Assembly (NCBI GenBank): GCA_900470775.1
Contig: UCBZ01000012.1
Span: 1 to 64,000 of the forward strand
Reading direction: 5' to 3'
Length of the DNA: 64,000 nt
Source of the DNA: Hyphomicrobiales bacterium
GTDB lineage: Bacteria; Pseudomonadota; Alphaproteobacteria; Rhizobiales; Beijerinckiaceae
Shown: piece after piece, positions 1-64,000 of the stretch
Layout: each line of letters starts with the position of its first letter
Position numbering within the stretch: position 1 is the stretch's first letter
Translations under genes and position numbers: made by a program
Notes under the pieces: generated by a model
What the model was told of the DNA's origin: nothing
What the model saw: only the letters and a program-made list of their open reading frames with translations
Database searches by the model: none

Positions 1-86
1 GCGCGCGAAAAGGGCGCGATCGCGTCCGCCTTGATGACATCTGGCTTGGTGGTGTCGAGAAGCACGGCCGGGTCTGCCCTGGTCAT
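1..86 (-). CDS. 5' end of an unidentified gene (partial)
   Basis: Reading leftward from an ATG at position 86 there is an open frame to the window edge, giving about 28 residues that begin MTRADPAVLLDTTKPDV. A purine-rich stretch lies just upstream (GGGGTGGCGACA before the ATG). Too little is visible to assign a family. It is divergently arranged with the DUF971 gene that starts at 210. The call rests only on the open frame and its position. Confidence 0.35.
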   Translation of the reverse strand, partial: MTRADPAVLLDTTKPDVIKADAIAPFSR

Positions 87-209
87 TGTCGCCACCCCTG
101 CGCATCCGGGCGCGGGAGGGCGGCATTGCTATGAGGCCAAGACATTGGCATTGCTGCGGCCAAGGTCAAGCGCAGCCTTTGTCGCGGCCGTCATGTGAGT
201 GAGTGCAGC

Positions 210-578
210 ATGTCATCCTGGCCGACCGAAATCCGCCTCTCGAAAGACCGCCGGACACTCCACGTCATCTTCGACGATGGCGCTGCCTATGCGCTTTCGG
301 CCGAATTGCTGCGGGTCGAGAGCCCCTCGGCCGAGGTGCAGGGCCATGGCCCGACGCAGAAGAAGACCATCCCCGGCAAAGCGCAGGTCGAGATTCTCAA
401 GGTCGAGCCGGTGGGTCACTATGCCGTGAAGCTCACCTTCGACGACATGCACGACACCGGCATCTTCCCCTGGGACTATCTGCGCGAGCTGGGCGAGACC
501 GGCGAGGTCAAGCTGCAGGCTTATCTCGACGCGCTGATTGCGCAGGGCCTGTCGCGAGAGCCGACGCGCAAGAAGTGA
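210..578 (+). CDS. DUF971 (GBBH-like N-terminal) protein
   Basis: A 122-residue protein made almost wholly of a DUF971 domain, the fold found at the N-terminus of gamma-butyrobetaine hydroxylase and as a stand-alone protein in many proteobacteria. Recognisable features are the opening PTEIRLSKD, the FDDG turn, the LRVESPSAEVQGHG segment and the C-terminal GIFPWDYLREL. The stand-alone form has no firmly established reaction; links to Fe-S or metal handling have been suggested for the family. I chose the ATG at 210 because the family usually begins with MSxxPTEIRL. An in-frame GTG at 195 would add five residues. The gene stands alone, convergent with the AtzH-like gene. Confidence 0.85.
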   Translation: MSSWPTEIRLSKDRRTLHVIFDDGAAYALSAELLRVESPSAEVQGHGPTQKKTIPGKAQVEILKVEPVGHYAVKLTFDDMHDTGIFPWDYLRELGETGEVKLQAYLDALIAQGLSREPTRKK

Positions 579-608
579 GGGAGACCCGCGACTAATCGGC
601 GCTTCGCC

Positions 609-1013
609 TTACCAGAGCGGCGCCCCGTCCATCGTCGAGACATGCGCCGAAATCACCTTCCAGCCGAGATCGGGGAAGCGGACCCAGCTCTGGCTCTGCC
701 GGCCGATCAGCTCGCGCCCGCGAACCTTGAACTCGAGGTTCACCGTCGCGATGTCACGCCCCAGCGTCAGGATTTCGAGCCTGATCCGCTTTTCCTTGAT
801 GCCGGGTCCCGGCGGGCGGGCGATGCGGTGGCCGTGGATCTCGGCGAAACCGTAGCCGTTCTCGTGCAGCGCATAGCGGATCGTATGCGGGCTGTTCCAG
901 AAGGTCGCGTCGAGCACCTCGACATTCTTGTCGATCAGGGCCTGCTCGTAACGCTCGAACAGCGCTGCCACCTCAGCGACCACCTCGGGCAGGTTGGGAG
1001 TGAGATCGGTCAC
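609..1013 (-). CDS. AtzH-like protein (DUF3225, NTF2-like fold)
   Basis: A 134-residue protein with the small NTF2-like domain found in AtzH-type proteins, which often lie beside or are fused to amidases of urea/s-triazine nitrogen metabolism. Family hallmarks are an N-terminal ...ALFERYEQALIDKNVE helix, the HTIRYALHENGYGF segment, a GRELIGRQSQSWVRF strand and a C-terminal SAHVSTM motif. The GTG start at 1013 overlaps the TGA of the upstream amidase by four bases (GTGA), so the two are translationally coupled. The domain has no obvious catalytic site; it probably acts as an accessory or second-step protein for the amidase. Confidence 0.85.
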   Translation of the reverse strand: MTDLTPNLPEVVAEVAALFERYEQALIDKNVEVLDATFWNSPHTIRYALHENGYGFAEIHGHRIARPPGPGIKEKRIRLEILTLGRDIATVNLEFKVRGRELIGRQSQSWVRFPDLGWKVISAHVSTMDGAPLW

Positions 1014-2182
1014 GCGGTGGTCTCCATGGCTTGAGAGACGGCAATGAGCGCAGCATCCGTGCCGCGCCCGCCGATGATGGAAAGCCCGACCGGCGCTCCA
1101 TCCACCATGGCTCCGGGGATGCTCACCTGCGGCGAGCCGGTGAGGCCGCCCTGCGCGCACAGGCAGCTGATCTGGTCGCGCAACGGCTGCAGCACGGGCA
1201 AGCTCAGGCCGCGTTTCGGGGCAGGGAAGGGGGTGGTCGGCAGGCACAGGATCGTGCCCGGCGGCAGCAGGTGACGTAGCCTCGCACGCGCCTCCTGCCG
1301 CATCAGCGCAGCCCAGTTGCGCTCCGCCACCGGCATCTGTGCCCCGACAAGCAGCGCGGCGACGACACTGAACGCCATGCGCGGATTGGCGCTCTCGACC
1401 CAGGGCTGGAAGGTCTGCCAGGCTTCGACCGGCTGCAGCGTGCGCTGGGCTCTCGCCCAGACGGAAAGGCCCTGCGGTGCCATGATCTCCTCGCGGACAT
1501 CGCCGACGATCCGCCCGAGGCGTTCGACCATGGGCTTCAAAGCCTCGGCAACCTCCGGATCGGCGAAGCCGAAGGCATCGACGGCGACGAGAAGCGTCGT
1601 CGGCAGCGGGCCGGGCGCCTCGCCCAACATCACCGTCGAGACTTTGGCGAAGGTCTGCGCATCGCGCGCGAACCAGCCCGTCGTGTCGGAGCTCGGCGCC
1701 TGCGGCAGCATACCGGCCACATTAACGCGGCCATGGGTCGGGCGGATGCCGTAGAGCCCGCAGAAGCTCGCCGGCACGCGCACAGAGCCGCCGGTATCGG
1801 TGCCGAGCGCGGTATCGCAAATCCCGGCCGCCACCGCCGCCGCCGACCCCGAAGACGAGCCGCCCGGCACGCGGCCGGGCGCGGCTGTGTTGGTCGGCGT
1901 GCCGTCGAACGCGTTCTCGCCGAGGATGCCGAGCGAGACCTCGTCGGTGATGGTCTTGCCGATCAGCTCGGCCCCCGCATCGAGCAGGGTCTGGACCGCG
2001 AAAGCGTGGCGGTCCGGCACGGGATTGAACTTGGCCCAGTCATGGTTGCCGCCGCCGGTGGGCACGCCCGCGACGTCGAACAGATCCTTGGCCGCGAAGC
2101 TCAGCCCCGCAAGAGGCCCGCCGGATCGGCCGGGAAGCCGAACCCGCGGCCCGGGCACGAAGGCATTGACGACATCATCCAT
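1010..2182 (-). CDS. Amidase signature enzyme
   Basis: A 390-residue amidase of the GatA/fatty-acid-amide-hydrolase class. The Ser-cisSer-Lys triad is intact: Lys in the SFAAKDLFD segment near residue 30, the cis-Ser in GGSSSGSAAAVAAG, and the nucleophile in GTDTGGSVRVPAS. It is shorter than typical 450-480-residue members, mainly through a reduced C-terminal half, as in AtzE-like and allophanate-hydrolase-like enzymes. ATG at 2182 is preferred; an in-frame GTG two codons upstream is possible. It is the first gene of a two-gene operon with the AtzH-like protein. The substrate cannot be read from sequence; a small amide or ureido compound is likely. Confidence 0.88.
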   Translation of the reverse strand: MDDVVNAFVPGPRVRLPGRSGGPLAGLSFAAKDLFDVAGVPTGGGNHDWAKFNPVPDRHAFAVQTLLDAGAELIGKTITDEVSLGILGENAFDGTPTNTAAPGRVPGGSSSGSAAAVAAGICDTALGTDTGGSVRVPASFCGLYGIRPTHGRVNVAGMLPQAPSSDTTGWFARDAQTFAKVSTVMLGEAPGPLPTTLLVAVDAFGFADPEVAEALKPMVERLGRIVGDVREEIMAPQGLSVWARAQRTLQPVEAWQTFQPWVESANPRMAFSVVAALLVGAQMPVAERNWAALMRQEARARLRHLLPPGTILCLPTTPFPAPKRGLSLPVLQPLRDQISCLCAQGGLTGSPQVSIPGAMVDGAPVGLSIIGGRGTDAALIAVSQAMETTA

Positions 2183-2372
2183 GGTCACTCTCGATCATTC
2201 GTTCGCAAGAATCCGCTGCCGCGCAGGATGTCAGCGCACCGACCATATGTCGCCGCCATGTGGATGATAATGCGCGTCGCCGCTTGGCCCGACGAACAAC
2301 AACGCTGGGGCTGGCGGGTTGCCGACGATGGAGGCCGGTGCACTACTGACAGGCTCGGCAAAGGAGGAAACG

Positions 2373-3908
2373 ATGGTCGCAACGACGCCCGCAACAACCA
2401 CGAAAGCCGGAACCGCAATCGCGGCCGCCCTCATCTCATGGGCCGTGGCGGCTCCCGCCAGCGCGCAGACGCCGCCAAGGCACGACGAATTCTACTGGAT
2501 CGGCCAGATCAACAAGGCCAGCACCGTCATCAACAGCGAGGAAGGCCTGCTCGACCCCGCGCTGGCGCCACGGATCGCGGCCGGGCTCGACACCATGCTC
2601 AAGGCAGCCGAAAAGCCCGGTGCGAAGCGGCCGACGCTGGTCATCACCTTCGAGCCGCTGCTGATCGAGGCGGCCGGCGTCGAGGCGACGCTGCTCCATG
2701 CCGGGCGCTCCAGCCAGGACATGCTGGCGACGGTGCGTGCCGCGATCATGCGCGACGGTTTGCTGCGGCTTGCCGGGCAACTGCGCCGGCTGAACGCGAC
2801 GATGGTCGCGCTCGCCGAGAAGCATGTCGGCACCATCGTGCCGAATTACACCAACGGCGTCGCCGCCCAGCCCAACAGCTATGGCCATTACCTGCTCGGC
2901 CATGTCGCGGGCCTGGAGCGCGATGCCCAGCGCCTGCAGGAAGCCTATGCGCGGCTCGACCGTTCGCCGATGGGCACGACGGTTTTGAACGGCTCGAGCT
3001 GGCCTTTGAACCGCGACCGCATGGCCAGCTATCTCGGCTTCGCCGAGAAGATCGACAACGCCTATGACGCAGCGCAGATCACGGCCACCGAGATGCCGGT
3101 CGAGATCGGCGCGCTGACCACCAGCATCGCCCTGCATGCCGGCGCCTTCGTCGAGGACGTCATGACCCAGTATGCGCAACCGCGCCCCTGGATCCTGCTG
3201 ACAGAGGGCGACGGCAACACCTATGTCTCGAGCGCCATGCCGCAGAAACGCAATCCCGGCCTGCTCAATTCCACGCGCAGCCAGGCCTCATCCGTGATCG
3301 GGCTCGGCATGGGCCGCATCCTGCAGGCGCACAACATTCCGCCCGGCATGAGCGACGCCAAGTCCGTCCGCGACAATGCAGCCGTCATCGCCGAGACCGG
3401 CGCAATGCTGGAGAGCTGGAACAAGATCCTGTCCGCGCTGGTGATCGACCCCAAGCGGGCGCTGGAAGAGCTCAACAACGACTGGACCGCTTCCCAGGAA
3501 CTCGCCGACGTGCTGATGGCGAAATACAAGCTGCCCTTCCGCGTCGGGCACCATTTTGCCTCCGAGATCGTCGACTACGCCAAGACGAACGATATCCGGC
3601 CGACCGATTTTCCCTATGCGGAGGCGCAGCGCATCTATCGCCGGACGCTCAGCGAGATGAAGGTCAGTGGCGGTGAGCTCCCGGTCAGCGAGGCCGAGTT
3701 CCGCGCCACGCTCGATCCGGTCGCGATCATCCGCAACCGCGCCACCGTCGGCGGCCCCCAGCCGGCCGAAATGACGCGGATGCTCGCCGCCGCGAAGCAG
3801 ACGCTGGCGCGTCAGGAGGAGTGGATCAAGCAGCGCCGTGAGCGCATCGACGGCGCGCTGGCCGGGCTCGATCGCGATTTCGCGAAGGTTCTGGCCCGTG
3901 CAAACTGA
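2373..3908 (+). CDS. Exported argininosuccinate-lyase-like protein (aspartase/fumarase superfamily)
   Basis: A 511-residue protein. The start at 2373 is set by a strong AAAGGAGG five bases upstream and because it opens a clear signal peptide (hydrophobic stretch ending AAPASAQ, about residue 32). The mature part resembles argininosuccinate lyase: region 2 (YTNGVAAQPN, about residues 159-168) and the flexible-loop signature SSAMPQKRNP (about 286-295). Region 2 normally reads YTHLQ.AQP with a catalytic His; here His is replaced by Asn, while the loop serine is kept. Export and the altered residue argue against a role in arginine synthesis. It may cleave another C-N bond in the periplasm, or only bind ligand. 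No operon partner is visible. Confidence 0.8.
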   Translation: MVATTPATTTKAGTAIAAALISWAVAAPASAQTPPRHDEFYWIGQINKASTVINSEEGLLDPALAPRIAAGLDTMLKAAEKPGAKRPTLVITFEPLLIEAAGVEATLLHAGRSSQDMLATVRAAIMRDGLLRLAGQLRRLNATMVALAEKHVGTIVPNYTNGVAAQPNSYGHYLLGHVAGLERDAQRLQEAYARLDRSPMGTTVLNGSSWPLNRDRMASYLGFAEKIDNAYDAAQITATEMPVEIGALTTSIALHAGAFVEDVMTQYAQPRPWILLTEGDGNTYVSSAMPQKRNPGLLNSTRSQASSVIGLGMGRILQAHNIPPGMSDAKSVRDNAAVIAETGAMLESWNKILSALVIDPKRALEELNNDWTASQELADVLMAKYKLPFRVGHHFASEIVDYAKTNDIRPTDFPYAEAQRIYRRTLSEMKVSGGELPVSEAEFRATLDPVAIIRNRATVGGPQPAEMTRMLAAAKQTLARQEEWIKQRRERIDGALAGLDRDFAKVLARAN

Positions 3909-3922
3909 CGCGGGAGGCAAAG

Positions 3923-3947
3923 AAAAAGGCCGGCGTTTCCGCCGGCC
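3923..3947 (-). terminator. Intrinsic terminator of the L,D-transpeptidase gene
   Basis: An 8-bp perfect stem (GGCCGGCG / CGCCGGCC, 3928-3935 and 3940-3947) with a 4-base loop. Read on the minus strand it is followed by TTTTTCT, the layout of a rho-independent terminator for the gene ending at 3974. On the plus strand no T-run follows, so it is directional. Confidence 0.85.
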
Positions 3948-3973
3948 ACGTTCAGAACATTCGGTCCGGTAGC

Positions 3974-4552
3974 TCAGCGGGCGACGACAACGCGGGTGCC
4001 GACCTTCACGCGCTCATAGAGGTCCATCACGTCCTCGTTGAGCATGCGGATGCAGCCCGAGGAGACCGCCTGTCCGATGGTCTCCGGCTCGTTCGAGCCG
4101 TGGATGCGGTAGAGGGTCGAGCCGAGATACATGGCGCGGGCGCCCATCGGGTTCTCCGGGCCGCCGGGCATGAAGCGCGGCAGGTCGGGCCGGCGCTTCA
4201 GCATCTGGGACGGCGGTGTCCAGGTCGGCCATTCCTGCTTGCGGGTGATCGTCTGCGAGCCGGCCCAGTCGAAGCCGGGGCGGCCGACGCCGACGCCGTA
4301 GCGCATCGCCTTGCCGTCGGGCATGACGAGATACAGACGGCGCTCGCTCGTGTTGATCACGATCGTGCCGGGATTGTACTTGCCGCTGAAGGAAACGACC
4401 TCGCGCGGGATCGCCGTCGCCTGTGCCTTGGCCGGATCCTCATAGGTGAACAGCGGCTGACGCGTCAGCGGATCGATCTCGGCACGCGCCGACGAGGCCA
4501 TAGCGAGCATGGCAAGGCCAGTGAACGTGGCCATGCGGAAAAAGCGGTTCAT
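3974..4552 (-). CDS. L,D-transpeptidase (YkuD/ErfK-YbiS family)
   Basis: A 192-residue periplasmic cross-linking enzyme of peptidoglycan, or an enzyme attaching outer-membrane proteins to it. A signal peptide (MNRFFRMATFTGLAML..SARA) precedes a YkuD domain with the HGSNEPETIG segment and the catalytic S-G-C-I-R-M motif (SSGCIRMLNEDV, near residue 165). The segment GTIVINTSERRLYLVMPDG is the usual first strand of the domain. The start at 4552 is chosen for the signal peptide. It is monocistronic, with its own terminator just downstream. Rhizobial genomes carry many paralogues, so the specific role is unknown. Confidence 0.92.
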   Translation of the reverse strand: MNRFFRMATFTGLAMLAMASSARAEIDPLTRQPLFTYEDPAKAQATAIPREVVSFSGKYNPGTIVINTSERRLYLVMPDGKAMRYGVGVGRPGFDWAGSQTITRKQEWPTWTPPSQMLKRRPDLPRFMPGGPENPMGARAMYLGSTLYRIHGSNEPETIGQAVSSGCIRMLNEDVMDLYERVKVGTRVVVAR

Positions 4553-4864
4553 TGGGACCTCGGGCGGGCGGCTGAAGGAGCGCGGGACATGAAGTTGACC
4601 CCAAAAAGTCAACATCTCCTCAATTTTCTGTCAGAGTCCGGCCACGCCCGCAATCGCGTGCTCATCACATCGGTGCGAGGTGACGGCCTTTGACGTCTTC
4701 CGTTGCGCACATGCAACATGGCTCCGGCCAAGACGGCTGAGCGCCGGCGCAGCGCCTTGCCGAGCCGGGACAAAGTTAGCCGTGGGATCACTCAGGCCGG
4801 CGTCTGGATTGGGCGCCGCAACCAAGGTCGCGAGGCCCAGGCGTCCGTAACCGGCGAATGAACC
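4553..4864. other. Intergenic stretch, nothing recognised
   Basis: About 310 bases upstream of the L,D-transpeptidase and downstream of a small hypothetical gene, both on the minus strand. Open frames here are short, lack family resemblance and have no convincing ribosome site. It presumably holds the transpeptidase promoter, but I see no clear -35/-10 pair or repeat. Confidence 0.5.
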
Positions 4865-5116
4865 TCAGGCGTCCAGATCGGCGATGCCGAAGGTCTGGAG
4901 CAGTTCCTTCCGGCTCATGCAACTGACGTCGAAGGTGACGGACCGGCCCTTGAACTCGGGCTTCTTGCCGAACTCCGCCGTCATGTTGTCGGTGATGGAG
5001 TCGATACGCGCCTCGCAGGCCTCGACGGTGGTGAAATGCACGTCCGCCACGCGTGCAGAAGTGCATTTGGCTTCGCCCGACACGCAGGCCAGAATAATCA
5101 TCGTGAATGCGTCCAT
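4865..5116 (-). CDS. Small hypothetical protein with conserved cysteines
   Basis: An 83-residue frame beginning MDAFTMIILACVSGEAKC. The N-terminus is a short hydrophobic stretch that could be a weak signal sequence. Four cysteines (two near the N-terminus, one in VEACEARI, one in DVSCMSRKEL) suggest a small periplasmic disulphide-bonded protein. ATG at 5116 is preferred over the GTG one codon upstream. Small secreted proteins of this style are common in Hyphomicrobiales, but I cannot name a family. It is divergent from the ornithine cyclodeaminase gene, about 180 bases away. Confidence 0.6.
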   Translation of the reverse strand: MDAFTMIILACVSGEAKCTSARVADVHFTTVEACEARIDSITDNMTAEFGKKPEFKGRSVTFDVSCMSRKELLQTFGIADLDA

Positions 5117-5295
5117 CACCCGTCCTTTTCGGATGTCGATGTCCCCAGCCAGCTAAGCACAGCAAGTTCCGCGCCAGCCCGATGTCGGGTGTGTTGCGGC
5201 ATTGCCGCTGTGGCGGGGAAAGGGGATGGCGCCGGCGCGCAGGCGTGTATTGTCGGGCTCGATCGACTCCAAATGCTCCCGCGAGGTCCATAGGC

Positions 5296-6306
5296 GTGCC
5301 GCATCCTCCCCTGCATATCGACTTCCTGAACGCGCTCGATGTCGAGGCGCTGAAACTCACCGATGCGGAAATCATTGCCGCTGTCGAGGCAGGACTTGCC
5401 GCCCAGGGGCAAAAGGCGACCGAGATCGAGCCGCGCGTCCACCTGATGCCGAAGGCGGGCGCGAACGGTCATTTCAACGTGCTGCGCGGCGCCTTCCGCG
5501 CGCCGATCAACCGGGCCGGCGTCAAGGTGATCGGCGACTTCGTCGACAACTACAAGCTCGGCCTGCCCTCGGAGATGGGCCTGCTCCTGCTGATGGACCC
5601 GCTGACCGGCGTGCCCACTGCGATCGTCGATGGCAGTCACCTCACCGATATGCGCACCGGCGCAATCACCGCGATCGGCGCCAAATATCTCGCCCGTAAG
5701 GGCTCCAGGGTGCTCGGCCACGTCGGCGCGCGCGGCACGGCCTACTGGAATGTCCGCCTGCTCGATTCCCTGTTCGATTTCGACGAGATCCGCGTTCATT
5801 CGCGCCGGCCGGAAAGCCGCGACGCCTTCGGCGCGAGGCTCTCCGCCGATCTCGGCAAGCGCGTGGTTGTGACCGATGACTGGCGCTCCTGCGTGGAAGG
5901 CGCTGACATCGTTGTCGAGGCCTCGCGGCTGAACGCGCCCGAGCCGATGCTCAGGACGGAATGGATCAAGCCGGGTGCCTTCGTCGTACCCTATGGCACG
6001 ATGAGCGCGGTCGAGTTGTCGCTGACCGACATCATGAGCAAGCTCGTTGTCGACGATTGGGGCCAGTGCAAGGGTGGTCCCTTCGGCTCGCTGCGGGCGC
6101 ATGTCGAGGCCGGCAAGCTCTCCGAAGAGACGCTGCACGCCGAGATGGGCGAGATCGTCGCGGGGCTGAAACCCGGCCGCGAAAACGAGAACGAGACCAT
6201 CCTGTTTTGGCATCGCGGCCTCTCGCTCTCGGACATCGCGCTCGGGCATTTCATGCTGGAGAAGGCCAAGACCATGGGCCTCGGCCAGCGGCTGCGCTAC
6301 GCGTGA
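5296..6306 (+). CDS. Ornithine cyclodeaminase / mu-crystallin family protein
   Basis: A 336-residue NAD(P)-dependent enzyme of the ornithine cyclodeaminase/mu-crystallin family. Visible signatures are VKVIGDFVDNYKLGLPSEMG, the DGSHLTDMRTGA motif (about residues 113-124) and a Rossmann glycine motif GHVGARGTA, followed by EIRVHSRRPESRDAF. The GTG at 5296 gives the expected N-terminus (HIDFLNALDVEALKLTDAEI); longer frames upstream have no family similarity. Members include ornithine cyclodeaminases, imine reductases and alanine or tauropine-type dehydrogenases, so the substrate is open. It overlaps the next gene by four bases (GTGA), implying a joint function with a PhnD-like ligand-binding protein. 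Confidence 0.88.
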   Translation: MPHPPLHIDFLNALDVEALKLTDAEIIAAVEAGLAAQGQKATEIEPRVHLMPKAGANGHFNVLRGAFRAPINRAGVKVIGDFVDNYKLGLPSEMGLLLLMDPLTGVPTAIVDGSHLTDMRTGAITAIGAKYLARKGSRVLGHVGARGTAYWNVRLLDSLFDFDEIRVHSRRPESRDAFGARLSADLGKRVVVTDDWRSCVEGADIVVEASRLNAPEPMLRTEWIKPGAFVVPYGTMSAVELSLTDIMSKLVVDDWGQCKGGPFGSLRAHVEAGKLSEETLHAEMGEIVAGLKPGRENENETILFWHRGLSLSDIALGHFMLEKAKTMGLGQRLRYA

Positions 6307-7106
6307 GCCTGATCGCCAATGCGCGGATGTATGCCGTCGACGCCGCGACGGCAGCAATGTGGTCAGCCCTGTTTGCGCGGATCTCGGCGCTGAGCGGGGT
6401 TCCGCTCGAGGTGATCGCCCATGCCGCGCTGGCGCCGTTGGAGGACCTCTGGCGCCGCGACGATCTCGGCCTCGCCTTCATCTGCGGCTATCCCTTCGCC
6501 GGCGGCTCGTTTCCGGTCAGGCCGGTCGCGGTGCCGATCCCGGCGTCGGGCGATGGCCGGCCGGTCTATGCGAGCCATCTCGTGGTGCGGGCCGATAGCA
6601 CCACCGAGACGCTTGAGGATAGCTTCGGCAAGCGCATCGGCTGGACGGTTGAGCATTCGCAATCGGGCTTCAACGCCGTCAGGACGCATCTGCTCGAAAC
6701 CTGGCGGGAGCGGGGGCCGCTCTATGCACAGAGCATCGGCCCGCTGCTGACGCCGCGCCGGATCATCGACGCGCTGCTCACCGACCAGATCGACATCGGC
6801 CCGCTCGACTCCTATTTCCTCGATTTGCTGCTGATCGCCGAGCCTGAGACGGCCGCCCGCCTGCGCATCGTCGCGACGACAGCGCCCCGGCCGATGCCGC
6901 TGCTGGTGGCCTCGCGAGGGATCGACGAGAAAACCGTCGCCAGTCTGCAAGCGACTCTTCTCAATGCGGAAAACGACATCGGCACGCGCGACATCCTCGC
7001 TCGCCTGCGGTTGTCAGGATTCGCAATGCCCGATCCGGCCACCTATCGCGTGCTGCTGGATGAGGCGGAGGCCGCCGATCGCGCGGGCTATCGTCAGCCT
7101 GGCTGA
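6303..7106 (+). CDS. PhnD/NMT1-like substrate-binding-fold protein without signal peptide
   Basis: A 267-residue protein resembling periplasmic phosphate/phosphonate-binding (PhnD-like) proteins: an initial strand with YAVDAATAAMWSALF, a central RIGWTVEHSQSGFNAVR segment (the usual lobe-crossing serine region) and PRRIIDALLTDQIDIGPLDSYF. The start is the GTG at 6303, overlapping the TGA of the cyclodeaminase-family gene. No signal peptide is visible, although the fold normally belongs to exported transporter subunits. It may therefore be a cytoplasmic ligand sensor or a solute-binding domain recruited as an enzyme partner. No cognate permease lies beside it on this strand. Confidence 0.75.
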   Translation: MSLIANARMYAVDAATAAMWSALFARISALSGVPLEVIAHAALAPLEDLWRRDDLGLAFICGYPFAGGSFPVRPVAVPIPASGDGRPVYASHLVVRADSTTETLEDSFGKRIGWTVEHSQSGFNAVRTHLLETWRERGPLYAQSIGPLLTPRRIIDALLTDQIDIGPLDSYFLDLLLIAEPETAARLRIVATTAPRPMPLLVASRGIDEKTVASLQATLLNAENDIGTRDILARLRLSGFAMPDPATYRVLLDEAEAADRAGYRQPG

Positions 7107-7133
7107 CGCGGCAAGGTGGCTTCGGAAACACTC

Positions 7134-7178
7134 CGTCATCCCGGACAAGTCGCGCAGCGACGCCGCTCCGGGATGACG
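7134..7178. repeat. Dispersed intergenic palindromic repeat, copy 1
   Basis: Inverted arms CGTCATCCCGGA (7134-7145) and TCCGGGATGACG (7167-7178) enclose a second small stem (GTCGC/GCGAC). It lies between the convergent PhnD-like gene and the ABC ATPase gene. The outer CGTCAT...ATGACG ends match the elements at 41.9, 54.5 and 57.0 kb. It could also act as a bidirectional transcription stop. Confidence 0.75.
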
Positions 7179-7189
7179 TCGAGGATCTG

Positions 7190-8146
7190 TCACGCAACGG
7201 GCGCGCCACCCGCGCTCCGCGCGCGGATCGCCGCCAGCGTGATCTGGCCGAGCGCACTCCCGTCCTCAGCCACGATCGTCGCGGCGTCGCGCCCTTCGGC
7301 GAGCAACGCCGACAATATCCCCCGCACCGAAAGCGAGCCCGAAAGCGTGAAGCCGTCGCTGGCTTCGCCCGGTTCGACCGCATCAGTCGCCTGTACCAGC
7401 GAAAGCCTCCGTAGCGCTCGGTCCGCGCCGACGAAATCCGCCACGAACTCGTTGGCAGGCGAAGCCAGGAGCCGGTCGGGCGTGTCGTACTGTACGAGCG
7501 TCCCATCCTTCATGATCGCGACAACGTCGCCCATGCGGATGGCCTCGTCGATATCATGCGTCACCAGGATCACCGTCTTCTTCAGGCGCTTCAGGATGGC
7601 GAGGAACTCCTCCTGCAACCGCCCGCGCACGATCGGATCGACGGCCCCGAAAGGCTCGTCCATCAGCATCACCGGCGGGTCGGCGGCGAGCGCGCGCGCC
7701 ACGCCGACGCGCTGGCGCTGCCCACCCGAGAGATGCCGAGGGTAGCGCGAGAGGTAGAGCCTGGGATCGAGGCCGACGAGGTCCAGCATCTCTTCAGCTC
7801 GCGCCTTGATCTTCTGCGACTCCCAGCCGAGCAGCTTCGGCACGGTCGCGACGTTCTGCGCGATCGTCATATGCGGGAACAGGCCGATCTGCTGGATGAC
7901 GTAGCCGATATGGCGCCTGAGCTCGACCGGATCGGCCTTGGTCACATCGCGGTCGCCGACATAGATGGCCCCCGATGTCGGCTCGATCAGCCGGTTGACC
8001 ATCCGCATCGTCGTGGTCTTGCCGCAGCCGGACGGGCCGATCAGTACGCAGACCTGGCCCTTCTCGATCGTCAGGTCGAGCGCATCCACGGCGGGCCTGA
8101 CCACACCCGGGAACAGCTTGGTGACCTTTTCCAGCCGGATCGTCAT
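7190..8146 (-). CDS. Osmoprotectant/betaine-type ABC transporter, ATP-binding subunit
   Basis: A 318-residue ATPase of the OpuCA/ProV group. Walker A is GPSGCGKTT (about 36-44), the signature is LSGGQRQRVGVARA and Walker B is VMLMDEPFGAVDP. ProV-type enzymes usually carry two C-terminal CBS domains that sense ionic strength; here only one degraded CBS-like segment (about 255-310) remains, so osmotic gating may be weak. It is the last gene of the operon and its ATG overlaps the end of the upstream permease by four bases. With the two permeases and the binding protein it completes an importer for a quaternary-ammonium compound. Confidence 0.92.
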   Translation of the reverse strand: MTIRLEKVTKLFPGVVRPAVDALDLTIEKGQVCVLIGPSGCGKTTTMRMVNRLIEPTSGAIYVGDRDVTKADPVELRRHIGYVIQQIGLFPHMTIAQNVATVPKLLGWESQKIKARAEEMLDLVGLDPRLYLSRYPRHLSGGQRQRVGVARALAADPPVMLMDEPFGAVDPIVRGRLQEEFLAILKRLKKTVILVTHDIDEAIRMGDVVAIMKDGTLVQYDTPDRLLASPANEFVADFVGADRALRRLSLVQATDAVEPGEASDGFTLSGSLSVRGILSALLAEGRDAATIVAEDGSALGQITLAAIRARSAGGAPVA

Positions 8147-8778
8147 GACGCTCCCATCCGCAACTGCCGTGTCATCAAGCGCTCGATCCCGGCAAAGGCG
8201 ACCTCGACCGCAAGCGCGAGCAGCGCGACCGCGACCGCGCCTGCGATCAGTTGCGGGAAGTTGAAATTCGCCATGCCGGCCGTGATCAGTTCGCCCAAGC
8301 CCCCGCCGCCGATGAAAGCGGCGAGCGTCGCCGCCGAGACGATCTGCACGGCGGCCGTGCGGATGCCGGCGAAGATCACTGGCAGCGCCAGCGGGATCTC
8401 GATGCGCGTCATCACCTGCGCGTCGGAAAAGCCCTGTCCGCGCGCCGCCTCGACGATGTCGGCATCGACCTCGGTCAGGCCCGTATAGGTGTTCAGGAGC
8501 AAAGCCGGCAGGCCGTAGAGCGTCAGCGCCACGACCGAGGGCAGGAAGCCTGTGCCGAGCAGCGGCAGCATGATCACCAGCAGCGCCAGCGACGGCACGG
8601 TGCGCAGGATGTTGACGATCGCGATGGCCGCATTGGCGAAACCGCGATGGCGGGTCAGCAGGAGGCCGAGCGGCAGGGCGATCAGCAACACGGCGGCGAG
8701 CGCCACGCCCGCCAGCCAGAGATGGTTCTGCAGCGCGACGATGAAGATCGAGGGGTTGGCGGAAATCCAGGCGGCCAT
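8143..8778 (-). CDS. Osmoprotectant/betaine-type ABC transporter permease
   Basis: A 211-residue inner-membrane subunit of the OpuCB/OpuCD (ProW-like) type with about six hydrophobic segments. The EAA loop that contacts the ATPase is visible as EAARGQGFSDAQVMTRIEIPLALP (split over about residues 112-135). The membrane core IGGGGLGELI near residue 165 is typical. It overlaps its neighbours on both sides (one base with the upstream permease, four with the ATPase gene), so stoichiometric translation is expected. The two permeases probably form a heterodimer. Confidence 0.9.
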   Translation of the reverse strand: MAAWISANPSIFIVALQNHLWLAGVALAAVLLIALPLGLLLTRHRGFANAAIAIVNILRTVPSLALLVIMLPLLGTGFLPSVVALTLYGLPALLLNTYTGLTEVDADIVEAARGQGFSDAQVMTRIEIPLALPVIFAGIRTAAVQIVSAATLAAFIGGGGLGELITAGMANFNFPQLIAGAVAVALLALAVEVAFAGIERLMTRQLRMGAS

Positions 8779-9407
8779 CAGGCGGTCTCCGCCTGGTTGG
8801 CGCGCAGGCGCAGCTCGACCCGGCGCAGGCTCTCGTCGCAGAGGATCGCCAGCGCCGATGTCACGACCGCACCGGCCACGACCTTCTCGCCGAAATCCTG
8901 GGTGATGCCCTGGAAGATGATGTCGCCGAGCCCGCCGGCATTGATGAAGGCGGCGACGGTGGCGACCGAGACCTGCGTGACGACGGTGATGCGGATACCG
9001 GCGATGATCACCGGCAGCGCCAGCGGCAATTCGATGGCAAAGAGCCGGCGCCAGCGGCCATAGCCCATGCCGTCGGCCGCATCGAGGATATCGGGCGAAA
9101 TCTCCTGCAGGCCCGTCGCGACATTGCGGATGATGATCAGCAGCGCATAGGCGACGAGCGCGACGATCGCCGGCCAGAAGCCGAGGCCGAGATAGGGGAT
9201 CAGCAGCGCGAAGATCGCCAGCGCCGGGATGGTATAAAGCGCTCCGGAAACCAGCAGCACGATAAGCGCAAAACCCGGCCGCCGCGCCGAGAGCACACCG
9301 AGCGGCAGACCGATCGCGAGCGCGATGGCCAGGCCGACGCCGACGAGCTGGATATGCTCCCAGAGCGCGATCAGCAGACGGTCGTAATTCTCGATCGTCC
9401 AGCTCAT
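8778..9407 (-). CDS. Osmoprotectant/betaine-type ABC transporter permease
   Basis: A 209-residue permease paralogous to the one that follows. The EAA loop reads DAADGMGYGRWRRLFAIE followed by LPLALPVI. The segment AFINAGGLGDIIFQG corresponds to the conserved cytoplasmic loop of OpuCB-type subunits. Its ATG at 9407 overlaps the stop of the lyase gene by four bases, so the lyase lies physically inside the transporter operon rather than beside it. Specificity is set by the binding protein and cannot be read from this subunit. Confidence 0.9.
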   Translation of the reverse strand: MSWTIENYDRLLIALWEHIQLVGVGLAIALAIGLPLGVLSARRPGFALIVLLVSGALYTIPALAIFALLIPYLGLGFWPAIVALVAYALLIIIRNVATGLQEISPDILDAADGMGYGRWRRLFAIELPLALPVIIAGIRITVVTQVSVATVAAFINAGGLGDIIFQGITQDFGEKVVAGAVVTSALAILCDESLRRVELRLRANQAETA

Positions 9408-10972
9408 GGCGCCGAGCCTTCGCCGGGCGCCATCTCGGCCAGGATCAGTTCGCCGGCCTCGAGCGCCAGCGCCAACGCCTCGTATTCGCGCCCCATCGGC
9501 CTATCGTCGTCGAGGCGGGCGACATGGCTGCGCACGAGGGCATGGGCGGCGGCCGTTCCGCGTCCCAACCTGATCGCGCCGCGCAGATCGACGGCTTCGG
9601 CCGCCACCACCAGTTCGATCGCGGCCAGCCGCGTCAGGCGCCTCGCGATGGCATGGGTCTTCTCGATAACCGCCGGCGTCATCGGCGCATAATCCTCGAC
9701 ACCGTCTGCGACCGGCAGCGTCATGGCGCCCAGCGGCAAAGCGAGATGGCGGATCTCGGCCTCGAGCGCGGCCACCGTCTTCTGCGAGGTCGCGAAGCCC
9801 GAATGCGAGCCGCCATGGCGGGTCAGGAAACGCGGCAGATCGCTCATCGCGGGCGACATCAGCTTGACGATGCGCGCCGCCGAAATCGCAGCCATGTACG
9901 ACAACGCAAGTCCGGCCGCCTCAAATGCCAAGGCCAGTTCGGTCGTGTCGAAATTCACGCTGGAGAGCATGGCGTCGCGCTCGACCAGCACGGCCGGGCT
10001 GTCGCAGATGCTGGCAAGCTCTGCCTCCACGGCAGCCCGCGCGGCCGCGACGGCCCGCGAGGCATGGCCGGCGACCGGAGCGAGACAGCGAAAGGACAGG
10101 GGGTCCTGAACCCTGCGCGCCGTGCCCGTCTCGAACAGGTCGCTGCCGGCGAGAAGCCGGCGCAGCCAGTCGACGCCCGTGCCATGAGCCGGCATACCCC
10201 GCATCGTGGCGAGATCGCGGTCCAGCGGCGAGAGGTTGGCGCGAAATGCTTCCAGCGCGAGCGCCCCTGCGACGACGCTGGCCTGCAACGCCTTGCTCAA
10301 TGCGTCCGCCGCCAGCGCCGCCAGCCCGACGCCCTGCGAATTGGCATTGAGCAGCGCCAGCCCGTCCTTGGGGCCAAGCTCCGGCAGGGCGATACCGGCT
10401 GCCGCCATCGCCTCGCCGCCGGGCAAGATGTCGCCGCCAAACTCGGCCTCGCCCGCGCCGATCAGCGGCAGGAAGGCCTGCGCCAGCGGGCTGAGATCGG
10501 CCTCGCCGAGCGAGCCGATCCCCCGGATCACTGGATGAACGCCGGCATTGAGCATGGCGGCGATCGTCTGCGCCAGCGCCGGCGACAGTCCCGAGGCGCT
10601 GTGGCAGATGCTCACAAGCCGCGCGAACAGCAGCGCGCGGACTGCCTCGGTCTTTAGCGGTTCGCCGACGCCGACGGCTCGTGCGCGGATGGCGCGGGCC
10701 TGAAAGGCAGGAATCGCATCGTTCGCAAGCCGCGTATCGACGGCGGCGCCCAGGCCCGTCGTCAGGCCATAGATGCTGTCGCCGCGTTCGAGCGCGCGCA
10801 GCACCACAGCGCGCGCAGCCCGCAGGCGCGGATCGACGGAGTCGTCCAGCATGACCGGTGCGAAGGCGCGCGCGACCGCGACCACCGCCTCGATGCCGAC
10901 AGCCTCGCCGCCGACAACGATCGTGACGGCAGGCCTGCCAGCGTCCGGTGCCGGCGCGGCTTGCGCGGTCAG
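9404..10972 (-). CDS. Histidine-ammonia-lyase-fold enzyme lacking the MIO triad; candidate aromatic-betaine (ergothionase-like) lyase
   Basis: About 522 residues of the HAL/PAL fold. Seen: YGLTTG (HAL Tyr53 region), GVGEPL, LALLNANSQ (Asn195 region), DPLSFRC (Arg283 kept, Tyr280 replaced by Leu), SVNFDTTE (Phe329 region) and GVEDYAPM (Glu414 kept). The MIO-forming segment, GSVGASGDLAPLAH in HAL, reads GSLGEADLSPLAQ, so Ala-Ser-Gly is absent; the HAL His83 position is Arg. Ammonia cannot then be activated in the usual way. A trimethylammonium group would leave without MIO, and the gene sits inside a betaine-type ABC operon, so elimination of trimethylamine from ergothioneine, hercynine or a similar betaine is a reasonable inference. 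Start: a CTG at 10972 overlaps the previous TGA (CTGA) with AAGGGA upstream. A GTG at 10885 would cut off the conserved VVAVAR region. Confidence 0.8.
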   Translation of the reverse strand: MTAQAAPAPDAGRPAVTIVVGGEAVGIEAVVAVARAFAPVMLDDSVDPRLRAARAVVLRALERGDSIYGLTTGLGAAVDTRLANDAIPAFQARAIRARAVGVGEPLKTEAVRALLFARLVSICHSASGLSPALAQTIAAMLNAGVHPVIRGIGSLGEADLSPLAQAFLPLIGAGEAEFGGDILPGGEAMAAAGIALPELGPKDGLALLNANSQGVGLAALAADALSKALQASVVAGALALEAFRANLSPLDRDLATMRGMPAHGTGVDWLRRLLAGSDLFETGTARRVQDPLSFRCLAPVAGHASRAVAAARAAVEAELASICDSPAVLVERDAMLSSVNFDTTELALAFEAAGLALSYMAAISAARIVKLMSPAMSDLPRFLTRHGGSHSGFATSQKTVAALEAEIRHLALPLGAMTLPVADGVEDYAPMTPAVIEKTHAIARRLTRLAAIELVVAAEAVDLRGAIRLGRGTAAAHALVRSHVARLDDDRPMGREYEALALALEAGELILAEMAPGEGSAP

Positions 10973-11853
10973 TTCAGCAATCCCTTGGCCTTCAGGAAGG
11001 TGGCAGCCACGGTGCGCGGCTCCTTCTTGTCGACCTCGACCTGCCGGTTGAGTTCCTGCATCGTCGGGTTGTCGAGCGCGGCGCCGACCTTCTCCAGCAC
11101 GGCGACGATCTTCGCGTTGGCGGCGATCTCGGGGCGCACAACCGGCGCCAGGAAATAGGGCGGGAACAGTGCCTTGTCGTCGTCGAGCGCGACGAACTTC
11201 TCGGCGGCGATCTGCCAGTCGGTCGAGAAGCCGTTGGCGACCTCGATCTGCTTCTGGTTCAGCGCCTCGTAGCGCAGCCGCAGCGCCGCGAACTGCTTGA
11301 ACTCGGCGAATTGCGCGCCATAGACCTCCTTGAGCCCGGCGATGCCGTCGCGGCGATCGACGAATTCGGTGCCGGCGCCGAGCCGCAGCTTCGACGAGGC
11401 CTTGCCGAGATCGCTCAGGGTCTTGAGGTTGAATTCCTTCGCGGTTTCGGGCCGCACCACGATCGCATAACCGTTGTTGATGCCCGACGGCTTCAGCCAG
11501 GTCAGGTTGAATTCCTTCTCGTAGAAGGCCTTGACCATGCCGCGCACCTTCTCGGGGTCGGTCTCGGTCACGCCTTGCGCCTTCATCACGGCGTTGAGGC
11601 CAGTGCCGGTGTATTCCGGATAGAGGTCGATCGCGCCGCTCTTCAGCGCCTCATGGGCGACCAGTGTGCCGCCGAGATTGATCTTGCGCTCGACCTTGAA
11701 GCCGGCGGCTTCCAGCGCCGCGCCATAGAGTTCCGCGACGACGAACTGCTCGGTGAAGTTCTTCGAGCCGATCTTGATGGTCTGGGCCGAAGCAGCGGAG
11801 AGGCTGGTCGCCACCATCGCGGCAGCCGCAAAGACCGTTTGGAGGAGGCGCAT
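10969..11853 (-). CDS. Osmoprotectant/betaine-type ABC transporter substrate-binding protein
   Basis: A 294-residue periplasmic protein and first gene of the five-gene operon. The signal peptide ends ATSLSAASAQ (about residue 24). The mature protein opens with TIKIGSKNFTEQFVVAELYG and has AIDLYPEYTGTGLNAV, both diagnostic of OpuCC/OsmF/YehZ-type (OpuAC Pfam) binding proteins, whose ligand sits in a cage of aromatic residues. The same family includes the ergothioneine-binding EgtU of some bacteria. The operon order binding protein, lyase, permease, permease, ATPase suggests that whatever is imported is the lyase substrate. Confidence 0.92.
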   Translation of the reverse strand: MRLLQTVFAAAAMVATSLSAASAQTIKIGSKNFTEQFVVAELYGAALEAAGFKVERKINLGGTLVAHEALKSGAIDLYPEYTGTGLNAVMKAQGVTETDPEKVRGMVKAFYEKEFNLTWLKPSGINNGYAIVVRPETAKEFNLKTLSDLGKASSKLRLGAGTEFVDRRDGIAGLKEVYGAQFAEFKQFAALRLRYEALNQKQIEVANGFSTDWQIAAEKFVALDDDKALFPPYFLAPVVRPEIAANAKIVAVLEKVGAALDNPTMQELNRQVEVDKKEPRTVAATFLKAKGLLN

Positions 11854-11983
11854 GGCGTGGGTTCCTTGGCGTCTGAGGAGGGCAGGCTAGCAAGCGGGGC
11901 GGCCGATGCAAGGAGCGGGCAAGACAAAGAACGGTGATGTCGTCATCGCCGCGCTCGCCGGAAGAACGTACGCTTGGCGAGGC

Positions 11984-12646
11984 TCAGGGCAGGGCGTTCC
12001 GTTCGCCGCCCCGGATCGCCACCGGCAGGCGGTTCTCGATCGGCGAAAGCGGGCAGACCCAGGCTTCCGAATAGGCGCAGGACGGATAATAGGCGAAGTT
12101 GAAATCGAGGATCAGCCGGCCGTCGGCGCTGCTGCCGAGATCGGCGCTCTTGATCGTGTCGAGCAGATAGCGCCCGCCTGCGAAGCTTTCGCGGCCATTG
12201 GTGGCATCGCCGAAGGGCAGGAACACGCCGCCGCCATAGCCCTCGATCCAGTACAGCGTCAGCTCCTTGCCGAGCGCGGGCTCAAGCCCGATCGTCAGGG
12301 CGAAGGGGATGAGCGTCACCGTGCCGTCCTTGCCGGCTTCGAGTGCGATCGTCTCGCGGTCGATGGCCGAGCCCAGCCCGACCGTGAAGCGTAGCGCCGG
12401 ATCATAGGCAAAGCAGTCGATGCCGCGAAACTGCGCCCGGCGTGACGCTGCCAGCGGCGATTGCGGATGCTGGCGGAACAGCCGGTCGCGGACGCTGCGC
12501 CAATGCGCCCAGCCCTCGCGCTCGGGCATCGCCCGCACGGCGGCGTAGAGATCGGCAACCGTCCTGCGCCAGTCGTGCAGGCTCGCGAAACGTTCCAAAA
12601 CGCCAATTGCGGGACTGCGCTCGGCGACGTCGATGATCTTGCCCAT
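11984..12646 (-). CDS. DUF1684 family protein
   Basis: A 220-residue protein with the DUF1684 fold. The family's C-terminal pattern is clear: GVFLPFGDATNG, SFAGGRYLLD, LILDFNFAYYPSCAYS, then WVCPLSPIENRLPVAI. The N-terminal WRRTVADLY...FRQHPQSPL segment is also typical. The ATG at 12646 has GAGG eight bases upstream; a longer TTG-started frame (to 12700) lacks a ribosome site. Function is unknown; the conserved FN.AY.P.CAYS..W motif looks like a ligand site. It lies about 140 bases downstream of regA on the same strand, possibly transcribed separately. Confidence 0.88.
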   Translation of the reverse strand: MGKIIDVAERSPAIGVLERFASLHDWRRTVADLYAAVRAMPEREGWAHWRSVRDRLFRQHPQSPLAASRRAQFRGIDCFAYDPALRFTVGLGSAIDRETIALEAGKDGTVTLIPFALTIGLEPALGKELTLYWIEGYGGGVFLPFGDATNGRESFAGGRYLLDTIKSADLGSSADGRLILDFNFAYYPSCAYSEAWVCPLSPIENRLPVAIRGGERNALP

Positions 12647-12787
12647 GATGCTTGCCTCGCTGACCAACCGCCATACGCCGATACGGCGACCGCGGATCAA
12701 CGCGCGGGAGCCAGTCCGGTTGCAGGGCGGACAGATTGTGCCGACTCATCGCCAGTTTCTGTCAGTGGCGGGCCCATCGCGGGGGGC

Positions 12788-13321
12788 CTAGGTCAAGCGC
12801 CGCTTCTCCAGCTTCCTTGCCAGCGTACGCCGGTGCATGCCGAGGCGCCGGGCGGTTTCGGAGATGTTGAAATCGCTCTCGACCAGCGTTTCGTGGATGC
12901 GCTCCCATTCGAGGTTCTTCAGCGAGGTCTGGCGCTGGGTCAGCGGAACCTCGGCATCGCCCTCGATCTTGCCGAAGGCGGCCTCGATATCATCGGTGTT
13001 GGAGGGTTTGGCGAGGTAGTGGCAGGCGCCGAGCTTGATCGCCTCCACCGCTGTCGCGATGCTGGCGAAGCCGGTCAGCACCACGATCTTCATCTCGGGG
13101 TCGTGCGCATGCAGCAGTCTGACGCATTCGAGCCCGGAACCGCCGACGACCTTGAGATCGACCACGGCATAGCGTGGCTTCACGGTCTCGAGCAGGACCC
13201 GCAGGCTGTCGAGCCCGTCGCAGGACTGTACTGCGTAGCCCCTGCGCTCGAAGGAGCGGCGCAACACCGGCGCGAAGGCGGGGTCGTCCTCGACGATCAG
13301 CAGCGTTCTGTCATCGGGCAT
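12788..13321 (-). CDS. regA: Redox response regulator RegA/ActR/PrrA
   Basis: A 177-residue two-domain regulator. The receiver domain has acidic residues EDD (11-13), the phospho-acceptor Asp55 in AVVDLKVVGGSGL, and Lys105 in YLAKPSNTDD. A linker leads to a Fis-type helix-turn-helix, SETARRLGMHRRTLARKLEKR (the signature almost invariant in RegA/ActR), at about 150-172. The start at 13321 gives the standard MPDDRTLLIVEDD opening; it overlaps the regB stop region by 11 bases. RegA-type regulators control terminal oxidases, carbon and nitrogen fixation and hydrogenases in response to the quinone pool. It is the last gene of the cyo-surf1-regBA run. Confidence 0.95.
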   Translation of the reverse strand: MPDDRTLLIVEDDPAFAPVLRRSFERRGYAVQSCDGLDSLRVLLETVKPRYAVVDLKVVGGSGLECVRLLHAHDPEMKIVVLTGFASIATAVEAIKLGACHYLAKPSNTDDIEAAFGKIEGDAEVPLTQRQTSLKNLEWERIHETLVESDFNISETARRLGMHRRTLARKLEKRRLT

Positions 13322-14609
13322 CGCTGAACTCCATCGCCATGCCATCGGGCGCGAGCGCCGCCAACGGCAGGGTTACGGTGACGCAAGCGCCGCCTTTGTC
13401 ACGATTGTTCGCCGAAAGCGTGCCGCCGAGCTTGCGCACGACATTGCTGACGAGGAAGAGCCCGAGCCCGCCGCCCGGCCGCCCCTTGGTCGAGCGATAG
13501 GGCTTGCCGAGCGTGGCGAGGATCCCGGGCGAGAAGCCCGGCCCCTGATCCTCGACCAGGATCGCAAGCGCGTCGTCGCGCCGCTCGATCCGCACGCCGA
13601 CGCAGGCAGGCGAGGCCTCGAGCGCATTGTCGAAGATGTTGCAGATCACCTGCTTCAGCGCTGGATCGGAAACGATCACGGCATCGGGGGCGAAGGCGTT
13701 GACGTAGTCCAGCCGCGTCGGCGCCTGATGCGACTGCCATTGCGCCACGAGGTCATCGACGAAGCAGCGCACCGTCGTGCGTCTCGGGTTCTCGCCGCGC
13801 GTCTCGCCCGACGACATCAGGATGCCCGAGACGATCGTCTTGCAGCGGTCGAGCTGGCCCTGCATCTCGCCGATCTCCTGGATCAGCTCGGGCTGCGCCT
13901 TGAAGACCGGCATGCGGCGCCAGTCGCTCAGGATCACCGACAGCGTCGAGAGCGGCGTGCCGAGCTCATGCGCCGCGCCCGAGGCGAGCAGGCCCATCCG
14001 CACGATATGGTCCTCCTCGACAGCCCGCTGGCGCAGATCGGCTAGGTTCTCGTCGCGGATGCGCAGATTGCGGCTGATGCGCTGGATGAACACCACGAGC
14101 AGCGCCGCCGCGATCAGGAAACAGATGAAGACGCCCTGAATATAGAGCCTGGGCACGCCGTCATCGAGCTGAACGGGCAAGGCGAGCGGGCGGTGGACGC
14201 CGATCAGCCCGACGAAACACAGGCTGGCGAGCGCGACCAGAACCCAGGTCGACCAGCGTTCGAGCAGCACGGCCGCGAGGCCGATCTGCAGCAGATAGAG
14301 CGAGATGAACGGGTTCGTCGCGCCGCCGCTGAGATAAAGCTGTGTTGTCAGCGCGCCGAGATCGAAGAGCAGCGCGATGAAAAGCTCGGCATTGCTGACC
14401 TCGGCCCCCCGGCGATGATGGCGCAGCAGGCTGGCGAGGTTCAGCAGGACCAGCAGCGCGATCACCATCGCCATCTCGGCCAGCGGCAGGGCGATGCCGA
14501 GCCCCCACTGCACCAGCAGGATGGTCAGCACCTGTCCGCCCACTGCGAGCCAGCGAAGCTGGACCAGCAGCAGCAGGTTCTGCCGGTTCGTGGTGTCGTG
14601 GACGCTAAT
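13311..14609 (-). CDS. regB: Redox sensor histidine kinase RegB/ActS/PrrB
   Basis: About 432 residues: six hydrophobic segments, then a HisKA/HATPase module. The quinone-binding heptad GGATNPF (about 95-101) fits the RegB consensus GGxxNPF. The H-box is AAHELGTPLST (His about 214). The redox-active Cys is present in QLDRCKTIV (about 256), and ATP-site boxes NIFDNALEAS, EDQGPGFS and GGGLGLFLV follow. Start: the conserved LVQLRWLAVGGQ opening lies upstream of the first GTG (14543), which would remove it. In the extended frame the only reasonable start is ATT at 14609, with GGAG seven bases upstream, overlapping the surf1 stop (ATTAG). The family is certain; the ATT start is an inference. Confidence 0.9.
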   Translation of the reverse strand: MSVHDTTNRQNLLLLVQLRWLAVGGQVLTILLVQWGLGIALPLAEMAMVIALLVLLNLASLLRHHRRGAEVSNAELFIALLFDLGALTTQLYLSGGATNPFISLYLLQIGLAAVLLERWSTWVLVALASLCFVGLIGVHRPLALPVQLDDGVPRLYIQGVFICFLIAAALLVVFIQRISRNLRIRDENLADLRQRAVEEDHIVRMGLLASGAAHELGTPLSTLSVILSDWRRMPVFKAQPELIQEIGEMQGQLDRCKTIVSGILMSSGETRGENPRRTTVRCFVDDLVAQWQSHQAPTRLDYVNAFAPDAVIVSDPALKQVICNIFDNALEASPACVGVRIERRDDALAILVEDQGPGFSPGILATLGKPYRSTKGRPGGGLGLFLVSNVVRKLGGTLSANNRDKGGACVTVTLPLAALAPDGMAMEFSDAR

Positions 14610-15363
14610 GCTCGTGCTCCATGCCGTGCCGCAGGCGGTACTCGCGGCGTAACACGAAGAACATGGCGCCTGCGAGCATCAGCGCCAGCGCAAACCAGGT
14701 CAGCGCATAAACGAGGTGGTTGTTCGGGAAGTTGAGTACGGTCAGCCCGCCGACCGGAAAGCCGCCGGGATTGGGTGTGGCATCGGCATCGAAGAAATAG
14801 GGCGCGGGCTCGGATAATCCGCGTGCCTTGGCGATCGCCGCGACATCGCGGGAATACCAGCGATCCTGAGCCGGAGCGTTGTCGCGCAGGAAGCCGCCGC
14901 CGGGCTCGCTCACGCGCAGCAGGCCGATGACCGCCACTGCCCCGCTGGGCAGCGCCTCCGCCCGGCTGCCGGGATCGCGCTTCTCCGGCGGCACGAAGCC
15001 GCGATTGACCAGGACGGTGAAGCCCGCATCGGTCACGAGCGGCGTCAGCACCCAGAAGCCGCCGCCCAGCTCCGTGACGGCTTGCACCAGCGTTTCGCGG
15101 TCATGCAGGAAACGTCCTGCCAAGGCGACGCGGAGATAGTCGTCCTGCCCGGCGGCGGACCAGCGCTCGGGCCCCGGAGCGGCAACGGGGGTGGCCCGCA
15201 CGCGCGCCTCCACCCGTTCGATCAGCGCGTGTTTCCAGCCGAGGCGCTGCACCTGCCAGATGCCGAGGCCGGCCAGCCCCGCGACGCAGGCCAGCGCGAC
15301 CACGCCCGCAATCGACAAAGCCCAGAGAGGCCGCGGCGCGCTTGCCGCAGTGGATGTATTCAC
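14605..15363 (-). CDS. SURF1 family oxidase assembly protein
   Basis: A 252-residue inner-membrane protein with one transmembrane segment at each end (about 13-35 and 218-238) and a periplasmic domain between. Family marks are LGIWQVQRLGWK, RVALAGRFLHD, GFWVLTPL, VLVNRGFVP and the C-terminal LNFPNNHLVYALTWFALALML. SURF1 proteins help insert haem into subunit I of haem-copper oxidases. Its position directly after cyoD, with a four-base overlap, ties it to this quinol oxidase rather than to an aa3 oxidase. Its stop codon overlaps the proposed regB start. Confidence 0.94.
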   Translation of the reverse strand: MNTSTAASAPRPLWALSIAGVVALACVAGLAGLGIWQVQRLGWKHALIERVEARVRATPVAAPGPERWSAAGQDDYLRVALAGRFLHDRETLVQAVTELGGGFWVLTPLVTDAGFTVLVNRGFVPPEKRDPGSRAEALPSGAVAVIGLLRVSEPGGGFLRDNAPAQDRWYSRDVAAIAKARGLSEPAPYFFDADATPNPGGFPVGGLTVLNFPNNHLVYALTWFALALMLAGAMFFVLRREYRLRHGMEHEH

Positions 15364-15746
15364 GGCACCTGCCGCATATCGTGGGGCGGCATCATGTTGG
15401 TGTTGAGATGGTACATCACCCAGAGCGAGCCTGCGAGCACGATCACCACGAGAATGAGGGTGAAGACCAGCGCCAGCAGCGTCCAGCCGCCCTCGGACCT
15501 CCCGTTCATGTGCAGGAAGAAGACCATGTGGACGACGATCTGGACGACCGCGAAAGCCATGATCGCAAAGGCCGTCAACTGGTTGCTGCCGAGCGCGCCC
15601 GACATCACCAGCCAGAACGGGATCGCGGTCAGGACGACCGAGAGCCCGAAGCCGATCATGTCGCCGTTGAAGGAGCCATGCGCATGCTCGTCCGCGGCAT
15701 GGTCGTCATGGCCGGGCTGATGCTGGGCGTTGGTCTCGGAGCTCAT
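15360..15746 (-). CDS. cyoD: Cytochrome bo3 ubiquinol oxidase subunit IV
   Basis: A 128-residue membrane protein with three hydrophobic segments and a His/Asp/Glu-rich N-terminus (HQPGHDDHAADEHAHGS), common in alphaproteobacterial CyoD. The FGLSVVLTAIPFWLVMSGAL and VVQIVVHMVFFLHMN segments match the subunit IV family. It is not catalytic but stabilises CuB during assembly. It overlaps cyoC upstream and surf1 downstream by four bases each. Confidence 0.94.
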   Translation of the reverse strand: MSSETNAQHQPGHDDHAADEHAHGSFNGDMIGFGLSVVLTAIPFWLVMSGALGSNQLTAFAIMAFAVVQIVVHMVFFLHMNGRSEGGWTLLALVFTLILVVIVLAGSLWVMYHLNTNMMPPHDMRQVP

Positions 15747-16375
15747 CGCAGCATCCCCATCAGATAGACGAAGGTGAAGACGCCGATCCAGATGACGTCA
15801 AGGAAGTGCCAGAACATCGAAAGGCACATCAGCCGGCGGCGATTGGCTTCGATCAGCCCGTGTTTCGCCACCTGCGCCATCAGCGTGAACAGCCAGATCG
15901 TACCGAAGGTGACATGCAGCCCGTGCGTGCCGACCAGCGTGAAGAAGGCCGAGAGGAAGGCGCTGCGCTGCGGCGTCGCGCCTTCATGGATCAGGTGGCG
16001 GAACTCGTAGAGCTCGATGCTCAGGAAGGCGAGGCCAAACAGCGCCGTGACCGCGAGCCAGGCCTGCGTCGCGGCGACACGGCCCTTCGCCATCGTCAGC
16101 ATGGCGAAGCCATAGGTGATCGAGGAAAACAGCAGCATCGCGGTGTTGAGCGCGACGAGCGGCAGGTCGAACAGGTCCTTCGGGCCGGGGCCCGCGGCAT
16201 AGTTCCCGCCGACGACGCCATAGATGGCGAACAGGATCGCGAAGATGAGGCAGTCGCTCATCAGGTAGATCCAGAAGCCCAGCGGCGTGCTGTGGCCCTC
16301 GGGATGGGGATGCTCGTCGCGCAGGTAGAAGACCGGCGCCTCGGCGTTCTGCGCGGTGGAAATCGAACTCGCCAT
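15743..16375 (-). CDS. cyoC: Cytochrome bo3 ubiquinol oxidase subunit III
   Basis: A 210-residue subunit with five transmembrane segments, the CyoC pattern (cytochrome c oxidase subunit III has seven). Typical stretches are GFWIYLMSDCLIFAILFA, HEGATPQRSAFLSAFFTLVGTH (split) and WHFLDVIWIGVFTFVYLMG. The ATG at 16375 lies five bases after the cyoB stop; longer upstream frames overlap cyoB and carry no similarity. It forms part of the membrane core and may shape the oxygen and proton paths. Confidence 0.95.
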   Translation of the reverse strand: MASSISTAQNAEAPVFYLRDEHPHPEGHSTPLGFWIYLMSDCLIFAILFAIYGVVGGNYAAGPGPKDLFDLPLVALNTAMLLFSSITYGFAMLTMAKGRVAATQAWLAVTALFGLAFLSIELYEFRHLIHEGATPQRSAFLSAFFTLVGTHGLHVTFGTIWLFTLMAQVAKHGLIEANRRRLMCLSMFWHFLDVIWIGVFTFVYLMGMLR

Positions 16376-16380
16376 GACGA

Positions 16381-18387
16381 TCAGGCTCTCGATCCGGCGA
16401 GCAGGCGGGTGCGCTCGTCCTCGGCTTGGACGACCTCCTCGGCCGGGATATGGAAGTCGCGGTGGTAGTTGAAGGTGTGGGTGATCGCGGTGACGAGGAT
16501 CGCCGCGAAGGAGGCCGCAGCCAGCCACCAGATATGCCAGATCAGCGCGAAGCCCATCGCCATCGAGAAGCCTGCGAGCACGATGCCGGTCGCGGTATTC
16601 CTGGGCATGTGGATCGGCTTGAAGCCGTCGAGCGGGCGGACATAGCCGCGCTTCTTCATGTCGGTCCAGGCGTCGTTGTCATGCACCACCGGGGTGAAGG
16701 CGAAGTTGTAGTCCGGCGGCGGTGAGGAGGTCGCCCATTCCAGCGTGCGCCCGTTCCAGGGATCGCCGGTGACGTCGCGCAATTCGTCGCGCTTCCAGAT
16801 GCTGTAGGCGATCTGCAGCAGGAAGCAGACGATGCCGAGCAGGATCAGGAAGGCGCCGAAACCGGCGATGACGAACCAGATCTGCAGCGACGGGTCGTCG
16901 AAGACGCGCATGCGCCGGGTCACGCCCATCAGGCCGAGGATGTAGAGCGGCATGAAGGCGAACCAGAAGCCGACCACCCAGAACCAGAAGGAGAACTTGC
17001 CGAGCAGCGGATGCAGCCGGAAGCCGAAGGCTTTCGGGAACCAGTAGATCATCCCTGCGAACAGCCCGTAGAGCACGCCGCCGATGATGACGTTGTGGAA
17101 ATGGGCGATCAGGAACAGGCTGTTGTGCAGCACGAAATCGGCAGGCGGCACGGCGAGGAGCACGCCGGTCATGCCGCCGATGACGAAGGTCAGCATGAAG
17201 GCGACGGTCCACATCATCGGCGCTTCGAAGCGGATGCGCCCGCGATACATCGTGAACAGCCAGTTGAAGATCTTCGCGCCCGTCGGGATCGAGATGATCA
17301 TCGTCGTGATCCCGAAGAACGAGTTCACGCTCGCGCCCGAGCCCATCGTGAAGAAGTGGTGCAGCCAGACGAGGTAGGACAGGATCGTAATGACGACCGT
17401 GGCATAGACCATCGAGGTGTAGCCGAAGAGCCGCTTGCCCGAGAAGGTCGAGGTCACCTCCGAGAAGATGCCGAAAGCCGGCAGGATCAGGATGTAGACC
17501 TCCGGATGGCCCCAGATCCAGATCAGGTTCACGTACATCATCGGGTTGCCGCCGAAGTCGTTCGTGAAGAAGTTGGTCCCGACATAGCGGTCGAGAGTCA
17601 GCAGCGCGAGCACCGCCGTCAGCACCGGGAAGGTCGCGACGATCAGGATGTTGGTGCACAGCGACGTCCAGGTGAAGACCGGCATCTTCATCAGGGTCAT
17701 GCCGGGGCAGCGCATCTTGATGATCGTGCAGACCAGGTTGATGCCGGACAGCGTCGTGCCGACGCCCGCCACCTGCAGCGCCCAGATATAGTAGTCGACG
17801 CCGGGATCGGGGCTGTAGGCGATGCCCGACAGCGGCGGATAGGCCAGCCACCCGGTGCGCGCGAACTCGCCAATGAACAGCGACATCATCACCAGCACGG
17901 CGCCGGCCGTCGTCATCCAGAACGAGAAATTGTTGAGAAAGGGGAAGGAGACGTCGCGCGCGCCGATCTGCAGCGGTACGACATAGTTCATCAGCCCCGT
18001 CACCAGCGGCATGGCGACGAAGAAGATCATGATCACGCCGTGCGCCGTGAAGATCTGGTCGTAGTGATGGGCGGTGAGATAACCCTCGGAGCCGTTGAAG
18101 GCCATCGCCTGCTGGATCCGCATCATGACGGCGTCGGCAAAGCCGCGCAGCAGCATGATCAGGCCCAGCACCATATACATGATGCCGATCTTCTTGTGAT
18201 CGACCGAGGTGAACCACTCGCGCCAGAGATAGCCCCAGAGCTTGAAATAGGTCAGGGCGCCGACGACGGCGATGCCGCCGAGCGCCACGACTGCAAAGGT
18301 CGCGATCAGGATCGGCTCATGGATCGGGATCGACTCGAGCGTGAGTCGTCCGAAGAGCATGGAATGGGGGGCGGAAGCGTCGGTCAC
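16381..18387 (-). CDS. cyoB: Cytochrome bo3 ubiquinol oxidase subunit I
   Basis: The 668-residue catalytic subunit, full length for CyoB. Haem and copper ligands are visible: the low-spin haem His in [15 protein letters not shown] (about 106), the CuB His and cross-linked Tyr in [12 protein letters not shown] (about 284-290), the His pair in WLHHFFTMG (about 334) and the haem ligands in [11 protein letters not shown] (about 420). It reduces oxygen to water with electrons from ubiquinol while pumping protons. It sits between cyoA and cyoC with 5-12-base gaps. Confidence 0.97.
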
Positions 18388-18399
18388 GGGAAGCTCGCT

Positions 18400-19578
18400 T
18401 CAGGAATTGGACGGCCGGGCCAGGCTCAGCAGCTCGGAGAAACTCTGCGGCCGGCGCGGCGTAAGGGCGGGAAGCGGCAGGCCGAGGCCGCGCATTGGGG
18501 TGAGGTCGCGCGGCGTCGTGTCGGCCGGCACCTGGGCCATCATGGCCCTGGCTTCCTCGATCGAGCAGATCGAGGCGACATAGGCAGGCTGCGCGCCGAA
18601 GGGCGCCTCGCCGCCACGGCGGGTGTATTTGTCATAGGCGAGCGGCAGCGTGGTGTGGATGCCGGCCAGCCCGAGGCCGCCCTTCGCGTCCAGCGCCATC
18701 ATCTCGCTCATGCACATCTTGCCGGGCTGGACGCAGAGATTGCGGATCGCGTCGAACAGCTTCGGTTCGGTCGCGGCGAAGCGCTTCACCGCGACGTTCT
18801 CACTTGGCCGTTCCAGTTCGAGATAGGCTGCACGGTCGAGCGTGCCGCCGGCGTCTTTCGCCTTGGCGACCCAGCCCTCGAAGTCGCCCTCGGAGAGACC
18901 GAAGAAGCCGAAACGCATTCCGGAGAAGCCGGCGCCGCTGTAATTGGCGGAGAAGCCCTGATAGCGGCCCGCCTTGTTGATCACGGCGTGAAGCCGCGTC
19001 TGCATCGCCGGCATCGCGTAGATCTGGCCGGCCAGCGCGGGAATGTAGAAGGAGTTCATCACGGAGGACGAGGTAATGCGGAAATGGATCGGCCGGTCGA
19101 CCGGCGCGGCGAGCTCGTTGACCGTGGCGATGCCCTGTTCGGGGTAGATGAACAGCCATTTCCAGTCGAGCGCGACGACCTCCACCTCGAGCGGCCTGGC
19201 CGCTGCCGGAACCGGCTTGCCCGCCGCGATCCGGTCGAGCTTGCGATAGGGGTCGAGCAGATGCGTGCCCATCCAGGTCAGGGCGCCCAGGCAGATGATG
19301 ATCAGCAGCGGCGCGGCCCAGATGATGAGTTCGAGCCCGGTCGAGTGGTCCCAGTCCGGCTCGTAGGTCGCCTGCTTGTTGGAGGCGCGGTAGCGCCAGG
19401 CGAAGAACACGGTCAGCGCCATCACCGGCACGATGATGATCAGCATCAGCACGGTCGAGATCACGACGAGGTCGCGCTGCTGAGCCGCGACGTCGCCGGC
19501 CGGCGACATCACGACGAGGTTGCAGCCGCCCAGCAGGGCGAGCATCGGGATCAGGGCGGCGAGTCGCAGACGGTTCAA
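18400..19578 (-). CDS. cyoA: Cytochrome bo3 ubiquinol oxidase subunit II (lipoprotein)
   Basis: A subunit of about 392 residues. The lipoprotein signal ends LALLGGC and is followed by two transmembrane segments and a cupredoxin-like domain (TSSSVMNSFYIPALAGQIYAMP, split). The CuA cysteines of cytochrome c oxidases are absent (NYSGAGFSGMRFGF at that position), which identifies a quinol oxidase. The C-terminus has the CyoA extension with three cysteines. Start: no ATG fits; a TTG at 19578 has AAAGG about eight bases upstream and gives MNRLRLAAL, a good signal n-region. An in-frame TTG at 19596 is the alternative. First gene of the operon, about 180 bases from the divergent MFS gene. Confidence 0.93.
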   Translation of the reverse strand: MNRLRLAALIPMLALLGGCNLVVMSPAGDVAAQQRDLVVISTVLMLIIIVPVMALTVFFAWRYRASNKQATYEPDWDHSTGLELIIWAAPLLIIICLGALTWMGTHLLDPYRKLDRIAAGKPVPAAARPLEVEVVALDWKWLFIYPEQGIATVNELAAPVDRPIHFRITSSSVMNSFYIPALAGQIYAMPAMQTRLHAVINKAGRYQGFSANYSGAGFSGMRFGFFGLSEGDFEGWVAKAKDAGGTLDRAAYLELERPSENVAVKRFAATEPKLFDAIRNLCVQPGKMCMSEMMALDAKGGLGLAGIHTTLPLAYDKYTRRGGEAPFGAQPAYVASICSIEEARAMMAQVPADTTPRDLTPMRGLGLPLPALTPRRPQSFSELLSLARPSNS

Positions 19579-19755
19579 AGCATCGACCTTTCGCAAGGCA
19601 ATGAAGGCAAGACCGCTAGCTGCACTGCAGCGAAGGTGACATTGGACAATTTGCCCAATGCCGCCCTTCCGTTCGATAATGCACTAGCAGGGCCTTCGCG
19701 GCAAAACGCTATGGTGCCGCCTGCCTGACAAACCACGCGCGAGGGGTGCAGCTCA

Positions 19756-21135
19756 ATGGCCCACATGCCCACGACGCAGATGCCCGAGACGCAGATGCCG
19801 AAATCGCAGAGGCCCAAGACGGCGGAACGCGATTCAAGCCATCTCAGCGAGAGCCAGGGCGCGGTGAATCCCGGCGAGATGGCGATCGGCGTCATCATCG
19901 GCCGCACCTCGGAGTTCTTCGACTTCTTCGTCTACGCCATCGCCTCGGTCATCGTTTTCCCGAAGCTGGTCTTCTCCTTCACCGATCCGCTGACCGGCAC
20001 GCTCTACTCCTTCGCCATCTTTGCGCTCGCTTTCATCGCCCGGCCCTTCGGAACCGCGATCTTCACCGCGATCGACCGTCGCACCGGCAAGAGCGCCAAG
20101 CTCACGCTGGCGCTGTTCCTGCTGGGCATCTCCACCTGCTCGATCGGCTTCCTGCCGGGCTATGAGCGCATCGGCGCGGCCTCGATCTGGCTCTTGGCGC
20201 TGGCGCGCATCGGGCAGGGCATCGCGCTCGGCGGCACCTGGGACGGGCTGGCCTCGCTGCTCGCCATGAATGCGCCGCAGCGCCATCGCGGCTGGTATGC
20301 GATGATCCCGCAGCTCGGCGCACCCTTCGGCCTGATCGTCGCCAGCGGGCTCTTCGCCTTCTTCGTCGGAAACCTCTCGGCCGAGGATTTCTTCGATTGG
20401 GGCTGGCGCTACCCGTTCTTCGTCGCCTTCGCGATCAACGTCGTGGCGCTGTTTGCCCGGCTGCGCATGGTGGTGACGCCGGACTACCAGAAGCTGTTCG
20501 AGACGCGCGAGCTGCAGCCAGCCAGGATCATCGACACGTTGCGTGCCGAGGGGCAGCATGTCGTGATCGGCGCCTTCGCGCCGCTGGCGAGCTTCGCCAT
20601 GTTCCACATGGTCACGGTGTTTCCGCTCTCCTGGGTCTATCTGTTCACGAAGGAAGGGCCGGCGCGCTTCCTCGTCATCGAGGTCGTCGGCGCGGTCTTC
20701 GGCGCGATCGCGATCGTCGCCTCCGGCATGATCGCCGACCGCATCGGCCGGCGCGCACTGCTGGGTGGCTGCGCCATCGCCATCGCCGTCTTCAGCGGCT
20801 TCGCCCCGCAGCTCCTCGATGGCGGGTTCGTCGGCGAGATGGTCTTCATGATCGGCGGCTTCATCCTGCTCGGCCTGTCCTTCGGGCAGTCCTCGGGCTC
20901 GGTCGCCTCGGCCTTTTCGCCGACATATCGCTATACCGGCTCGGCGCTAACCTCCGATCTCGCCTGGCTCTTCGGCGCCGGCTTTGCGCCGCTCGCGGCG
21001 CTGGTGCTGTCGTCAAAATTCGGCCTGATCTCGGCCGGCGCCTATCTGCTGTCTGGCGCGGTCGGCACGCTGCTCGCGCTGCGGCTGAACCGGCAATGGG
21101 AGATACGCAAGGTCGAGGAAGAGCTGCGCGGCTGA
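19756..21135 (+). CDS. MFS transporter, metabolite:H+ symporter (MHS) type
   Basis: A 459-residue carrier with 12 predicted membrane segments. The MHS-type loop after helix 2 is seen as FIARPFGTAIFTAIDRRTG, and GMIADRIGRR is the matching loop in the second half. The GRTSEFFDFFVYAIAS opening is typical of the citrate/proline-betaine/shikimate symporter branch. The N-terminus before the first helix is unusual, with a three-fold MPxTQMP-like repeat over residues 4-18. The substrate is probably a carboxylate or betaine. It is divergent from cyoA and has no operon partner. Confidence 0.85.
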   Translation: MAHMPTTQMPETQMPKSQRPKTAERDSSHLSESQGAVNPGEMAIGVIIGRTSEFFDFFVYAIASVIVFPKLVFSFTDPLTGTLYSFAIFALAFIARPFGTAIFTAIDRRTGKSAKLTLALFLLGISTCSIGFLPGYERIGAASIWLLALARIGQGIALGGTWDGLASLLAMNAPQRHRGWYAMIPQLGAPFGLIVASGLFAFFVGNLSAEDFFDWGWRYPFFVAFAINVVALFARLRMVVTPDYQKLFETRELQPARIIDTLRAEGQHVVIGAFAPLASFAMFHMVTVFPLSWVYLFTKEGPARFLVIEVVGAVFGAIAIVASGMIADRIGRRALLGGCAIAIAVFSGFAPQLLDGGFVGEMVFMIGGFILLGLSFGQSSGSVASAFSPTYRYTGSALTSDLAWLFGAGFAPLAALVLSSKFGLISAGAYLLSGAVGTLLALRLNRQWEIRKVEEELRG

Positions 21136-21191
21136 GGCCTCCATCGGGAAGAGCCTTGGTGACGCCGATCAACCCGCGCGCGGCGCTGCCT

Positions 21192-21413
21192 CTACAGAAA
21201 CTGGAAAATCGTGTCAGGCCCGATCTGATAGAGATCGATCTCGGAATCGCTCAGCCGGCGCTGGAGCTTGAAGGTTGGCTCCGGCAAAAGACCAAGATGC
21301 CCGGTCAAGGCCTCGATCGCCGCCTCGCCCGTTTCGGCGGCAACATGGAATATCCGATGAGAGCCGTCGGATGGGGACGTTACCTCGATCTGGAATGCTC
21401 TGAGGTCAGTCAT
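21192..21413 (-). CDS. Small hypothetical protein
   Basis: A 73-residue acidic protein starting MTDLRAFQIEVTSPSDGSHR and ending in TIFQFL. No signal peptide or membrane segment is visible, and no family is recognised. The alternation of short beta-like strands (FQIEVTS, HRIFHVAA) with one helix (ETGEAAIEALTGHLG) suggests a small folded domain. It lies between the convergent MFS gene and the MlaD-like gene on its own strand. The start at 21413 is the ATG nearest a conserved-looking opening; a longer frame to 21458 exists. Confidence 0.55.
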   Translation of the reverse strand: MTDLRAFQIEVTSPSDGSHRIFHVAAETGEAAIEALTGHLGLLPEPTFKLQRRLSDSEIDLYQIGPDTIFQFL

Positions 21414-21490
21414 GGACGTCCGGCTCCGCTGCCCACCGGCGGTAGCATGCCTGTCCATCTCCAGCCATGCCGACAGCCATCGCCCGGCAC

Positions 21491-22621
21491 TTAGCGCGAT
21501 CCACTGTATGGTGGCAGCTGCGGTTTACTGCCGAAGATCAAGCTCTGCGGGTCCCGTTCGACATCGCGCAAGGTGCGGCTCACGCCCGTGAGCGCGCGCC
21601 GGCCGGTGGTCGTCAGGGTTTCGATGTTACGCAGCCCCACGCTCGTGAAGCGGCTGATTTCGGCGGTGATCTCGGCTGTGCGTTTGTCGAGGGTGTCGGC
21701 CAGCACGCGGAGCGACTTCGCGACCTCGCTGACATCGTCGAAGGCGCTGCGGCCGTCCTGTCCGGCGGCCTTGTTCAGGAAGGCTTGCGCACCGATCAGC
21801 ACGCCTTCCACCTGATCGGCCGCCCTGTTGAGCTTTTCCGCGCTCGAGGTGACATCCTTCACGGCTTTGCTGACATCGCCACCGCCGAGCACCCCGGTGA
21901 ACCGCTCGACGTCGTCGATGACTGAGACGATGTTCTTTTGATCGATCGAGCGGATGGTCTGCGTGAGCTGCTCACTGAACGCGCCCAGCTTTTCCGTAAC
22001 CGGGGCGATGAAGTCGGCGACTGCACCAATGCTCTGCATCAGTTTTTCGACGCTGCCTGAACGGTCGCTGAGTCCGGCCGAAAATGTCTCCACCTTCCTG
22101 ATGGTGTCGCCGATCGCGCCGGCATTGGCCTTGATCGCGCTCTCGATGCCGCCGAGCGCCTCGTCGGTCCGTTTGGCGACTGTGCGCACGGTCTCGAGGA
22201 TGCTTTCGGAGGGTTCGGCGATGATGGTTGGAAGCGATTGACCCGGCAGCGCGGTCAGGACCCGAGAGTCCGGGTCACCACCGAGAAGCTGGACGGCGAC
22301 GACACCCGCCAGGCCCTGCGCCTCGATGCGGGCGCGGGTATCGACGCGCAACGGCGTCGTCCGGTCGACCCTCATCACGGCATGGATCTGGCGTGGATCA
22401 TCAGGCTGCAGGTTGATCTCCGTCACCTCGCCGACGCGCAGGCCGTTAAAAAGCACGCTGGAGCCCCGCCCGAGGCCCGACACCTTGTCGTTGAAGACGA
22501 GTCGGACATCCGCCTTTCTGTCGCCGCCGCCGCTGCTGAACCAGTAAGCGAAGCCGAAGAGCGCAGCCAGAATTGCGAGCGTGAACAGTCCGACCAGCGC
22601 ATGACTAGCTCGCGATTCCAT
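21491..22621 (-). CDS. MlaD/MCE family lipid-transport protein
   Basis: A 376-residue protein with one N-terminal membrane anchor (LVGLFTLAILAALFGFAYWF), a single MCE domain (about 40-115: SGLGRGSSVLFNGLRVGEV, then GLAGVVAVQLLGG) and a long helical C-terminal tail rich in Lys/Asp/Ser heptads. MCE proteins form hexameric rings that carry phospholipids across the periplasm. The usual permease (MlaE) and ATPase (MlaF) genes are not next to it, so the subunit must work with partners encoded elsewhere. The ATG at 22621 is followed by ESRASHALVG, the expected cytoplasmic stub. Confidence 0.9.
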   Translation of the reverse strand: MESRASHALVGLFTLAILAALFGFAYWFSSGGGDRKADVRLVFNDKVSGLGRGSSVLFNGLRVGEVTEINLQPDDPRQIHAVMRVDRTTPLRVDTRARIEAQGLAGVVAVQLLGGDPDSRVLTALPGQSLPTIIAEPSESILETVRTVAKRTDEALGGIESAIKANAGAIGDTIRKVETFSAGLSDRSGSVEKLMQSIGAVADFIAPVTEKLGAFSEQLTQTIRSIDQKNIVSVIDDVERFTGVLGGGDVSKAVKDVTSSAEKLNRAADQVEGVLIGAQAFLNKAAGQDGRSAFDDVSEVAKSLRVLADTLDKRTAEITAEISRFTSVGLRNIETLTTTGRRALTGVSRTLRDVERDPQSLIFGSKPQLPPYSGSR

Positions 22622-22882
22622 TGCCAGGAGTGCCTCCAAGGCTCACTTGTCCGGCGGCGCGCCGCGCCGCAGCGGGTATAGGTATCACAGAGCGCTGCCG
22701 CGGATCATCGCCGATCCGTGAGGGTAAGAATTGCGCACGCGGAGTAATTGCGGTGTTCTCGATACGACATCTGGCAGGAGTGGCCGGCGCGATGGCGTTC
22801 TGTTGTTGCCAGGAAGACCATAGGCCGCGGCCGCAAGCTCGGCACTACCAGCAAAATCAGCTTCATCATGAAAGAGATGCGG

Positions 22883-22957
22883 TGGTGGGCGACACAGGGA
22901 TCGAACCTGTGACCACTCCCGTGTGAAGGGAGTGCTCTACCGCTGAGCTAGTCGCCC
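22883..22957 (-). tRNA. tRNA-Val (anticodon CAC)
   Basis: A complete cloverleaf on the minus strand: acceptor stem GGGCGAC / GTCGCCC, D-arm with AGCTCAGCGGTAGAGC, anticodon arm CTCCC-TTCACAC-GGGAG, and T-arm CACAG-GTTCGATC-CCTGTG. The 7-base anticodon loop TTCACAC gives anticodon CAC, so valine (GUG). The 3' CCA is encoded (positions 22883-22885). The gene stands alone between the MlaD-like gene and gph. Confidence 0.97.
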
Positions 22958-22994
22958 GCACCGGCGCTTCTCCTAGTCGCAGCGCGCCATGGCG

Positions 22995-23723
22995 TCAAGA
23001 ATGCGCCGCGACCTTGCGCGCGATCCCGCTGGCGGTCTCGCTGCCGATCTTGCCGCCCAGGATCTGGCGCACGGCCTCGGGCAGGGCGTCGAAATGCTGG
23101 ATGATCAGGTCCGGCGCCAGCGTCTCGATGGCGACGTCGGTATAGCCGAAGGGCACGCAGATCGTGGGGATGCCGGCGGCGCGCGCCGTCGCGATGTCGG
23201 TGCGCGAATCGCCGATCATCACGGCCCGCGCCGGATCGGCTCCGGCCGCCTCGATCGTCAGGGTCAGGTGCCGAGGGTCGGGCTTGTGGAAGGGAAAGCT
23301 GTCGCGCCCGGCCACCGCCGCGAAGCGCTGCGAGATGCCGAAATGGTCGAGGATCAGCCTTGTGTGCAGGATCGGCTTGTTGGTGCAGACGGCGAGCGCA
23401 TAGCCCTCGGTCGCGAGCGCATCGAGCGCGTCCAGAACGCCCTCGAACAGATGGCTATGGGAGGCGACATCCTCGGCATAGATCAGCAGGAAATCGTCGA
23501 ACAGCCGCTCCAGCGTCTCCTCGTCGAGCGGCTTGCCCGAGACGCGGAAGCCGCGCTCGATCAGGGCGCGTGCGCCGGCTCCGACCAGCTCGCGGGCGCG
23601 CTCCAGCGGCAGCGCCGGCAGGCCCTCGCGCTCCAGGATGACGTTCAGCGTGCGCATGATGTCGGGCGCCGTCTCGGCGAGCGTGCCGTCGAGATCGAAG
23701 ACAACGATGGGGGGCGGGCTCAT
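22995..23723 (-). CDS. gph: Phosphoglycolate phosphatase (HAD superfamily)
   Basis: A 242-residue HAD hydrolase. The nucleophile motif DLDGTLAETAPD (8-19), motif II VCTNKP, the motif III Lys in HKPDPRHL and motif IV GDSRTDIATARAAG are all present. The cap region DIMRTLNVILEREGLPALP matches Gph-type enzymes, which remove 2-phosphoglycolate. The length is standard for alphaproteobacteria. The start ATG at 23723 has an AAGAGCCGCAG upstream stretch. It is divergent from a small secreted-protein gene. Confidence 0.9.
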   Translation of the reverse strand: MSPPPIVVFDLDGTLAETAPDIMRTLNVILEREGLPALPLERARELVGAGARALIERGFRVSGKPLDEETLERLFDDFLLIYAEDVASHSHLFEGVLDALDALATEGYALAVCTNKPILHTRLILDHFGISQRFAAVAGRDSFPFHKPDPRHLTLTIEAAGADPARAVMIGDSRTDIATARAAGIPTICVPFGYTDVAIETLAPDLIIQHFDALPEAVRQILGGKIGSETASGIARKVAAHS

Positions 23724-23858
23724 CTGCGGCTCTTTCGTGGCGCGGCGGCTGCCTGCTTAAAGGCGGCATCGCCCGGCTTGGCAAGCCCGGCGAAGCCGTC
23801 ATCCTGTGCTCCGGCAATGATGCTATCGTGCCGCCGATTCGCGAAAAGGACCATTGCG

Positions 23859-24230
23859 GTGTCGACATCTCCTGGACGATTGCTGGCCCTGGCTGCGGGC
23901 GGATGGCTGGCCCTGGGTGGGGCTGCCCTGGCCGCGCCCTTCGAATTCGCGCCCGCGCCGCAGACCGACCTGAACCGGGTCTATCGCATCGACAAGGCCA
24001 CGGGCGAGGTCGCCGCTTGCCAATTCCAGCTCAAGGAGGGCGGCGTTGGCGTCACCGTCTGCTTCCCTCCGGGGGAGGGGGCCGGCCCGCAGGCGCCCAG
24101 CGACTACACGCTGATGCCCTCCCGCCACGAGCGTGAGGGCGGCATCTTCCGGGTCAATATCCGCACCGGCGAGATGAGCATCTGCTACGTCTTCGACGAC
24201 AAGACGGTGTGCACGACCCAGGCAAAATAG
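23859..24230 (+). CDS. Small secreted hypothetical protein with an internal repeat
   Basis: A 123-residue protein. The GTG start at 23859 is supported by AAAGGA about eight bases upstream and opens a signal peptide (RLLALAAGGWLALGGAALA). The mature part holds two related units: VYRIDKATGEVAACQF (about 43-58) and IFRVNIRTGEMSICYV (about 97-112), each a strand, a TGE turn and a cysteine. This looks like two blades of a small beta-structure joined by a disulphide. No named family is recognised. It is followed at about 160 bases by gabD on the same strand. Confidence 0.72.
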   Translation: MSTSPGRLLALAAGGWLALGGAALAAPFEFAPAPQTDLNRVYRIDKATGEVAACQFQLKEGGVGVTVCFPPGEGAGPQAPSDYTLMPSRHEREGGIFRVNIRTGEMSICYVFDDKTVCTTQAK

Positions 24231-24391
24231 CCCGCCGGAATAATCCGCCGCCGGGGCGGGTCAAAAGCGCAGGACCTATTGCTGTTATGCGCCGCCGGCC
24301 GGTCGTCAGTGCCGACGCCGGCATGCTAGAGCAGGCACGCCTTCATCCTTATCGCGTTCGAGTTCTTCCCTTCGCATCCTTGAGGCCCGCC

Positions 24392-25843
24392 ATGCTCAAG
24401 CTCAACGATCCGTCCCTTCTTCGTTCGCAGTGCCATGTCGACGGCGCCTGGATCGGCGAGGGCGTCGATGCGGTCGACAATCCCGCCACCGGTGAGGTGC
24501 TGGCCAAGGTGCCGCGCTTCGGCGCCGATGAGGCCACAGCGGCTGTCGAGGCCGCCTCGCGCGCCTTCAAGCCTTGGGCCAAGAAGTCCGCCAAGGAGCG
24601 TTCCGTCATCCTGCGCAAATGGTTCGACCTGATCATGGCCAACCAGGAGGACCTCGCCCAGATCATGACCGCCGAGCAGGGCAAGCCGCTCACCGAGGCG
24701 CGCGGCGAAGTCGCTTATGCCGCCTCCTTCGTCGAGTTCTACGCCGAGGAAGCCAAGCGCATCTATGGCGAGACGATTCCCTCACCCTTTCCGAATTCGC
24801 GCATCATCATCCAGAAGCAGCCCGTCGGCGTCTGCGCCGCGATCACGCCGTGGAATTTCCCGGCTGCGATGATCACGCGCAAATGCGCGCCGGGGCTGGC
24901 AGCCGGGTGCACCTTTGTCGTCAAGCCTGCGCCCGACACCCCGCTGACGGCGCTTGCCCTGATCGAACTCGCCATCCGCGCCGGCTTCCCGAAGGGTGTG
25001 CTGAACATCGTCACCGGCGATGCTGTCGCGATCGGCAAGGTCATGACCAGCCATCCGGCGGTGCGCTTCATCGGCTTCACCGGCTCGACCCCGGTCGGCA
25101 AGCTGCTGATGCAGCAGGCCGCCTCGACCGTGAAGAAGGTTGGGCTCGAACTCGGGGGCAACGCCCCCTTCATCGTCTTCGACGACGCCGATGTCGATGC
25201 CGCCGTCCAGGGTGCCATCGCGGCCAAGTTCCGCAACATGGGCCAGACCTGCGTCTGCACCAACCGCCTCTTCGTGCAGGACGGTATCCATGACGAGTTC
25301 GTCGCGAAATTCGCCGGCGAGGTCGCCAAGATGAAGGTCGGCAACGGCACGGAGGTCGGGGTCGTGCAGGGGCCGCTGATCAACGAGAAGGCGGTCGAAA
25401 AGGTCGAGCGCCATGTCGCCGACGCGGTCGCCAATGGCGCCAAGGTGATGGTCGGCGGCAAGCGCCATGCGCTCGGCCGCACCTTTTACGAGCCGACCGT
25501 GATCTCGGGCGTGACCACCAGGATGCTGGTGACGAACGAGGAGACGTTCGGTCCGGTCGCGCCGGTCTACCGCTTCAAGACCGAGGACGAGGTCGTCGCC
25601 ATGGCCAACGACACGCCCTTCGGGCTCGCGGCTTATTTCTACTCGAAGAATCTCGGCCGCGCCTTCCGCGTCGCCGAGGAACTCGAATACGGCATGGTCG
25701 GCATCAATTCGGCGATGCTCGGCACTGAGGTGGCGCCCTTCGGCGGCGTCAAGGAATCCGGCCTCGGCCGCGAGGGTTCGCTCCACGGCATGGATGAGTT
25801 CGTCGAGATCAAGTATATGCTGATGGGCGGGCTTGGCGCGTGA
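24392..25843 (+). CDS. gabD: NAD(P)-dependent succinate-semialdehyde dehydrogenase
   Basis: A 483-residue aldehyde dehydrogenase of the GabD group. Visible: [44 protein letters not shown], the active-site Glu in [16 protein letters not shown] (about 255) and the catalytic Cys in GQTCVCTNR (about 288-290), the CVC arrangement typical of succinate-semialdehyde dehydrogenases. It converts succinate semialdehyde to succinate in GABA breakdown. It overlaps rpiA by four bases (GTGA) and so is co-translated with it, an unexpected pairing with no direct pathway link. Confidence 0.92.
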
Positions 25844-26541
25844 CAGCCGACGATCTGAAGAAGCTCGCCGCGGCGCGGGCGCTCGAACTCGTCCGCCCCG
25901 GCATGCGGCTTGGCCTCGGCACCGGCTCGACGGCAAAGCATTTCGTCGATCTGCTCGGGCAGCGCGTGGCCGACGGTCTCGACGTCATCTGCGTCGCGAC
26001 CTCGGAGGTCACGGAGGCGCAGGCCCGCGGGCTCGCCATCCCGATGTCGACCCTCGACGAGACGCCTGAACTCGATCTCACCATCGACGGCGCCGACGAG
26101 GTCGATCGTGAGCTTCGCCTGATCAAGGGTGGCGGGGCGGCGCTGCTGCGCGAGAAGATCGTCGCGGCAGCCTCCGCGCGCATGATCGTGATCGCCGACG
26201 ACAGCAAGCTCGTGACGCAGCTCGGGCGCTTCCCGCTGCCGATCGAGGTCGTCCCGTTCGGGCTGGAGGTGACCCGTCGCGCCGTCGCGGCGGCGATCGC
26301 TTCCGTCGGCGCTGCCGGCGAACTCGTCCTGCGTCGCAAGCTCGATGGCAGTGTGCTCGTCACCGATGGCGGCCACTACATTCTCGACGCCCATCTCGGC
26401 GCCATCGCGCAGCCCGAGGCGTTGGCCGCGGCGCTCGCGCGGATTCCCGGTGTCGTCGAGCATGGCTTGTTCCTGGGCCTGGCGGCGGCGGCGATCCTGG
26501 CAAGCGGGACTGGTCTGACCATTGTGGGAACGCTCGAATAA
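25840..26541 (+). CDS. rpiA: Ribose-5-phosphate isomerase A
   Basis: A 233-residue enzyme interconverting ribose 5-phosphate and ribulose 5-phosphate. Motifs are [16 protein letters not shown] (the phosphate loop), [22 protein letters not shown] with catalytic acids, and a C-terminal [11 protein letters not shown]. The GTG start at 25840 overlaps the gabD stop, and no ATG fits better. The length matches the family. Confidence 0.95.
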
Positions 26542-26797
26542 GAGAGTTCTCGCCCGGATTTGGCTCCTGCGGACCGATCCGACCCCACACGCTGCGACAT
26601 CGCTCCGCCCTAAAACCTTTCCACTTTGCGGTTTGATGCTCTATGGAGACCCGTGACGCCCGATCCTGCATCGGGCTGCCTTGAGTCGCATCCGGCCGGG
26701 CGCTACCGAAACGACCACGCGTCCGACGGGCCAGGAATGGCGCGGGCCGCGAAAAGCTGTGATTGCGCGAAACGGCGCATGATGAAGGGGCAACGCC

Positions 26798-27334
26798 ATG
26801 ATCCGTTACCATCTCGCCGGCGCGGCTATCAGTCTGGCGCTCCTAGTCGGGATGCCTGTGCAGGGCCAGGTGCCAGCGCCGCCAGCCAACGCGACCCCAG
26901 CTCCTCCGGCTGATATCCCGCAGAGCCATCTGCTCGCGGCGAGGGATGTCCTTGTTGTGACCGGCGTCGCCGATTCCTTCGAGTCGATCTACAATGAATT
27001 CCGCGTGCGCGTCCGCGAGATGGTTGTGACCACGCGGCCCGAACTGCGGAAGGACACCGACGAGGTGATCGGCGCCCTGAAGCCTGAATCCGACAAGAAA
27101 CGCGACGAAATCATCGCCTCCTCCGCTTTCCTGTTCGCCAAGCACATGAGCGAGGCGGATCTCAAGGAGGTCGCGGCCTTTTTCAGGTCGCCGGTCGGCC
27201 AACGTTACAATGCCGCGCGCCCCAAGGCGCTCGACGAGGTTTTCGGCCTGCTGCAGGCCTGGAGCGTCAACACCAGCAACTTCCTGTTCGACCGCTTCAC
27301 CGAGGAAATGCGCAAGCGCGGCCACCAGATTTGA
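26798..27334 (+). CDS. DUF2059 secreted protein
   Basis: A 178-residue protein with a signal peptide (AGAAISLALLVGMPVQGQ), a proline/alanine-rich linker (VPAPPANATPAPPAD) and a C-terminal DUF2059 helical domain: FLFAKHMSEADLKEVAAFF then SPVGQRYNAARP, the family's most conserved stretch. The role is unknown; the family is widespread in the periplasm of alphaproteobacteria. It has its own intrinsic terminator about 50 bases downstream. The 256 bases upstream hold no gene. Confidence 0.88.
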   Translation: MIRYHLAGAAISLALLVGMPVQGQVPAPPANATPAPPADIPQSHLLAARDVLVVTGVADSFESIYNEFRVRVREMVVTTRPELRKDTDEVIGALKPESDKKRDEIIASSAFLFAKHMSEADLKEVAAFFRSPVGQRYNAARPKALDEVFGLLQAWSVNTSNFLFDRFTEEMRKRGHQI

Positions 27335-27381
27335 GCGGCCAGGATCTGGGTCGCCAGGCTCACACGAGGATGAATGCGATG

Positions 27382-27410
27382 AAGCCGCCGGCCTGGTGCC
27401 GGCGGCTTTT
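27382..27410 (+). terminator. Intrinsic terminator after the DUF2059 gene
   Basis: A 9-bp perfect stem (GCCGCCGGC at 27384-27392, GCCGGCGGC at 27398-27406) with loop CTGGT and a TTTT run. The A-residues before the stem allow partial function in the opposite direction, for the convergent APC permease gene. Confidence 0.88.
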
Positions 27411-27433
27411 GTCGTCGGGGAGGCTGACGGCCG

Positions 27434-28861
27434 TCAGTTCTTCGGAGCCATCCGGACGGCGTCCTCCTCAAGCGGCCCGGTCGGACGCACGCCCGCGGCG
27501 CGGTTAACCATCACCGTCACGACCCAGAGCAGCACGCCGATGCCGATCAGCACGCCGGCGATCTGATACTGGACGACGTCCCGTCCGGTCCACGGCCCGG
27601 CGAAGAAGGCGCAGGCCAGCGCGCCCAGCACCGGCAGCGCGGTGGGGGTGCGGAAATGGTCGTGCTCGACGGTATCCTTGCGTAGCACCAGCACGGCGAT
27701 GTTGACGACCGTGAAGACGCAGAGCAGCAGCAGCGCCGTCGTGCCGCCGAGCGCAGGTACCTCCCCGACAAAGGTGATCAGGGCAAAGGCAAGCAGGGTG
27801 GTGAAGCCGATTGCGATATAGGGCGTGCGTCGTGTCGCATGAACCTTGCCAAGCACCGGCGGCAGCACATGCTCGCGGCTCATGCCATAGACCAGCCGGC
27901 TGGCCATCAGCATGTTGATCAGCGCGCTGTTGGCGACCGCGAACATCGTGATGAAGCCGAAGATCCAGAGCGGGAAGTTCGGCGCTCCGGCTTGCACCAC
28001 CTTGAGCAGCGGCGTTTCGCCCTCGCCGAGCGCCTCCGGCGGCACCAGCGTGATCGCCGAGATCGAGACCAGCACATAGATCACGCCGGTGATGACGAGG
28101 CCGGTCAGCAGCACCTTGGGAAAGATGCGGCTCGGGTCCTTGCACTCCTCGGCCATGTTGACCGAGTCCTCGAAGCCGACCATCGCGAAGAAGGCAAGCG
28201 TCGTGGCCGCGATCACCGGCCAGAGGGCGCCGCTGTCGCCCGTCGTCTTGAACTCCAGAACCCGCGAGACGTCGCCCTGGCCGGCCATGATCGCCATCAG
28301 GCCGATGCCGATGATGATCAGCAGACCGGTGAGCTCCACGCAGGTCAGCACGACATTGGCCTTCACGCTCTCGCCGACGCCGCGCAGATTGACCACCGCG
28401 ACCAGAGCCATGAAGCCGAGCCCGATCGCGGTGATGCCGAAGGTGCCGGACAGGCCGAGATTGAACGCGTTCGACATGTTCGCGGCGAAGGCCCGGGACG
28501 CCGTCGAGGCCGAGGTGATGCCGGAGCACATCACCGCGAAGGCGACGATGAATGTGATGAAATGAATGCCGAAGGCCTTATGCGTATAGAGCGCGGCGCC
28601 GGCCGCCTTCGGGTATTTGGTCACCAGCTCAAGATAGCTGAAGGCGGTCACCATCGCGACGACGAAGGCCACGAGAAACGGCAGCCAGACCACGCCGCCG
28701 ACCTGCTTGGCGACCTGTCCGGTCAGGGCATAGATGCCGGTGCCGAGGATGTCTCCGACGATGAAGAGCAGCAGCAGCCAGGGTCCCATGACCCGGTGGA
28801 GGCTGGGTTCGGCTTGCGTCGTTGATGATGCGGGGGCAGTTGAAACGGCGATGTCGCTCAT
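27434..28861 (-). CDS. APC family amino-acid permease
   Basis: A 475-residue membrane protein with 12 or more hydrophobic segments. The first helix GTGIYALTGQVAKQVGG carries the G-x-G unwound site that binds the substrate carboxylate in APC carriers. The KYPKAAGAALYTHKAFG loop and FFAMVGFEDSVNMAEECKDPSR (split) are typical of cationic amino acid/YfnA-type members. The substrate is likely an amino acid but is not determinable here. Monocistronic, divergent from the reductase gene at 29015. Confidence 0.88.
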   Translation of the reverse strand: MSDIAVSTAPASSTTQAEPSLHRVMGPWLLLLFIVGDILGTGIYALTGQVAKQVGGVVWLPFLVAFVVAMVTAFSYLELVTKYPKAAGAALYTHKAFGIHFITFIVAFAVMCSGITSASTASRAFAANMSNAFNLGLSGTFGITAIGLGFMALVAVVNLRGVGESVKANVVLTCVELTGLLIIIGIGLMAIMAGQGDVSRVLEFKTTGDSGALWPVIAATTLAFFAMVGFEDSVNMAEECKDPSRIFPKVLLTGLVITGVIYVLVSISAITLVPPEALGEGETPLLKVVQAGAPNFPLWIFGFITMFAVANSALINMLMASRLVYGMSREHVLPPVLGKVHATRRTPYIAIGFTTLLAFALITFVGEVPALGGTTALLLLCVFTVVNIAVLVLRKDTVEHDHFRTPTALPVLGALACAFFAGPWTGRDVVQYQIAGVLIGIGVLLWVVTVMVNRAAGVRPTGPLEEDAVRMAPKN

Positions 28862-29014
28862 GGCTTGTCCTGGCTCCGGCGGCAGGCTGGTGGCAGCATG
28901 GTATGAACAGATTTGCGCCGCGGTTGTTCACGGCGGGTGGAGCGCTTCGCGGGCCGGCTTCAACGCCGAAAGCGGCAGGGCCGGGACTTTCTTCCCAAAG
29001 GATGAGTGAATGGA

Positions 29015-30064
29015 ATGGCGGACATGAACGGTGGCCCGATCCTTGTCACGGGCGGCTCCGGCTTCCTTGCCAGCCATTGCATCCTCGCCTTGCTGGCGGC
29101 AGGGCATCAGGTTCGCGCCACCCTGCGTTCGCCGCAGCGTGAGGCGGGCTTGCGCGCCGGGCTCGCAGCGGCCGGCTTCGACCCTGATGGTCGCCTCGAA
29201 ATCGTTGCAGCCGATCTCATGGCCGATGATGGCTGGTCGCGAGCGGTATCCGGCTGTCGCCATGTGCTTCATGTCGCCTCGCCTTTGTCGGCGGCTGCGC
29301 CAAGACATGAAGATGAACTGATCCGCCCTGCGAGGGAAGGGACCTTGCGCGTGCTGCGCGCGGCCCATGCGGCCGGTGTCGAGCGCGTCGTGCTGACCTC
29401 GTCCTTTGCTGCGATCGGCTATGGCAAGCGCCTGACCCGCCCCTATGCCGAGACCGACTGGACGGATGCCTCGGCGCCGGATCTCGCCGCCTATCCGAAA
29501 TCGAAGACGCTGGCCGAGCGCGCCGCCTGGAAGTTCGTCGATGGCGAGGGCAGGGGGCTGGAACTGACTGTCGTCAACCCTGTCGGCATCTTCGGCCCGC
29601 TGCTCGGTCCCGACATGTCGGCCTCGATCCTGCTGATCAGGAGCATGTTGGAAGGCAAACTGCCGGCGCTGCCGCGCCTGATATTCGGTGTTGTCGATGT
29701 CCGCGACGTCGCCGAACTGCATCTGCGGGCGATGACGGACCCGGCCGCCGCTGGCGAACGCTTCATCGCCACCGCCGGCGACTTCCTGACCATGCAGCAG
29801 ATCGCCCAGGCACTGAAGGATCGGCTCGGCCCGGCGGCCGACAAGGTCTCGACGCGCGTGCTGCCGGACTGGCTGGTGCGCCTCGCCGCCCGCTTCAGCG
29901 CCACCGCGCGGCAGGCTGCGACGCCGGAGCTCGGCCGCACCAAGAACGCCTCCAGCGCCAAGGCGCGCGCCATGCTGGGTTGGGAACCGCGCCCCGCCGC
30001 CGAGGCGCTGGCCGCGACGGGCGAGAGCCTGATCCGGTTCGGGCTCGTGGGCGCAGGCCGCTGA
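29015..30064 (+). CDS. NAD-dependent epimerase/dehydratase, dihydroflavonol-4-reductase-like
   Basis: About 349 residues of the extended short-chain dehydrogenase type. The Rossmann motif GGSGFLASHCILALLAAGH is at the N-terminus, HVASPLSA marks the nucleotide-side loop, VVLTSSFAAIGYG holds the catalytic Ser, and YPKSKTLAE provides the Tyr-x-x-x-Lys pair. The NPVGIFGPLLG and VDVRDVAELHLRAM segments are typical of dihydroflavonol reductase/cinnamoyl-CoA reductase-like bacterial members. An in-frame GTG at 29006 lies only about four bases after AAAGGA, so I prefer the ATG at 29015. The substrate is unknown. Convergent with tctA, seven bases away. Confidence 0.88.
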   Translation: MADMNGGPILVTGGSGFLASHCILALLAAGHQVRATLRSPQREAGLRAGLAAAGFDPDGRLEIVAADLMADDGWSRAVSGCRHVLHVASPLSAAAPRHEDELIRPAREGTLRVLRAAHAAGVERVVLTSSFAAIGYGKRLTRPYAETDWTDASAPDLAAYPKSKTLAERAAWKFVDGEGRGLELTVVNPVGIFGPLLGPDMSASILLIRSMLEGKLPALPRLIFGVVDVRDVAELHLRAMTDPAAAGERFIATAGDFLTMQQIAQALKDRLGPAADKVSTRVLPDWLVRLAARFSATARQAATPELGRTKNASSAKARAMLGWEPRPAAEALAATGESLIRFGLVGAGR

Positions 30065-30071
30065 GGCGGCC

Positions 30072-31571
30072 TCAGTCCTCCGCCGCCTTGAACCTGTTCA
30101 GCCCCTTCATCACGAAAGGCGCGACCAACGCGACGAAGGCGAGGCCGAGCAGCGTCGCCGAGATCGGGTTTTCCAGCAGGATCATCGGGTCGCCGAGGCT
30201 GATCTGGAGCGCGCGGCGTAGCTGCGCCTCGGCCATCGGTCCGAGGATCAGCCCGACCACCATCGGCGCGACCGGGTAGTCGTATCGCCGCATCAGATAG
30301 CCGAGATAGCCGAACAGGAAGAGCATCCCGAGTTCGACCGGCGAGGGGTTGACCGCGAGCGTCCCCATCGTCGCGAAGACCAGGATGCCGGCATAGAGCC
30401 AAGGCTGCGGCACGGCGAGCAGCTTCACCCACAGCCCGATCAGCGGCAGGTTCAGGATCACCAGCATGACATTGGCGATGAACAGCGAGGCGATCAGGCC
30501 CCAGACCAGATCGGGCTTCTCGGCGAAGAGCAGTGGGCCGGGGTTGAGGCCGTATTGCTGGAAGCCTGCCAGCATGATCGCGGCCGTGGCCGAGGTCGGC
30601 AGGCCGAGCGTCAAGAGCGGCACGAGCGTGCCTGCGGCGGAGGCATTGTTGGCGGCTTCCGGCCCCGCGACACCCTCGATCGCCCCCTTGCCGAACTCTT
30701 CCGGATATTTGCAGAGCTTGCGCTCCGTCGAATAGCTCAGGAACGTCGGCACCTCCGCGCCGCCGGCAGGGAGCGCGCCGATCGGGAAGCCGAAGGCGGT
30801 GCCGCGCAGCCAGGGCGCCCAGGACCGCTTCCAGTCCTCTTTGCTCATCCACAGCGAGCCCTTGATCGGGATGATCTCCTCGGGATCGCGGAAGCGCTTG
30901 GACGCGACGTAAAGCGCCTCGCCCACCGCGAAAAGGCCCACCGCCAGAGTCGTCACCTCGACGCCGTTCAGCAGCTCAGGCACGCCGAAGGTCAGCCGTG
31001 CCTGGCCGGTCAGCTTGTCGATGCCGACAAGGCCGAGCGTGATGCCGAGGAACAGGCTCGTCAGGCCGCGCAGGGGCGAGTCGCCGAAGGTCGCGGAGAC
31101 CGTGACGAAGGCGACGATCATCAGGGCGAAATAGTCCCAGGGGCCGAACTTGATCGCGACCTCGACCAGCCAGGGCGCCAGGAAGGCGAGCCCGAAGGTG
31201 GCGATCAACCCGGCGACGAAGGAGCCGATCGCAGCGGTTGCCAGCGCCGGGCCGCCGCGCCCGGCCTTGGCCATCTTGGAGCCTTCGAGCGCGGTGGCGA
31301 GCGAGGCGCTTTCACCTGGCGCATTCAGCAGGATCGCCGTGGTCGAGCCGCCATACATGCCGCCATAATAGATGCCGGCGAACATGATCAGGGAGCCGGC
31401 GGGATCGAGCTTGAAGGTGACCGGCAGGAGCAGTGCGACGGTCAGCGCCGGGCCGATGCCGGGCAGCACGCCCACCGCCGTGCCGAGGAACACGCCGATC
31501 AGGCAGAACATCAGCTTGGAAGGCTCGAGCGCGACGCTGAAGCCGTTGAGGAGCGCGACGGTGGTTTCCAT
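30072..31571 (-). CDS. tctA: Tripartite tricarboxylate transporter, large permease TctA
   Basis: A 499-residue subunit with about 11-12 membrane segments. The TctA signatures [17 protein letters not shown] (about 36-52) and [21 protein letters not shown] (split, about 68-88) are both present, as is [19 protein letters not shown] in the second half. It forms the membrane channel of a Na+- or H+-driven, binding-protein-dependent importer. It lies 12 bases after tctB and ends the operon. Confidence 0.94.
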
Positions 31572-31583
31572 GGCCGGGCGCCC

Positions 31584-32063
31584 CTAAATGAACAGATGTT
31601 CGAGAGGCCCGGCCGGTAGCAGCAGGGTCAGGAGCTTGGCGAAGACGAGGAAGATCACGAGTCCGAGCACGAACCCGATCGCGACGTCGGCGAGCAGCGC
31701 TCGCCGCCCGAAGCCGCGAGCCGTGCAGGCGAAGAGGATGGTGATGGCGACGACAAAGCCGCCTCCGGCCGCGATGCAGGCGATCAGCCCGATCAAGCCG
31801 CCGATGATCCAGAGAAGCGCGCTCTTGTCGGCGGCCTCTGGTCTGGGCAGGCCGTCGCGAAAGGCGACGAAGAGATGGGCGAGGCCCAGCAGCACGAGCC
31901 CGATGCAGGCGACATAGGGCATCGCGGTCGGCCCGAGGCCGTAATTCGAGGTGATCGTTTGCTTCGAGGCGTCGTAATAGACGATGCCAGCCAGCGCCAG
32001 CAGCAGAACGCCGACGATGAGGGCGGGCCTGTCGGCTCCGCGTGCCAGTTTTTCGTTTGTCAT
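31584..32063 (-). CDS. tctB: Tripartite tricarboxylate transporter, small permease TctB
   Basis: A 159-residue membrane protein with four hydrophobic segments, a standard TctB. LIVGVLLLALAGIVYYDA is the first helix and GLGPTAMPYVACIGLVLLGLAH the second, a pattern shared by the family. It is separated from tctC by about 106 bases that contain a strong hairpin, and followed closely by tctA. Confidence 0.9.
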   Translation of the reverse strand: MTNEKLARGADRPALIVGVLLLALAGIVYYDASKQTITSNYGLGPTAMPYVACIGLVLLGLAHLFVAFRDGLPRPEAADKSALLWIIGGLIGLIACIAAGGGFVVAITILFACTARGFGRRALLADVAIGFVLGLVIFLVFAKLLTLLLPAGPLEHLFI

Positions 32064-32116
32064 GGCGTTCCCGTCGTCTGGCGATGCGTATCGGCGGCTG
32101 CAATGCTGCCGAGGTG

Positions 32117-32144
32117 CGAGGGGGCCGATCTCTCGGCCCCCTCG
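32117..32144. promoter_or_regulatory. Intercistronic hairpin between tctC and tctB
   Basis: A perfect 12-bp stem (CGAGGGGGCCGA, 32117-32128; TCGGCCCCCTCG, 32133-32144) with loop TCTC. No T-run follows on the minus strand, so it is not a full terminator. It probably stabilises or partly ends the message after tctC so that the binding protein is made in excess, as is known for other binding-protein operons. Confidence 0.7.
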
Positions 32145-32169
32145 ACCCGTCTGCGATGTCCAGCTGGCC

Positions 32170-33132
32170 TTACTTCACCAACCCGACATCCGTCATCACC
32201 TTTGAGACGCGAGTCTGCTCGGCCGTCATGAAGGCGGCGAATTCGGCACCGCCGAGATAGGCGTCGTCCCAGCCTCGGGCCTTGAGGATCTCGGCCCATT
32301 CCTTCGTCTTCACCAGCTTGGCGACGGCGTCGGACAGGGTCTTGGTCTGCTCTGCGCTGAGACCGGGAGGAGCGACGACCGAGCGCCAGTTCATCAGCTC
32401 GAGATTGACGCCGCCCTCCTTGAGCGTCGGGGCATCCGGCGCATTGGCCAGCCGCGCCGAGGACGACACACCGACGACGCGCAGTTTGCCCGCCTTGATC
32501 TGGCCTTCGAACTCGCCATAGCCGGAAATGCCGGCCGTGACCCGTCCGCCGAGCATGGCCGCAAGCGCCTCGCCGCCGCCCGAGAACGGGATGTAGTTGA
32601 TCTTCTTGGCGTCGCCACCGGCGGCCTCGGTGAAGAGCGCTGCGAGAATGTGATCGGCGCCGCCGGCTGAACCGCCGGCCCAGGTCACCTTGGCCGGGTC
32701 GGCCTTGACGCGCTCGGCGAGGTCCTTGGCGGACTTGATCGGCGAGTCTGTCGGCACGACGATGACAAGCGCTTCGGCCGTCAGGCGTGCGATCGGCGTC
32801 GTCTGCGACAGGTTGACCGGCGATTTGTTGAGCAGGATCGCGCCCACCATGACGAAGCCGTTGACCATCAGCTGCGAGCCGTCGCCCTTGGCGTTGATCA
32901 ATTGGGCGAGGCCGATCGTGCCGCCCGCGCCGGTCACGTTGGCGACCTGCACGCTCTTGGCGATGCCGGAGGCCATCAGCGCCTGCTGCATCGAGCGCGC
33001 CGTGCCGTCCCAGCCGCCGCCGGGCGAAGCGGGTGCCATGATCTTGAGCTCGAGCTGAGCGAAGGCGGCGGTCGAGAGGCCGGCGACCGCGATCGCCACG
33101 ATGGCGCCGCGCTTCAGAAGGGATGTAAGCAT
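32170..33132 (-). CDS. tctC: Tripartite tricarboxylate transporter substrate-binding protein TctC
   Basis: A 320-residue periplasmic receptor. The start at 33132 is fixed by GGAGGAAATCGC directly upstream and opens a signal peptide (MLTSLLKRGAIVAIAV..AAFAQ). The mature protein has the TctC pattern: APASPGGGWDGTARSMQQAL, NVTGAGGTIGLAQL, WAGGSAGGADHI. The expected ligand is a carboxylate. It is the promoter-proximal gene of tctCBA and lies divergent from gor. Confidence 0.93.
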   Translation of the reverse strand: MLTSLLKRGAIVAIAVAGLSTAAFAQLELKIMAPASPGGGWDGTARSMQQALMASGIAKSVQVANVTGAGGTIGLAQLINAKGDGSQLMVNGFVMVGAILLNKSPVNLSQTTPIARLTAEALVIVVPTDSPIKSAKDLAERVKADPAKVTWAGGSAGGADHILAALFTEAAGGDAKKINYIPFSGGGEALAAMLGGRVTAGISGYGEFEGQIKAGKLRVVGVSSSARLANAPDAPTLKEGGVNLELMNWRSVVAPPGLSAEQTKTLSDAVAKLVKTKEWAEILKARGWDDAYLGGAEFAAFMTAEQTRVSKVMTDVGLVK

Positions 33133-33213
33133 GCGATTTCCTCCGGCGCGGCTTCTCCGCGCATTCTTCAAGGCGTCCAGCTTGCCACTGCGGGCTCGGC
33201 GCTTCGCCGTCAA

Positions 33214-33231
33214 TTGCGCCTGATTGCACAA
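33214..33231. promoter_or_regulatory. Imperfect dyad upstream of tctC (possible operator)
   Basis: TTGCGC (33214-33219) and GCACAA (33226-33231) form an inverted repeat with one mismatch and a 6-base spacer, about 80 bases upstream of the tctC start. Dyads of this form bind regulators such as GntR or LacI types. No regulator gene is adjacent, so this is a weak call. Confidence 0.3.
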
Positions 33232-33370
33232 TCATGAGTCAAGAGATTTCACAAGGCGGTACCGGTTCCGTGCGCCGAAGCCCACTGGCAGTCCCTTCCG
33301 CCATGGCTTAATCCCTGCGCGGCGGACGGGCCGTTTCGGCCCCCGCGCGCCCGAAGCTTTCGAGGATGCC

Positions 33371-34738
33371 ATGGCTGAATTCGACGTCGATCTCTTCGTC
33401 ATCGGGGCTGGCTCAGGTGGAACCCGCGCCGCGCGCATCGCGTCCGGCCACGGCGCCCGCGTCATGATCGCGGAGGAGGACCGCATCGGCGGCACCTGCG
33501 TGATCCGCGGTTGCGTGCCCAAGAAGCTCTTCGTCTATGCCAGCCGCTTCGCCGAGGATATCGGGGATGCCGCCGGCTTCGGCTGGACCGTCGCCAAGCC
33601 GAGCTTCGACTGGCCGACCCTGCGCGATGCGGTCGCCAATGAGGTGACGCGGCTGTCGGGCCTCTATCGCAAGGGGCTCGACGGTGCCGGCGTCGCCATC
33701 CGCGAGGAGCGCGCGACGCTCGTTGGCCCGCACACCGTCCGGCTGGCAAAAAGCGGTGAGACGATCCGTGCCCGGCATATCCTGGTCGCGACCGGCGGCT
33801 GGCCCGCCTTCGATCCGCCGATCCCGGGCGGCGATCTCGGCATCTCCTCGAACGAGATCTTCCATCTTCCGAGCCTGCCGAAGCGCATGCTCGTCGTCGG
33901 AGGCGGCTATATCGCGCTGGAATTCGCCAGCCTGTTCGTGCGGCTGGGCGTCGAGGTCACCGTGCTGCATCGTGGCGACAACATCCTGCGCGGCTTCGAC
34001 GAGGACATCCGCACAAGGCTGCGCGACGCGCTCGAACATGCCGGCATCCATTTCCGCCTCGGCTGCACGGTCGAGCGCATCGAGGCTCTCGCCGATGGTT
34101 CGCGCCGGGCCCATTGCGCCAAGGGCGCGCCGATCGATGCCGATGTCGTGCTGGTCGCGACCGGTCGGCGCCCCCACACTGCGGGCCTGGGCCTTGCGGA
34201 AGCTGGTGTCGAGCTCGGTTCGCTGGGAGAGGTCATCGTCGATGCGGGCTCGGCCAGCAGCGTGCCCTCGATCCATGCGGTCGGCGATGTCACCAACCGG
34301 ATCAGCCTCACCCCCGTCGCAATCCGCGAGGGCCATGCCTTCGCCGACACGGTCTTCGGTGGCAAGCCCTGGCAGATGGACCATGCGACCGTCGCCTCGG
34401 CCGTCTTCACCACGCCCGAGATCGGGACAGTCGGGCTGTCGGAGGTCCAGGCCGCGGCGGCAGGCCATGAGCTGCGCATCTTCGAATCCGCCTTCCGTCC
34501 GATGAAGGCGACGATCTCGGGCCGGGCGGAGCGCATCTACATGAAGCTCGTCGTCGATGCGAAGACGGACAAGGTGCTTGGCGTCCACATCCTCGGCCAT
34601 GATGCCGGCGAGATCATCCAGGCGGTCGCCATCGCCGTCACCATGGGCGCGACCAAGGCCGATTTCGACCGCACCATCGCGCTGCACCCGAGCGCGGCGG
34701 AAGAGCTCGTGACGATGCGGACGCCGCGGGCAGGGTAG
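33371..34738 (+). CDS. gor: Glutathione-disulfide reductase
   Basis: A 455-residue flavoprotein disulphide reductase. The FAD motif GAGSGGTRAARIASGHGA is N-terminal, the redox pair is in GGTCVIRGCVPKK (about 40-52), the NADPH motif is GGGYIALEFASLF and the C-terminal active-site His is in HPSAAEELV. The VIRGCVPKKL form is characteristic of glutathione reductase rather than dihydrolipoamide dehydrogenase. The ATG at 33371 gives a standard N-terminus; longer frames upstream lack similarity. It keeps glutathione reduced in the cytosol. Monocistronic. Confidence 0.94.
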   Translation: MAEFDVDLFVIGAGSGGTRAARIASGHGARVMIAEEDRIGGTCVIRGCVPKKLFVYASRFAEDIGDAAGFGWTVAKPSFDWPTLRDAVANEVTRLSGLYRKGLDGAGVAIREERATLVGPHTVRLAKSGETIRARHILVATGGWPAFDPPIPGGDLGISSNEIFHLPSLPKRMLVVGGGYIALEFASLFVRLGVEVTVLHRGDNILRGFDEDIRTRLRDALEHAGIHFRLGCTVERIEALADGSRRAHCAKGAPIDADVVLVATGRRPHTAGLGLAEAGVELGSLGEVIVDAGSASSVPSIHAVGDVTNRISLTPVAIREGHAFADTVFGGKPWQMDHATVASAVFTTPEIGTVGLSEVQAAAAGHELRIFESAFRPMKATISGRAERIYMKLVVDAKTDKVLGVHILGHDAGEIIQAVAIAVTMGATKADFDRTIALHPSAAEELVTMRTPRAG

Positions 34739-34770
34739 GCGGGACGATTGCGTCGAGGCGCTGCCGGGCG

Positions 34771-34802
34771 TATTCTAGAATTCTGATAGAGATATTCTAG
34801 AA
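34771..34802. promoter_or_regulatory. Twin palindromic operator of the vapBC module
   Basis: Two identical copies of TATTCTAGAA (34771-34780 and 34793-34802), each containing the palindrome TTCTAGAA. Their spacing is 22 bases, about two helical turns, immediately upstream of the antitoxin ribosome site. It is AT-rich in a GC-rich setting. Such paired palindromes are the usual binding sites through which VapB or VapBC complexes repress their own promoter. Confidence 0.75.
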
Positions 34803-34814
34803 CGAGGTGCTTCG

Positions 34815-35063
34815 ATGGGCATCAGCATCAAGAACGACGAGGTCGAGGCGCTGGCCCGCAAGCTCGCCAGCAAGCACGGCAAGGGCCTGACCGAGATCGT
34901 CCACGACGCCCTGCGCGAAAAGGCCGAACGCGAGGCCGCCGAACCGACGCTGTGGGAGAAACTGGCGCCGATCCGCGAGCGCCTGGCCAAGGCCGGCAAG
35001 ACCGGCTTGCAAGCCGATAAGGCATTTTTCGACGAGCTGAATGGCGAGTCGGAGCGGCTGTGA
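34815..35063 (+). CDS. vapB: VapB-type antitoxin (PSK/Rv0623-like)
   Basis: An 82-residue protein. The N-terminus GISIKNDEVEALARKLASKHGKGLTEIV is the short DNA-binding domain of the transcription-factor type found in rhizobial VapB antitoxins. The C-terminal half (PTLWEKLAPIRERLA...DKAFFDELNGESERL) would wrap the toxin. GAGGTG stands a few bases upstream of the ATG. The stop overlaps the toxin GTG by four bases, so antitoxin is made first and coupled. Confidence 0.88.
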   Translation: MGISIKNDEVEALARKLASKHGKGLTEIVHDALREKAEREAAEPTLWEKLAPIRERLAKAGKTGLQADKAFFDELNGESERL

Positions 35064-35473
35064 CTGTCGTTGATGCGTCAGCCATCATCGGCATCATGGC
35101 GGAAGAGGACGACAGCGAGGCGTTGGCGTCGCGGCTTCAAGTGCTGCCACTGGGACCCGGCCGCCGATACGCCTCGACCGTGACGGTGTGGGAGGCGGCG
35201 TGCGCGCTGGCGCGCATTTGGAAGATCGATCGCAGCGAGGCTTTTGCTGAGGTCGGCGAGTTTATGGCTGCCGCCGAGATCGCGCCGTTCGCGCCCGACA
35301 TGGACATCACCGCACTCGCGATCGAAGCGTCAGAGCGCTATGGCATGGGGGCGGGTCGGCCCGGCATCCTCAACCTCGGCGATTGCTTCTCCTATGCAAC
35401 CGCCAGGTACTTCAACGCTGCACTGCTGTTCAAGGGCGGTGACTTCAGCCGCACCGACATGGAAGTGGCTTGA
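35060..35473 (+). CDS. vapC: VapC-type PIN-domain ribonuclease toxin
   Basis: A 137-residue PIN-domain protein. The four acidic residues of the metal site are present: Asp5 (VVDASAIIGI), Glu45 (VTVWEAACAL), Asp108 (LNLGDCFSYA) and Asp128 (FKGGDFSRTD). The toxin is therefore probably active; VapC enzymes cleave tRNAs or rRNA. GTG start overlapping vapB. The module may stabilise the region or act in stress; there are no signs of a wider mobile element around it. Confidence 0.92.
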   Translation: MTVVDASAIIGIMAEEDDSEALASRLQVLPLGPGRRYASTVTVWEAACALARIWKIDRSEAFAEVGEFMAAAEIAPFAPDMDITALAIEASERYGMGAGRPGILNLGDCFSYATARYFNAALLFKGGDFSRTDMEVA

Positions 35474-35499
35474 GCCTTGGCAATGTCCGCCAGATTGGC

Positions 35500-35608
35500 A
35501 TGATTCAAAATCGAAACGCGTTGAATCATCGCCTCAGGTCATTGAATCCCTTTCTCAGCCAGCGGAATCAGTCCGTAAGCCGATGCCCCCATCACCTTGA
35601 ATCGATTC
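35500..35608. promoter_or_regulatory. Cluster of six GANTC sites upstream of DAHP synthase
   Basis: GANTC motifs occur at 35502, 35523, 35544, 35565, 35599 and 35604. The first four starts are each exactly 21 bases apart. Two of them lie in an inverted repeat ATGATTCAA / TTGAATCAT, and the last two form the palindrome TGAATCGATTCA. GANTC is the CcrM methylation site of alphaproteobacteria, where clustered sites in promoters can couple transcription to the cell cycle. Confidence 0.55.
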
Positions 35609-35751
35609 AGGTTTCGCTAACCATGACGCGGTTCCGATCCGCGCGTAGCCCGTGATCGGCGGGAGTGGCCTTGGCGGCGCCTTGGGTGTATAGGCCCGCC
35701 TTCGCGCTTCAAAGAGGTTAACCGGCGCGATGTCAGTCAGGAGCAGGACCC

Positions 35752-37134
35752 ATGTCGGAGCGCTGGACGCCCGAGAGCTGGAGGGCAAAGCCCGTCCAGC
35801 AGATTCCGGATTATCCGGACCAGGCAGCCTTGAAGGCGGTTGAGCAGCAGCTCGCCGGATTTCCGCCGCTGGTTTTTGCGGGTGAGGCGCGCAAGCTGAA
35901 AAAGGCGCTCGCCAAAGTCGCCAATGGCGAGGCCTTCCTGCTCCAGGGCGGAGACTGTGCCGAGAGCTTCGGCGAGCACTCGGCCGACAACATCCGCGAT
36001 TTCTTCCGGCTCTTCCTGCAGATGGCGGTGGTGCTGACCTTTGCTGGTGGCTCGCCGGTGGTGAAGGTCGGGCGCATCGCCGGGCAGTTCGCCAAGCCAC
36101 GCTCGACCCCGACCGAGACGATCGGTGGCGTCGAGCTGCCGAGCTACAAGGGCGACATCGTCAACGACAACGAGTTCACGGCGGCCGCGCGCATTCCCGA
36201 TCCGCGCCGCCAGCTCGAGGCCTACAGGCAGTCGGCGGCGACGCTGAACCTGATTCGCGCCTTCGCGACGGGCGGCTACGCCAATCTCGACAATGCGCAT
36301 CGCTGGATGCTCGGCTTCGTCAAGGATGCGCCGGCCTCCTCGCGCTACAACGAGGTCGCCGAGCGGATCACCGAGGCGCTCGACTTCATGCGCGCCATCG
36401 GCATCGATCCCGAGACGCATCCCGAGATGCGCACGACGGATTTCTACACCAGCCACGAGGCGCTGCTGCTTGGCTACGAGCAGGCGATGACGCGCGTGGA
36501 TTCGACCACCGGCGACTGGTATGACACCTCCGGCCACATGGTCTGGATCGGCGATCGCACGCGCCAACTCGACCATGCCCATGTGGAGTTCTTCCGCGGC
36601 ATCAGGAATCCGATCGGCCTGAAATGCGGGCCGTCGATGACGGTCGACGGGCTGATGAAGCTGATCGAGGTGCTCGACCCGCAGAACCAGGCCGGCCGCC
36701 TGACGTTGATCGCCCGTTTCGGCGCCGACAAGGTCTTCGACAACCTGCCGGCCCTAGTGCGCGCCACCAAGCGGGAAGGCCGCAACGTCGTCTGGTCCTG
36801 CGACCCGATGCACGGCAATACGGTCAAGGCCGGCAACTACAAGACCCGGCCCTTCGACCTGATCATGACCGAGGTGAAGAACTTCTTCGCCGTCCACCAG
36901 GCCGAAGGCACCCATGCCGGCGGCCTGCATCTGGAGATGACCGGCAAGAACGTCACGGAGTGCACCGGCGGCGCACGCGGCATGACCGATGCGGATCTGA
37001 ACGACCGCTACCACACGGTCTGCGACCCGCGCCTCAATGCCGAGCAGGCGCTGGAGCTCGCCTTCCTCGTCGCCGAACTGGTCAAGCGCGAGCGCTCGGG
37101 TCGCGAGCGCCCGGAGGTCGAGGCGGCGGAGTAG
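35752..37134 (+). CDS. 3-deoxy-7-phosphoheptulonate synthase, class II
   Basis: A 460-residue class II DAHP synthase, the first enzyme of the shikimate pathway (phosphoenolpyruvate plus erythrose 4-phosphate). Conserved segments are [12 protein letters not shown] (about 62-73), [29 protein letters not shown] and [18 protein letters not shown]. These carry the metal-binding Cys, His, Glu and Asp and the phosphate-binding Lys/Arg residues. The ATG at 35752 begins [14 protein letters not shown], the standard opening. Monocistronic, ended by a strong palindromic terminator and preceded by the GANTC cluster. Confidence 0.96.
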
Positions 37135-37163
37135 TGCTCTGCCGGCTTGCATCGCGACAAATC

Positions 37164-37195
37164 AAAAAAGCCGGGGCGATCGCCCCGGCTTTTCA
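37164..37195. terminator. Bidirectional intrinsic terminator
   Basis: A near-perfect palindrome: A-run, AGCCGGGGCG, AT, CGCCCCGGCT, T-run (palindromic core 37166-37193). It can end both the DAHP synthase message (plus) and the convergent outer-membrane protein message (minus). Confidence 0.93.
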
Positions 37196-37213
37196 TGTTT
37201 CAGCCGATGGCTG

Positions 37214-38110
37214 TCAGAATTTCAGGCCGGCTGCGACGCGCGCGGTGTTGACCGTCGTCGTGGTGCCTTCGACATCGGCGAAGCGGATGATCTGGTATTC
37301 GGCGCGCAGGAACAGGTTGTCGGTCAGAGCCATGTCGATGCCCGCGCCGGCCGAGAGGCCGAAGCCATAGACGTTCTGTTTGGTCTCGCCGACCCGTAGC
37401 GGATAGCCCGCTGCCACGACGTTGTTCTCGACCGCTCCAGTGACGGGGTTGATGCGGGAAAAGCGCCAGGTCGCGTCGATCGTCGAGACCGTGTTGAAAC
37501 GCCCGACCGCCCCGCCAACTGTGGCGAACGGCATGATCCGGCCATAGGCCCACCCCATTCGGATGCGTGCGGTGCCGTAATCCAACAGTTCCGCGCCCTG
37601 CCGGGTCGTCAGCGAGAAATCGTTGACGGTGCCGTCCGAGGTCGTGAAACGCCGGCCGATAAAGTCGCTGACCAGATATTCGTGATTGGCGCGCGTGTAG
37701 TCGACTTCAAGGCCGAAAATGGCGTCGCCGAACGCAAAATTGTAGCCGGTGAAGCCGAAGAAGGTTGATCCACTGTCGCGCTTGGCCGGCAGGTTGCTGA
37801 CCAGCGACCCCATATTGACCTCGTTGCCGAGCGTCGTGTTGCGGAAGGCAAAGTTCGCCAGATTCTGCAGGCCGTTGCCCGGCTCGAACTTCGTATCGGA
37901 GACACCGGCGCCGCCACCGACATAGAAGCCGGACCAGTTCGTCTTGCCGTCAATGAACTCCGGCGCCGGCGGTGCATCCTCGATCTGCGATCCCCGCAGC
38001 ACGGGATAATCTGCGGCTGTCGCCAATGACGCGGATGAGAGGGCGCCGACGACGAGGGCGCAGGCGGCAAGGCAACCTTGGCTCATCGCGGTGATCTGGC
38101 GGGTACGCAT
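37214..38110 (-). CDS. Outer-membrane beta-barrel protein (OMP25/porin-family-like)
   Basis: A 298-residue protein. The signal peptide ends GALSSASLATAAD (about residue 33). The mature part begins with a short periplasmic stretch ending NWSGFYVGGGAG, the entry strand typical of rhizobial OMP25/Omp31-like eight-strand barrels. Alternating strands continue to a C-terminal ...RVAAGLKF with terminal Phe, the BAM recognition signal. The ATG at 38110 has GGAGAAG upstream; an in-frame start 12 codons earlier is less likely. Probably structural or a weak porin. Confidence 0.88.
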   Translation of the reverse strand: MRTRQITAMSQGCLAACALVVGALSSASLATAADYPVLRGSQIEDAPPAPEFIDGKTNWSGFYVGGGAGVSDTKFEPGNGLQNLANFAFRNTTLGNEVNMGSLVSNLPAKRDSGSTFFGFTGYNFAFGDAIFGLEVDYTRANHEYLVSDFIGRRFTTSDGTVNDFSLTTRQGAELLDYGTARIRMGWAYGRIMPFATVGGAVGRFNTVSTIDATWRFSRINPVTGAVENNVVAAGYPLRVGETKQNVYGFGLSAGAGIDMALTDNLFLRAEYQIIRFADVEGTTTTVNTARVAAGLKF

Positions 38111-38174
38111 GATCGCTTCTCCGAACGGCGGCCGGTAGTCGTGCAAGAACGGCTCGTGACTGATTCATGCGTGA

Positions 38175-38195
38175 TTAACCCTAACGTCGGGTTAA
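38175..38195. promoter_or_regulatory. Inverted repeat in the OMP/nadE divergent region
   Basis: TTAACCC (38175-38181) and GGGTTAA (38189-38195) form a perfect 7-bp dyad with a 7-base spacer, about 65 bases upstream of the OMP start and 75 upstream of nadE. Its symmetry and place suggest a regulator site. The TTAA ends recall CtrA half-sites, but the spacing (13 bases) does not match the TTAA-N7-TTAA consensus. Confidence 0.35.
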
Positions 38196-38270
38196 GCCGG
38201 CGCGATCATCCGCACGGGTGGTCGCTGCCGCGACGTTGCCGCCGATCCCTCGCCGCGCTACAGCCCGGCC

Positions 38271-40004
38271 ATGACCTCGTTCCGCCTCGCGCTTGCGCAA
38301 TCGAACCCGACCGTCGGCGACGTCGCCGGCAACGCCGCAAGAGTGCGGGAGACGCGGCGACAGGCGGGGGAGGCCGGCGCTGATCTCGTGATGTTCCCGG
38401 AGCTCTTCCTCTGCGGCTACCCGCCCGAGGATCTGGTTCTGAAGCCGGCCTTCCAGGACGCCTGCCGCAAGGCCTGCGAGGATCTGGCGCGCGAGACCGC
38501 CGATGGCGGCCCCGCCGTTCTGGTCGGCCTGCCCTGGGCGGAAGGCGGCAAGCTCTATAACGCCTATGCGCTGCTCGACGCCGGCGTGATCCAGTCGGTG
38601 CGCTTCAAGGTCGATCTGCCCGATTACGGCGTTTTCGACGAGGCCCGCATCTTTGTGCCCGGCCCGTTGCCCGGTCCCGTGCTCTTCCGCGACAGCGTCC
38701 GGCTCGGCTTGCCGATCTGCGAGGATATCTGGAGCGAGGAGGTCGTCGAGTGCCTGGCCGAGACCGGCGCCGAGATCCTGCTCTCGCCCAACGGCTCGCC
38801 GTTCCGCCGTGGCGTCGGCGACGAGCGCATGAATGTCGCGGTCGCGCGCGTCGTCGAATCGGGCCTGCCGCTGGTCTATCTCAACCAGGTCGGCGGCCAG
38901 GACGAGCTCGTCTTCGACGGCGCCTCCTTCGTGCTCGATGCCGGGCGCAACCTGACGCATCAGCTTCCAGCCTTCCGCGAGGCGTTGGTCATGACCGACT
39001 GGGTGCGCGAGGCGGGACGCTGGCGCTGCCAGTCGGGCGAGATCGCCGTAATCGAGATCGGTGACGAGGCCGACTATGCCGCCTGCGTGCTGGGCCTGCG
39101 CGACTATGTCGGCAAGACAGGTTTTCCCGGCGTGGTGCTCGGCCTTTCCGGCGGCATCGATTCGGCGCTCTGCGCCGCGATTGCCGTCGATGCGCTGGGG
39201 TCTGAGCGTGTCACCTGCGTGATGATGCCTTCGCGCTTCACGGCCGCGCAAAGCCTCGCAGATGCGGAGGCCTGCGCGGAGGCGCTCGGCGTTCGCTACG
39301 AGACGGTGCCGATCACCGGGACGGTCGAGGCCTTCGAGTCCACATTGGCCGGGCTTTTCGCCGGCCGCTCGCCCGACGTCTCCGAGGAAAACCTGCAGAG
39401 CCGCACGCGCGGAACGTTGCTGATGGCGCTGTCCAACAAGTTCGGCTGGATGCTGGTGACGACCGGCAACAAGTCGGAGATGTCCTGCGGCTATGCCACG
39501 CTCTATGGCGACATGAATGGCGGCTTCAACCCGATCAAGGACCTCTACAAGACCGACGTCTTCCGCCTCGCCGCCTTGCGCAACCGCTGGAAGCCGCACG
39601 GTGCGCAGGGGCCTGAAGGCATCGTCATCCCCGAGGCGATCCTGATCCGGCCGCCCAGCGCCGAATTGCGCGAGGATCAGACCGACCAGGACACGCTGCC
39701 GCCCTATGAGGTGCTCGACGCCATCTTGATCGCCCTGATCGAGCGCGAGCAGCGCGTCGCCGACATCGTCGCAAGCGGCCATGATCGCGACACCGTCGTC
39801 GCCGTGGAGCGCCTGCTCCACCGCGCCGAATACAAGCGCCGCCAGGCCGCGCCGGGCGTCAAGATCACCAGCCGCAACCTCGGCCGCGACCGGCGCTATC
39901 CGATCGTCAATGCGTTCTCCGACACGGGCGGGGCCGCCCATGCGCCCGATCCGGCGCTGGTCAGGGGCGTCGGTCGGGGAGGGGGCGAGAGTTTCGATTT
40001 CTGA
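38271..40004 (+). CDS. nadE: Glutamine-dependent NAD+ synthetase
   Basis: A 577-residue two-domain enzyme. The N-terminal nitrilase-type glutaminase has Glu in [14 protein letters not shown] (about 44), Lys in [15 protein letters not shown] and the nucleophile Cys in [11 protein letters not shown] (about 150). The C-terminal synthetase has the PP-loop [14 protein letters not shown] (about 289-302) and [22 protein letters not shown] (split). It makes NAD+ from deamido-NAD+, ATP and glutamine. ATG at 38271 gives the standard opening [17 protein letters not shown]. Followed after about 55 bases by gltX. Confidence 0.96.
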
Positions 40005-40059
40005 GGGGCGTCCGCCGGGGCAATTGTCGCTGCCGCCCAAAAGCGCCATAAGCGCCGCC

Positions 40060-41403
40060 ATGACCTCATCGCCTCTCCTGCGCTTCGCACCGTCGCCCAC
40101 GGGCTATCTGCATATCGGCAACGCCCGCTCGGCGCTGTTCAATGGCCTCTATGCGCGTCGCCATGGCGGCCGCTTCATGTTGCGCTATGACGACACCGAT
40201 CTGGCGCGCTCGAAGCCCGAGTTTGCGGACGCCATCGCCGAGGATCTGGCCTGGCTCGGCATCGTGCCTGATCTGGTGATCAGCCAGTCGCAGCGGCTGC
40301 CACTCTACGACGAGGCGGCGCAGCGCCTGCGCGCTTCGGGCCGGCTCTACCCCTGCTACGAGACCGCCGACGAGCTCGACCGTCGCCGCAAGCGTCAGCT
40401 CGCGCGCGGCTTGCCGCCGATCTACGACCGCGCCGCGCTGAAGCTCACGGACGAGGACAAGGCCAGGCTCGAAGCCGAGGGCCGCAAGCCGCATTGGCGC
40501 TTCCTGCTGGAGCCGCGCGTCGTCGCCTGGAACGACCTCATCCGCGGCGATGCCCACGTCGACTGCGCCTCGCTCTCCGACCAGGTGCTGGTCCGCGAGG
40601 ATGGCAGCTATCTCTACCATCTGCCCTCGGTAGTCGATGATGCGCAGACTGGCGTCACCCACATCATCCGGGGCGAGGACCACGTCACCAACACGGCCGT
40701 GCATATCCAGATCTTCGAGGCGCTGGGGGCCGCACTGCCGGCCTTTGGCCACCACAATCTGCTGACCACCGCGAGCGGCGAGGGGCTGTCGAAGCGCCTC
40801 GGCCACCTCTCCTTGCGCGGCCTGCGCGAAGCCGGCATCGAGCCGCTGGCGGTCGCGGCGCTCGCCATCCTGACCGGCTCGTCGGATGCGGTCCGGCCCG
40901 TCGCCAGCCTCGACGAACTGGCCGGTCTGGTCGATCTCGGCCATGTCTCGCGCGCACCGGCGAAATTCGACGAGCATGATCTTGAGACGCTCAGCGCCCG
41001 CACGCTGCACCAGTTGCCCTATGAGCCGGTGGCCGAGCGGCTGTCTTCTATCGGCGTGGACGGCAGCGAGGCCTTCTGGCTCGCGATCCGCGGCAATCTC
41101 GCGAGATTCGACGAGGTCCGCATCTGGGACGAGGTCGTGCATGGCCCGCTTTCGCCTGTCATCGCCGATCCCGCCTTCGCAGCGACGGCGGCGTCCGTGC
41201 TGCCGCCCGAGCCTTTCGACGCGACGACATGGAAGAGCTGGACCGGCGCGGTGGCGGCGGCGACGGGAGCCAAGGGCAAGGCCCTCTTTATGCCGCTCCG
41301 ACAGGCCCTGACCGGGCAAGACCACGGCCCGGAACTGGCGGCGCTGCTGCCGCTGATCGGCCGTGAGAAGGCGCTGAAGCGGCTGGCGGGCGAACAGAGC
41401 TGA
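40060..41403 (+). CDS. gltX: Glutamate--tRNA ligase
   Basis: A 447-residue class I synthetase. The HIGH-type motif is [17 protein letters not shown] (split across residues 9-25) and the KMSKS-type loop is [10 protein letters not shown] (about 242-251). The [17 protein letters not shown] stretch is typical of GluRS. Alphaproteobacteria often carry two GltX forms, one charging tRNA-Gln for later amidation; which one this is cannot be told here. The ATG at 40060 is chosen because the conserved LRFAPSPTG begins six residues later. Confidence 0.94.
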
Positions 41404-41454
41404 AGCGCTCTGGCCAGGCACGTGCGATCGTTACAGGCGAAGAGAGAAAGCACG

Positions 41455-41802
41455 ATGAGGGTGCCGACGAGGGCGACTAATAAGACCATCGACCGTGTCA
41501 ATGCGCTTCTACTGAAACATAACGAGGTCGAGTCTTTTACCTATATCAAGGCTGGTACGGCTTATGATGCCAAATTCAGGTTGCAGGGGCCGGGTCTTGT
41601 CGTTTTGAAAGTCCGCCAGTTCCAATTTGTGGAGGCACTTAGCCTGACACTCTATCAGATGTGGCTCATGGTTTTCGACGTTCGAGCCGATCAACACGAT
41701 CGCGTGAACTATGAGATCGTCAATCAAGACGAAGACTACCCCCTGTTGCGCTGCCAAAGCATGACCCTAATCGCAGGTGGGGAGCGCATTGAGTTGCGCT
41801 GA
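41455..41802 (+). CDS. Hypothetical protein of atypical composition
   Basis: A 115-residue protein starting MRVPTRATNKTIDRVNALL, with a purine-rich GAGAGAAAG just upstream. Its base composition is visibly more AT-rich than its neighbours and it uses codons that are rare here (CTA, TTA-like, CAT, AAT). No domain is recognised; the alternating strands (SFTYIKAG, YDAKFRLQG, LVVLKVRQF) suggest a small beta-rich fold. It sits between gltX and a palindromic repeat, a likely point of recent acquisition. Confidence 0.6.
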   Translation: MRVPTRATNKTIDRVNALLLKHNEVESFTYIKAGTAYDAKFRLQGPGLVVLKVRQFQFVEALSLTLYQMWLMVFDVRADQHDRVNYEIVNQDEDYPLLRCQSMTLIAGGERIELR

Positions 41803-41886
41803 AAAATGAGCTTGATCGCACTCCGTCACTCTCGCGCGCTGCAAGGCAGCGACCCGAGAAGCTCGTGGTGAGTACACACTGGTCTC

Positions 41887-41917
41887 CGTCATGGTCGGGT
41901 CAGGCCCGACCATGACG
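41887..41917. repeat. Dispersed intergenic palindromic repeat, copy 2
   Basis: A perfect 13-bp stem, CGTCATGGTCGGG (41887-41899) and CCCGACCATGACG (41905-41917), with loop TCAGG. It lies just downstream of the atypical small gene and next to the convergent MFS gene. It shares its arms with the elements at 54.5 and 57.0 kb. Confidence 0.85.
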
Positions 41918-41928
41918 CGCGCGATATC

Positions 41929-43254
41929 TCAATCGTGCCGGTGCATCGCCGAACTATGCTTGGTGTCGCGCATCGTCGAATAGACCAGCAGCGAGACGAA
42001 AATCACGCCAGCCAGATAGTAGTAGAAATACTGCTCATGGCCTTGCTGCTTGAACCAGAGCGCGATCGCCGGCGCGGTGCCCCCAAAAATCGAGACCGTT
42101 AGCGCATAGGGCACCGCGACGCCTGTCGCGCGGATCGATGTCGGGAACAGCTCGGCCTTCACCACCGCGTTGATCGAGGTGTAGCCGGCCACGAAGATCC
42201 AGGCGCCGGAGATCAGCAGGAAGGCCATCCAGGGCGACTTGGTGCCTGACAGCGTTGTCAGGATCGGCACGGTCAGAAGCGTGCCGGCGACGCCGAAGAA
42301 GATCAGCATCGGCTTGCGGCCGATCCGGTCGGAGATCGCGCCATAGATCGGCTGCAGGATCGCCGCGAAGATCAGCGAGCCGGCGATGACATAGGTCGTG
42401 GTGATGTCGGAGAAGCCGGCCGTCTGACGCACGAAGGTCTGCATATAGGTGGTGAAAGTGTAGAAGGCGGCAGTGCCGCCGGCGGTCAGGCCGACCACGA
42501 TCGCGACCTCGCGCGGATATTTCAGGAGGCCACGCAGCGAGCTTTCGCGCTTGATGCCGCTCTTTTTGGCGGCTTCGAACGACTCGGTTTCGTGCATGTG
42601 CCGGCGCATGAACATGGCGGTGATCGCGAGCAGCGCTCCGATGACGAAGGGAATGCGCCAGCCCCAGGCGACCAGCTGCTCATGCGTCAGGAAGACGTTC
42701 TGGAGCAGCAGCAGCACCAGGATCGCAGTGAGCTGACCGCCGATCAGCGTCACGTATTGGAAGCTCGAATAGAAGCCGCGATGCTCGGGATCGGCGATCT
42801 CGGAGAGATAGGTCGCGCTCGCCCCATATTCGCCGCCAAGGCTCAAGCCCTCGATGATGCGCGCCAGCGCCAGCAGGGCAGGGGCCGCGAAGCCGATCGT
42901 GGCATAGGTCGGCGTCAGCGCGATGATCAGCGAGCCGAAGCACATCATCAGCACCGAGATGGTCAACGACAGGCGTCGGCCATAACGGTCGGCGAGATGG
43001 CCGAAGAGCCAGCCGCCGATGGGCCGCACGATGAAGCCAGCGGCGAACAAAGTCGCCGCATTGAGCTGCTGCACCACCGGGTCGTTCGACGGGAAGAAAT
43101 GCGGCGCGAAGTAGAGCGCAAAGGCAGTGTAGGCGTAGAAATCATACCATTCGACGAGATTGCCAACCGAGCCGACGAAAATCGCCTTGAGGCGGCGCTT
43201 GGCATCGGCCATTTCGATCGGGTGCGGATGGGCTGTCGCTGTGGTCTCTGACAT
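41929..43254 (-). CDS. MFS transporter, metabolite:H+ symporter (MHS) type
   Basis: A 441-residue, 12-segment carrier. The segment VGNLVEWYDFYAYTAFALYFAPHFFP (split) at residues 30-55 is the hallmark of the MHS branch (ProP, CitA, alpha-ketoglutarate permease KgtP). It is followed by FIVRPIGGWLFGHLADRYGRR, and ISDRIGRKP occurs in the second half. The substrate is probably an organic acid such as alpha-ketoglutarate, or a betaine. Monocistronic. It belongs to the same family as the carrier at 19.8 kb but is clearly a different subgroup. Confidence 0.9.
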   Translation of the reverse strand: MSETTATAHPHPIEMADAKRRLKAIFVGSVGNLVEWYDFYAYTAFALYFAPHFFPSNDPVVQQLNAATLFAAGFIVRPIGGWLFGHLADRYGRRLSLTISVLMMCFGSLIIALTPTYATIGFAAPALLALARIIEGLSLGGEYGASATYLSEIADPEHRGFYSSFQYVTLIGGQLTAILVLLLLQNVFLTHEQLVAWGWRIPFVIGALLAITAMFMRRHMHETESFEAAKKSGIKRESSLRGLLKYPREVAIVVGLTAGGTAAFYTFTTYMQTFVRQTAGFSDITTTYVIAGSLIFAAILQPIYGAISDRIGRKPMLIFFGVAGTLLTVPILTTLSGTKSPWMAFLLISGAWIFVAGYTSINAVVKAELFPTSIRATGVAVPYALTVSIFGGTAPAIALWFKQQGHEQYFYYYLAGVIFVSLLVYSTMRDTKHSSAMHRHD

Positions 43255-43458
43255 GGCGGCCTCTGGGCCCGGCGTCGTCAGAACCTCGTCTGCACCCGCG
43301 GCGGCGGTACGAACAGGGCCCGGTCTGGCGGCTTTCCAGGCGAACGGGGTGGACGGTCACCCCTCTATTGCGCTGCAAATGCCATGCGTCCAGCGGCGAG
43401 ACAGGTCAGTCTCGCGCGGCAGCTATGTTGCTCGTGCATGGAACTTAAACGGGAATGT

Positions 43459-44640
43459 TCAGGGCCTTGCAGTCGCTGGTCCAAGATTGGGCGCCAGATT
43501 CGGCGCGACGATGCGCACGGTGCGCCGTTCGCCGGTGACGCTGCGCGTCTCGCGCTTCAGTCCGTCGCCCTTGTCGAGAACGCGCTCGCCCACCGAGCTC
43601 GGGCCAACGCCGGCCGATTCCGTGCCGGCGGTCGGCGAGTTCTCCGAGGGCATCGGCTTCTCGTCGGGAATTTCCGGGATCGCGGTCGGCTGGACCGCAG
43701 GGGCCGGCGCCGCGCCGCGCCGCTTCGGATCAGGTTTGGCCTCTTTCGGGCGCGAGAGTTCTGCAGCCCGCTGCTCGGTGACGATGACGTCGCCCTTGCG
43801 CTTGTCGAGCAGGTATTCGGCTTCCTTCAGGGCCTGCGCCCAGCTCTGGCCCTGGCCCCGGCAGGTGCAGGCGGCGTCAAAACTGCGCTGGTATTTGCCG
43901 GCGTTCGGCAGCGAGGAGTAGGGCTGGCCGGTGGCGCGTGCGACGGAGTTCTGGATGTCGCCGCCATTGCTCATGCCATAGGCGAGCGTCTCGACGCCCG
44001 GACAAAGCGCCTGGCACATCTCGTCGGAGCTGTCGCGCCCGCCGGGATTGTTGGCGAGCGGGAAGAAGAAGCCGTCGCAGGTGCGCACGCAGACGGTCTG
44101 TGGCCCGCCCATGCGCGGCTTCTCGGGCTCGACCGGCTGTTCGGGATCAAGCTCCGGCAGCGTCGAATCGATCTCGCCGCGACGCGGCTCCAGCCCGAAG
44201 ATCGTTTCGAAGAACCCACGCGGCTGCGCCCGGCAATTGGCGTTGATGGCGGCGGCGAGCTGCGCCCGGCGCTGCTCGAGCGCACCGCCTTGGGCCTGCT
44301 GCTGCAGATTGCCGTACTGCGCCTGCAACTGGCCGATCTGAGCCCGCAGGCCGCCGCATTCCGGCGGCGGTCCGCCGCCGAAGATGGAGATTCCGCCGCG
44401 CTCGCAGCCCATGCCGCGATACTGGCTCGTCGCCTCGGCGAGCTGAGCGCCGACACGCTGCGCCATCTGCGCCGCGCGCGGATCGCCGCCGCCGCGCTGC
44501 CCTTGCAGGCTGGCGAGCTCCGAACGCCACGCGGTGCAGGACGGCGACTGTGCCAGCGCCGCGCCGCCCATTGTCGCCACTGCCAGCATCGCCGCGCCGA
44601 AGCGCAGCGCACGCCGTAGCAAGGAAGCTCTCGATGTCAT
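43459..44640 (-). CDS. DUF2865 secreted protein
   Basis: A 393-residue protein with a signal peptide (LRRALRFGAAMLAVATMGGAALAQ). A helical region with Gln/Ala repeats (IGQLQAQYGNLQQQAQGGALEQRR, split) precedes the DUF2865 domain: VCVRTCDGFFFPL, SSDEMCQALCPG, VETLAYGMSNGGDIQNSV and CTCRGQGQSWAQAL. The even, regularly spaced cysteines imply disulphides in the periplasm. A low-complexity Pro/Lys-rich tail follows. The family is restricted to Hyphomicrobiales and relatives, and its function is unknown. The ATG at 44640 gives the signal peptide directly. Confidence 0.9.
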   Translation of the reverse strand: MTSRASLLRRALRFGAAMLAVATMGGAALAQSPSCTAWRSELASLQGQRGGGDPRAAQMAQRVGAQLAEATSQYRGMGCERGGISIFGGGPPPECGGLRAQIGQLQAQYGNLQQQAQGGALEQRRAQLAAAINANCRAQPRGFFETIFGLEPRRGEIDSTLPELDPEQPVEPEKPRMGGPQTVCVRTCDGFFFPLANNPGGRDSSDEMCQALCPGVETLAYGMSNGGDIQNSVARATGQPYSSLPNAGKYQRSFDAACTCRGQGQSWAQALKEAEYLLDKRKGDVIVTEQRAAELSRPKEAKPDPKRRGAAPAPAVQPTAIPEIPDEKPMPSENSPTAGTESAGVGPSSVGERVLDKGDGLKRETRSVTGERRTVRIVAPNLAPNLGPATARP

Positions 44641-44969
44641 CGCCGGTCGGGTCACGTCACCTGCTTGTCGGTCTCGATTCAGCCTGACGATCCTTGCCCA
44701 AGGCTGGCCTTGTGCACAGCCGGGCCGGATCGCCTTGGGCGCAACAACACCCGCCAAACGCGACGGAACTATGGAAGGACGGCGCGCAGCCTTGGAATGA
44801 CGAGCGCGACGCGCGATCCGCATGCCATATTCGCCGCGGCCGGGCAATCGGCGCAGCCCTGCTGAAAAGCGATGCAACCGCAGCGGTTGGCGCGGGCGCG
44901 CCGACTGTCTAGAACGCTCGAACCCCGCCTGCGCACGACGCGCCGGCGCTGTGATCGGGCGATGCCGAC
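44641..44969. other. Intergenic stretch between divergent genes, nothing recognised
   Basis: About 330 bases upstream of both the DUF2865 gene (minus) and purC (plus). It must hold two promoters, but I see no clear hexamers, dyads or repeats. Short frames here lack ribosome sites and similarity. Confidence 0.5.
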
Positions 44970-45920
<951 letters not shown>

Positions 45921-45933
45921 GCGACCCGACCGC

Positions 45934-46428
45934 TCAGCCCTCGTCGTCGCGATAGCTGCCGGCGAGGTGGCGGCTGCGCTCGGTCAGCGTCGAGAGCACA
46001 CGCTCGAACACCTTGAGTTCCTCCGCCGCGATCCCTTCCGTCCATCGCGCCTGGAAGGCCAGCGCCAGCGGCACGATCTGCGCATAGATGCGCTCGCCCG
46101 CACTCGTCAGGGCGACGAAGGATTCGCGCCGGTCCTGCCGATTCTCCGAGCGTGAGATCAGCCCGCGCTTTTCCAGCTCGGAGACGGCGCGCGAGACCTT
46201 GGTCTTGTGCATCTGGGCGAGTTCGCCGATGTCGCGCGAGGTCAGCTTGCCGAATTCGCCGAGCTGCGCCACCACCCGCCATTCGGGTATGCCGATGCCG
46301 AATTCGGCGTCGTAGATCCGCCCCAGCGCCCGCGCCGAATGAAAGGCGACGACGTTGAGGCGATAGGGCAGGTACTGCTCCAGCCGCAGCGGCGTCTCCG
46401 GCGGGGAGGAGGGCGGTTTCGTCGACAT
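45934..46428 (-). CDS. MarR family transcriptional regulator
   Basis: A 164-residue winged-helix regulator. The recognition helix region reads SRDIGELAQMHKTKVSRAVSELEKRGLI (split) and the wing ENRQDRRESFVALTSAGERIY. The N-terminal PYRLNVVAFHSARALGRIYDAEFGI fits the dimerisation helix. It lies 34 bases downstream of the TRAP binding-protein gene on the same strand and so probably regulates that gene in response to its ligand. The signal itself cannot be read. Confidence 0.92.
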   Translation of the reverse strand: MSTKPPSSPPETPLRLEQYLPYRLNVVAFHSARALGRIYDAEFGIGIPEWRVVAQLGEFGKLTSRDIGELAQMHKTKVSRAVSELEKRGLISRSENRQDRRESFVALTSAGERIYAQIVPLALAFQARWTEGIAAEELKVFERVLSTLTERSRHLAGSYRDDEG

Positions 46429-46462
46429 GGTCAGGTTGCCGCCTTCCTTCGTCGCCGATCGC

Positions 46463-47548
46463 TCAGCGCGCCTTCAGCCGGTTCATGAACGAGTCGTAGG
46501 ACAGCTCGGCCACCTGCCACCAGAGCAGGTTCTCGCCGCGGAAGGCGACCATCGAATCATACCCCGCCTTGAAGTCGGCGCTCCTGGCCGAGGTCTCGGC
46601 GTAGTACTCTTCCGCTGCCTTGAGCGCGGCTTCCATCACCGGCAGCGGGAAGGCCTTGAGCTGCGCGCCCTGCGCGACGAGCCGTCGCAGGCCGCCTGGA
46701 TTCACGAAGTCGTATTTGCCCAGCATCCAGTTGTTGGCCGCCTCGCAGGCGTTCTGGACGATGGCCTGGTAATGCTTGGGCAGCTTGGCCCAGGCCTCCT
46801 TACCGATGATCAGGTGGAGCATGGCGCCGCCCTCCCACCAGCCGGGATAGTAGTAGTATTTCGCGACGCGGATGAAGCCGAGCTTCTCGTCGTCATAGGG
46901 GCCGACGAATTCGGCCGCATCGATCGTGCCGCGCTCCAGCGCCGGATAGACGTCGCCGGGCGCGATCTGCGTCGGCACCACGCCGAGCTTGGCCAGCACC
47001 GCCCCCCCCATGCCGCCGATGCGGAACTTCAGCCCCTTGAGGTCGTCGACGCCCTTGAGCTCATTGCGGAAGAAGCCGCCCATCTGGCAGCCGGAATTGC
47101 CGCAGGGGATTGAATAGGCCCCGAAGCGGTCGAGCACGCCGTTCACGATCTGCTCGCCGCCGCCGAAATACCACCAGCTATGCTGCTGGCGGGCGTTCAG
47201 GCCGAAGGGGATGCCGGTGCCCAGACCCAGCGTCGGGTCCTTGCCGATGTAGAAATAGGTCGGCGAATGCGCGCATTCGACCGTGCCGGAAGAGACCGCG
47301 TCGAGCGCCTGCAGGCCGGGCACGATCTCGCCGGGCGCAAACACCTGGATCTGGAACTTGCCGTCGGTGGCGTCGCTGACCAGCTTGGCGAACTGCTGCG
47401 CGGTCCCGAAGATCGTGTCGAGCGACTTCGGAAAGCTCGACGTCAGCCGCCATTTCACCTCGGGCTGCGACTGCGCCACGGCCGGCATCGCGACGGGGGT
47501 GGCGGCGGCTGCGAGCGCACCTGTTTTCAAAAAGTCGCGACGTTTCAT
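46463..47548 (-). CDS. TRAP transporter substrate-binding protein (DctP/TakP-like), Tat-exported
   Basis: A 361-residue receptor. The N-terminus MKRRDFLKTGALAAAATP carries a twin-arginine motif (KRRDFLK), so it is exported folded. The mature domain has VKWRLTSSFPKSLDTIFG, the mid-domain Arg in LKGLKFRIGGMGG (about 170, the carboxylate-binding arginine of DctP proteins) and ALERGTIDAAEFVGPYDD. This form resembles alpha-keto-acid binders such as TakP. No DctQ or DctM membrane genes are adjacent. MarR follows directly; a FAH-like gene lies divergent. Confidence 0.9.
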   Translation of the reverse strand: MKRRDFLKTGALAAAATPVAMPAVAQSQPEVKWRLTSSFPKSLDTIFGTAQQFAKLVSDATDGKFQIQVFAPGEIVPGLQALDAVSSGTVECAHSPTYFYIGKDPTLGLGTGIPFGLNARQQHSWWYFGGGEQIVNGVLDRFGAYSIPCGNSGCQMGGFFRNELKGVDDLKGLKFRIGGMGGAVLAKLGVVPTQIAPGDVYPALERGTIDAAEFVGPYDDEKLGFIRVAKYYYYPGWWEGGAMLHLIIGKEAWAKLPKHYQAIVQNACEAANNWMLGKYDFVNPGGLRRLVAQGAQLKAFPLPVMEAALKAAEEYYAETSARSADFKAGYDSMVAFRGENLLWWQVAELSYDSFMNRLKAR

Positions 47549-47611
47549 AAGGTGTCCCTCCCTTGGGCCTGTTAAGCCCTTATTGGCGCGTCATGCGAGG
47601 AATGAAAAGAC

Positions 47612-48445
47612 ATGAAACTCGCTTCGCTTATGCATGGCCGGGATGGCCGCCTGGTCGTGGTCTCGCAGGATCTGACGCGGGCGACCGATGCCTTTCCGGT
47701 CGTGCCGACGATGCAGGCGGCGCTCGATGACTGGGACCGGCACGCACCCCGCCTTGCGGACCTTGCCGTCAGCCTGGAGCACGGCGCGGTGCCGTCCTTC
47801 CGCTTCCATGAGCATGATTGTGCCGCGCCCTTGCCGCGTGCTTATCGGCGGCTGGTGGCAGCGGGCTCCGACGAGGCGCCCAAGCCCGCGCGCTCCGACG
47901 CTGCACTCGGTCCGCGCGAGCCGGTCCGCGCCAGGGACGAAAACGCGGGCCTCCTCGTCGAGGCCGGCTTCGCCGTTGTCACAGGCGATGTCCCCGCCGA
48001 TGTCGGCCAGACGCAGGCTTCGGCTCACATCCGCCTCGTCATGCTGGCTTGCAGTGTGAAGCTGCAAAATCTGGCTGCGGGAGATGGCCGTCGCATCGCC
48101 GATCTCGCGCTGGAGCAGGCCTACAGCTTCTCGCCTGTCGTCGTGACGCCAGACGAGATCGGCGTGGCCTGGCGCAACGGCCACATTGAGCTGCCGCTGC
48201 TCAGGCAGATCAACCAGCAATCCCCGCAGCGCGGAGACACGGGCGGGGCGGGCGATGCCGCGAGCCTGATCGCCAGAGCGGCGTGGGGGCATGCGCTCGG
48301 CGCCGGTACGATCGTGGCCACGATCGTACCTATTGCGCAGGACCAGCCGCTGCGCTTCGGCGATACGGTCCGCATCGAGATGAAGGATGCGGCCAGCCAC
48401 TCGATCTTCGGCGCGATCGAGCAGGAGATCCTCCCCGCTGGCTGA
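47612..48445 (+). CDS. Degenerate fumarylacetoacetate-hydrolase-family protein
   Basis: A 277-residue protein. Its ends match bacterial FAH-family proteins of about 330 residues: N-terminal MKLASLMHGRDGRLVVVSQDL (split), APLPRAYRR, SFSPVVVTPDEIGVAWR and C-terminal FGDTVRIEMKDA..SIFGAIEQ. The catalytic parts are damaged: the metal ligand pair ExE appears as EAG (117-119), the conserved Lys-Pro segment before FSP is missing, and the GSGTVSN loop is replaced. It keeps an open frame and a start, so it is either a recruited non-enzyme or a gene in decay. Divergent from the TRAP binding protein. Confidence 0.7.
   Translation: MKLASLMHGRDGRLVVVSQDLTRATDAFPVVPTMQAALDDWDRHAPRLADLAVSLEHGAVPSFRFHEHDCAAPLPRAYRRLVAAGSDEAPKPARSDAALGPREPVRARDENAGLLVEAGFAVVTGDVPADVGQTQASAHIRLVMLACSVKLQNLAAGDGRRIADLALEQAYSFSPVVVTPDEIGVAWRNGHIELPLLRQINQQSPQRGDTGGAGDAASLIARAAWGHALGAGTIVATIVPIAQDQPLRFGDTVRIEMKDAASHSIFGAIEQEILPAG
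48305..48330. repeat. 26-bp perfect palindrome inside the FAH-like gene
   Basis: GGTACGATCGTGG (48305-48317) is followed directly by its exact reverse complement (48318-48330). It encodes GTIVATIVP at the point where intact relatives have the GSGTVSN loop. It has no spacer, so it would form a cruciform or a tight hairpin. Possible scar of a rearrangement. Confidence 0.8.
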
Positions 48446-48568
48446 AGCAGCTTCATCCACAACGGAACCGGCAGGCGGCTTTCGCGTCGTCGTAGAGCTT
48501 GGCGCCTGCCGGAGCGGCAGATAACCTGTCGCCGATATCGCCGAAGCCCGCCGCGAAAGCCAAACCCC

Positions 48569-49102
48569 ATGATCGAGCCCGTCGCCTTCTACCCCACCGC
48601 CGTTCCGCTCGCCTTCTTCGTCTGGGGGCCGGTTCTGGTGGTCGTGCTGTTCTGGGCTGTCGGCTTCTGGTCGAGCCGGCAGGGCGTGCCGCGCATGCTG
48701 GAGAACGACTGGAACGGCTTCAACGTGGCCGATGTCGAGAAGCTCTTCGCTATGTATGGCGAGACGCACCGGGCGCGCTATCGCAACCGCGTACTGCCGG
48801 CCGACGTCGCCTGCGCCTTCACCTATGCCATCGTCGGCGCGATCCTGATCGCGGGCCTGTCGATGCGCGGCCAGCCCTGGTGGGTGGCGGCGCTCTGTGG
48901 CGGTGGCTGGCTGCTGGGCGGCCTCTGCGATGTCGTCGAGAACCTCGCGGTCGCGCGGCTGCTCGACAAATATCCCAAGGTCGAGGCCGGCGACGTCGCC
49001 TTCGCCAGCCGGATCACCCAATTCAAGCTCGTGCTGTTCCTTGTCGGCACGATCGGTGCGATCGCCGCGGCGTATCTCGCCTTCAAGCCGCTGGCGGCCT
49101 GA
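48569..49102 (+). CDS. Hypothetical membrane protein
   Basis: A 177-residue protein with four hydrophobic segments (about 12-32, 84-100, 106-126 and 152-174). A cytoplasmic or periplasmic loop between the first two carries WNGFNVADVEKLFAMYGETHRARYR. A conserved-looking acidic patch GLCDVVENLAVARLLDK lies between segments three and four. No family is recognised. ATG at 48569 is the first start with the hydrophobic opening. Followed by creA after 75 bases, perhaps independently transcribed. Confidence 0.65.
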   Translation: MIEPVAFYPTAVPLAFFVWGPVLVVVLFWAVGFWSSRQGVPRMLENDWNGFNVADVEKLFAMYGETHRARYRNRVLPADVACAFTYAIVGAILIAGLSMRGQPWWVAALCGGGWLLGGLCDVVENLAVARLLDKYPKVEAGDVAFASRITQFKLVLFLVGTIGAIAAAYLAFKPLAA

Positions 49103-49177
49103 GCGCTGCTCTGGCGAGTGCCGCAGCCCTCCACCATATTCGGGCAGGTGGCGCTAGGCCGCCCAAGGAGATTGTTC

Positions 49178-49696
49178 ATGCGCATGAGTGTCGTCGCTTC
49201 CGCCGTCATTGCCGGCGCGCTCGGCCTTGCGGCCTGGGCAGCACCGGTCGCTGCGCAGGAAGACCTGATCTTCAAGAAATCGACCGTCTGGAAGATGCTG
49301 ACGCCGGACGACAAGCTCGCCGTCTACGGCGTCGACGACCCCGTCGTCGAGGGCGTCGCCTGCCACTATACGATTCCGGAGAAGGGCGGCGTCTCCGGCA
49401 TGTTTGGCGTTGCCGAGGAGGTCTCGGAGATCTCGCTCGCCTGCCGGCAGATCGGACCGATCAGGTTCAAGGAGAAGGCCGACCAGGGCGATGTCGTCTT
49501 CCGCGAACGCCGTTCGCTGGTCTGGAAGAAGATGCAGATCGTGCGCGGCTGCGACGCCAGGCGCAACGTGCTGGTCTATCTCGTCTATTCCGACAAGCTG
49601 ATCGACGGTTCGCCGCAGAACTCGACCTCGACCGTGCCGATCATGCCCTGGGGTGGCAACGGCGACGCGCCGAAATGCGCTGAGTGGATCAAGTAA
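49178..49696 (+). CDS. creA: CreA family protein
   Basis: A 172-residue periplasmic protein. The start at 49178 is set by AAGGAG seven bases upstream and gives a signal peptide ending APVAAQ. The mature part has the CreA pattern: VVEGVACHYTIPEKGG, SEISLACRQIGPI, FRERRSLVWKKMQIVRGCD, NVLVYLVYSDKLIDGSPQNS and a final AEW. Three conserved cysteines are present. The function is unresolved despite wide distribution. It is followed after nine bases by an unknown gene. Confidence 0.92.
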   Translation: MRMSVVASAVIAGALGLAAWAAPVAAQEDLIFKKSTVWKMLTPDDKLAVYGVDDPVVEGVACHYTIPEKGGVSGMFGVAEEVSEISLACRQIGPIRFKEKADQGDVVFRERRSLVWKKMQIVRGCDARRNVLVYLVYSDKLIDGSPQNSTSTVPIMPWGGNGDAPKCAEWIK

Positions 49697-49705
49697 AGTC
49701 GAATC

Positions 49706-50374
49706 ATGGATACGGCCTGCCACCGCTTTGTCCTGCAGGCCATGGACGCGGCACTTGGCTGTCCGATCCTCGAATCGCAATTCTCGCTGGAGACGATCGA
49801 GCCGCTGATCGCCATATTGGGCGATGACGTAAGGGACGTGCTCGACGGGGCAATCTGGGAGCTTGATGCCTCAGATCTGGAGCGCCTGTCGGCAGTGGTC
49901 GGCTTCGTGTTTCCTTGCCAACACGGCGAAGTCCGGCTTGTGGAGTGGCGCACTCTTCGTGCCGTGCCTTACCTGATCCATACCGAATTCGAGTTGCCGC
50001 TGATGCTCGAAGGCCGCAAACCATTCGCCGCCTTCGGCGATGGATATCCCAGCGACTGGTTCGAGGCCTGGATGGCCCTTTTCGACCCTTTCGTCGACGA
50101 GGGCCGTTTCGTCCGGCGCATCATCGACCAGCCATTTCCGTCGCCGAAGCGCAATGCATCAGGCGAGACGGTGGAAGGGACGCGATCCGTCTACGTCGCG
50201 CTTCGCGGAGAGGAGTGGCGGATCGACGCTTGGATCGAGACGTGGAAAACGGCGGCGCTGTCGGGCTGGAACGAAGCACTCGAGCGCCGCCAGGGCGAAC
50301 TGCTCGGCTACACCGATTGGCAACGCGACTGGTGGGCCACGAAGCGCTGGGACGTCCTCACCCCCCGCAAGTAA
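49706..50374 (+). CDS. Hypothetical protein
   Basis: A 222-residue soluble, acidic and Trp-rich protein (the C-terminal part holds most of the tryptophans: WRIDAWIETWKTAALSGW, YTDWQRDWWATKRW). No signal peptide or known motif is recognised. It begins nine bases after creA, so it may be co-transcribed. Its last 17 bases overlap the 3' end of the opposite-strand gene at 50358. ATG at 49706 is the natural start. Composition is slightly less GC-rich than its neighbours. Confidence 0.6.
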   Translation: MDTACHRFVLQAMDAALGCPILESQFSLETIEPLIAILGDDVRDVLDGAIWELDASDLERLSAVVGFVFPCQHGEVRLVEWRTLRAVPYLIHTEFELPLMLEGRKPFAAFGDGYPSDWFEAWMALFDPFVDEGRFVRRIIDQPFPSPKRNASGETVEGTRSVYVALRGEEWRIDAWIETWKTAALSGWNEALERRQGELLGYTDWQRDWWATKRWDVLTPRK

Positions 50375-50690
50375 TCACCAGCGGCTGCTCGGGCGCGGCC
50401 TGGGCGGTCTTCGCCTTGGAAAGAGAGCCGGTGAAGTCTTCGCGCGAGGCCAGGCCATAGGCGCTCGCCTTGGCGAAGCCCTGCGCCTCGCACCAGGCGT
50501 CGGCGACGATCTTGCCGCATTCCGATTTGCTGGAAAGGCAGTCGGCGACACCATAGCCGTCGCTGGCCGGGATCAGGAAGGTGCGCTGGTCGCTGGGAGC
50601 GGCCGACGTCTTGCTGATCGGCAGGAGCGACAGCGAAAGCCCGGCTCCGACGATCCCGAACAGGCCGATCAGGGCAACGGCGCGGCGCAT
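50358..50690 (-). CDS. Small secreted hypothetical protein
   Basis: A 110-residue protein with a signal peptide (MRRAVALIGLFGIVGAGLSLSLLP..SAA). The mature part FLIPASDGYGVADCLSSKSECGKIVADAWCEAQGFAKASAYG (split) has three cysteines before a C-terminal VITCGG. The pattern DGYGVADCL...CG..VADAWCEA is one I associate with conserved Hyphomicrobiales secreted proteins of unknown function. It is convergent with the preceding gene and overlaps its end by 17 bases. Confidence 0.8.
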   Translation of the reverse strand: MRRAVALIGLFGIVGAGLSLSLLPISKTSAAPSDQRTFLIPASDGYGVADCLSSKSECGKIVADAWCEAQGFAKASAYGLASREDFTGSLSKAKTAQAAPEQPLVITCGG

Positions 50691-51008
50691 TTCTGGGGTG
50701 TCCTCGTGGCTGACGGGCGCTCAACCCTCGAATCGGGAGGATGGTTCCAGTCGGTTAAAATTGAATGAAGTTGCGGCCTTCTGGCGGTGCGGCGCGGCGA
50801 AATTGGGGCGCCCTCTTGACGCAAAGCCCGCGTGCAGGCAAGCCATTGCGATGACGCGAGCCCTCAACAGGATCTCCATTATTTGCCGCTAGCTTTCGCT
50901 GGCCGGCTGCTCACGTCCTCGTCCTGAAACGGAAAGACAGACAGCGCCCCGGCCAGCGGCCAGGTTTGCCGTCGTCACGCTATTGCCCGTTTGCCCAGGA
51001 TACCCCCG
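50691..51008. other. Intergenic stretch between divergent genes, nothing recognised
   Basis: About 320 bases between the small secreted protein (minus) and cysS (plus). It should hold the cysS promoter. I see no T-box, riboswitch-like structure or repeat that I can name. Confidence 0.5.
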
Positions 51009-52727
51009 ATGTCGCCGACCCTAAGGCTCTACAACACGCTGACGCGGACGAAGGAGGACTTCGTTCCCGTCGATTCCGATAACGTCCGCATGTATGTCTG
51101 CGGCCCGACGGTCTATGACTACGCCCATATCGGCAATGCCCGCCCGGTCATCGTCTTCGACGTGCTCTACCGGCTGCTGCGGCATGTCTACGGCGCCGAC
51201 CACGTCATCTATGCCCGCAACCTCACCGACGTCGACGACAAGATCAATGCGCGGGCGGCGCGTGACTATCCCGGCCTGCCGCTGAACGAGGCGATCGCGA
51301 AGGTCACGCAAGGCACCACGGCGCAGTACCATGCCGATGTCGACGCGCTCGGCAACCTGCGGCCGGACGAGGAACCGCGTGCCACCGGCCATATCGACGA
51401 GATGAAGGCGATCATCGAGCGCTTGATCGCGCGCGGCGTCGCCTATGTCGCCGAGGAGCATGTGCTGTTCCATGTGCCGGCCGTCGCGCATCTGCAGGCC
51501 GCGCCGAAATACGGCTCGCTGGCGCGTCGCCCGCTCGACGAGATGATCGCCGGCGCCCGCGTCGACGTCGCGCCCTATAAGCGCGACCCGATGGATTTCG
51601 TGCTGTGGAAGCCGAGCCGCGACGGCATCGATCCGGGCTGGCCGTCGCCGGCCGGTATCGCCACGCCCGGCCGCCCCGGCTGGCACATCGAATGCTCGGC
51701 CATGTCGATGGCGAAGCTGCTCGAACCCTTCGGCGGCGGGCTCTCCTGCGACGATCCGCAGAAGAACCTCTTCGACATCCATGGTGGCGGCATCGACCTG
51801 GTCTTCCCGCACCACGAAAACGAGATCGCCCAATCCTGCTGCGCCTTTGGTGGCGCCGGTGGCAGCGGCCGCATGGCGAACTACTGGATGCATAACGGCT
51901 TCCTGCAGGTCGAGGGCGAGAAGATGTCGAAATCACTCGGCAACTTCGTCACGATCAACGAACTGCTGGAGACGGAGACGTTCGGCGGGCGCAGATGGCC
52001 GGGCGAGGTGCTGCGCCTTGCGATGCTGAAGACGCATTATCGCCAGCCGATTGATTGGACGGTGAAGGCGCTGGAGGAAGCGGAGAACGAGTACTTCGAA
52101 TTGAGGGATGTGGCTGCCGAATACGTTCCGGCAGAAATTTCGGCAGCGATGCTCGCCGCCCTGTCGGATGACCTCAATACGCACGAAGCGATCACAGAAC
52201 TGCATGTAAAAAAGAACGCTGCGCTGAGGGGTGATGTTGACGCTGGCGGTCAGTTGAGGAGCGGCTTTGAATTGCTGGGTCTCGGTCGAAACTGGGATCG
52301 AGGTGGTCTGATAATTGAGCCTCCTAGTGCTCCCGATAGCATCCTCGCTGAGGTGTTCGGTGTTCGGAGTAAGGTCGATGTCGTTCGTGACATGCTCCGG
52401 CTCGCCCACCAAAACGATTCGATTTCGAGGCTGCAACGCGCGATCGCCAATACGGAATGGGTCGAGTTTGATGAGCAACTGGCGCTGTTCAAAGAGGCGA
52501 CAAAATATTGCGATGCTCGAGTTCGCGTAGGCAGCTTACTTTTGCTCGTGGGGCAATTGTTTGAGATCAACGCGCAGGTTGCCGCTCGCCTGGACGCCCG
52601 CCGCGCCAAAAACTTCGCCGAATCCGACCGCATCCGCGACGAACTCGCCGCCATGGGCATCGCGCTCAAGGACGGCAAGGACCCCGCCACTGGCGAGCCG
52701 ACCACGAGCTGGGAGGTGAAGCGATGA
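51009..52727 (+). CDS. cysS: Cysteine--tRNA ligase with an enlarged C-terminal region
   Basis: A 572-residue class I synthetase; usual CysRS are about 460-500. Zinc ligands and motifs are present: Cys in [18 protein letters not shown] (about 23-40, including the HIGH motif), Cys in WHIECSAMS, His in [17 protein letters not shown] and KMSKSLGNF (about 305). From about residue 358 to 520 (52080-52570) the DNA is noticeably more AT-rich and the protein ([19 protein letters not shown] and so on) does not follow the usual anticodon-binding helices, before the normal end [22 protein letters not shown] resumes. The ATG at 51009 gives the family opening LRLYNTLTR. It is coupled by ATGA to a micro-ORF. 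Confidence 0.93.
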
Positions 52728-52783
52728 TCCGCGACGCCGCTCCCGTATTCCGCTTCAACGAACAAGAAGAACGACGCTCATGA
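52724..52783 (+). CDS. 19-residue micro-ORF between cysS and cimA
   Basis: Encodes [19 protein letters not shown]. Its ATG overlaps the cysS stop (ATGA, 52724-52727) and has GGGAGG seven bases upstream, a near-ideal ribosome site. Its TGA in turn overlaps the ATG of the next micro-ORF (ATGA, 52780-52783). It may be a real small peptide, a coupling device that hands ribosomes from cysS to cimA, or the remnant of a lost gene. Confidence 0.45.
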
Positions 52784-52890
52784 CCCCGAAAATCCGCCCC
52801 GCCGGTTCCCTCTCCGTTGCGATCAAGCTCGTCATGCTCGCCATGGTGATGCCGCGCGTGCTGCGCTTCAAATTGCGACGCAAGCCGTGA
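52780..52890 (+). CDS. 36-residue micro-ORF, basic membrane-like peptide
   Basis: Encodes a peptide that starts [18 protein letters not shown], has a short hydrophobic middle (VAIKLVMLAMVM) and a strongly basic tail (RVLRFKLRRKP). It overlaps the preceding micro-ORF and the cimA GTG (GTGA, 52887-52890) by four bases each. The layout of one hydrophobic helix plus a positive tail is that of many small inner-membrane peptides. No family is recognised. Confidence 0.45.
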   Translation: MTPKIRPAGSLSVAIKLVMLAMVMPRVLRFKLRRKP

Positions 52891-54485
52891 CCGCCGTCCG
52901 CATCCATCTCTTCGACACAACGCTACGCGACGGCGCCCAGACCACCGGCGTCGATTTCTCGCTCGACGACAAGCGCGCGGTCGCCGCCATGCTCGACAAG
53001 CTCGGCATCGACTATGTCGAGGGCGGCTATCCCGGCGCCAATCCGCTCGACACCGCCTTCTTCGCGCAAAAGCCGACAACCAAGGCCAAATTCGCCGCCT
53101 TCGGCATGACCAAGCGGGCAGGGCGCTCGGCCGCCAACGACCCCGGCATCGCGGCGCTGCTGGAGGCCAAGGCCGATGCCATCGTCTTCGTCGCCAAGGC
53201 CTGGGACTACCATGTCCATGTCGCGCTCGAGATTTCGCTCGAGGAGAACCTCGTCGGCATCCGCGAAAGCGTCCAGGCTGCCAAGGCCGCCGGCCGCGAG
53301 GTCATGCTCGACTGCGAGCATTTCTTCGACGGCTACAAGGCCAATCCCGATTACGCGATGTCCTGCGCCCGCGCAGCCTTCGAGGCTGGCGCGCGCTGGG
53401 TCGTGCTCTGCGACACCAATGGCGGCACGCTGCCCGACGAGATCTCGGCCATCGTCGCCGAGGTCACGAAGCTCGTGCCTGGCGAGAATCTCGGCATCCA
53501 CGCCCATGACGATTGCGGCTGCGCGGTCGCCAATTCGCTGGCCGCCATCGAGGCCGGCGTGCGCCAGATCCAGGGCACGCTGAACGGACTCGGCGAGCGC
53601 TGCGGCAATGCCAATCTGGTGACGCTGATCGGCGCGCTGAAGCTCAAGGATCGCTATCGCGGCCGCTTCGAGATCGGCGTCGATGACGCGCAGCTTGGCG
53701 AGCTGACCCATGCTTCGCGTCAGCTCGACGAGATGCTGAACCGGGTGCCGAACCGGCACGCGCCCTTCGTCGGGGCCTCGGCCTTCGCCACCAAGGCCGG
53801 CATCCACGCCTCGGCCGTGCTGAAGGACCCGCGCACCTACGAGCATGTCCCGCCCGAGGCGACCGGCAACACGCGCAAGGTGCTGATCTCGGATCAGGGC
53901 GGCAAGTCGAACCTCGTCGCCGAGCTCGAGCGCATCGGCGTCACGCTCGGGCGTGACGACCCGCGCCTCGGCCGGGTGCTCGAGGAGATCAAGGAGAAGG
54001 AAGCGCAGGGCTATGCCTTCGAGGGCGCCGACGCCTCCTTCATGCTGCTGGTCAAGCGCATCATGGGCGAGGTGCCGGATTATTTCACGGTTGAGCGCTT
54101 CGCTGTGAATGTCGAGCGCCGCCACAATGCGCTCGGCGACCTCGTCACCTTCTCGGAGGCGATCGTGAAGCTGACGGTTGGCGGCGAGGTGCTGATCACG
54201 GCGGCCGAAGGCCCGTCCGGCCCGGTCAACGCCCTCGACCAGGCGCTGCGCAAGGATCTCGGCCGCTACCAGGCGCTGATCGAGGGCCTAAGGCTGGTGG
54301 ACTACAAGGTTCGCATCTTCCAGGGCGGCAGCGATGCGGTGACGCGCGTCCTGATCGAATCCATGGACGAAACCGGCGAGCGCTGGACCACGGTCGGCGT
54401 CAGCGCCAACATCATCGACGCCTCGTTCCAGGCGCTGGTCGACTCGATCACCTACAAGCTGCTGCGGGCTGGCGCGACGGTGTGA
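52887..54485 (+). CDS. cimA: (R)-citramalate synthase
   Basis: A 532-residue enzyme of the isopropylmalate/homocitrate synthase superfamily, CimA type. The catalytic opening is FDTTLRDGAQTTGVDFS (residues 8-24), the metal His pair lies in IHAHDDCGCAVANS and the loop TLNGLGERCGNANL follows. The C-terminal regulatory (LeuA dimer) domain covers about 400-525. It condenses pyruvate and acetyl-CoA to citramalate for isoleucine synthesis. The GTG start overlaps the second micro-ORF. The pairing cysS then cimA is common in Hyphomicrobiales, often with a small gene between. Confidence 0.93.
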   Translation: MTAVRIHLFDTTLRDGAQTTGVDFSLDDKRAVAAMLDKLGIDYVEGGYPGANPLDTAFFAQKPTTKAKFAAFGMTKRAGRSAANDPGIAALLEAKADAIVFVAKAWDYHVHVALEISLEENLVGIRESVQAAKAAGREVMLDCEHFFDGYKANPDYAMSCARAAFEAGARWVVLCDTNGGTLPDEISAIVAEVTKLVPGENLGIHAHDDCGCAVANSLAAIEAGVRQIQGTLNGLGERCGNANLVTLIGALKLKDRYRGRFEIGVDDAQLGELTHASRQLDEMLNRVPNRHAPFVGASAFATKAGIHASAVLKDPRTYEHVPPEATGNTRKVLISDQGGKSNLVAELERIGVTLGRDDPRLGRVLEEIKEKEAQGYAFEGADASFMLLVKRIMGEVPDYFTVERFAVNVERRHNALGDLVTFSEAIVKLTVGGEVLITAAEGPSGPVNALDQALRKDLGRYQALIEGLRLVDYKVRIFQGGSDAVTRVLIESMDETGERWTTVGVSANIIDASFQALVDSITYKLLRAGATV

Positions 54486-54493
54486 GCCCAGCG

Positions 54494-54571
54494 CGTCATG
54501 CTCGGGCTTGACCCGAGCATCTCTCCGACGAGATTCTCAGGCTTTGCGCTTCGCTCCGCCCGAGAATAACG
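54494..54571. repeat. Dispersed intergenic palindromic repeat, copy 3
   Basis: A compound element after cimA: CGTCATGCTCGGG, CTTGA, CCCGAGCAT, then GAGATTCTCAGG facing CCCGAGAATAACG. The first stem closes on itself; the second half is an imperfect copy, so the whole is a double hairpin. The outer ends (CGTCAT, ATAACG) match the family with one change. Confidence 0.8.
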
Positions 54572-54583
54572 AGCGGCGGAACC

Positions 54584-54931
54584 TCACTCCGTCAGACGGA
54601 TGATCCTATCTTTGCACAAATCCATGCCCTCGGCGTCGCTCTCGGCCTCGTCGCCGAACTTCGCCAGCACGAAATAGCTGCAGCCGGCCGGCTTGTTCAG
54701 TTTTACGGCGACGCTCTGGCCCGGCGCCAGCGGCTTGGCGATCTTGCCGACGAGCCTGGGCTGGTCGCCGCCGGTGGCGATCTCGAACATTGTGAGCGGC
54801 GCGGTCCGCATGTTTTTGATGGTGATCTGGGCCGGCGGCTTGGCCCCCTGGGCGGCGGCAGGCAGCACGGCGAACAGAAGGCCGGTCGCCATGCCGAGCA
54901 GTCCGGTGACGACAACACGCTGATTTTTCAT
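54584..54931 (-). CDS. Small secreted hypothetical protein
   Basis: A 115-residue protein with a signal peptide (MKNQRVVVTGLLGMATGLLFAVLPAAAQ, split) and a single beta-rich domain: ITIKNMRTAPLTMFEIA, LAPGQSVAVKLNKPAGCSYFVLAKFGD, and a C-terminal DLCKDRIIRLTE. Two cysteines are likely paired. The start ATG at 54931 has GGGGAAGAAAC upstream. The fold hints at a small immunoglobulin-like or cupredoxin-like domain without metal ligands. Conserved style in Hyphomicrobiales; no assigned function. Confidence 0.75.
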   Translation of the reverse strand: MKNQRVVVTGLLGMATGLLFAVLPAAAQGAKPPAQITIKNMRTAPLTMFEIATGGDQPRLVGKIAKPLAPGQSVAVKLNKPAGCSYFVLAKFGDEAESDAEGMDLCKDRIIRLTE

Positions 54932-55098
54932 GATTGTTTCTTCCCCGGTGACGCGCCTAGGGCGCTCCGGATATAATCTGACACTGCGCATTGGACCTAA
55001 ACAAGGCAGAGCTGGCCGCAATCCCGCCCTGCGCGACACCCCATGCATTCGCTGGCGATTGCGCCTATATCGGCACCCCAACCTGGAATCGTCCCAAG

Positions 55099-57012
55099 AT
55101 GTCCCCGCCTGCCGCGCCGCCTCCGGCGCCGACCTTCGCGCGCCCCGCCTTGCTCCAGCCGGGCTCGGGCTTCGTCGAGACCTTCCGCGCGCTCTGGCCC
55201 TATCTCTGGCCGGCGGACCGCGCCGATCTGCGCAAGCGCGTCGTGCTCGCCTTTGCGCTGCTGGTGACGGGCCGCGTCGTGCTGATGGGCGTTCCCTTCG
55301 CCTTCAAATGGGCGACGGATGCGCTCGCCAACACGCCGTCGAGCCTCGAGCATTGGCTGCCCTGGCTGGTCGGTGCGCCGTTGGCGCTGACGGTGCTCTA
55401 CGGTCTCGCCCGCGTCGGCGCGGCGGCCTTCATCCAGTTGCGCGACGCGCTGTTTGCGCCGGTGTTCATGCATGCGGTCCGGACGCTCGCGCTGCAGACC
55501 TTCGGCCATCTGCATCACCTGTCGCTGCGCTTCCATCTCGAGCGCAAGACCGGCGGACTGACGCGGGTTCTGGAGCGCGGCCGCAACGGAATCGAGGAAA
55601 TGGTCCGGCTCGGCCTGAACCAGCTCGTGCCCGTCGTGATCGAACTCGTGCTGATCACCGCCGTCCTGCTGACGATCTTCAACTGGCTCTATGTCGTCGT
55701 GCTGGTGGTGATGGTCACCACCTACATGGCCTACACCATCAAGGCGACGGAGTGGCGCATCGCCATCCGCACCCAGATGAACGAGTCCGACACCGACGCC
55801 AATTCGAAGGCGATCGACTCGCTGCTGAACTACGAGACGGTGAAGTATTTCGGCGCCGAGGCGCGCGAGACGGCGCGCTACGACCTGTCGATGGCGCGCT
55901 ACGAGCGCAATTCGATCAAGGCCTACACCTCACTCGCCTGGCTCAATTTCGGCCAGGCGGCCATCTTCGCGACCGGCCTGACGATCTCGATGGTGATGGC
56001 GGTGCAGGGCTTCCGCGCGGGAACGCTGACGGTCGGCGATTTCGTGCTGATCAACGCCATGCTGATCCAGCTCTACCAGCCGCTGAATTTCATGGGCACC
56101 GTCTATCGCGAGATCAAGCAGGCGACGCTCGACATCGAGCAGATGTTCTCGCTGATCGGCAAGGACCCGGAAATCCAGGACAAGCCGGGCGCCAAGCCGC
56201 TCGCGGTCTCCGCTGGCGAGGTCATCTTCGAGGACGTGCATTTCGCCTACATCCCCGAGCGGCAGATCCTCAAGGGCATCTCCTTCACCGTGCCGGCGGG
56301 CAGGACGATCGCCATCGTCGGTCCCTCGGGCGCCGGCAAATCAACGATCTCGCGGCTGCTGTTTCGCTTCTACGAGCCCAGTTCCGGCCGCATCCTGATC
56401 GACGGCCAGCCCATCGCCGACGTGCAGCAGGTAAGCTTGCGCGCCGCCATCGGCATGGTCCCGCAGGACACGGTGCTGTTCAACGACACGATCGAATACA
56501 ACATCCGCTACGGCCGTCCCGAGGCGACGGAAGCCGAGGTCGAGGAGGCCGCACGCCTCGCTCAGATCGACCGCTTCATCAAATCGTTGCCGGAGGGCTA
56601 TGCCACCTCGGTCGGCGAGCGCGGCCTGAAGCTCTCGGGCGGCGAAAAGCAGCGCGTCGCCATCGCCCGCACCATCCTGAAGGGCCCGCCCGTGCTGGTG
56701 CTGGACGAGGCGACCTCGGCGCTCGATTCCTTCACCGAGAAGGAAATCCAGGACGCGCTCGACCGGGTCAGCGAAGGCCGCACGACGCTGGTCATCGCCC
56801 ACCGGCTCTCGACGGTGATCAATGCCGACGAGATCATCGTGCTCGACAAGGGCCTGATCGCGGAACGCGGCCACCACCGCGACCTGCTCGCCGCTAACGG
56901 CATCTATGCGGCGCTGTGGAACCGCCAGCGCCAGGTCGACGAGGCCAAGGCGACGCTGCAGCGCGCCACCGCCGAGGAAGAGCCGAGCGTGCGGGTTTCG
57001 CTCACGCCGTAG
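55099..57012 (+). CDS. Atm1-type (ABCB7/HMT1-like) ABC exporter
   Basis: A 637-residue half-transporter. Six membrane segments are followed by an ATPase: Walker A VGPSGAGKSTISRL (about 410), the Q-loop region GMVPQDTVLFNDTIEYNIRYG (split), signature LKLSGGEKQRVAIART, Walker B VLVLDEATSALDS and the switch AHRLSTV. The membrane domain has the Atm1 motif NESDTDANSKAIDSLLNYETVKYF (split), in the region lining the glutathione-binding pocket. Bacterial members export glutathione conjugates and heavy-metal complexes. ATG at 55099 is chosen because the family's N-terminus starts shortly after; longer frames have no similarity. Confidence 0.93.
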   Translation: MSPPAAPPPAPTFARPALLQPGSGFVETFRALWPYLWPADRADLRKRVVLAFALLVTGRVVLMGVPFAFKWATDALANTPSSLEHWLPWLVGAPLALTVLYGLARVGAAAFIQLRDALFAPVFMHAVRTLALQTFGHLHHLSLRFHLERKTGGLTRVLERGRNGIEEMVRLGLNQLVPVVIELVLITAVLLTIFNWLYVVVLVVMVTTYMAYTIKATEWRIAIRTQMNESDTDANSKAIDSLLNYETVKYFGAEARETARYDLSMARYERNSIKAYTSLAWLNFGQAAIFATGLTISMVMAVQGFRAGTLTVGDFVLINAMLIQLYQPLNFMGTVYREIKQATLDIEQMFSLIGKDPEIQDKPGAKPLAVSAGEVIFEDVHFAYIPERQILKGISFTVPAGRTIAIVGPSGAGKSTISRLLFRFYEPSSGRILIDGQPIADVQQVSLRAAIGMVPQDTVLFNDTIEYNIRYGRPEATEAEVEEAARLAQIDRFIKSLPEGYATSVGERGLKLSGGEKQRVAIARTILKGPPVLVLDEATSALDSFTEKEIQDALDRVSEGRTTLVIAHRLSTVINADEIIVLDKGLIAERGHHRDLLAANGIYAALWNRQRQVDEAKATLQRATAEEEPSVRVSLTP

Positions 57013-57034
57013 GGAAGAGTGGCGTCCCTCGTGC

Positions 57035-57127
57035 CGTCATGGTCGGGCTTGTCCCGACAATCCACGTCTTCGCTAATCGAAGGTCGTGTTGAAGACGTGG
57101 ATGCTCGCCACAAGGGCGAGCATGACG
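57035..57127. repeat. Dispersed intergenic palindromic repeat, copy 4 (compound)
   Basis: Outer arms CGTCATG (57035) and CATGACG (57121-57127) enclose three stems: GTCGGG-CTTGT-CCCGAC, the pair ATCCACGTCTTC / GAAGACGTGGAT, and GCTCGCC-ACAA-GGGCGAGC. It lies directly after the ABC exporter gene. It is the most elaborate copy of the family in this window. Confidence 0.82.
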
Positions 57128-57248
57128 GGTCTGCTTTGCCAACCTGCGACGCAGCATTCGAATTGAAATCGCTCGCATCTGAGGCGCGATTCCTGCATCC
57201 TGCGACCACCGGAGTCGCCTGCTCCGGCTAGCGCCGGGGGGCTTCCAG

Positions 57249-57737
57249 ATGTTCGATCCGACCACATTCGTAGGCTTTCACACCTGGCTCAGCCTGGTCG
57301 CCATCGTGGCGGGATTTCCCGTCGCGGCGAGCTTGCTGAAAGGCCATGTCCGGCCGGGCTGGACCGGCGTCTTCCTATCGACGGCCTTCGCCACCAGCGC
57401 GACCGGATACGGCTTTCCCTTCAACGGCGTGCTGCCCTCACACATTGTCGGCGCGATCTCGTTGTTGCTCGTCGGTATCGCGGGCTACGCGCTCTATGCC
57501 CGCCGGCTGGATGGCGTCTGGCGTCGCACCTATGCCATCACGGTGATGTTGACCTTCTACCTCTTGCTCTTCGTGCTGGTCGCGCAGCTCTTCTCCAAGG
57601 TCCCGGCACTGCGGGCGATGGCGCCGACCCAGTCCGAGCCGCCCTTCGCCATTGCCGAGGGGCTTCTCTTCGTGGCCTTCGTCGTGCTGACCTGGCTGGC
57701 GGCGCGGCGCTTCACGACCTACCGCGCGCTGGCCTGA
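57249..57737 (+). CDS. Hypothetical membrane protein
   Basis: A 162-residue protein with four or five hydrophobic segments. The opening MFDPTTFVGFHTWLSLVAIVAGFPVA and the third segment HIVGAISLLLVGIAGYALYARR are typical of small integral proteins with conserved His residues facing the membrane (H11, H70-region). The layout resembles DUF2306/DoxX-like small membrane families but I cannot assign one. GGGGGGCTTCCAG precedes the ATG at 57249. Convergent with the P450 gene. Confidence 0.72.
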   Translation: MFDPTTFVGFHTWLSLVAIVAGFPVAASLLKGHVRPGWTGVFLSTAFATSATGYGFPFNGVLPSHIVGAISLLLVGIAGYALYARRLDGVWRRTYAITVMLTFYLLLFVLVAQLFSKVPALRAMAPTQSEPPFAIAEGLLFVAFVVLTWLAARRFTTYRALA

Positions 57738-57749
57738 AAAGGCTCCCGC

Positions 57750-59114
57750 TCAGGCGCGCGCGACGGCGCTCATCCGCAGCGGCCGCTTCGGCCGCAGCGT
57801 GATCTTCAGCGTCGGCTCGGGCGCCCGAGTGGAGACCGGTTCGAGTCGCAGCGCCGGCAGCAGAACGGCGAGGATCGCGACCGCCTCCATCGTCGCAAAG
57901 GCGCTGCCGATGCAGATGCGCGGCCCTGCCCCGAACGGCAGATAGGCGTAGCGGTGCCGCTCGCGTGCGGCGTCTCCCATGAAGCGCGAAGGATCGAACA
58001 CGTCCGGCCGCTCCCAGAGCCGCTCATGTCGATGCACGGCCTGGATCGGCACATAGAGCACCATGCCTTCTTTCAGCGAGACGCCGCCGAGCGTGAACGG
58101 AGCCTCGACCTGGCGGGTGATGACCGGCGCCGGCGGATAAAGCCGCATCGCCTCCAGGAACACGGCCTTGGTCAGAGGCAGCGCCGCGACATGCTCCGGC
58201 CGCAGCGGCCCATCGCCGGTAACGCCTGCGATCTCGGCGAGCACGGCGGCCTCGTGCTGGCGATGCTGCGCCAGCAGATGCAGCGTCCAGGCGAGGCCGA
58301 GGGCTGTCGTCTCATGGCCTGCCGTCACGAAGGTCAGGAGGTTGTCGACGATCTCGCCATCGCTCATCGCCCGCCCGGTCTCGGGATCGGCGCTATCGAG
58401 CAGCATGTCGAGCAGGTCGCCGCGGCGTTCCACAGCGGCACGCCGCTGCGCCACCAGCCCGCCAAGGCTCGTGCGCAGATAGGAAACCGAAGCCCGCGCC
58501 TTGCGGCGGCCGGGATAGGGCAGCCAGTCCGGCGCGCCGAACAGGTTGTAGACGAACATGAAATTGGTCGGTTCGAGATAGTCCGAAATGGCCCGCTCGA
58601 CCTTGCCGACATCGAGCGCCTGCGAGCCCGACAGCATCGTCTCGATGATGATGTCGAAGGTCGTGCGCATCATCTCGTGGCCGATATCGAGCGGCCCGGG
58701 CGCCGCCAGCCAGCGCCCGCGCGTCGCTTGCGCCGTTGCGATCATCGCCGGCAGGAAGCCGAGCAGCCGCTCATGCTGGAAGCCCGACGCCACCGCCTGG
58801 CGCTGCCAGCGCCAATGCGCGCCGTCGGCCGTCAGCAGCCCCTCGCCGATGGCCGGTCCCAGCACCTTGCGGATCAGATCGCCCTTGCCGAGGCAGGCGG
58901 CCTGCTTCGTCAGCGCCTCCTGGATCATGGCGGGGTCGCAGACATAGAGGCTGGTGCGCCCGCCCGTCTTCGCCAGCACGAGCTTCTCGCGATAGACCTC
59001 CGGCGGCATCGCCTGCAGAGGGTTGCGTAGCAGCGAGGCGATCACGGACAATGCCGGACGCCGGCTCTCGACCAACCCGGAGGGCTTTGCTGCATCGAGG
59101 GCGGTCAGTGTCAC
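57750..59114 (-). CDS. Cytochrome P450
   Basis: A 454-residue P450 of the CYP class-II-like long-chain/broad type. The I-helix oxygen motif is TAGHETTALGL (about 245-255), the E-x-x-R pair is in LEAMRLYPPAP (E and R about 315-318) and the haem loop is FGAGPRICIGSAFA (Cys about 395). N-terminal residues have no membrane anchor, as expected for a soluble bacterial enzyme. The GTG at 59114 is preceded by GGAGACCGC and overlaps a 7-codon leader. No ferredoxin or reductase gene is adjacent. The substrate is unknown. Confidence 0.93.
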   Translation of the reverse strand: MTLTALDAAKPSGLVESRRPALSVIASLLRNPLQAMPPEVYREKLVLAKTGGRTSLYVCDPAMIQEALTKQAACLGKGDLIRKVLGPAIGEGLLTADGAHWRWQRQAVASGFQHERLLGFLPAMIATAQATRGRWLAAPGPLDIGHEMMRTTFDIIIETMLSGSQALDVGKVERAISDYLEPTNFMFVYNLFGAPDWLPYPGRRKARASVSYLRTSLGGLVAQRRAAVERRGDLLDMLLDSADPETGRAMSDGEIVDNLLTFVTAGHETTALGLAWTLHLLAQHRQHEAAVLAEIAGVTGDGPLRPEHVAALPLTKAVFLEAMRLYPPAPVITRQVEAPFTLGGVSLKEGMVLYVPIQAVHRHERLWERPDVFDPSRFMGDAARERHRYAYLPFGAGPRICIGSAFATMEAVAILAVLLPALRLEPVSTRAPEPTLKITLRPKRPLRMSAVARA

Positions 59115-59155
59115 GGCGCGGTCTCCGTCGTCATGCGCGATATTCCCTTGGGAAT
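59111..59155 (-). promoter_or_regulatory. P450 leader: 7-codon ORF and operator-like dyad
   Basis: Read leftward: ATTCCC-TT-GGGAAT dyad (59142-59155), then an ATG at 59134 opening MTTETAP and stopping with a TGA that overlaps the P450 GTG (GTGA, 59111-59114). AAGGGA stands about ten bases before the leader ATG, inside the dyad. A protein bound to the dyad would block ribosome-site transcription or initiation. Confidence 0.4.
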
Positions 59156-59311
59156 GGGGCGCCAATGCGCCGCTTTTCATCCGCCGCTGATCGGCAGGAT
59201 CTCGCGGAGCAGGGTTCCGTGCCGGCAATCTTCTCAAGAAAATGGCGTCGGCGATCCTCCCTTGCACTTCGCATGTGCGGGCCGTACCCATGGCGCCACG
59301 GCTCCGCTGAC

Positions 59312-59878
59312 ATGGTGGGCGAGATGTGGAAGCGCCTGCGCCTCTTGGAGGTGCTTCTGGGGATCGGCCTTGTGGCCTGTTTCGCGATCGGCTCCTCTGG
59401 CGCCGAACCGGTGCAGGGCTGGTCGCTCTGGGTCTTGCAGCCGAGTCGCCCCGGCCTCCTGACAGCCTGCGCTGTGCCAAAAGGGCGGGCATGGCCGATG
59501 TCTGCTGCCTTGACGTTTCCCCATGCGCCCCTGCGGCTCGACGAGGCCTTGACGGTCCACTGGCAGGGTGGGCAGTTTGCGCAATCGGCGGTGCCGGCCG
59601 CGCCTGTCCTGCCGCAGGAGAAGTCTTGGAATCCTCTCGATTCCTGCTTCGTGCTGAGCGTTGGCGGCATGGTCGTCGCGGCCGGAGCGGTCGTTCCGCG
59701 TCATTCGGCCCGGCTTCTCAGGTCTGACACGCTCGTGCTCCAGAGCGACAAGCTTGACCAGCCGCTCGCCTTTTCGTTGCTGCCAGCCTTCCCGGCCGAG
59801 ATCGGCCAGCCTGTTCCACCGGAATGGCGCCAGTTCCTGACGCCGATCAGCAAGCCATTGGGGTCGGTATCGCGATGA
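59312..59878 (+). CDS. Secreted hypothetical protein
   Basis: A 188-residue protein with an N-terminal signal or anchor segment (LLEVLLGIGLVACFAIGSSGAEP). The mature part has WVLQPSRPGLLTACAVPKG and, later, FVLSVGGMVVAAGAVVPRHSARLLRSDTLVL (split), beta-rich in style. No family is recognised. The ATG at 59312 or MWKRL at 59324 are both possible. Its TGA overlaps the next gene's ATG (ATGA), so the two secreted proteins are coupled and may interact. Confidence 0.65.
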   Translation: MVGEMWKRLRLLEVLLGIGLVACFAIGSSGAEPVQGWSLWVLQPSRPGLLTACAVPKGRAWPMSAALTFPHAPLRLDEALTVHWQGGQFAQSAVPAAPVLPQEKSWNPLDSCFVLSVGGMVVAAGAVVPRHSARLLRSDTLVLQSDKLDQPLAFSLLPAFPAEIGQPVPPEWRQFLTPISKPLGSVSR

Positions 59879-60399
59879 GTTGGGCCGTGGTCGGGCGGAG
59901 CTTGCGGCGGATCGCCGTGTTCTCAGGGATATTGGTAGCGCTGACCCAGGCCGCGAGCCTGGCCCAGGCGAGCGGAGTCAAGACGATCGGCCCTTGGGCC
60001 GTGGTCACCCATGACAAGGCAAACGGGCACAAGGACGTCGCCGCCATCGTCTCCGGCAAGAAGTCGTCCTTTGGCCTGGCCATTCGCTGCATCGACGCCA
60101 ATCTATCGATTGCGCTTGTTCCGCTGAAGGACGAGGGGCTTTTCGGCGCCACGCGGCGGAGTGCAGCCCTGTCGCTGCAGCCCGATGCTCACCCTTCGAG
60201 CGCAATCGATGGTGTGGTCGGCGACGATCATGCCATCCACCTGCCGTCGCCCACGGGGCTGCTGAAACTGGTCCTTGCGACGGCGCGGTTGGTCGTTTCC
60301 GTTCCGGTCGCGGATGGAAACGCCGTCTCAGCCACCTTCGATCTCACGGCGAGCCGGCGCGCGCTTGCCGATCTCGTGCAGCGCTGCCCCGGCGGATAG
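59875..60399 (+). CDS. Secreted hypothetical protein (partner of the preceding gene)
   Basis: A 174-residue protein with a signal peptide (RIAVFSGILVALTQAASLAQA). The mature part GVKTIGPWAVVTHDKANGHKDVAAIVSG then SFGLAIRCIDANLSIALVP resembles the invasion-associated-locus-B-like pattern (GPW.V, then a C-terminal DL...RRALADLVQRC) seen in many rhizobial periplasmic proteins, with cysteines at both ends of the domain. The match is by pattern only. The ATG at 59875 overlaps the upstream stop. Followed by psd after about 140 bases. Confidence 0.65.
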   Translation: MSWAVVGRSLRRIAVFSGILVALTQAASLAQASGVKTIGPWAVVTHDKANGHKDVAAIVSGKKSSFGLAIRCIDANLSIALVPLKDEGLFGATRRSAALSLQPDAHPSSAIDGVVGDDHAIHLPSPTGLLKLVLATARLVVSVPVADGNAVSATFDLTASRRALADLVQRCPGG

Positions 60400-60537
60400 G
60401 GGACAAGCTGTCGCACACCCCTTTCCCCGCGGCTCCGAACCTCTTACACCACGCACCAAAGCTTGCGGACCAACTCCGCGATAGGCCACAGCCGCACGCG
60501 CAAACGCCGCGCCAGCCACATCCTGGAACTTGAACCC

Positions 60538-61239
60538 ATGTCGCTCGTCGATTCCGTCCGCAAGGTGATCGTGCCCATCCACAAGGAGGGCTATGTCTTC
60601 ATCGCGATCGCCCTGGTTGCGACGATCGTGCTCGCCAATCTCTGGTCGCCTTTCGGCTGGATCGGCGCGATCATCACGCTCTGGATCTGCTATTTCTTCC
60701 GCGACCCGATCAGGATCACGCCGCAGCGCGAGGGACTGGTGATCTCGCCGGCCGATGGCCGCGTCAGCCAGATCGCCTCGGCCCTGCCGCCGCCGGAGCT
60801 GAACCTGCCGGCCGAGCCGATGACGCGCATCTCGATCTTCATGAACGTCTTCGACTGCCATGTGAACCGCGCCCCTGTGTCGGGCCGCATCGTCAAGATG
60901 GCCTATACGCCCGGCCTCTTCCTCAACGCCGAACTCGACAAGGCGAGCGACGACAACGAGCGCAATGCGCTGGCGATCGAGACCAGCGCCGGCATCGTCG
61001 GCGTCGTACAGATCGCCGGGCTGATCGCCCGCCGCATCGTGCCCTTCGTCAAGGAGGGCGACGTGATCGGCACCGGCGAGCGCTTCGGCCTGATCCGCTT
61101 CGGCTCGCGCGTCGACGTCTACCTGCCGGTCGGCGTCATCCCGCTGGTTGGCGAAGGCCAGACGGCGTTTGCGGGCGAGACCGTGCTGGCCGATTTCGCT
61201 GGTGGCGAACTCGCGGCGCGGATGTTCCGGGGGATTTGA
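60538..61239 (+). CDS. psd: Phosphatidylserine decarboxylase proenzyme (short type)
   Basis: A 233-residue membrane-associated enzyme that makes phosphatidylethanolamine. The N-terminus has one hydrophobic hairpin ([16 protein letters not shown], then [15 protein letters not shown]). Conserved segments are [28 protein letters not shown] (the catalytic His region) and the self-cleavage site [11 protein letters not shown] (Gly-Ser about 199-200), where the Ser becomes the pyruvoyl group. This short form is standard for alphaproteobacteria. The ATG at 60538 is preferred. pssA, the preceding step, follows after a repeat element. Confidence 0.95.
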
Positions 61240-61254
61240 GCCGTCACGAGGAGG

Positions 61255-61410
61255 CGCGGGGAACCCTCTCCCGTAGGGAGAGGGTAGGGTGAGGGGTCGG
61301 CCGTCATCAGCGTTTCGGTCGCAACCTTACAGCCGCGCCTCGAAGTTGACTGGTCCAGGGGCCGACACCTCACCCCTGCCCCTCTCCTTACAGGAGAGGG
61401 GTTCCCCGCG
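61255..61410. repeat. MITE-like long inverted repeat between psd and pssA
   Basis: A 156-bp element whose two ends are about 48-base imperfect inverted copies: left CGCGGGGAACCCTCTCCC... GTGAGGGGTCGGCC, right GGCCGACACCTCACCCC ...GAGAGGGGTTCCCCGCG. Each end also contains its own small hairpin (CCCTCTCCCGTAGGGAGAGGG; CCCCTCTCCTTACAGGAGAGGGG, split). The centre is about 50 unique bases with no open frame. Transcribed, it would fold into one long hairpin. Confidence 0.8.
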
Positions 61411-61481
61411 GTTCACGCAGTGACCATGACGAACTTTCTCCCGCCTAGCCTCCGCTCCCAAAACCGCGTATTCCGGCTCGC

Positions 61482-62318
61482 ATGAGCGACCTCTTTCCCC
61501 CCTTCGAGCCCGAACGCGTCGAATCGAAGCGCGCCCGCTTCAAGCCGATCCCGTTTCGGCTGATCGCGCCCAACGTCATCACCCTGCTGGCGCTCTGCCT
61601 CGGGCTGACCGCGATGCGCCTCGTCGTCGAGGGCAAGCTCGACACCGCGACCATCTGCATTCTGGTCGCGGCCGCGCTCGACGGCGTCGACGGGCGCCTC
61701 GCGCGGATGCTGAAGGGCACCTCGCGCTTCGGCGCCGAGCTCGATTCGCTCTCGGACTTCGTCAATTTCGGCGTCGCCACCGGCTATGTGCTGTGGATCT
61801 TCGTGCTGCACGACCTGAAGTCGTTCGGCTGGATCATCGTGCTGACGCTGGCCTGCGCGATGGCGCTGAGGCTCGCGCGCTTCAACGTCATGATCGACGA
61901 TCCCGACCGGCCGGAATGGCAGAAGAACTTCTTCGTCGGCATGCCGGCGCCCGCGGGTGCGATCACCGCCATGCTGCCGCTCTACCTGCACTTCATCGGC
62001 GTGCCCGTACAGGAATACGGCGCTCTTCCGGTCGGCGCCTATATCCTGTTCATCGCCTTCCTGACGATCTCGCGCATTCCCTGCTATGCCGGCAAGACGC
62101 TGGGGACGCGGGTTCCGCGCGACAAGGTGCTGCCGATCTTCGTCGCGGTCGTGGTCGTCGCAGGGCTGCTCTTCGCCTATCCGTTCGAGATGCTGGCGCT
62201 CGTCGTCATCGCCTATCTCGCCTTGATCCCGCTCAGCGTCGCCCGCTACCGCAAGCTGGAGCGCGAGCATGCAGCCGCCCCGGCCGTCCCGATCGACGTC
62301 CCGCCCGAAGCCGTCTGA
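61482..62318 (+). CDS. pssA: CDP-diacylglycerol--serine O-phosphatidyltransferase
   Basis: A 278-residue integral membrane enzyme making phosphatidylserine. The CDP-alcohol phosphatidyltransferase motif D-G-x2-A-R-x8-G-x3-D-x3-D is seen as DGRLARMLKGTSRFGAELDSLSD (split, about 70-92). About seven further hydrophobic segments follow. This is the type II (membrane, B. subtilis-like) enzyme used by rhizobia. With psd it supplies phosphatidylethanolamine. Confidence 0.95.
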   Translation: MSDLFPPFEPERVESKRARFKPIPFRLIAPNVITLLALCLGLTAMRLVVEGKLDTATICILVAAALDGVDGRLARMLKGTSRFGAELDSLSDFVNFGVATGYVLWIFVLHDLKSFGWIIVLTLACAMALRLARFNVMIDDPDRPEWQKNFFVGMPAPAGAITAMLPLYLHFIGVPVQEYGALPVGAYILFIAFLTISRIPCYAGKTLGTRVPRDKVLPIFVAVVVVAGLLFAYPFEMLALVVIAYLALIPLSVARYRKLEREHAAAPAVPIDVPPEAV

Positions 62319-62345
62319 CCACGGCGGAAGCCCGCGGTCGCGCGG

Positions 62346-62735
62346 CTACCGCTTGCGCCCGCGGCCGGTCAGCCGCGCTGCATTGGCGCTGGTGCGCTTC
62401 GAGAACGGCTCCAGCGTGCTGTTGGCGACCTTGGCCGCAGCCTCGGCGAAATCGAGCGGCGCCAGCGGATTCAGCGCCAGACCCCACCAGAACATCACCG
62501 TAGCGTGACCGGCGGCGAACCCGCTCTCCATCACGGCCGAGACCTTCTCGGTGACCGCCTTGGCAGCCTCGTGCTGGCCATGGCTGTCGCCGAGCACGCC
62601 CTTCAGCAGGATCGGCATGCGCATAGCGATGGTCAGGCCGGCATCGGCCTGCAGCGTAACCATCCGCGCCGCGAGAGCCTGCGCTTCCACGCCCGTCCCG
62701 GTGACGGAACGCGGCTTCTTGCTCGATATCGCCAT
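62346..62735 (-). CDS. Hypothetical protein, phasin-like helical pattern
   Basis: A 129-residue basic, helix-rich protein. [25 protein letters not shown] opens with a positive stretch, and the central [25 protein letters not shown] then a final [21 protein letters not shown] are amphipathic helices of the kind found in phasins, which coat polyhydroxyalkanoate granules. The resemblance is weak and the protein is short. The start at 62735 is chosen for the family-like opening. Convergent with pssA. Confidence 0.6.
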
Positions 62736-63079
62736 GTGGTGGTTGGCTCCGGGACTTTGGGAGGCAAGGCTCCCAGGAGAAATGCGCATGGGCGCATCCC
62801 GCACGACGGCCGCAACGCCTCGCAGGAGGAAGAATGGGCCCGTTGCGTCAAATTGTGCAATGCGGAATCACGCATTCTTGTTGGCGATTTTATGCTCATG
62901 CTGAATGGTGTGGCGCATTCTGCTGCGCAATTCCGCCCCGGGCGCATGGCTGGCGCGGTGGATTTATCCATCGCCGAAAATGCTCTAGAGCCTTGAGGCG
63001 CGGCGTCCGGCCGCGCCTGAATCGTATCGGACTGCCCTTGAGCTTCTTTGCCTCTCCCAAACATCCCGGCTGGCGGCCG

Positions 63080-63688
63080 ATGCTGGTGCTGGCGTCGGCC
63101 TCACCACGCCGCCTCGCGCTGCTCGAACAGGCGGGGCTGAAGCCCGACGCGATGCTGCCGGCCGATCTCGACGAGACGCCGCTGAAGGGCGAGCGTCCGC
63201 GCGACCTCTCCCGCCGCCTCGCCCGCGAGAAGGCGCAGGCCGCGCGCATCGGCGCTGCCAGCCGCCCCGATCTCGAAGGCTGCTACATCATCGCGGCCGA
63301 CACGGTCGTCGCGGCCGGTCGGCGCATCCTGCCCAAGGCCGAGATCGTCGACGAGGCTGCCGCCTGCCTGCGCCTCCTGTCGGGCCGGGCGCACCGCGTC
63401 TACACCTCGGTCGCGCTGGTGACGCCGGGTGGTGCGATCCGCGAGCGCGTCGTCGAGACGCGGCTGCGCTTCAAGCGGCTCTCGACAGAGGACATCGAGA
63501 CCTATCTCGCCTCGGGCGAATGGCGCGGGAAAGCCGGTGGCTACGCCATCCAGGGCATCGCCGGTTCCTTCGTCGTCAAGCTCGTCGGCTCCTACACCGC
63601 CGTCGTCGGCCTGCCGCTCTACGAGACGGTGAACCTGCTGGGAGGCGAGGGTTTCCCGGTGCGCTTCGGCTGGATGAATGTGGGGTGA
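63080..63688 (+). CDS. maf: Maf family nucleotide pyrophosphatase
   Basis: A 202-residue Maf protein, which hydrolyses non-canonical or regulatory nucleoside triphosphates. Motifs: [17 protein letters not shown] (residues 3-19), the [18 protein letters not shown] box with catalytic Asp, and [19 protein letters not shown] near the end, which suggests the dTTP/UTP-type rather than the m7GTP type. ATG at 63080 gives the usual opening; a TTG about 14 codons upstream ([14 protein letters not shown]) is possible. Monocistronic here. Confidence 0.92.
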
Positions 63689-63956
63689 GGGGGCTGCTGG
63701 CCGGTCGTTGACGCAGCGGATGTCCACTTCCGGCAAGCAAAACCGTGAAGCACAGCGGAGCAGTCAGGCCGCATCCCATTGTGACGATCGGCGGGCGCGC
63801 TGACGACCCGCGGTACGGCAGGTTCGAGGCAATCGATTAGGTCGGCCAACGCAACGAATATTGAAACCGTCTGCCGCCAGGACGCACTTATATGTTGCAG
63901 TTCGTCTCCAAACGCCCTTAGATTTTCCGCGCGTGGCCTGCTGAGGATTGGTGCAG

Positions 63957-64000
63957 ATGGCGATTGAAGACAGCCTCGGGCATTCAACGCCGTCCTGGTT
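63957..64000 (+). CDS. Start of an unidentified gene (partial)
   Basis: An ATG at 63957 preceded by TGAGGATTGGTGCAG opens a frame MAIEDSLGHSTPSW that runs off the window. The preceding 268 bases (63689-63956) hold no supported gene; the minus-strand frame there has no ribosome site or similarity. Too short to assign. Confidence 0.35.
   Translation, partial: MAIEDSLGHSTPSW

Follow-up and report, generated by a model that had tools for sequence, protein, structure and literature searches.

A predicted exported subfamily of argininosuccinate-lyase-like proteins that lacks the catalytic His-Glu pair

The gene at 2373-3908 of the window (the whole 64,000-nucleotide stretch of DNA that was analysed) belongs to a group of proteins marked by a YTNGV motif that, judged from sequence, is a new subfamily of a known superfamily, predicted to be exported and devoid of the His-Glu pair. 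Members of the aspartase/fumarase superfamily are usually taken to be cytoplasmic and to work with a serine base and a histidine acid. From the sequence, its conservation across the family, the predicted fold and a contrast in gene context, we infer that the window protein is probably a periplasmic fumarate-releasing lyase, a living enzyme acting on a substrate with another leaving group. The YTNGV family is widespread and uncharacterised, and if this reading holds, a fumarate-releasing step would be placed outside the inner membrane.

The gene and its altered active site

The open reading frame starts with ATG at 2373 and its stop codon ends at 3908, giving a product of 511 residues. An earlier note on this DNA had called an argininosuccinate-lyase (ASL) homologue here, and Pfam agrees, with matches to Lyase_1 (E 3.9e-25, 89.3 bits versus a gathering score of 27) and ASL_C2 (E 1.9e-8, above its gathering score). 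None of the 14 NCBIfam matches passed its cut-off, including argH (TIGR00838, 182 bits versus 279.5), the coenzyme M enzyme XcbC (NF052535, 186.2 bits versus 575) and nitrosuccinate lyase (NF052556, 26.7 bits versus 650). The gene stands alone between an amidase gene upstream (PRK08310 above cut-off) and an L,D-transpeptidase gene downstream, both on the opposite strand. Paralogues in the same genome are 26-30% identical to it; the two that were aligned (L002 and L003) have His at the acid place, and L003, a second ArgH-like gene, carries FTHLQSAQP. The features of the window gene are as follows.

2361..2367, plus strand: ribosome-binding site AAGGAGG, read from the sequence just 5' of the ATG at 2373
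2373..3908, plus strand: gene for the predicted exported YTNGV-type lyase (Lyase_1 and ASL_C2), 511 aa, from the open reading frame, Pfam, alignment and model
2373..2465, plus strand: residues 1-31 as a putative signal peptide cut after ASA, judged by eye, with a leader in orthologues and low pLDDT in the model
2697..2720, plus strand: HAGRSSQD, residues 109-116, substrate-binding motif (HTGRSRND in ASL), from alignment and conservation
2853..2855, plus strand: codon AAC for Asn161, which replaces the catalytic His, from sequence and alignments
3228..3257, plus strand: loop SSAMPQKRNP, residues 286-295, with Ser286 the presumed base and Lys292 and Asn294 presumed to bind carboxylate, roles carried over from CreD as given in extracts of PMC13411527
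3267..3269, plus strand: Asn299, four residues past the loop Pro, where the His-Glu pair is presumed to have its Glu, from alignments
3348..3362, plus strand: Met326-Ser-Asp-Ala-Lys330, clade-specific, aligned with the stretch around Tyr320 of EDDS lyase

We found the SSAMPQKRNP signature that the earlier note had described, as well as the replacement of the catalytic His that it had reported. The segment YTN161GVAAQP aligns without gaps with YTHLQ.AQP of the E. coli, Thermus and duck ASLs, leaving Asn161 rather than a His in the catalytic column, and this column holds Asn in all 93 homology-selected sequences (93 of 100 after removal of duplicates, window lyase included). Asn161 is therefore neither chance nor a sequencing error but a family-wide trait. 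We also assembled 138 unique members by the YTNGV motif, a set in which counting Asn161 would be circular, unlike in the homology-picked 93. Ser286, Lys292, Asn294, His109, Gln115, Asp116 and Gly296 are invariant in this set (138/138), and Ser287 and Met326 are kept in 136 and 137 members, respectively. At the fourth residue after the loop Pro, which we take to be where the His-Glu pair has its Glu, these members hold Asn (121), Ile (13) or Val (4), and the eight aligned His-bearing paralogues all hold Glu. With Asn161 and no Glu at this place, both halves of the pair are gone. Sequence comparison also marks a lyase of a Bordetella petrii genome (L117 in genome G066, 1480-3006, minus strand), which has Trp and Met in these two positions, as a second ASL-like line without His and Glu.

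By sequence, Asn161 is the same change as in the dead H162N mutant of delta 2 crystallin, which the title of PDB entry 1DCN describes as inactive with argininosuccinate bound. This mutant, which holds a ligand it cannot turn over, lends some weight to the earlier note's suggestion of a binding protein derived from an enzyme, here a catalytically dead derivative that would bind a succinyl compound in the periplasm as receptor or scavenger. Export of the kind seen in binding proteins would suit such a role, and one remote member (L253) is immediately preceded by what looks by eye like a gene for a Bug-type receptor. However, a dead binder would have no use for an invariant base Ser286 and loop Lys292 and Asn294 (138/138), copies without a signal pair with a transporter gene as an enzyme would (see below), and a working relative without the catalytic His, CreD, is described in extracts of PMC13411527. 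We consider the dead binder rather improbable, and it fits less well than a lyase. The same conserved residues and the same relative uphold the lyase half of the earlier note's other proposal, a periplasmic lyase using another acid; as for the acid itself, a leaving group that needs none is as likely.

The putative export signal and the signal-less gut members

The N-terminus of the window lyase, MVATTPATTTKAGTAIAAALISWAVAAPASA followed by Q after the cleavage site, reads by eye as a Sec-type signal peptide. Sequence evidence favours the earlier note's prediction of export, and as a family-wide trait: orthologues retain a hydrophobic leader despite divergent letters, and of the 101 sequences classed as exported on that leader, 93 show a loose AxA pattern after it. 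YTNGV members come in two kinds, with a hydrophobic leader ahead of the core or with none; four class labels were set by hand (L171, L183 and L184 as cytoplasmic, L049 as exported). The existence of signal-less members raises the question of a wrong start codon or a non-working signal, which would leave the window protein in the cytoplasm. We regard this as very unlikely, given the strong Shine-Dalgarno site ahead of the ATG at 2373, the hydrophobicity that orthologue leaders keep while their letters change, and the nearest possible start in 31 of the 37 rows classed as cytoplasmic, which lies only 6-14 residues before the core Trp.

A first tree of 72 rows placed the signal-less gut members at the base, suggesting gain of the signal. 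This suggestion was undone by a second tree (52 rows), to which 13 sequences of two remoter branches were added, both with leader-bearing members by eye and all 13 labelled as exported by eye; here exported members were basal. A gain is accordingly not claimed, and it is more likely, as far as these sequences tell, that export is ancestral and was lost several times.

A phrase search of the literature found no paper on a periplasmic or exported argininosuccinate lyase. Table 2 of a Tat paper on A. xylosoxidans, as extracted from PMC11533796, gives three periplasmic argininosuccinate lyases, and we rejected it as proof of export because its accessions are not tied to sequences and its authors report cytosolic contamination in all samples. 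The A. xylosoxidans genome (G061) has four Lyase_1 matches, one of the YTNGV family and one with a leader, so at most one of the three listed proteins should be the YTNGV lyase, and two or more of the periplasmic labels in that table are probably wrong.

All signal-less YTNGV members that we found come from the Turicimonas muris family, in which 36 of 61 genomes carry one to six members (E <=1e-70) and whose named members here are gut genera. A gene for a DcuC carrier lies within 4 kb, as far as flank was available, of 29/34 signal-less members compared to 0/97 exported members, and within 300 bp on the same strand of 20/34 compared to 0/97; these counts require 1 kb or more of flank, which leaves out 7 of the 138, and their rows are related, so that a Fisher value is not a fair probability. 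Within the gut family the 4-kb comparison gave 29/34 signal-less versus 0/9 exported members (four of the nine with less than 1.5 kb of flank), and exported members outside it gave 0/88. The remaining five signal-less members have no DcuC gene in the available flank. NCBIfam calls one of the adjoining carriers DcuC above cut-off, and with 5-20 DcuC genes per genome in six genomes we reckoned chance adjacency at about 2-8%. L179 and L195, two signal-less members that group within or next to exported ones, have DcuC 108 and 67 bases away, and the 20 loci from the two remoter branches gave no DcuC match. Read simply, a lyase working inside the cell is accompanied by its own carrier and a lyase working outside is not. 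This pairing of signal-less lyase and DcuC supports an active enzyme whose substrate or product resembles a C4-dicarboxylate.

Other gene arrangements were seen in gut genomes. Six loci (L202, L186, L187, L188, L198 and L151) show an operon of DcuC-like carrier, amidohydrolase, porin, YTNGVQ lyase and MFS transporter. Beside one exported gut member lie genes for a type II asparaginase and, two genes on, a flavocytochrome c-like flavoprotein (L205, 2983-4038 and 7124-9319). Periplasmic flavoproteins or asparaginase beside some exported gut members are a weak clue because flavoproteins are numerous there, with 6-13 FMN_bind matches per genome in four gut genomes.

Predicted fold and candidate chemistry

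The earlier note had proposed structure prediction as a check, and the model obtained (monomer, 54-row alignment, mean pLDDT 91.5) has the predicted fold of the aspartase/fumarase superfamily. Ten-residue blocks below pLDDT 70 are confined to the leader (residues 1-30 at 54-60) and residues 321-330. Among solved structures, four EDDS lyase entries match it best (Foldseek E 1.2e-24; 6g3e VIA Z 39.9 over 461 residues at 22% identity), followed by ASL and delta crystallins. With ArgH and delta crystallin (TIGR00838) the window lyase shares the fold (Z 31-36), the ASL_C2 domain and the HxGRS and SS.MPQK.NP motifs at 23-26% identity, whereas ArgH has the His-Glu pair and no leader peptide and its family cut-off is not reached.

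In the mechanism we propose, the HAGRSSQD and SSxMPQK.NP motifs would hold a 2-substituted succinate, from which Ser286 of the mobile loop would abstract the beta-proton. The substituent would then depart without the His-Glu pair lost across the subfamily, and fumarate would be freed in the periplasm, to enter the cell by ordinary C4-dicarboxylate uptake. The window genome has 27 DctP matches and no match to the DctA or DcuC families. Our best lead for the leaving group is a thiol or sulfide, followed by an amine that is already protonated, as in EDDS lyase.

The amine option corresponds to a special case of the periplasmic fumarate-releasing lyase, an EDDS-type C-N lyase acting on N-substituted aspartates, from which an amine leaving already protonated would, on chemical grounds, need no acid. 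EDDS lyase (PDB 6g3d/6g3e) is the nearest solved fold by the model, has the SS.MPQK.NP loop and likewise lacks His at the acid place. It differs in having Gln where the window lyase has Asn161 and in keeping the Glu that the YTNGV family lost; in the tree it falls with the outgroup, apart from the YTNGV family; and by alignment its Asp290 and Tyr320, positions engineered according to the title of entry 6rx8, correspond to Gly296 (138/138) and Met326 (137/138). We view a C-N lyase as a serious but unlikely contender.

A periplasmic nitrosuccinate lyase is a further alternative, with CreD as the known enzyme to compare. Extracts of PMC13411527 (2026) propose SSxMPxKRNP as the loop of nitrating enzymes, a consensus that the window loop SSAMPQKRNP fits, and compared by description CreD shares this loop and the absent His with the window lyase. 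His109 and Asp116 fit H118 and D125 of the CreD fingerprint E49/H118/D125/H253/R341 by spacing. Against this, the place of Arg341, essential in CreD according to the same extracts, seems to be Met326 when traced via Tyr322 of MtASL, in a lid alignment that is unsure, so that a catalytic Arg is apparently missing, and the nitrosuccinate-lyase score is far below its cut-off (26.7 bits, given above). This alternative is accordingly very improbable. The same extracts name the need for leaving-group protonation as unresolved; an exported subfamily free of the His-Glu pair, with signal-less counterparts beside DcuC, offers a natural test of it.

As for what the putative fumarate-releasing lyase of the window acts on, C-S compounds are the most promising lead, though an unproven one. 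Table 3 of PMC5373536, as extracted, lists the 'Putative argininosuccinate lyase' MIM_c16970 as 6.4-fold up on mercaptosuccinate versus succinate and 3.5-fold higher on mercaptosuccinate than on 3,3'-dithiodipropionate, with DctP 8.1-fold up in the same table; stress proteins and porins also rise in these data. Deletion of msdo, encoding the dioxygenase Msdo, abolishes growth of Advenella on mercaptosuccinate in the same source, so the lyase alone is not enough for such growth. A remoter exported YTNGV lyase in genome G176 appears to match MIM_c16970 of Advenella mimigardefordensis. The order of the G176 msdo cluster fits A. mimigardefordensis, with the rhodanese and ABC ATPase confirmed and the cupin, which has no Pfam match, judged by eye; its M48 and FAH genes agree with MIM_c16530 and MIM_c16690, and the M48-to-msdo spacing predicts tag 1698.4 for the YTNGV lyase versus 1697. 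The G176 lyase has a leader by eye and the motif YTNGVQAMP, and a cysteine synthase A gene (386.5 bits versus a cysK cut-off of 350.95) lies just upstream on the same strand. This pair recurs in 5 of 20 remoter-branch loci, all close relatives (89-100% identical). The Advenella lyase belongs to another branch than the window lyase, and members of the Advenella branch share 42-48% identity with the A. xylosoxidans orthologue.

In its fullest form, the sulfur reading holds that the YTNGV family consists of periplasmic C-S lyases that cleave mercaptosuccinate or similar S-succinates to fumarate plus sulfide or a thiol, that the His-Glu pair was lost because no acid is required when sulfur is the leaving group, and that gut relatives moved the reaction to the cytoplasm with a DcuC carrier, comparable to the pairing of aspartase with a Dcu carrier in E. 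coli. We put this forward tentatively, as a specific scheme that is unlikely to be right in every part. Were it true, the family would be a candidate for the sulfide elimination from mercaptosuccinate reported for Rhodopseudomonas BB1. S-(2-succino) lyase (2SL) offers a parallel, compared by description, as a class I lyase that cleaves a C-S bond to fumarate (PMC9706529); the terms periplasm and histidine are absent from the main text of that paper as extracted.

Distribution and gene neighbourhood

The subfamily occurs in alpha- and betaproteobacteria. An orthologue scoring above 700 bits is present in 29 of 61 genomes of the same genus, and the nearest named relative, from Bosea sp. OK403, is 84% identical. 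We collected 80 loci (of 90 relatives found) from Bosea, Roseomonas and kin, Methylobacterium, Paracoccus, Aureimonas, Achromobacter, Bordetella, Cupriavidus, Variovorax, Turicimonas and Duodenibacillus. Matches at E <=1e-120, remoter branches included, occur in 93 of 268 genomes of the A. xylosoxidans family, and A. xylosoxidans and Variovorax (examined in members other than V. paradoxus) carry the YTNGV family. The lyase is also found on 14 plasmid records, 11 of which call the gene argininosuccinate lyase or lyase family protein and three of which list no gene there; under such annotation the family is hidden.

Relatives of the window gene's neighbours are scarce at the 80 orthologue loci: amidase at 3, ABC ATPase (a generic kind) at 14, each permease at 2, HutH-like lyase at 2, binding protein at 1 and transpeptidase at none. 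Crude clustering of flanking reading frames gave largest clusters in 24, 20 and 19 loci, whose distance and strand varied, while others recur within Achromobacter only, and no operon common to several genera was seen in this clustering. Seven annotated plasmid loci differ in gene content, and an eighth (L142) has no annotation. Because its neighbours are not conserved, context says nothing direct about the window lyase, and we set aside the amidase, the L,D-transpeptidase and the OpuC/HutH-like cluster as clues to function. With them falls the earlier note's hint of betaine substrates, which rested on the adjacent ABC transporter cluster.

Frames of 712-953 residues were considered as fusion proteins and rejected, being upstream read-through of the frame in the cases read except L188. 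There, porin and lyase share a single 875-residue frame, close relatives have two genes, and the fusion is not trusted.

The window at 5296-11853 holds an ornithine-cyclodeaminase-like gene and a gene resembling a substrate-binding protein; the opposite strand carries an OpuC-type ABC transporter, an OpuAC receptor and a HutH-like aromatic amino acid lyase (334 bits versus a hutH cut-off of 539). This region could serve to degrade a histidine betaine, for example ergothioneine or hercynine.
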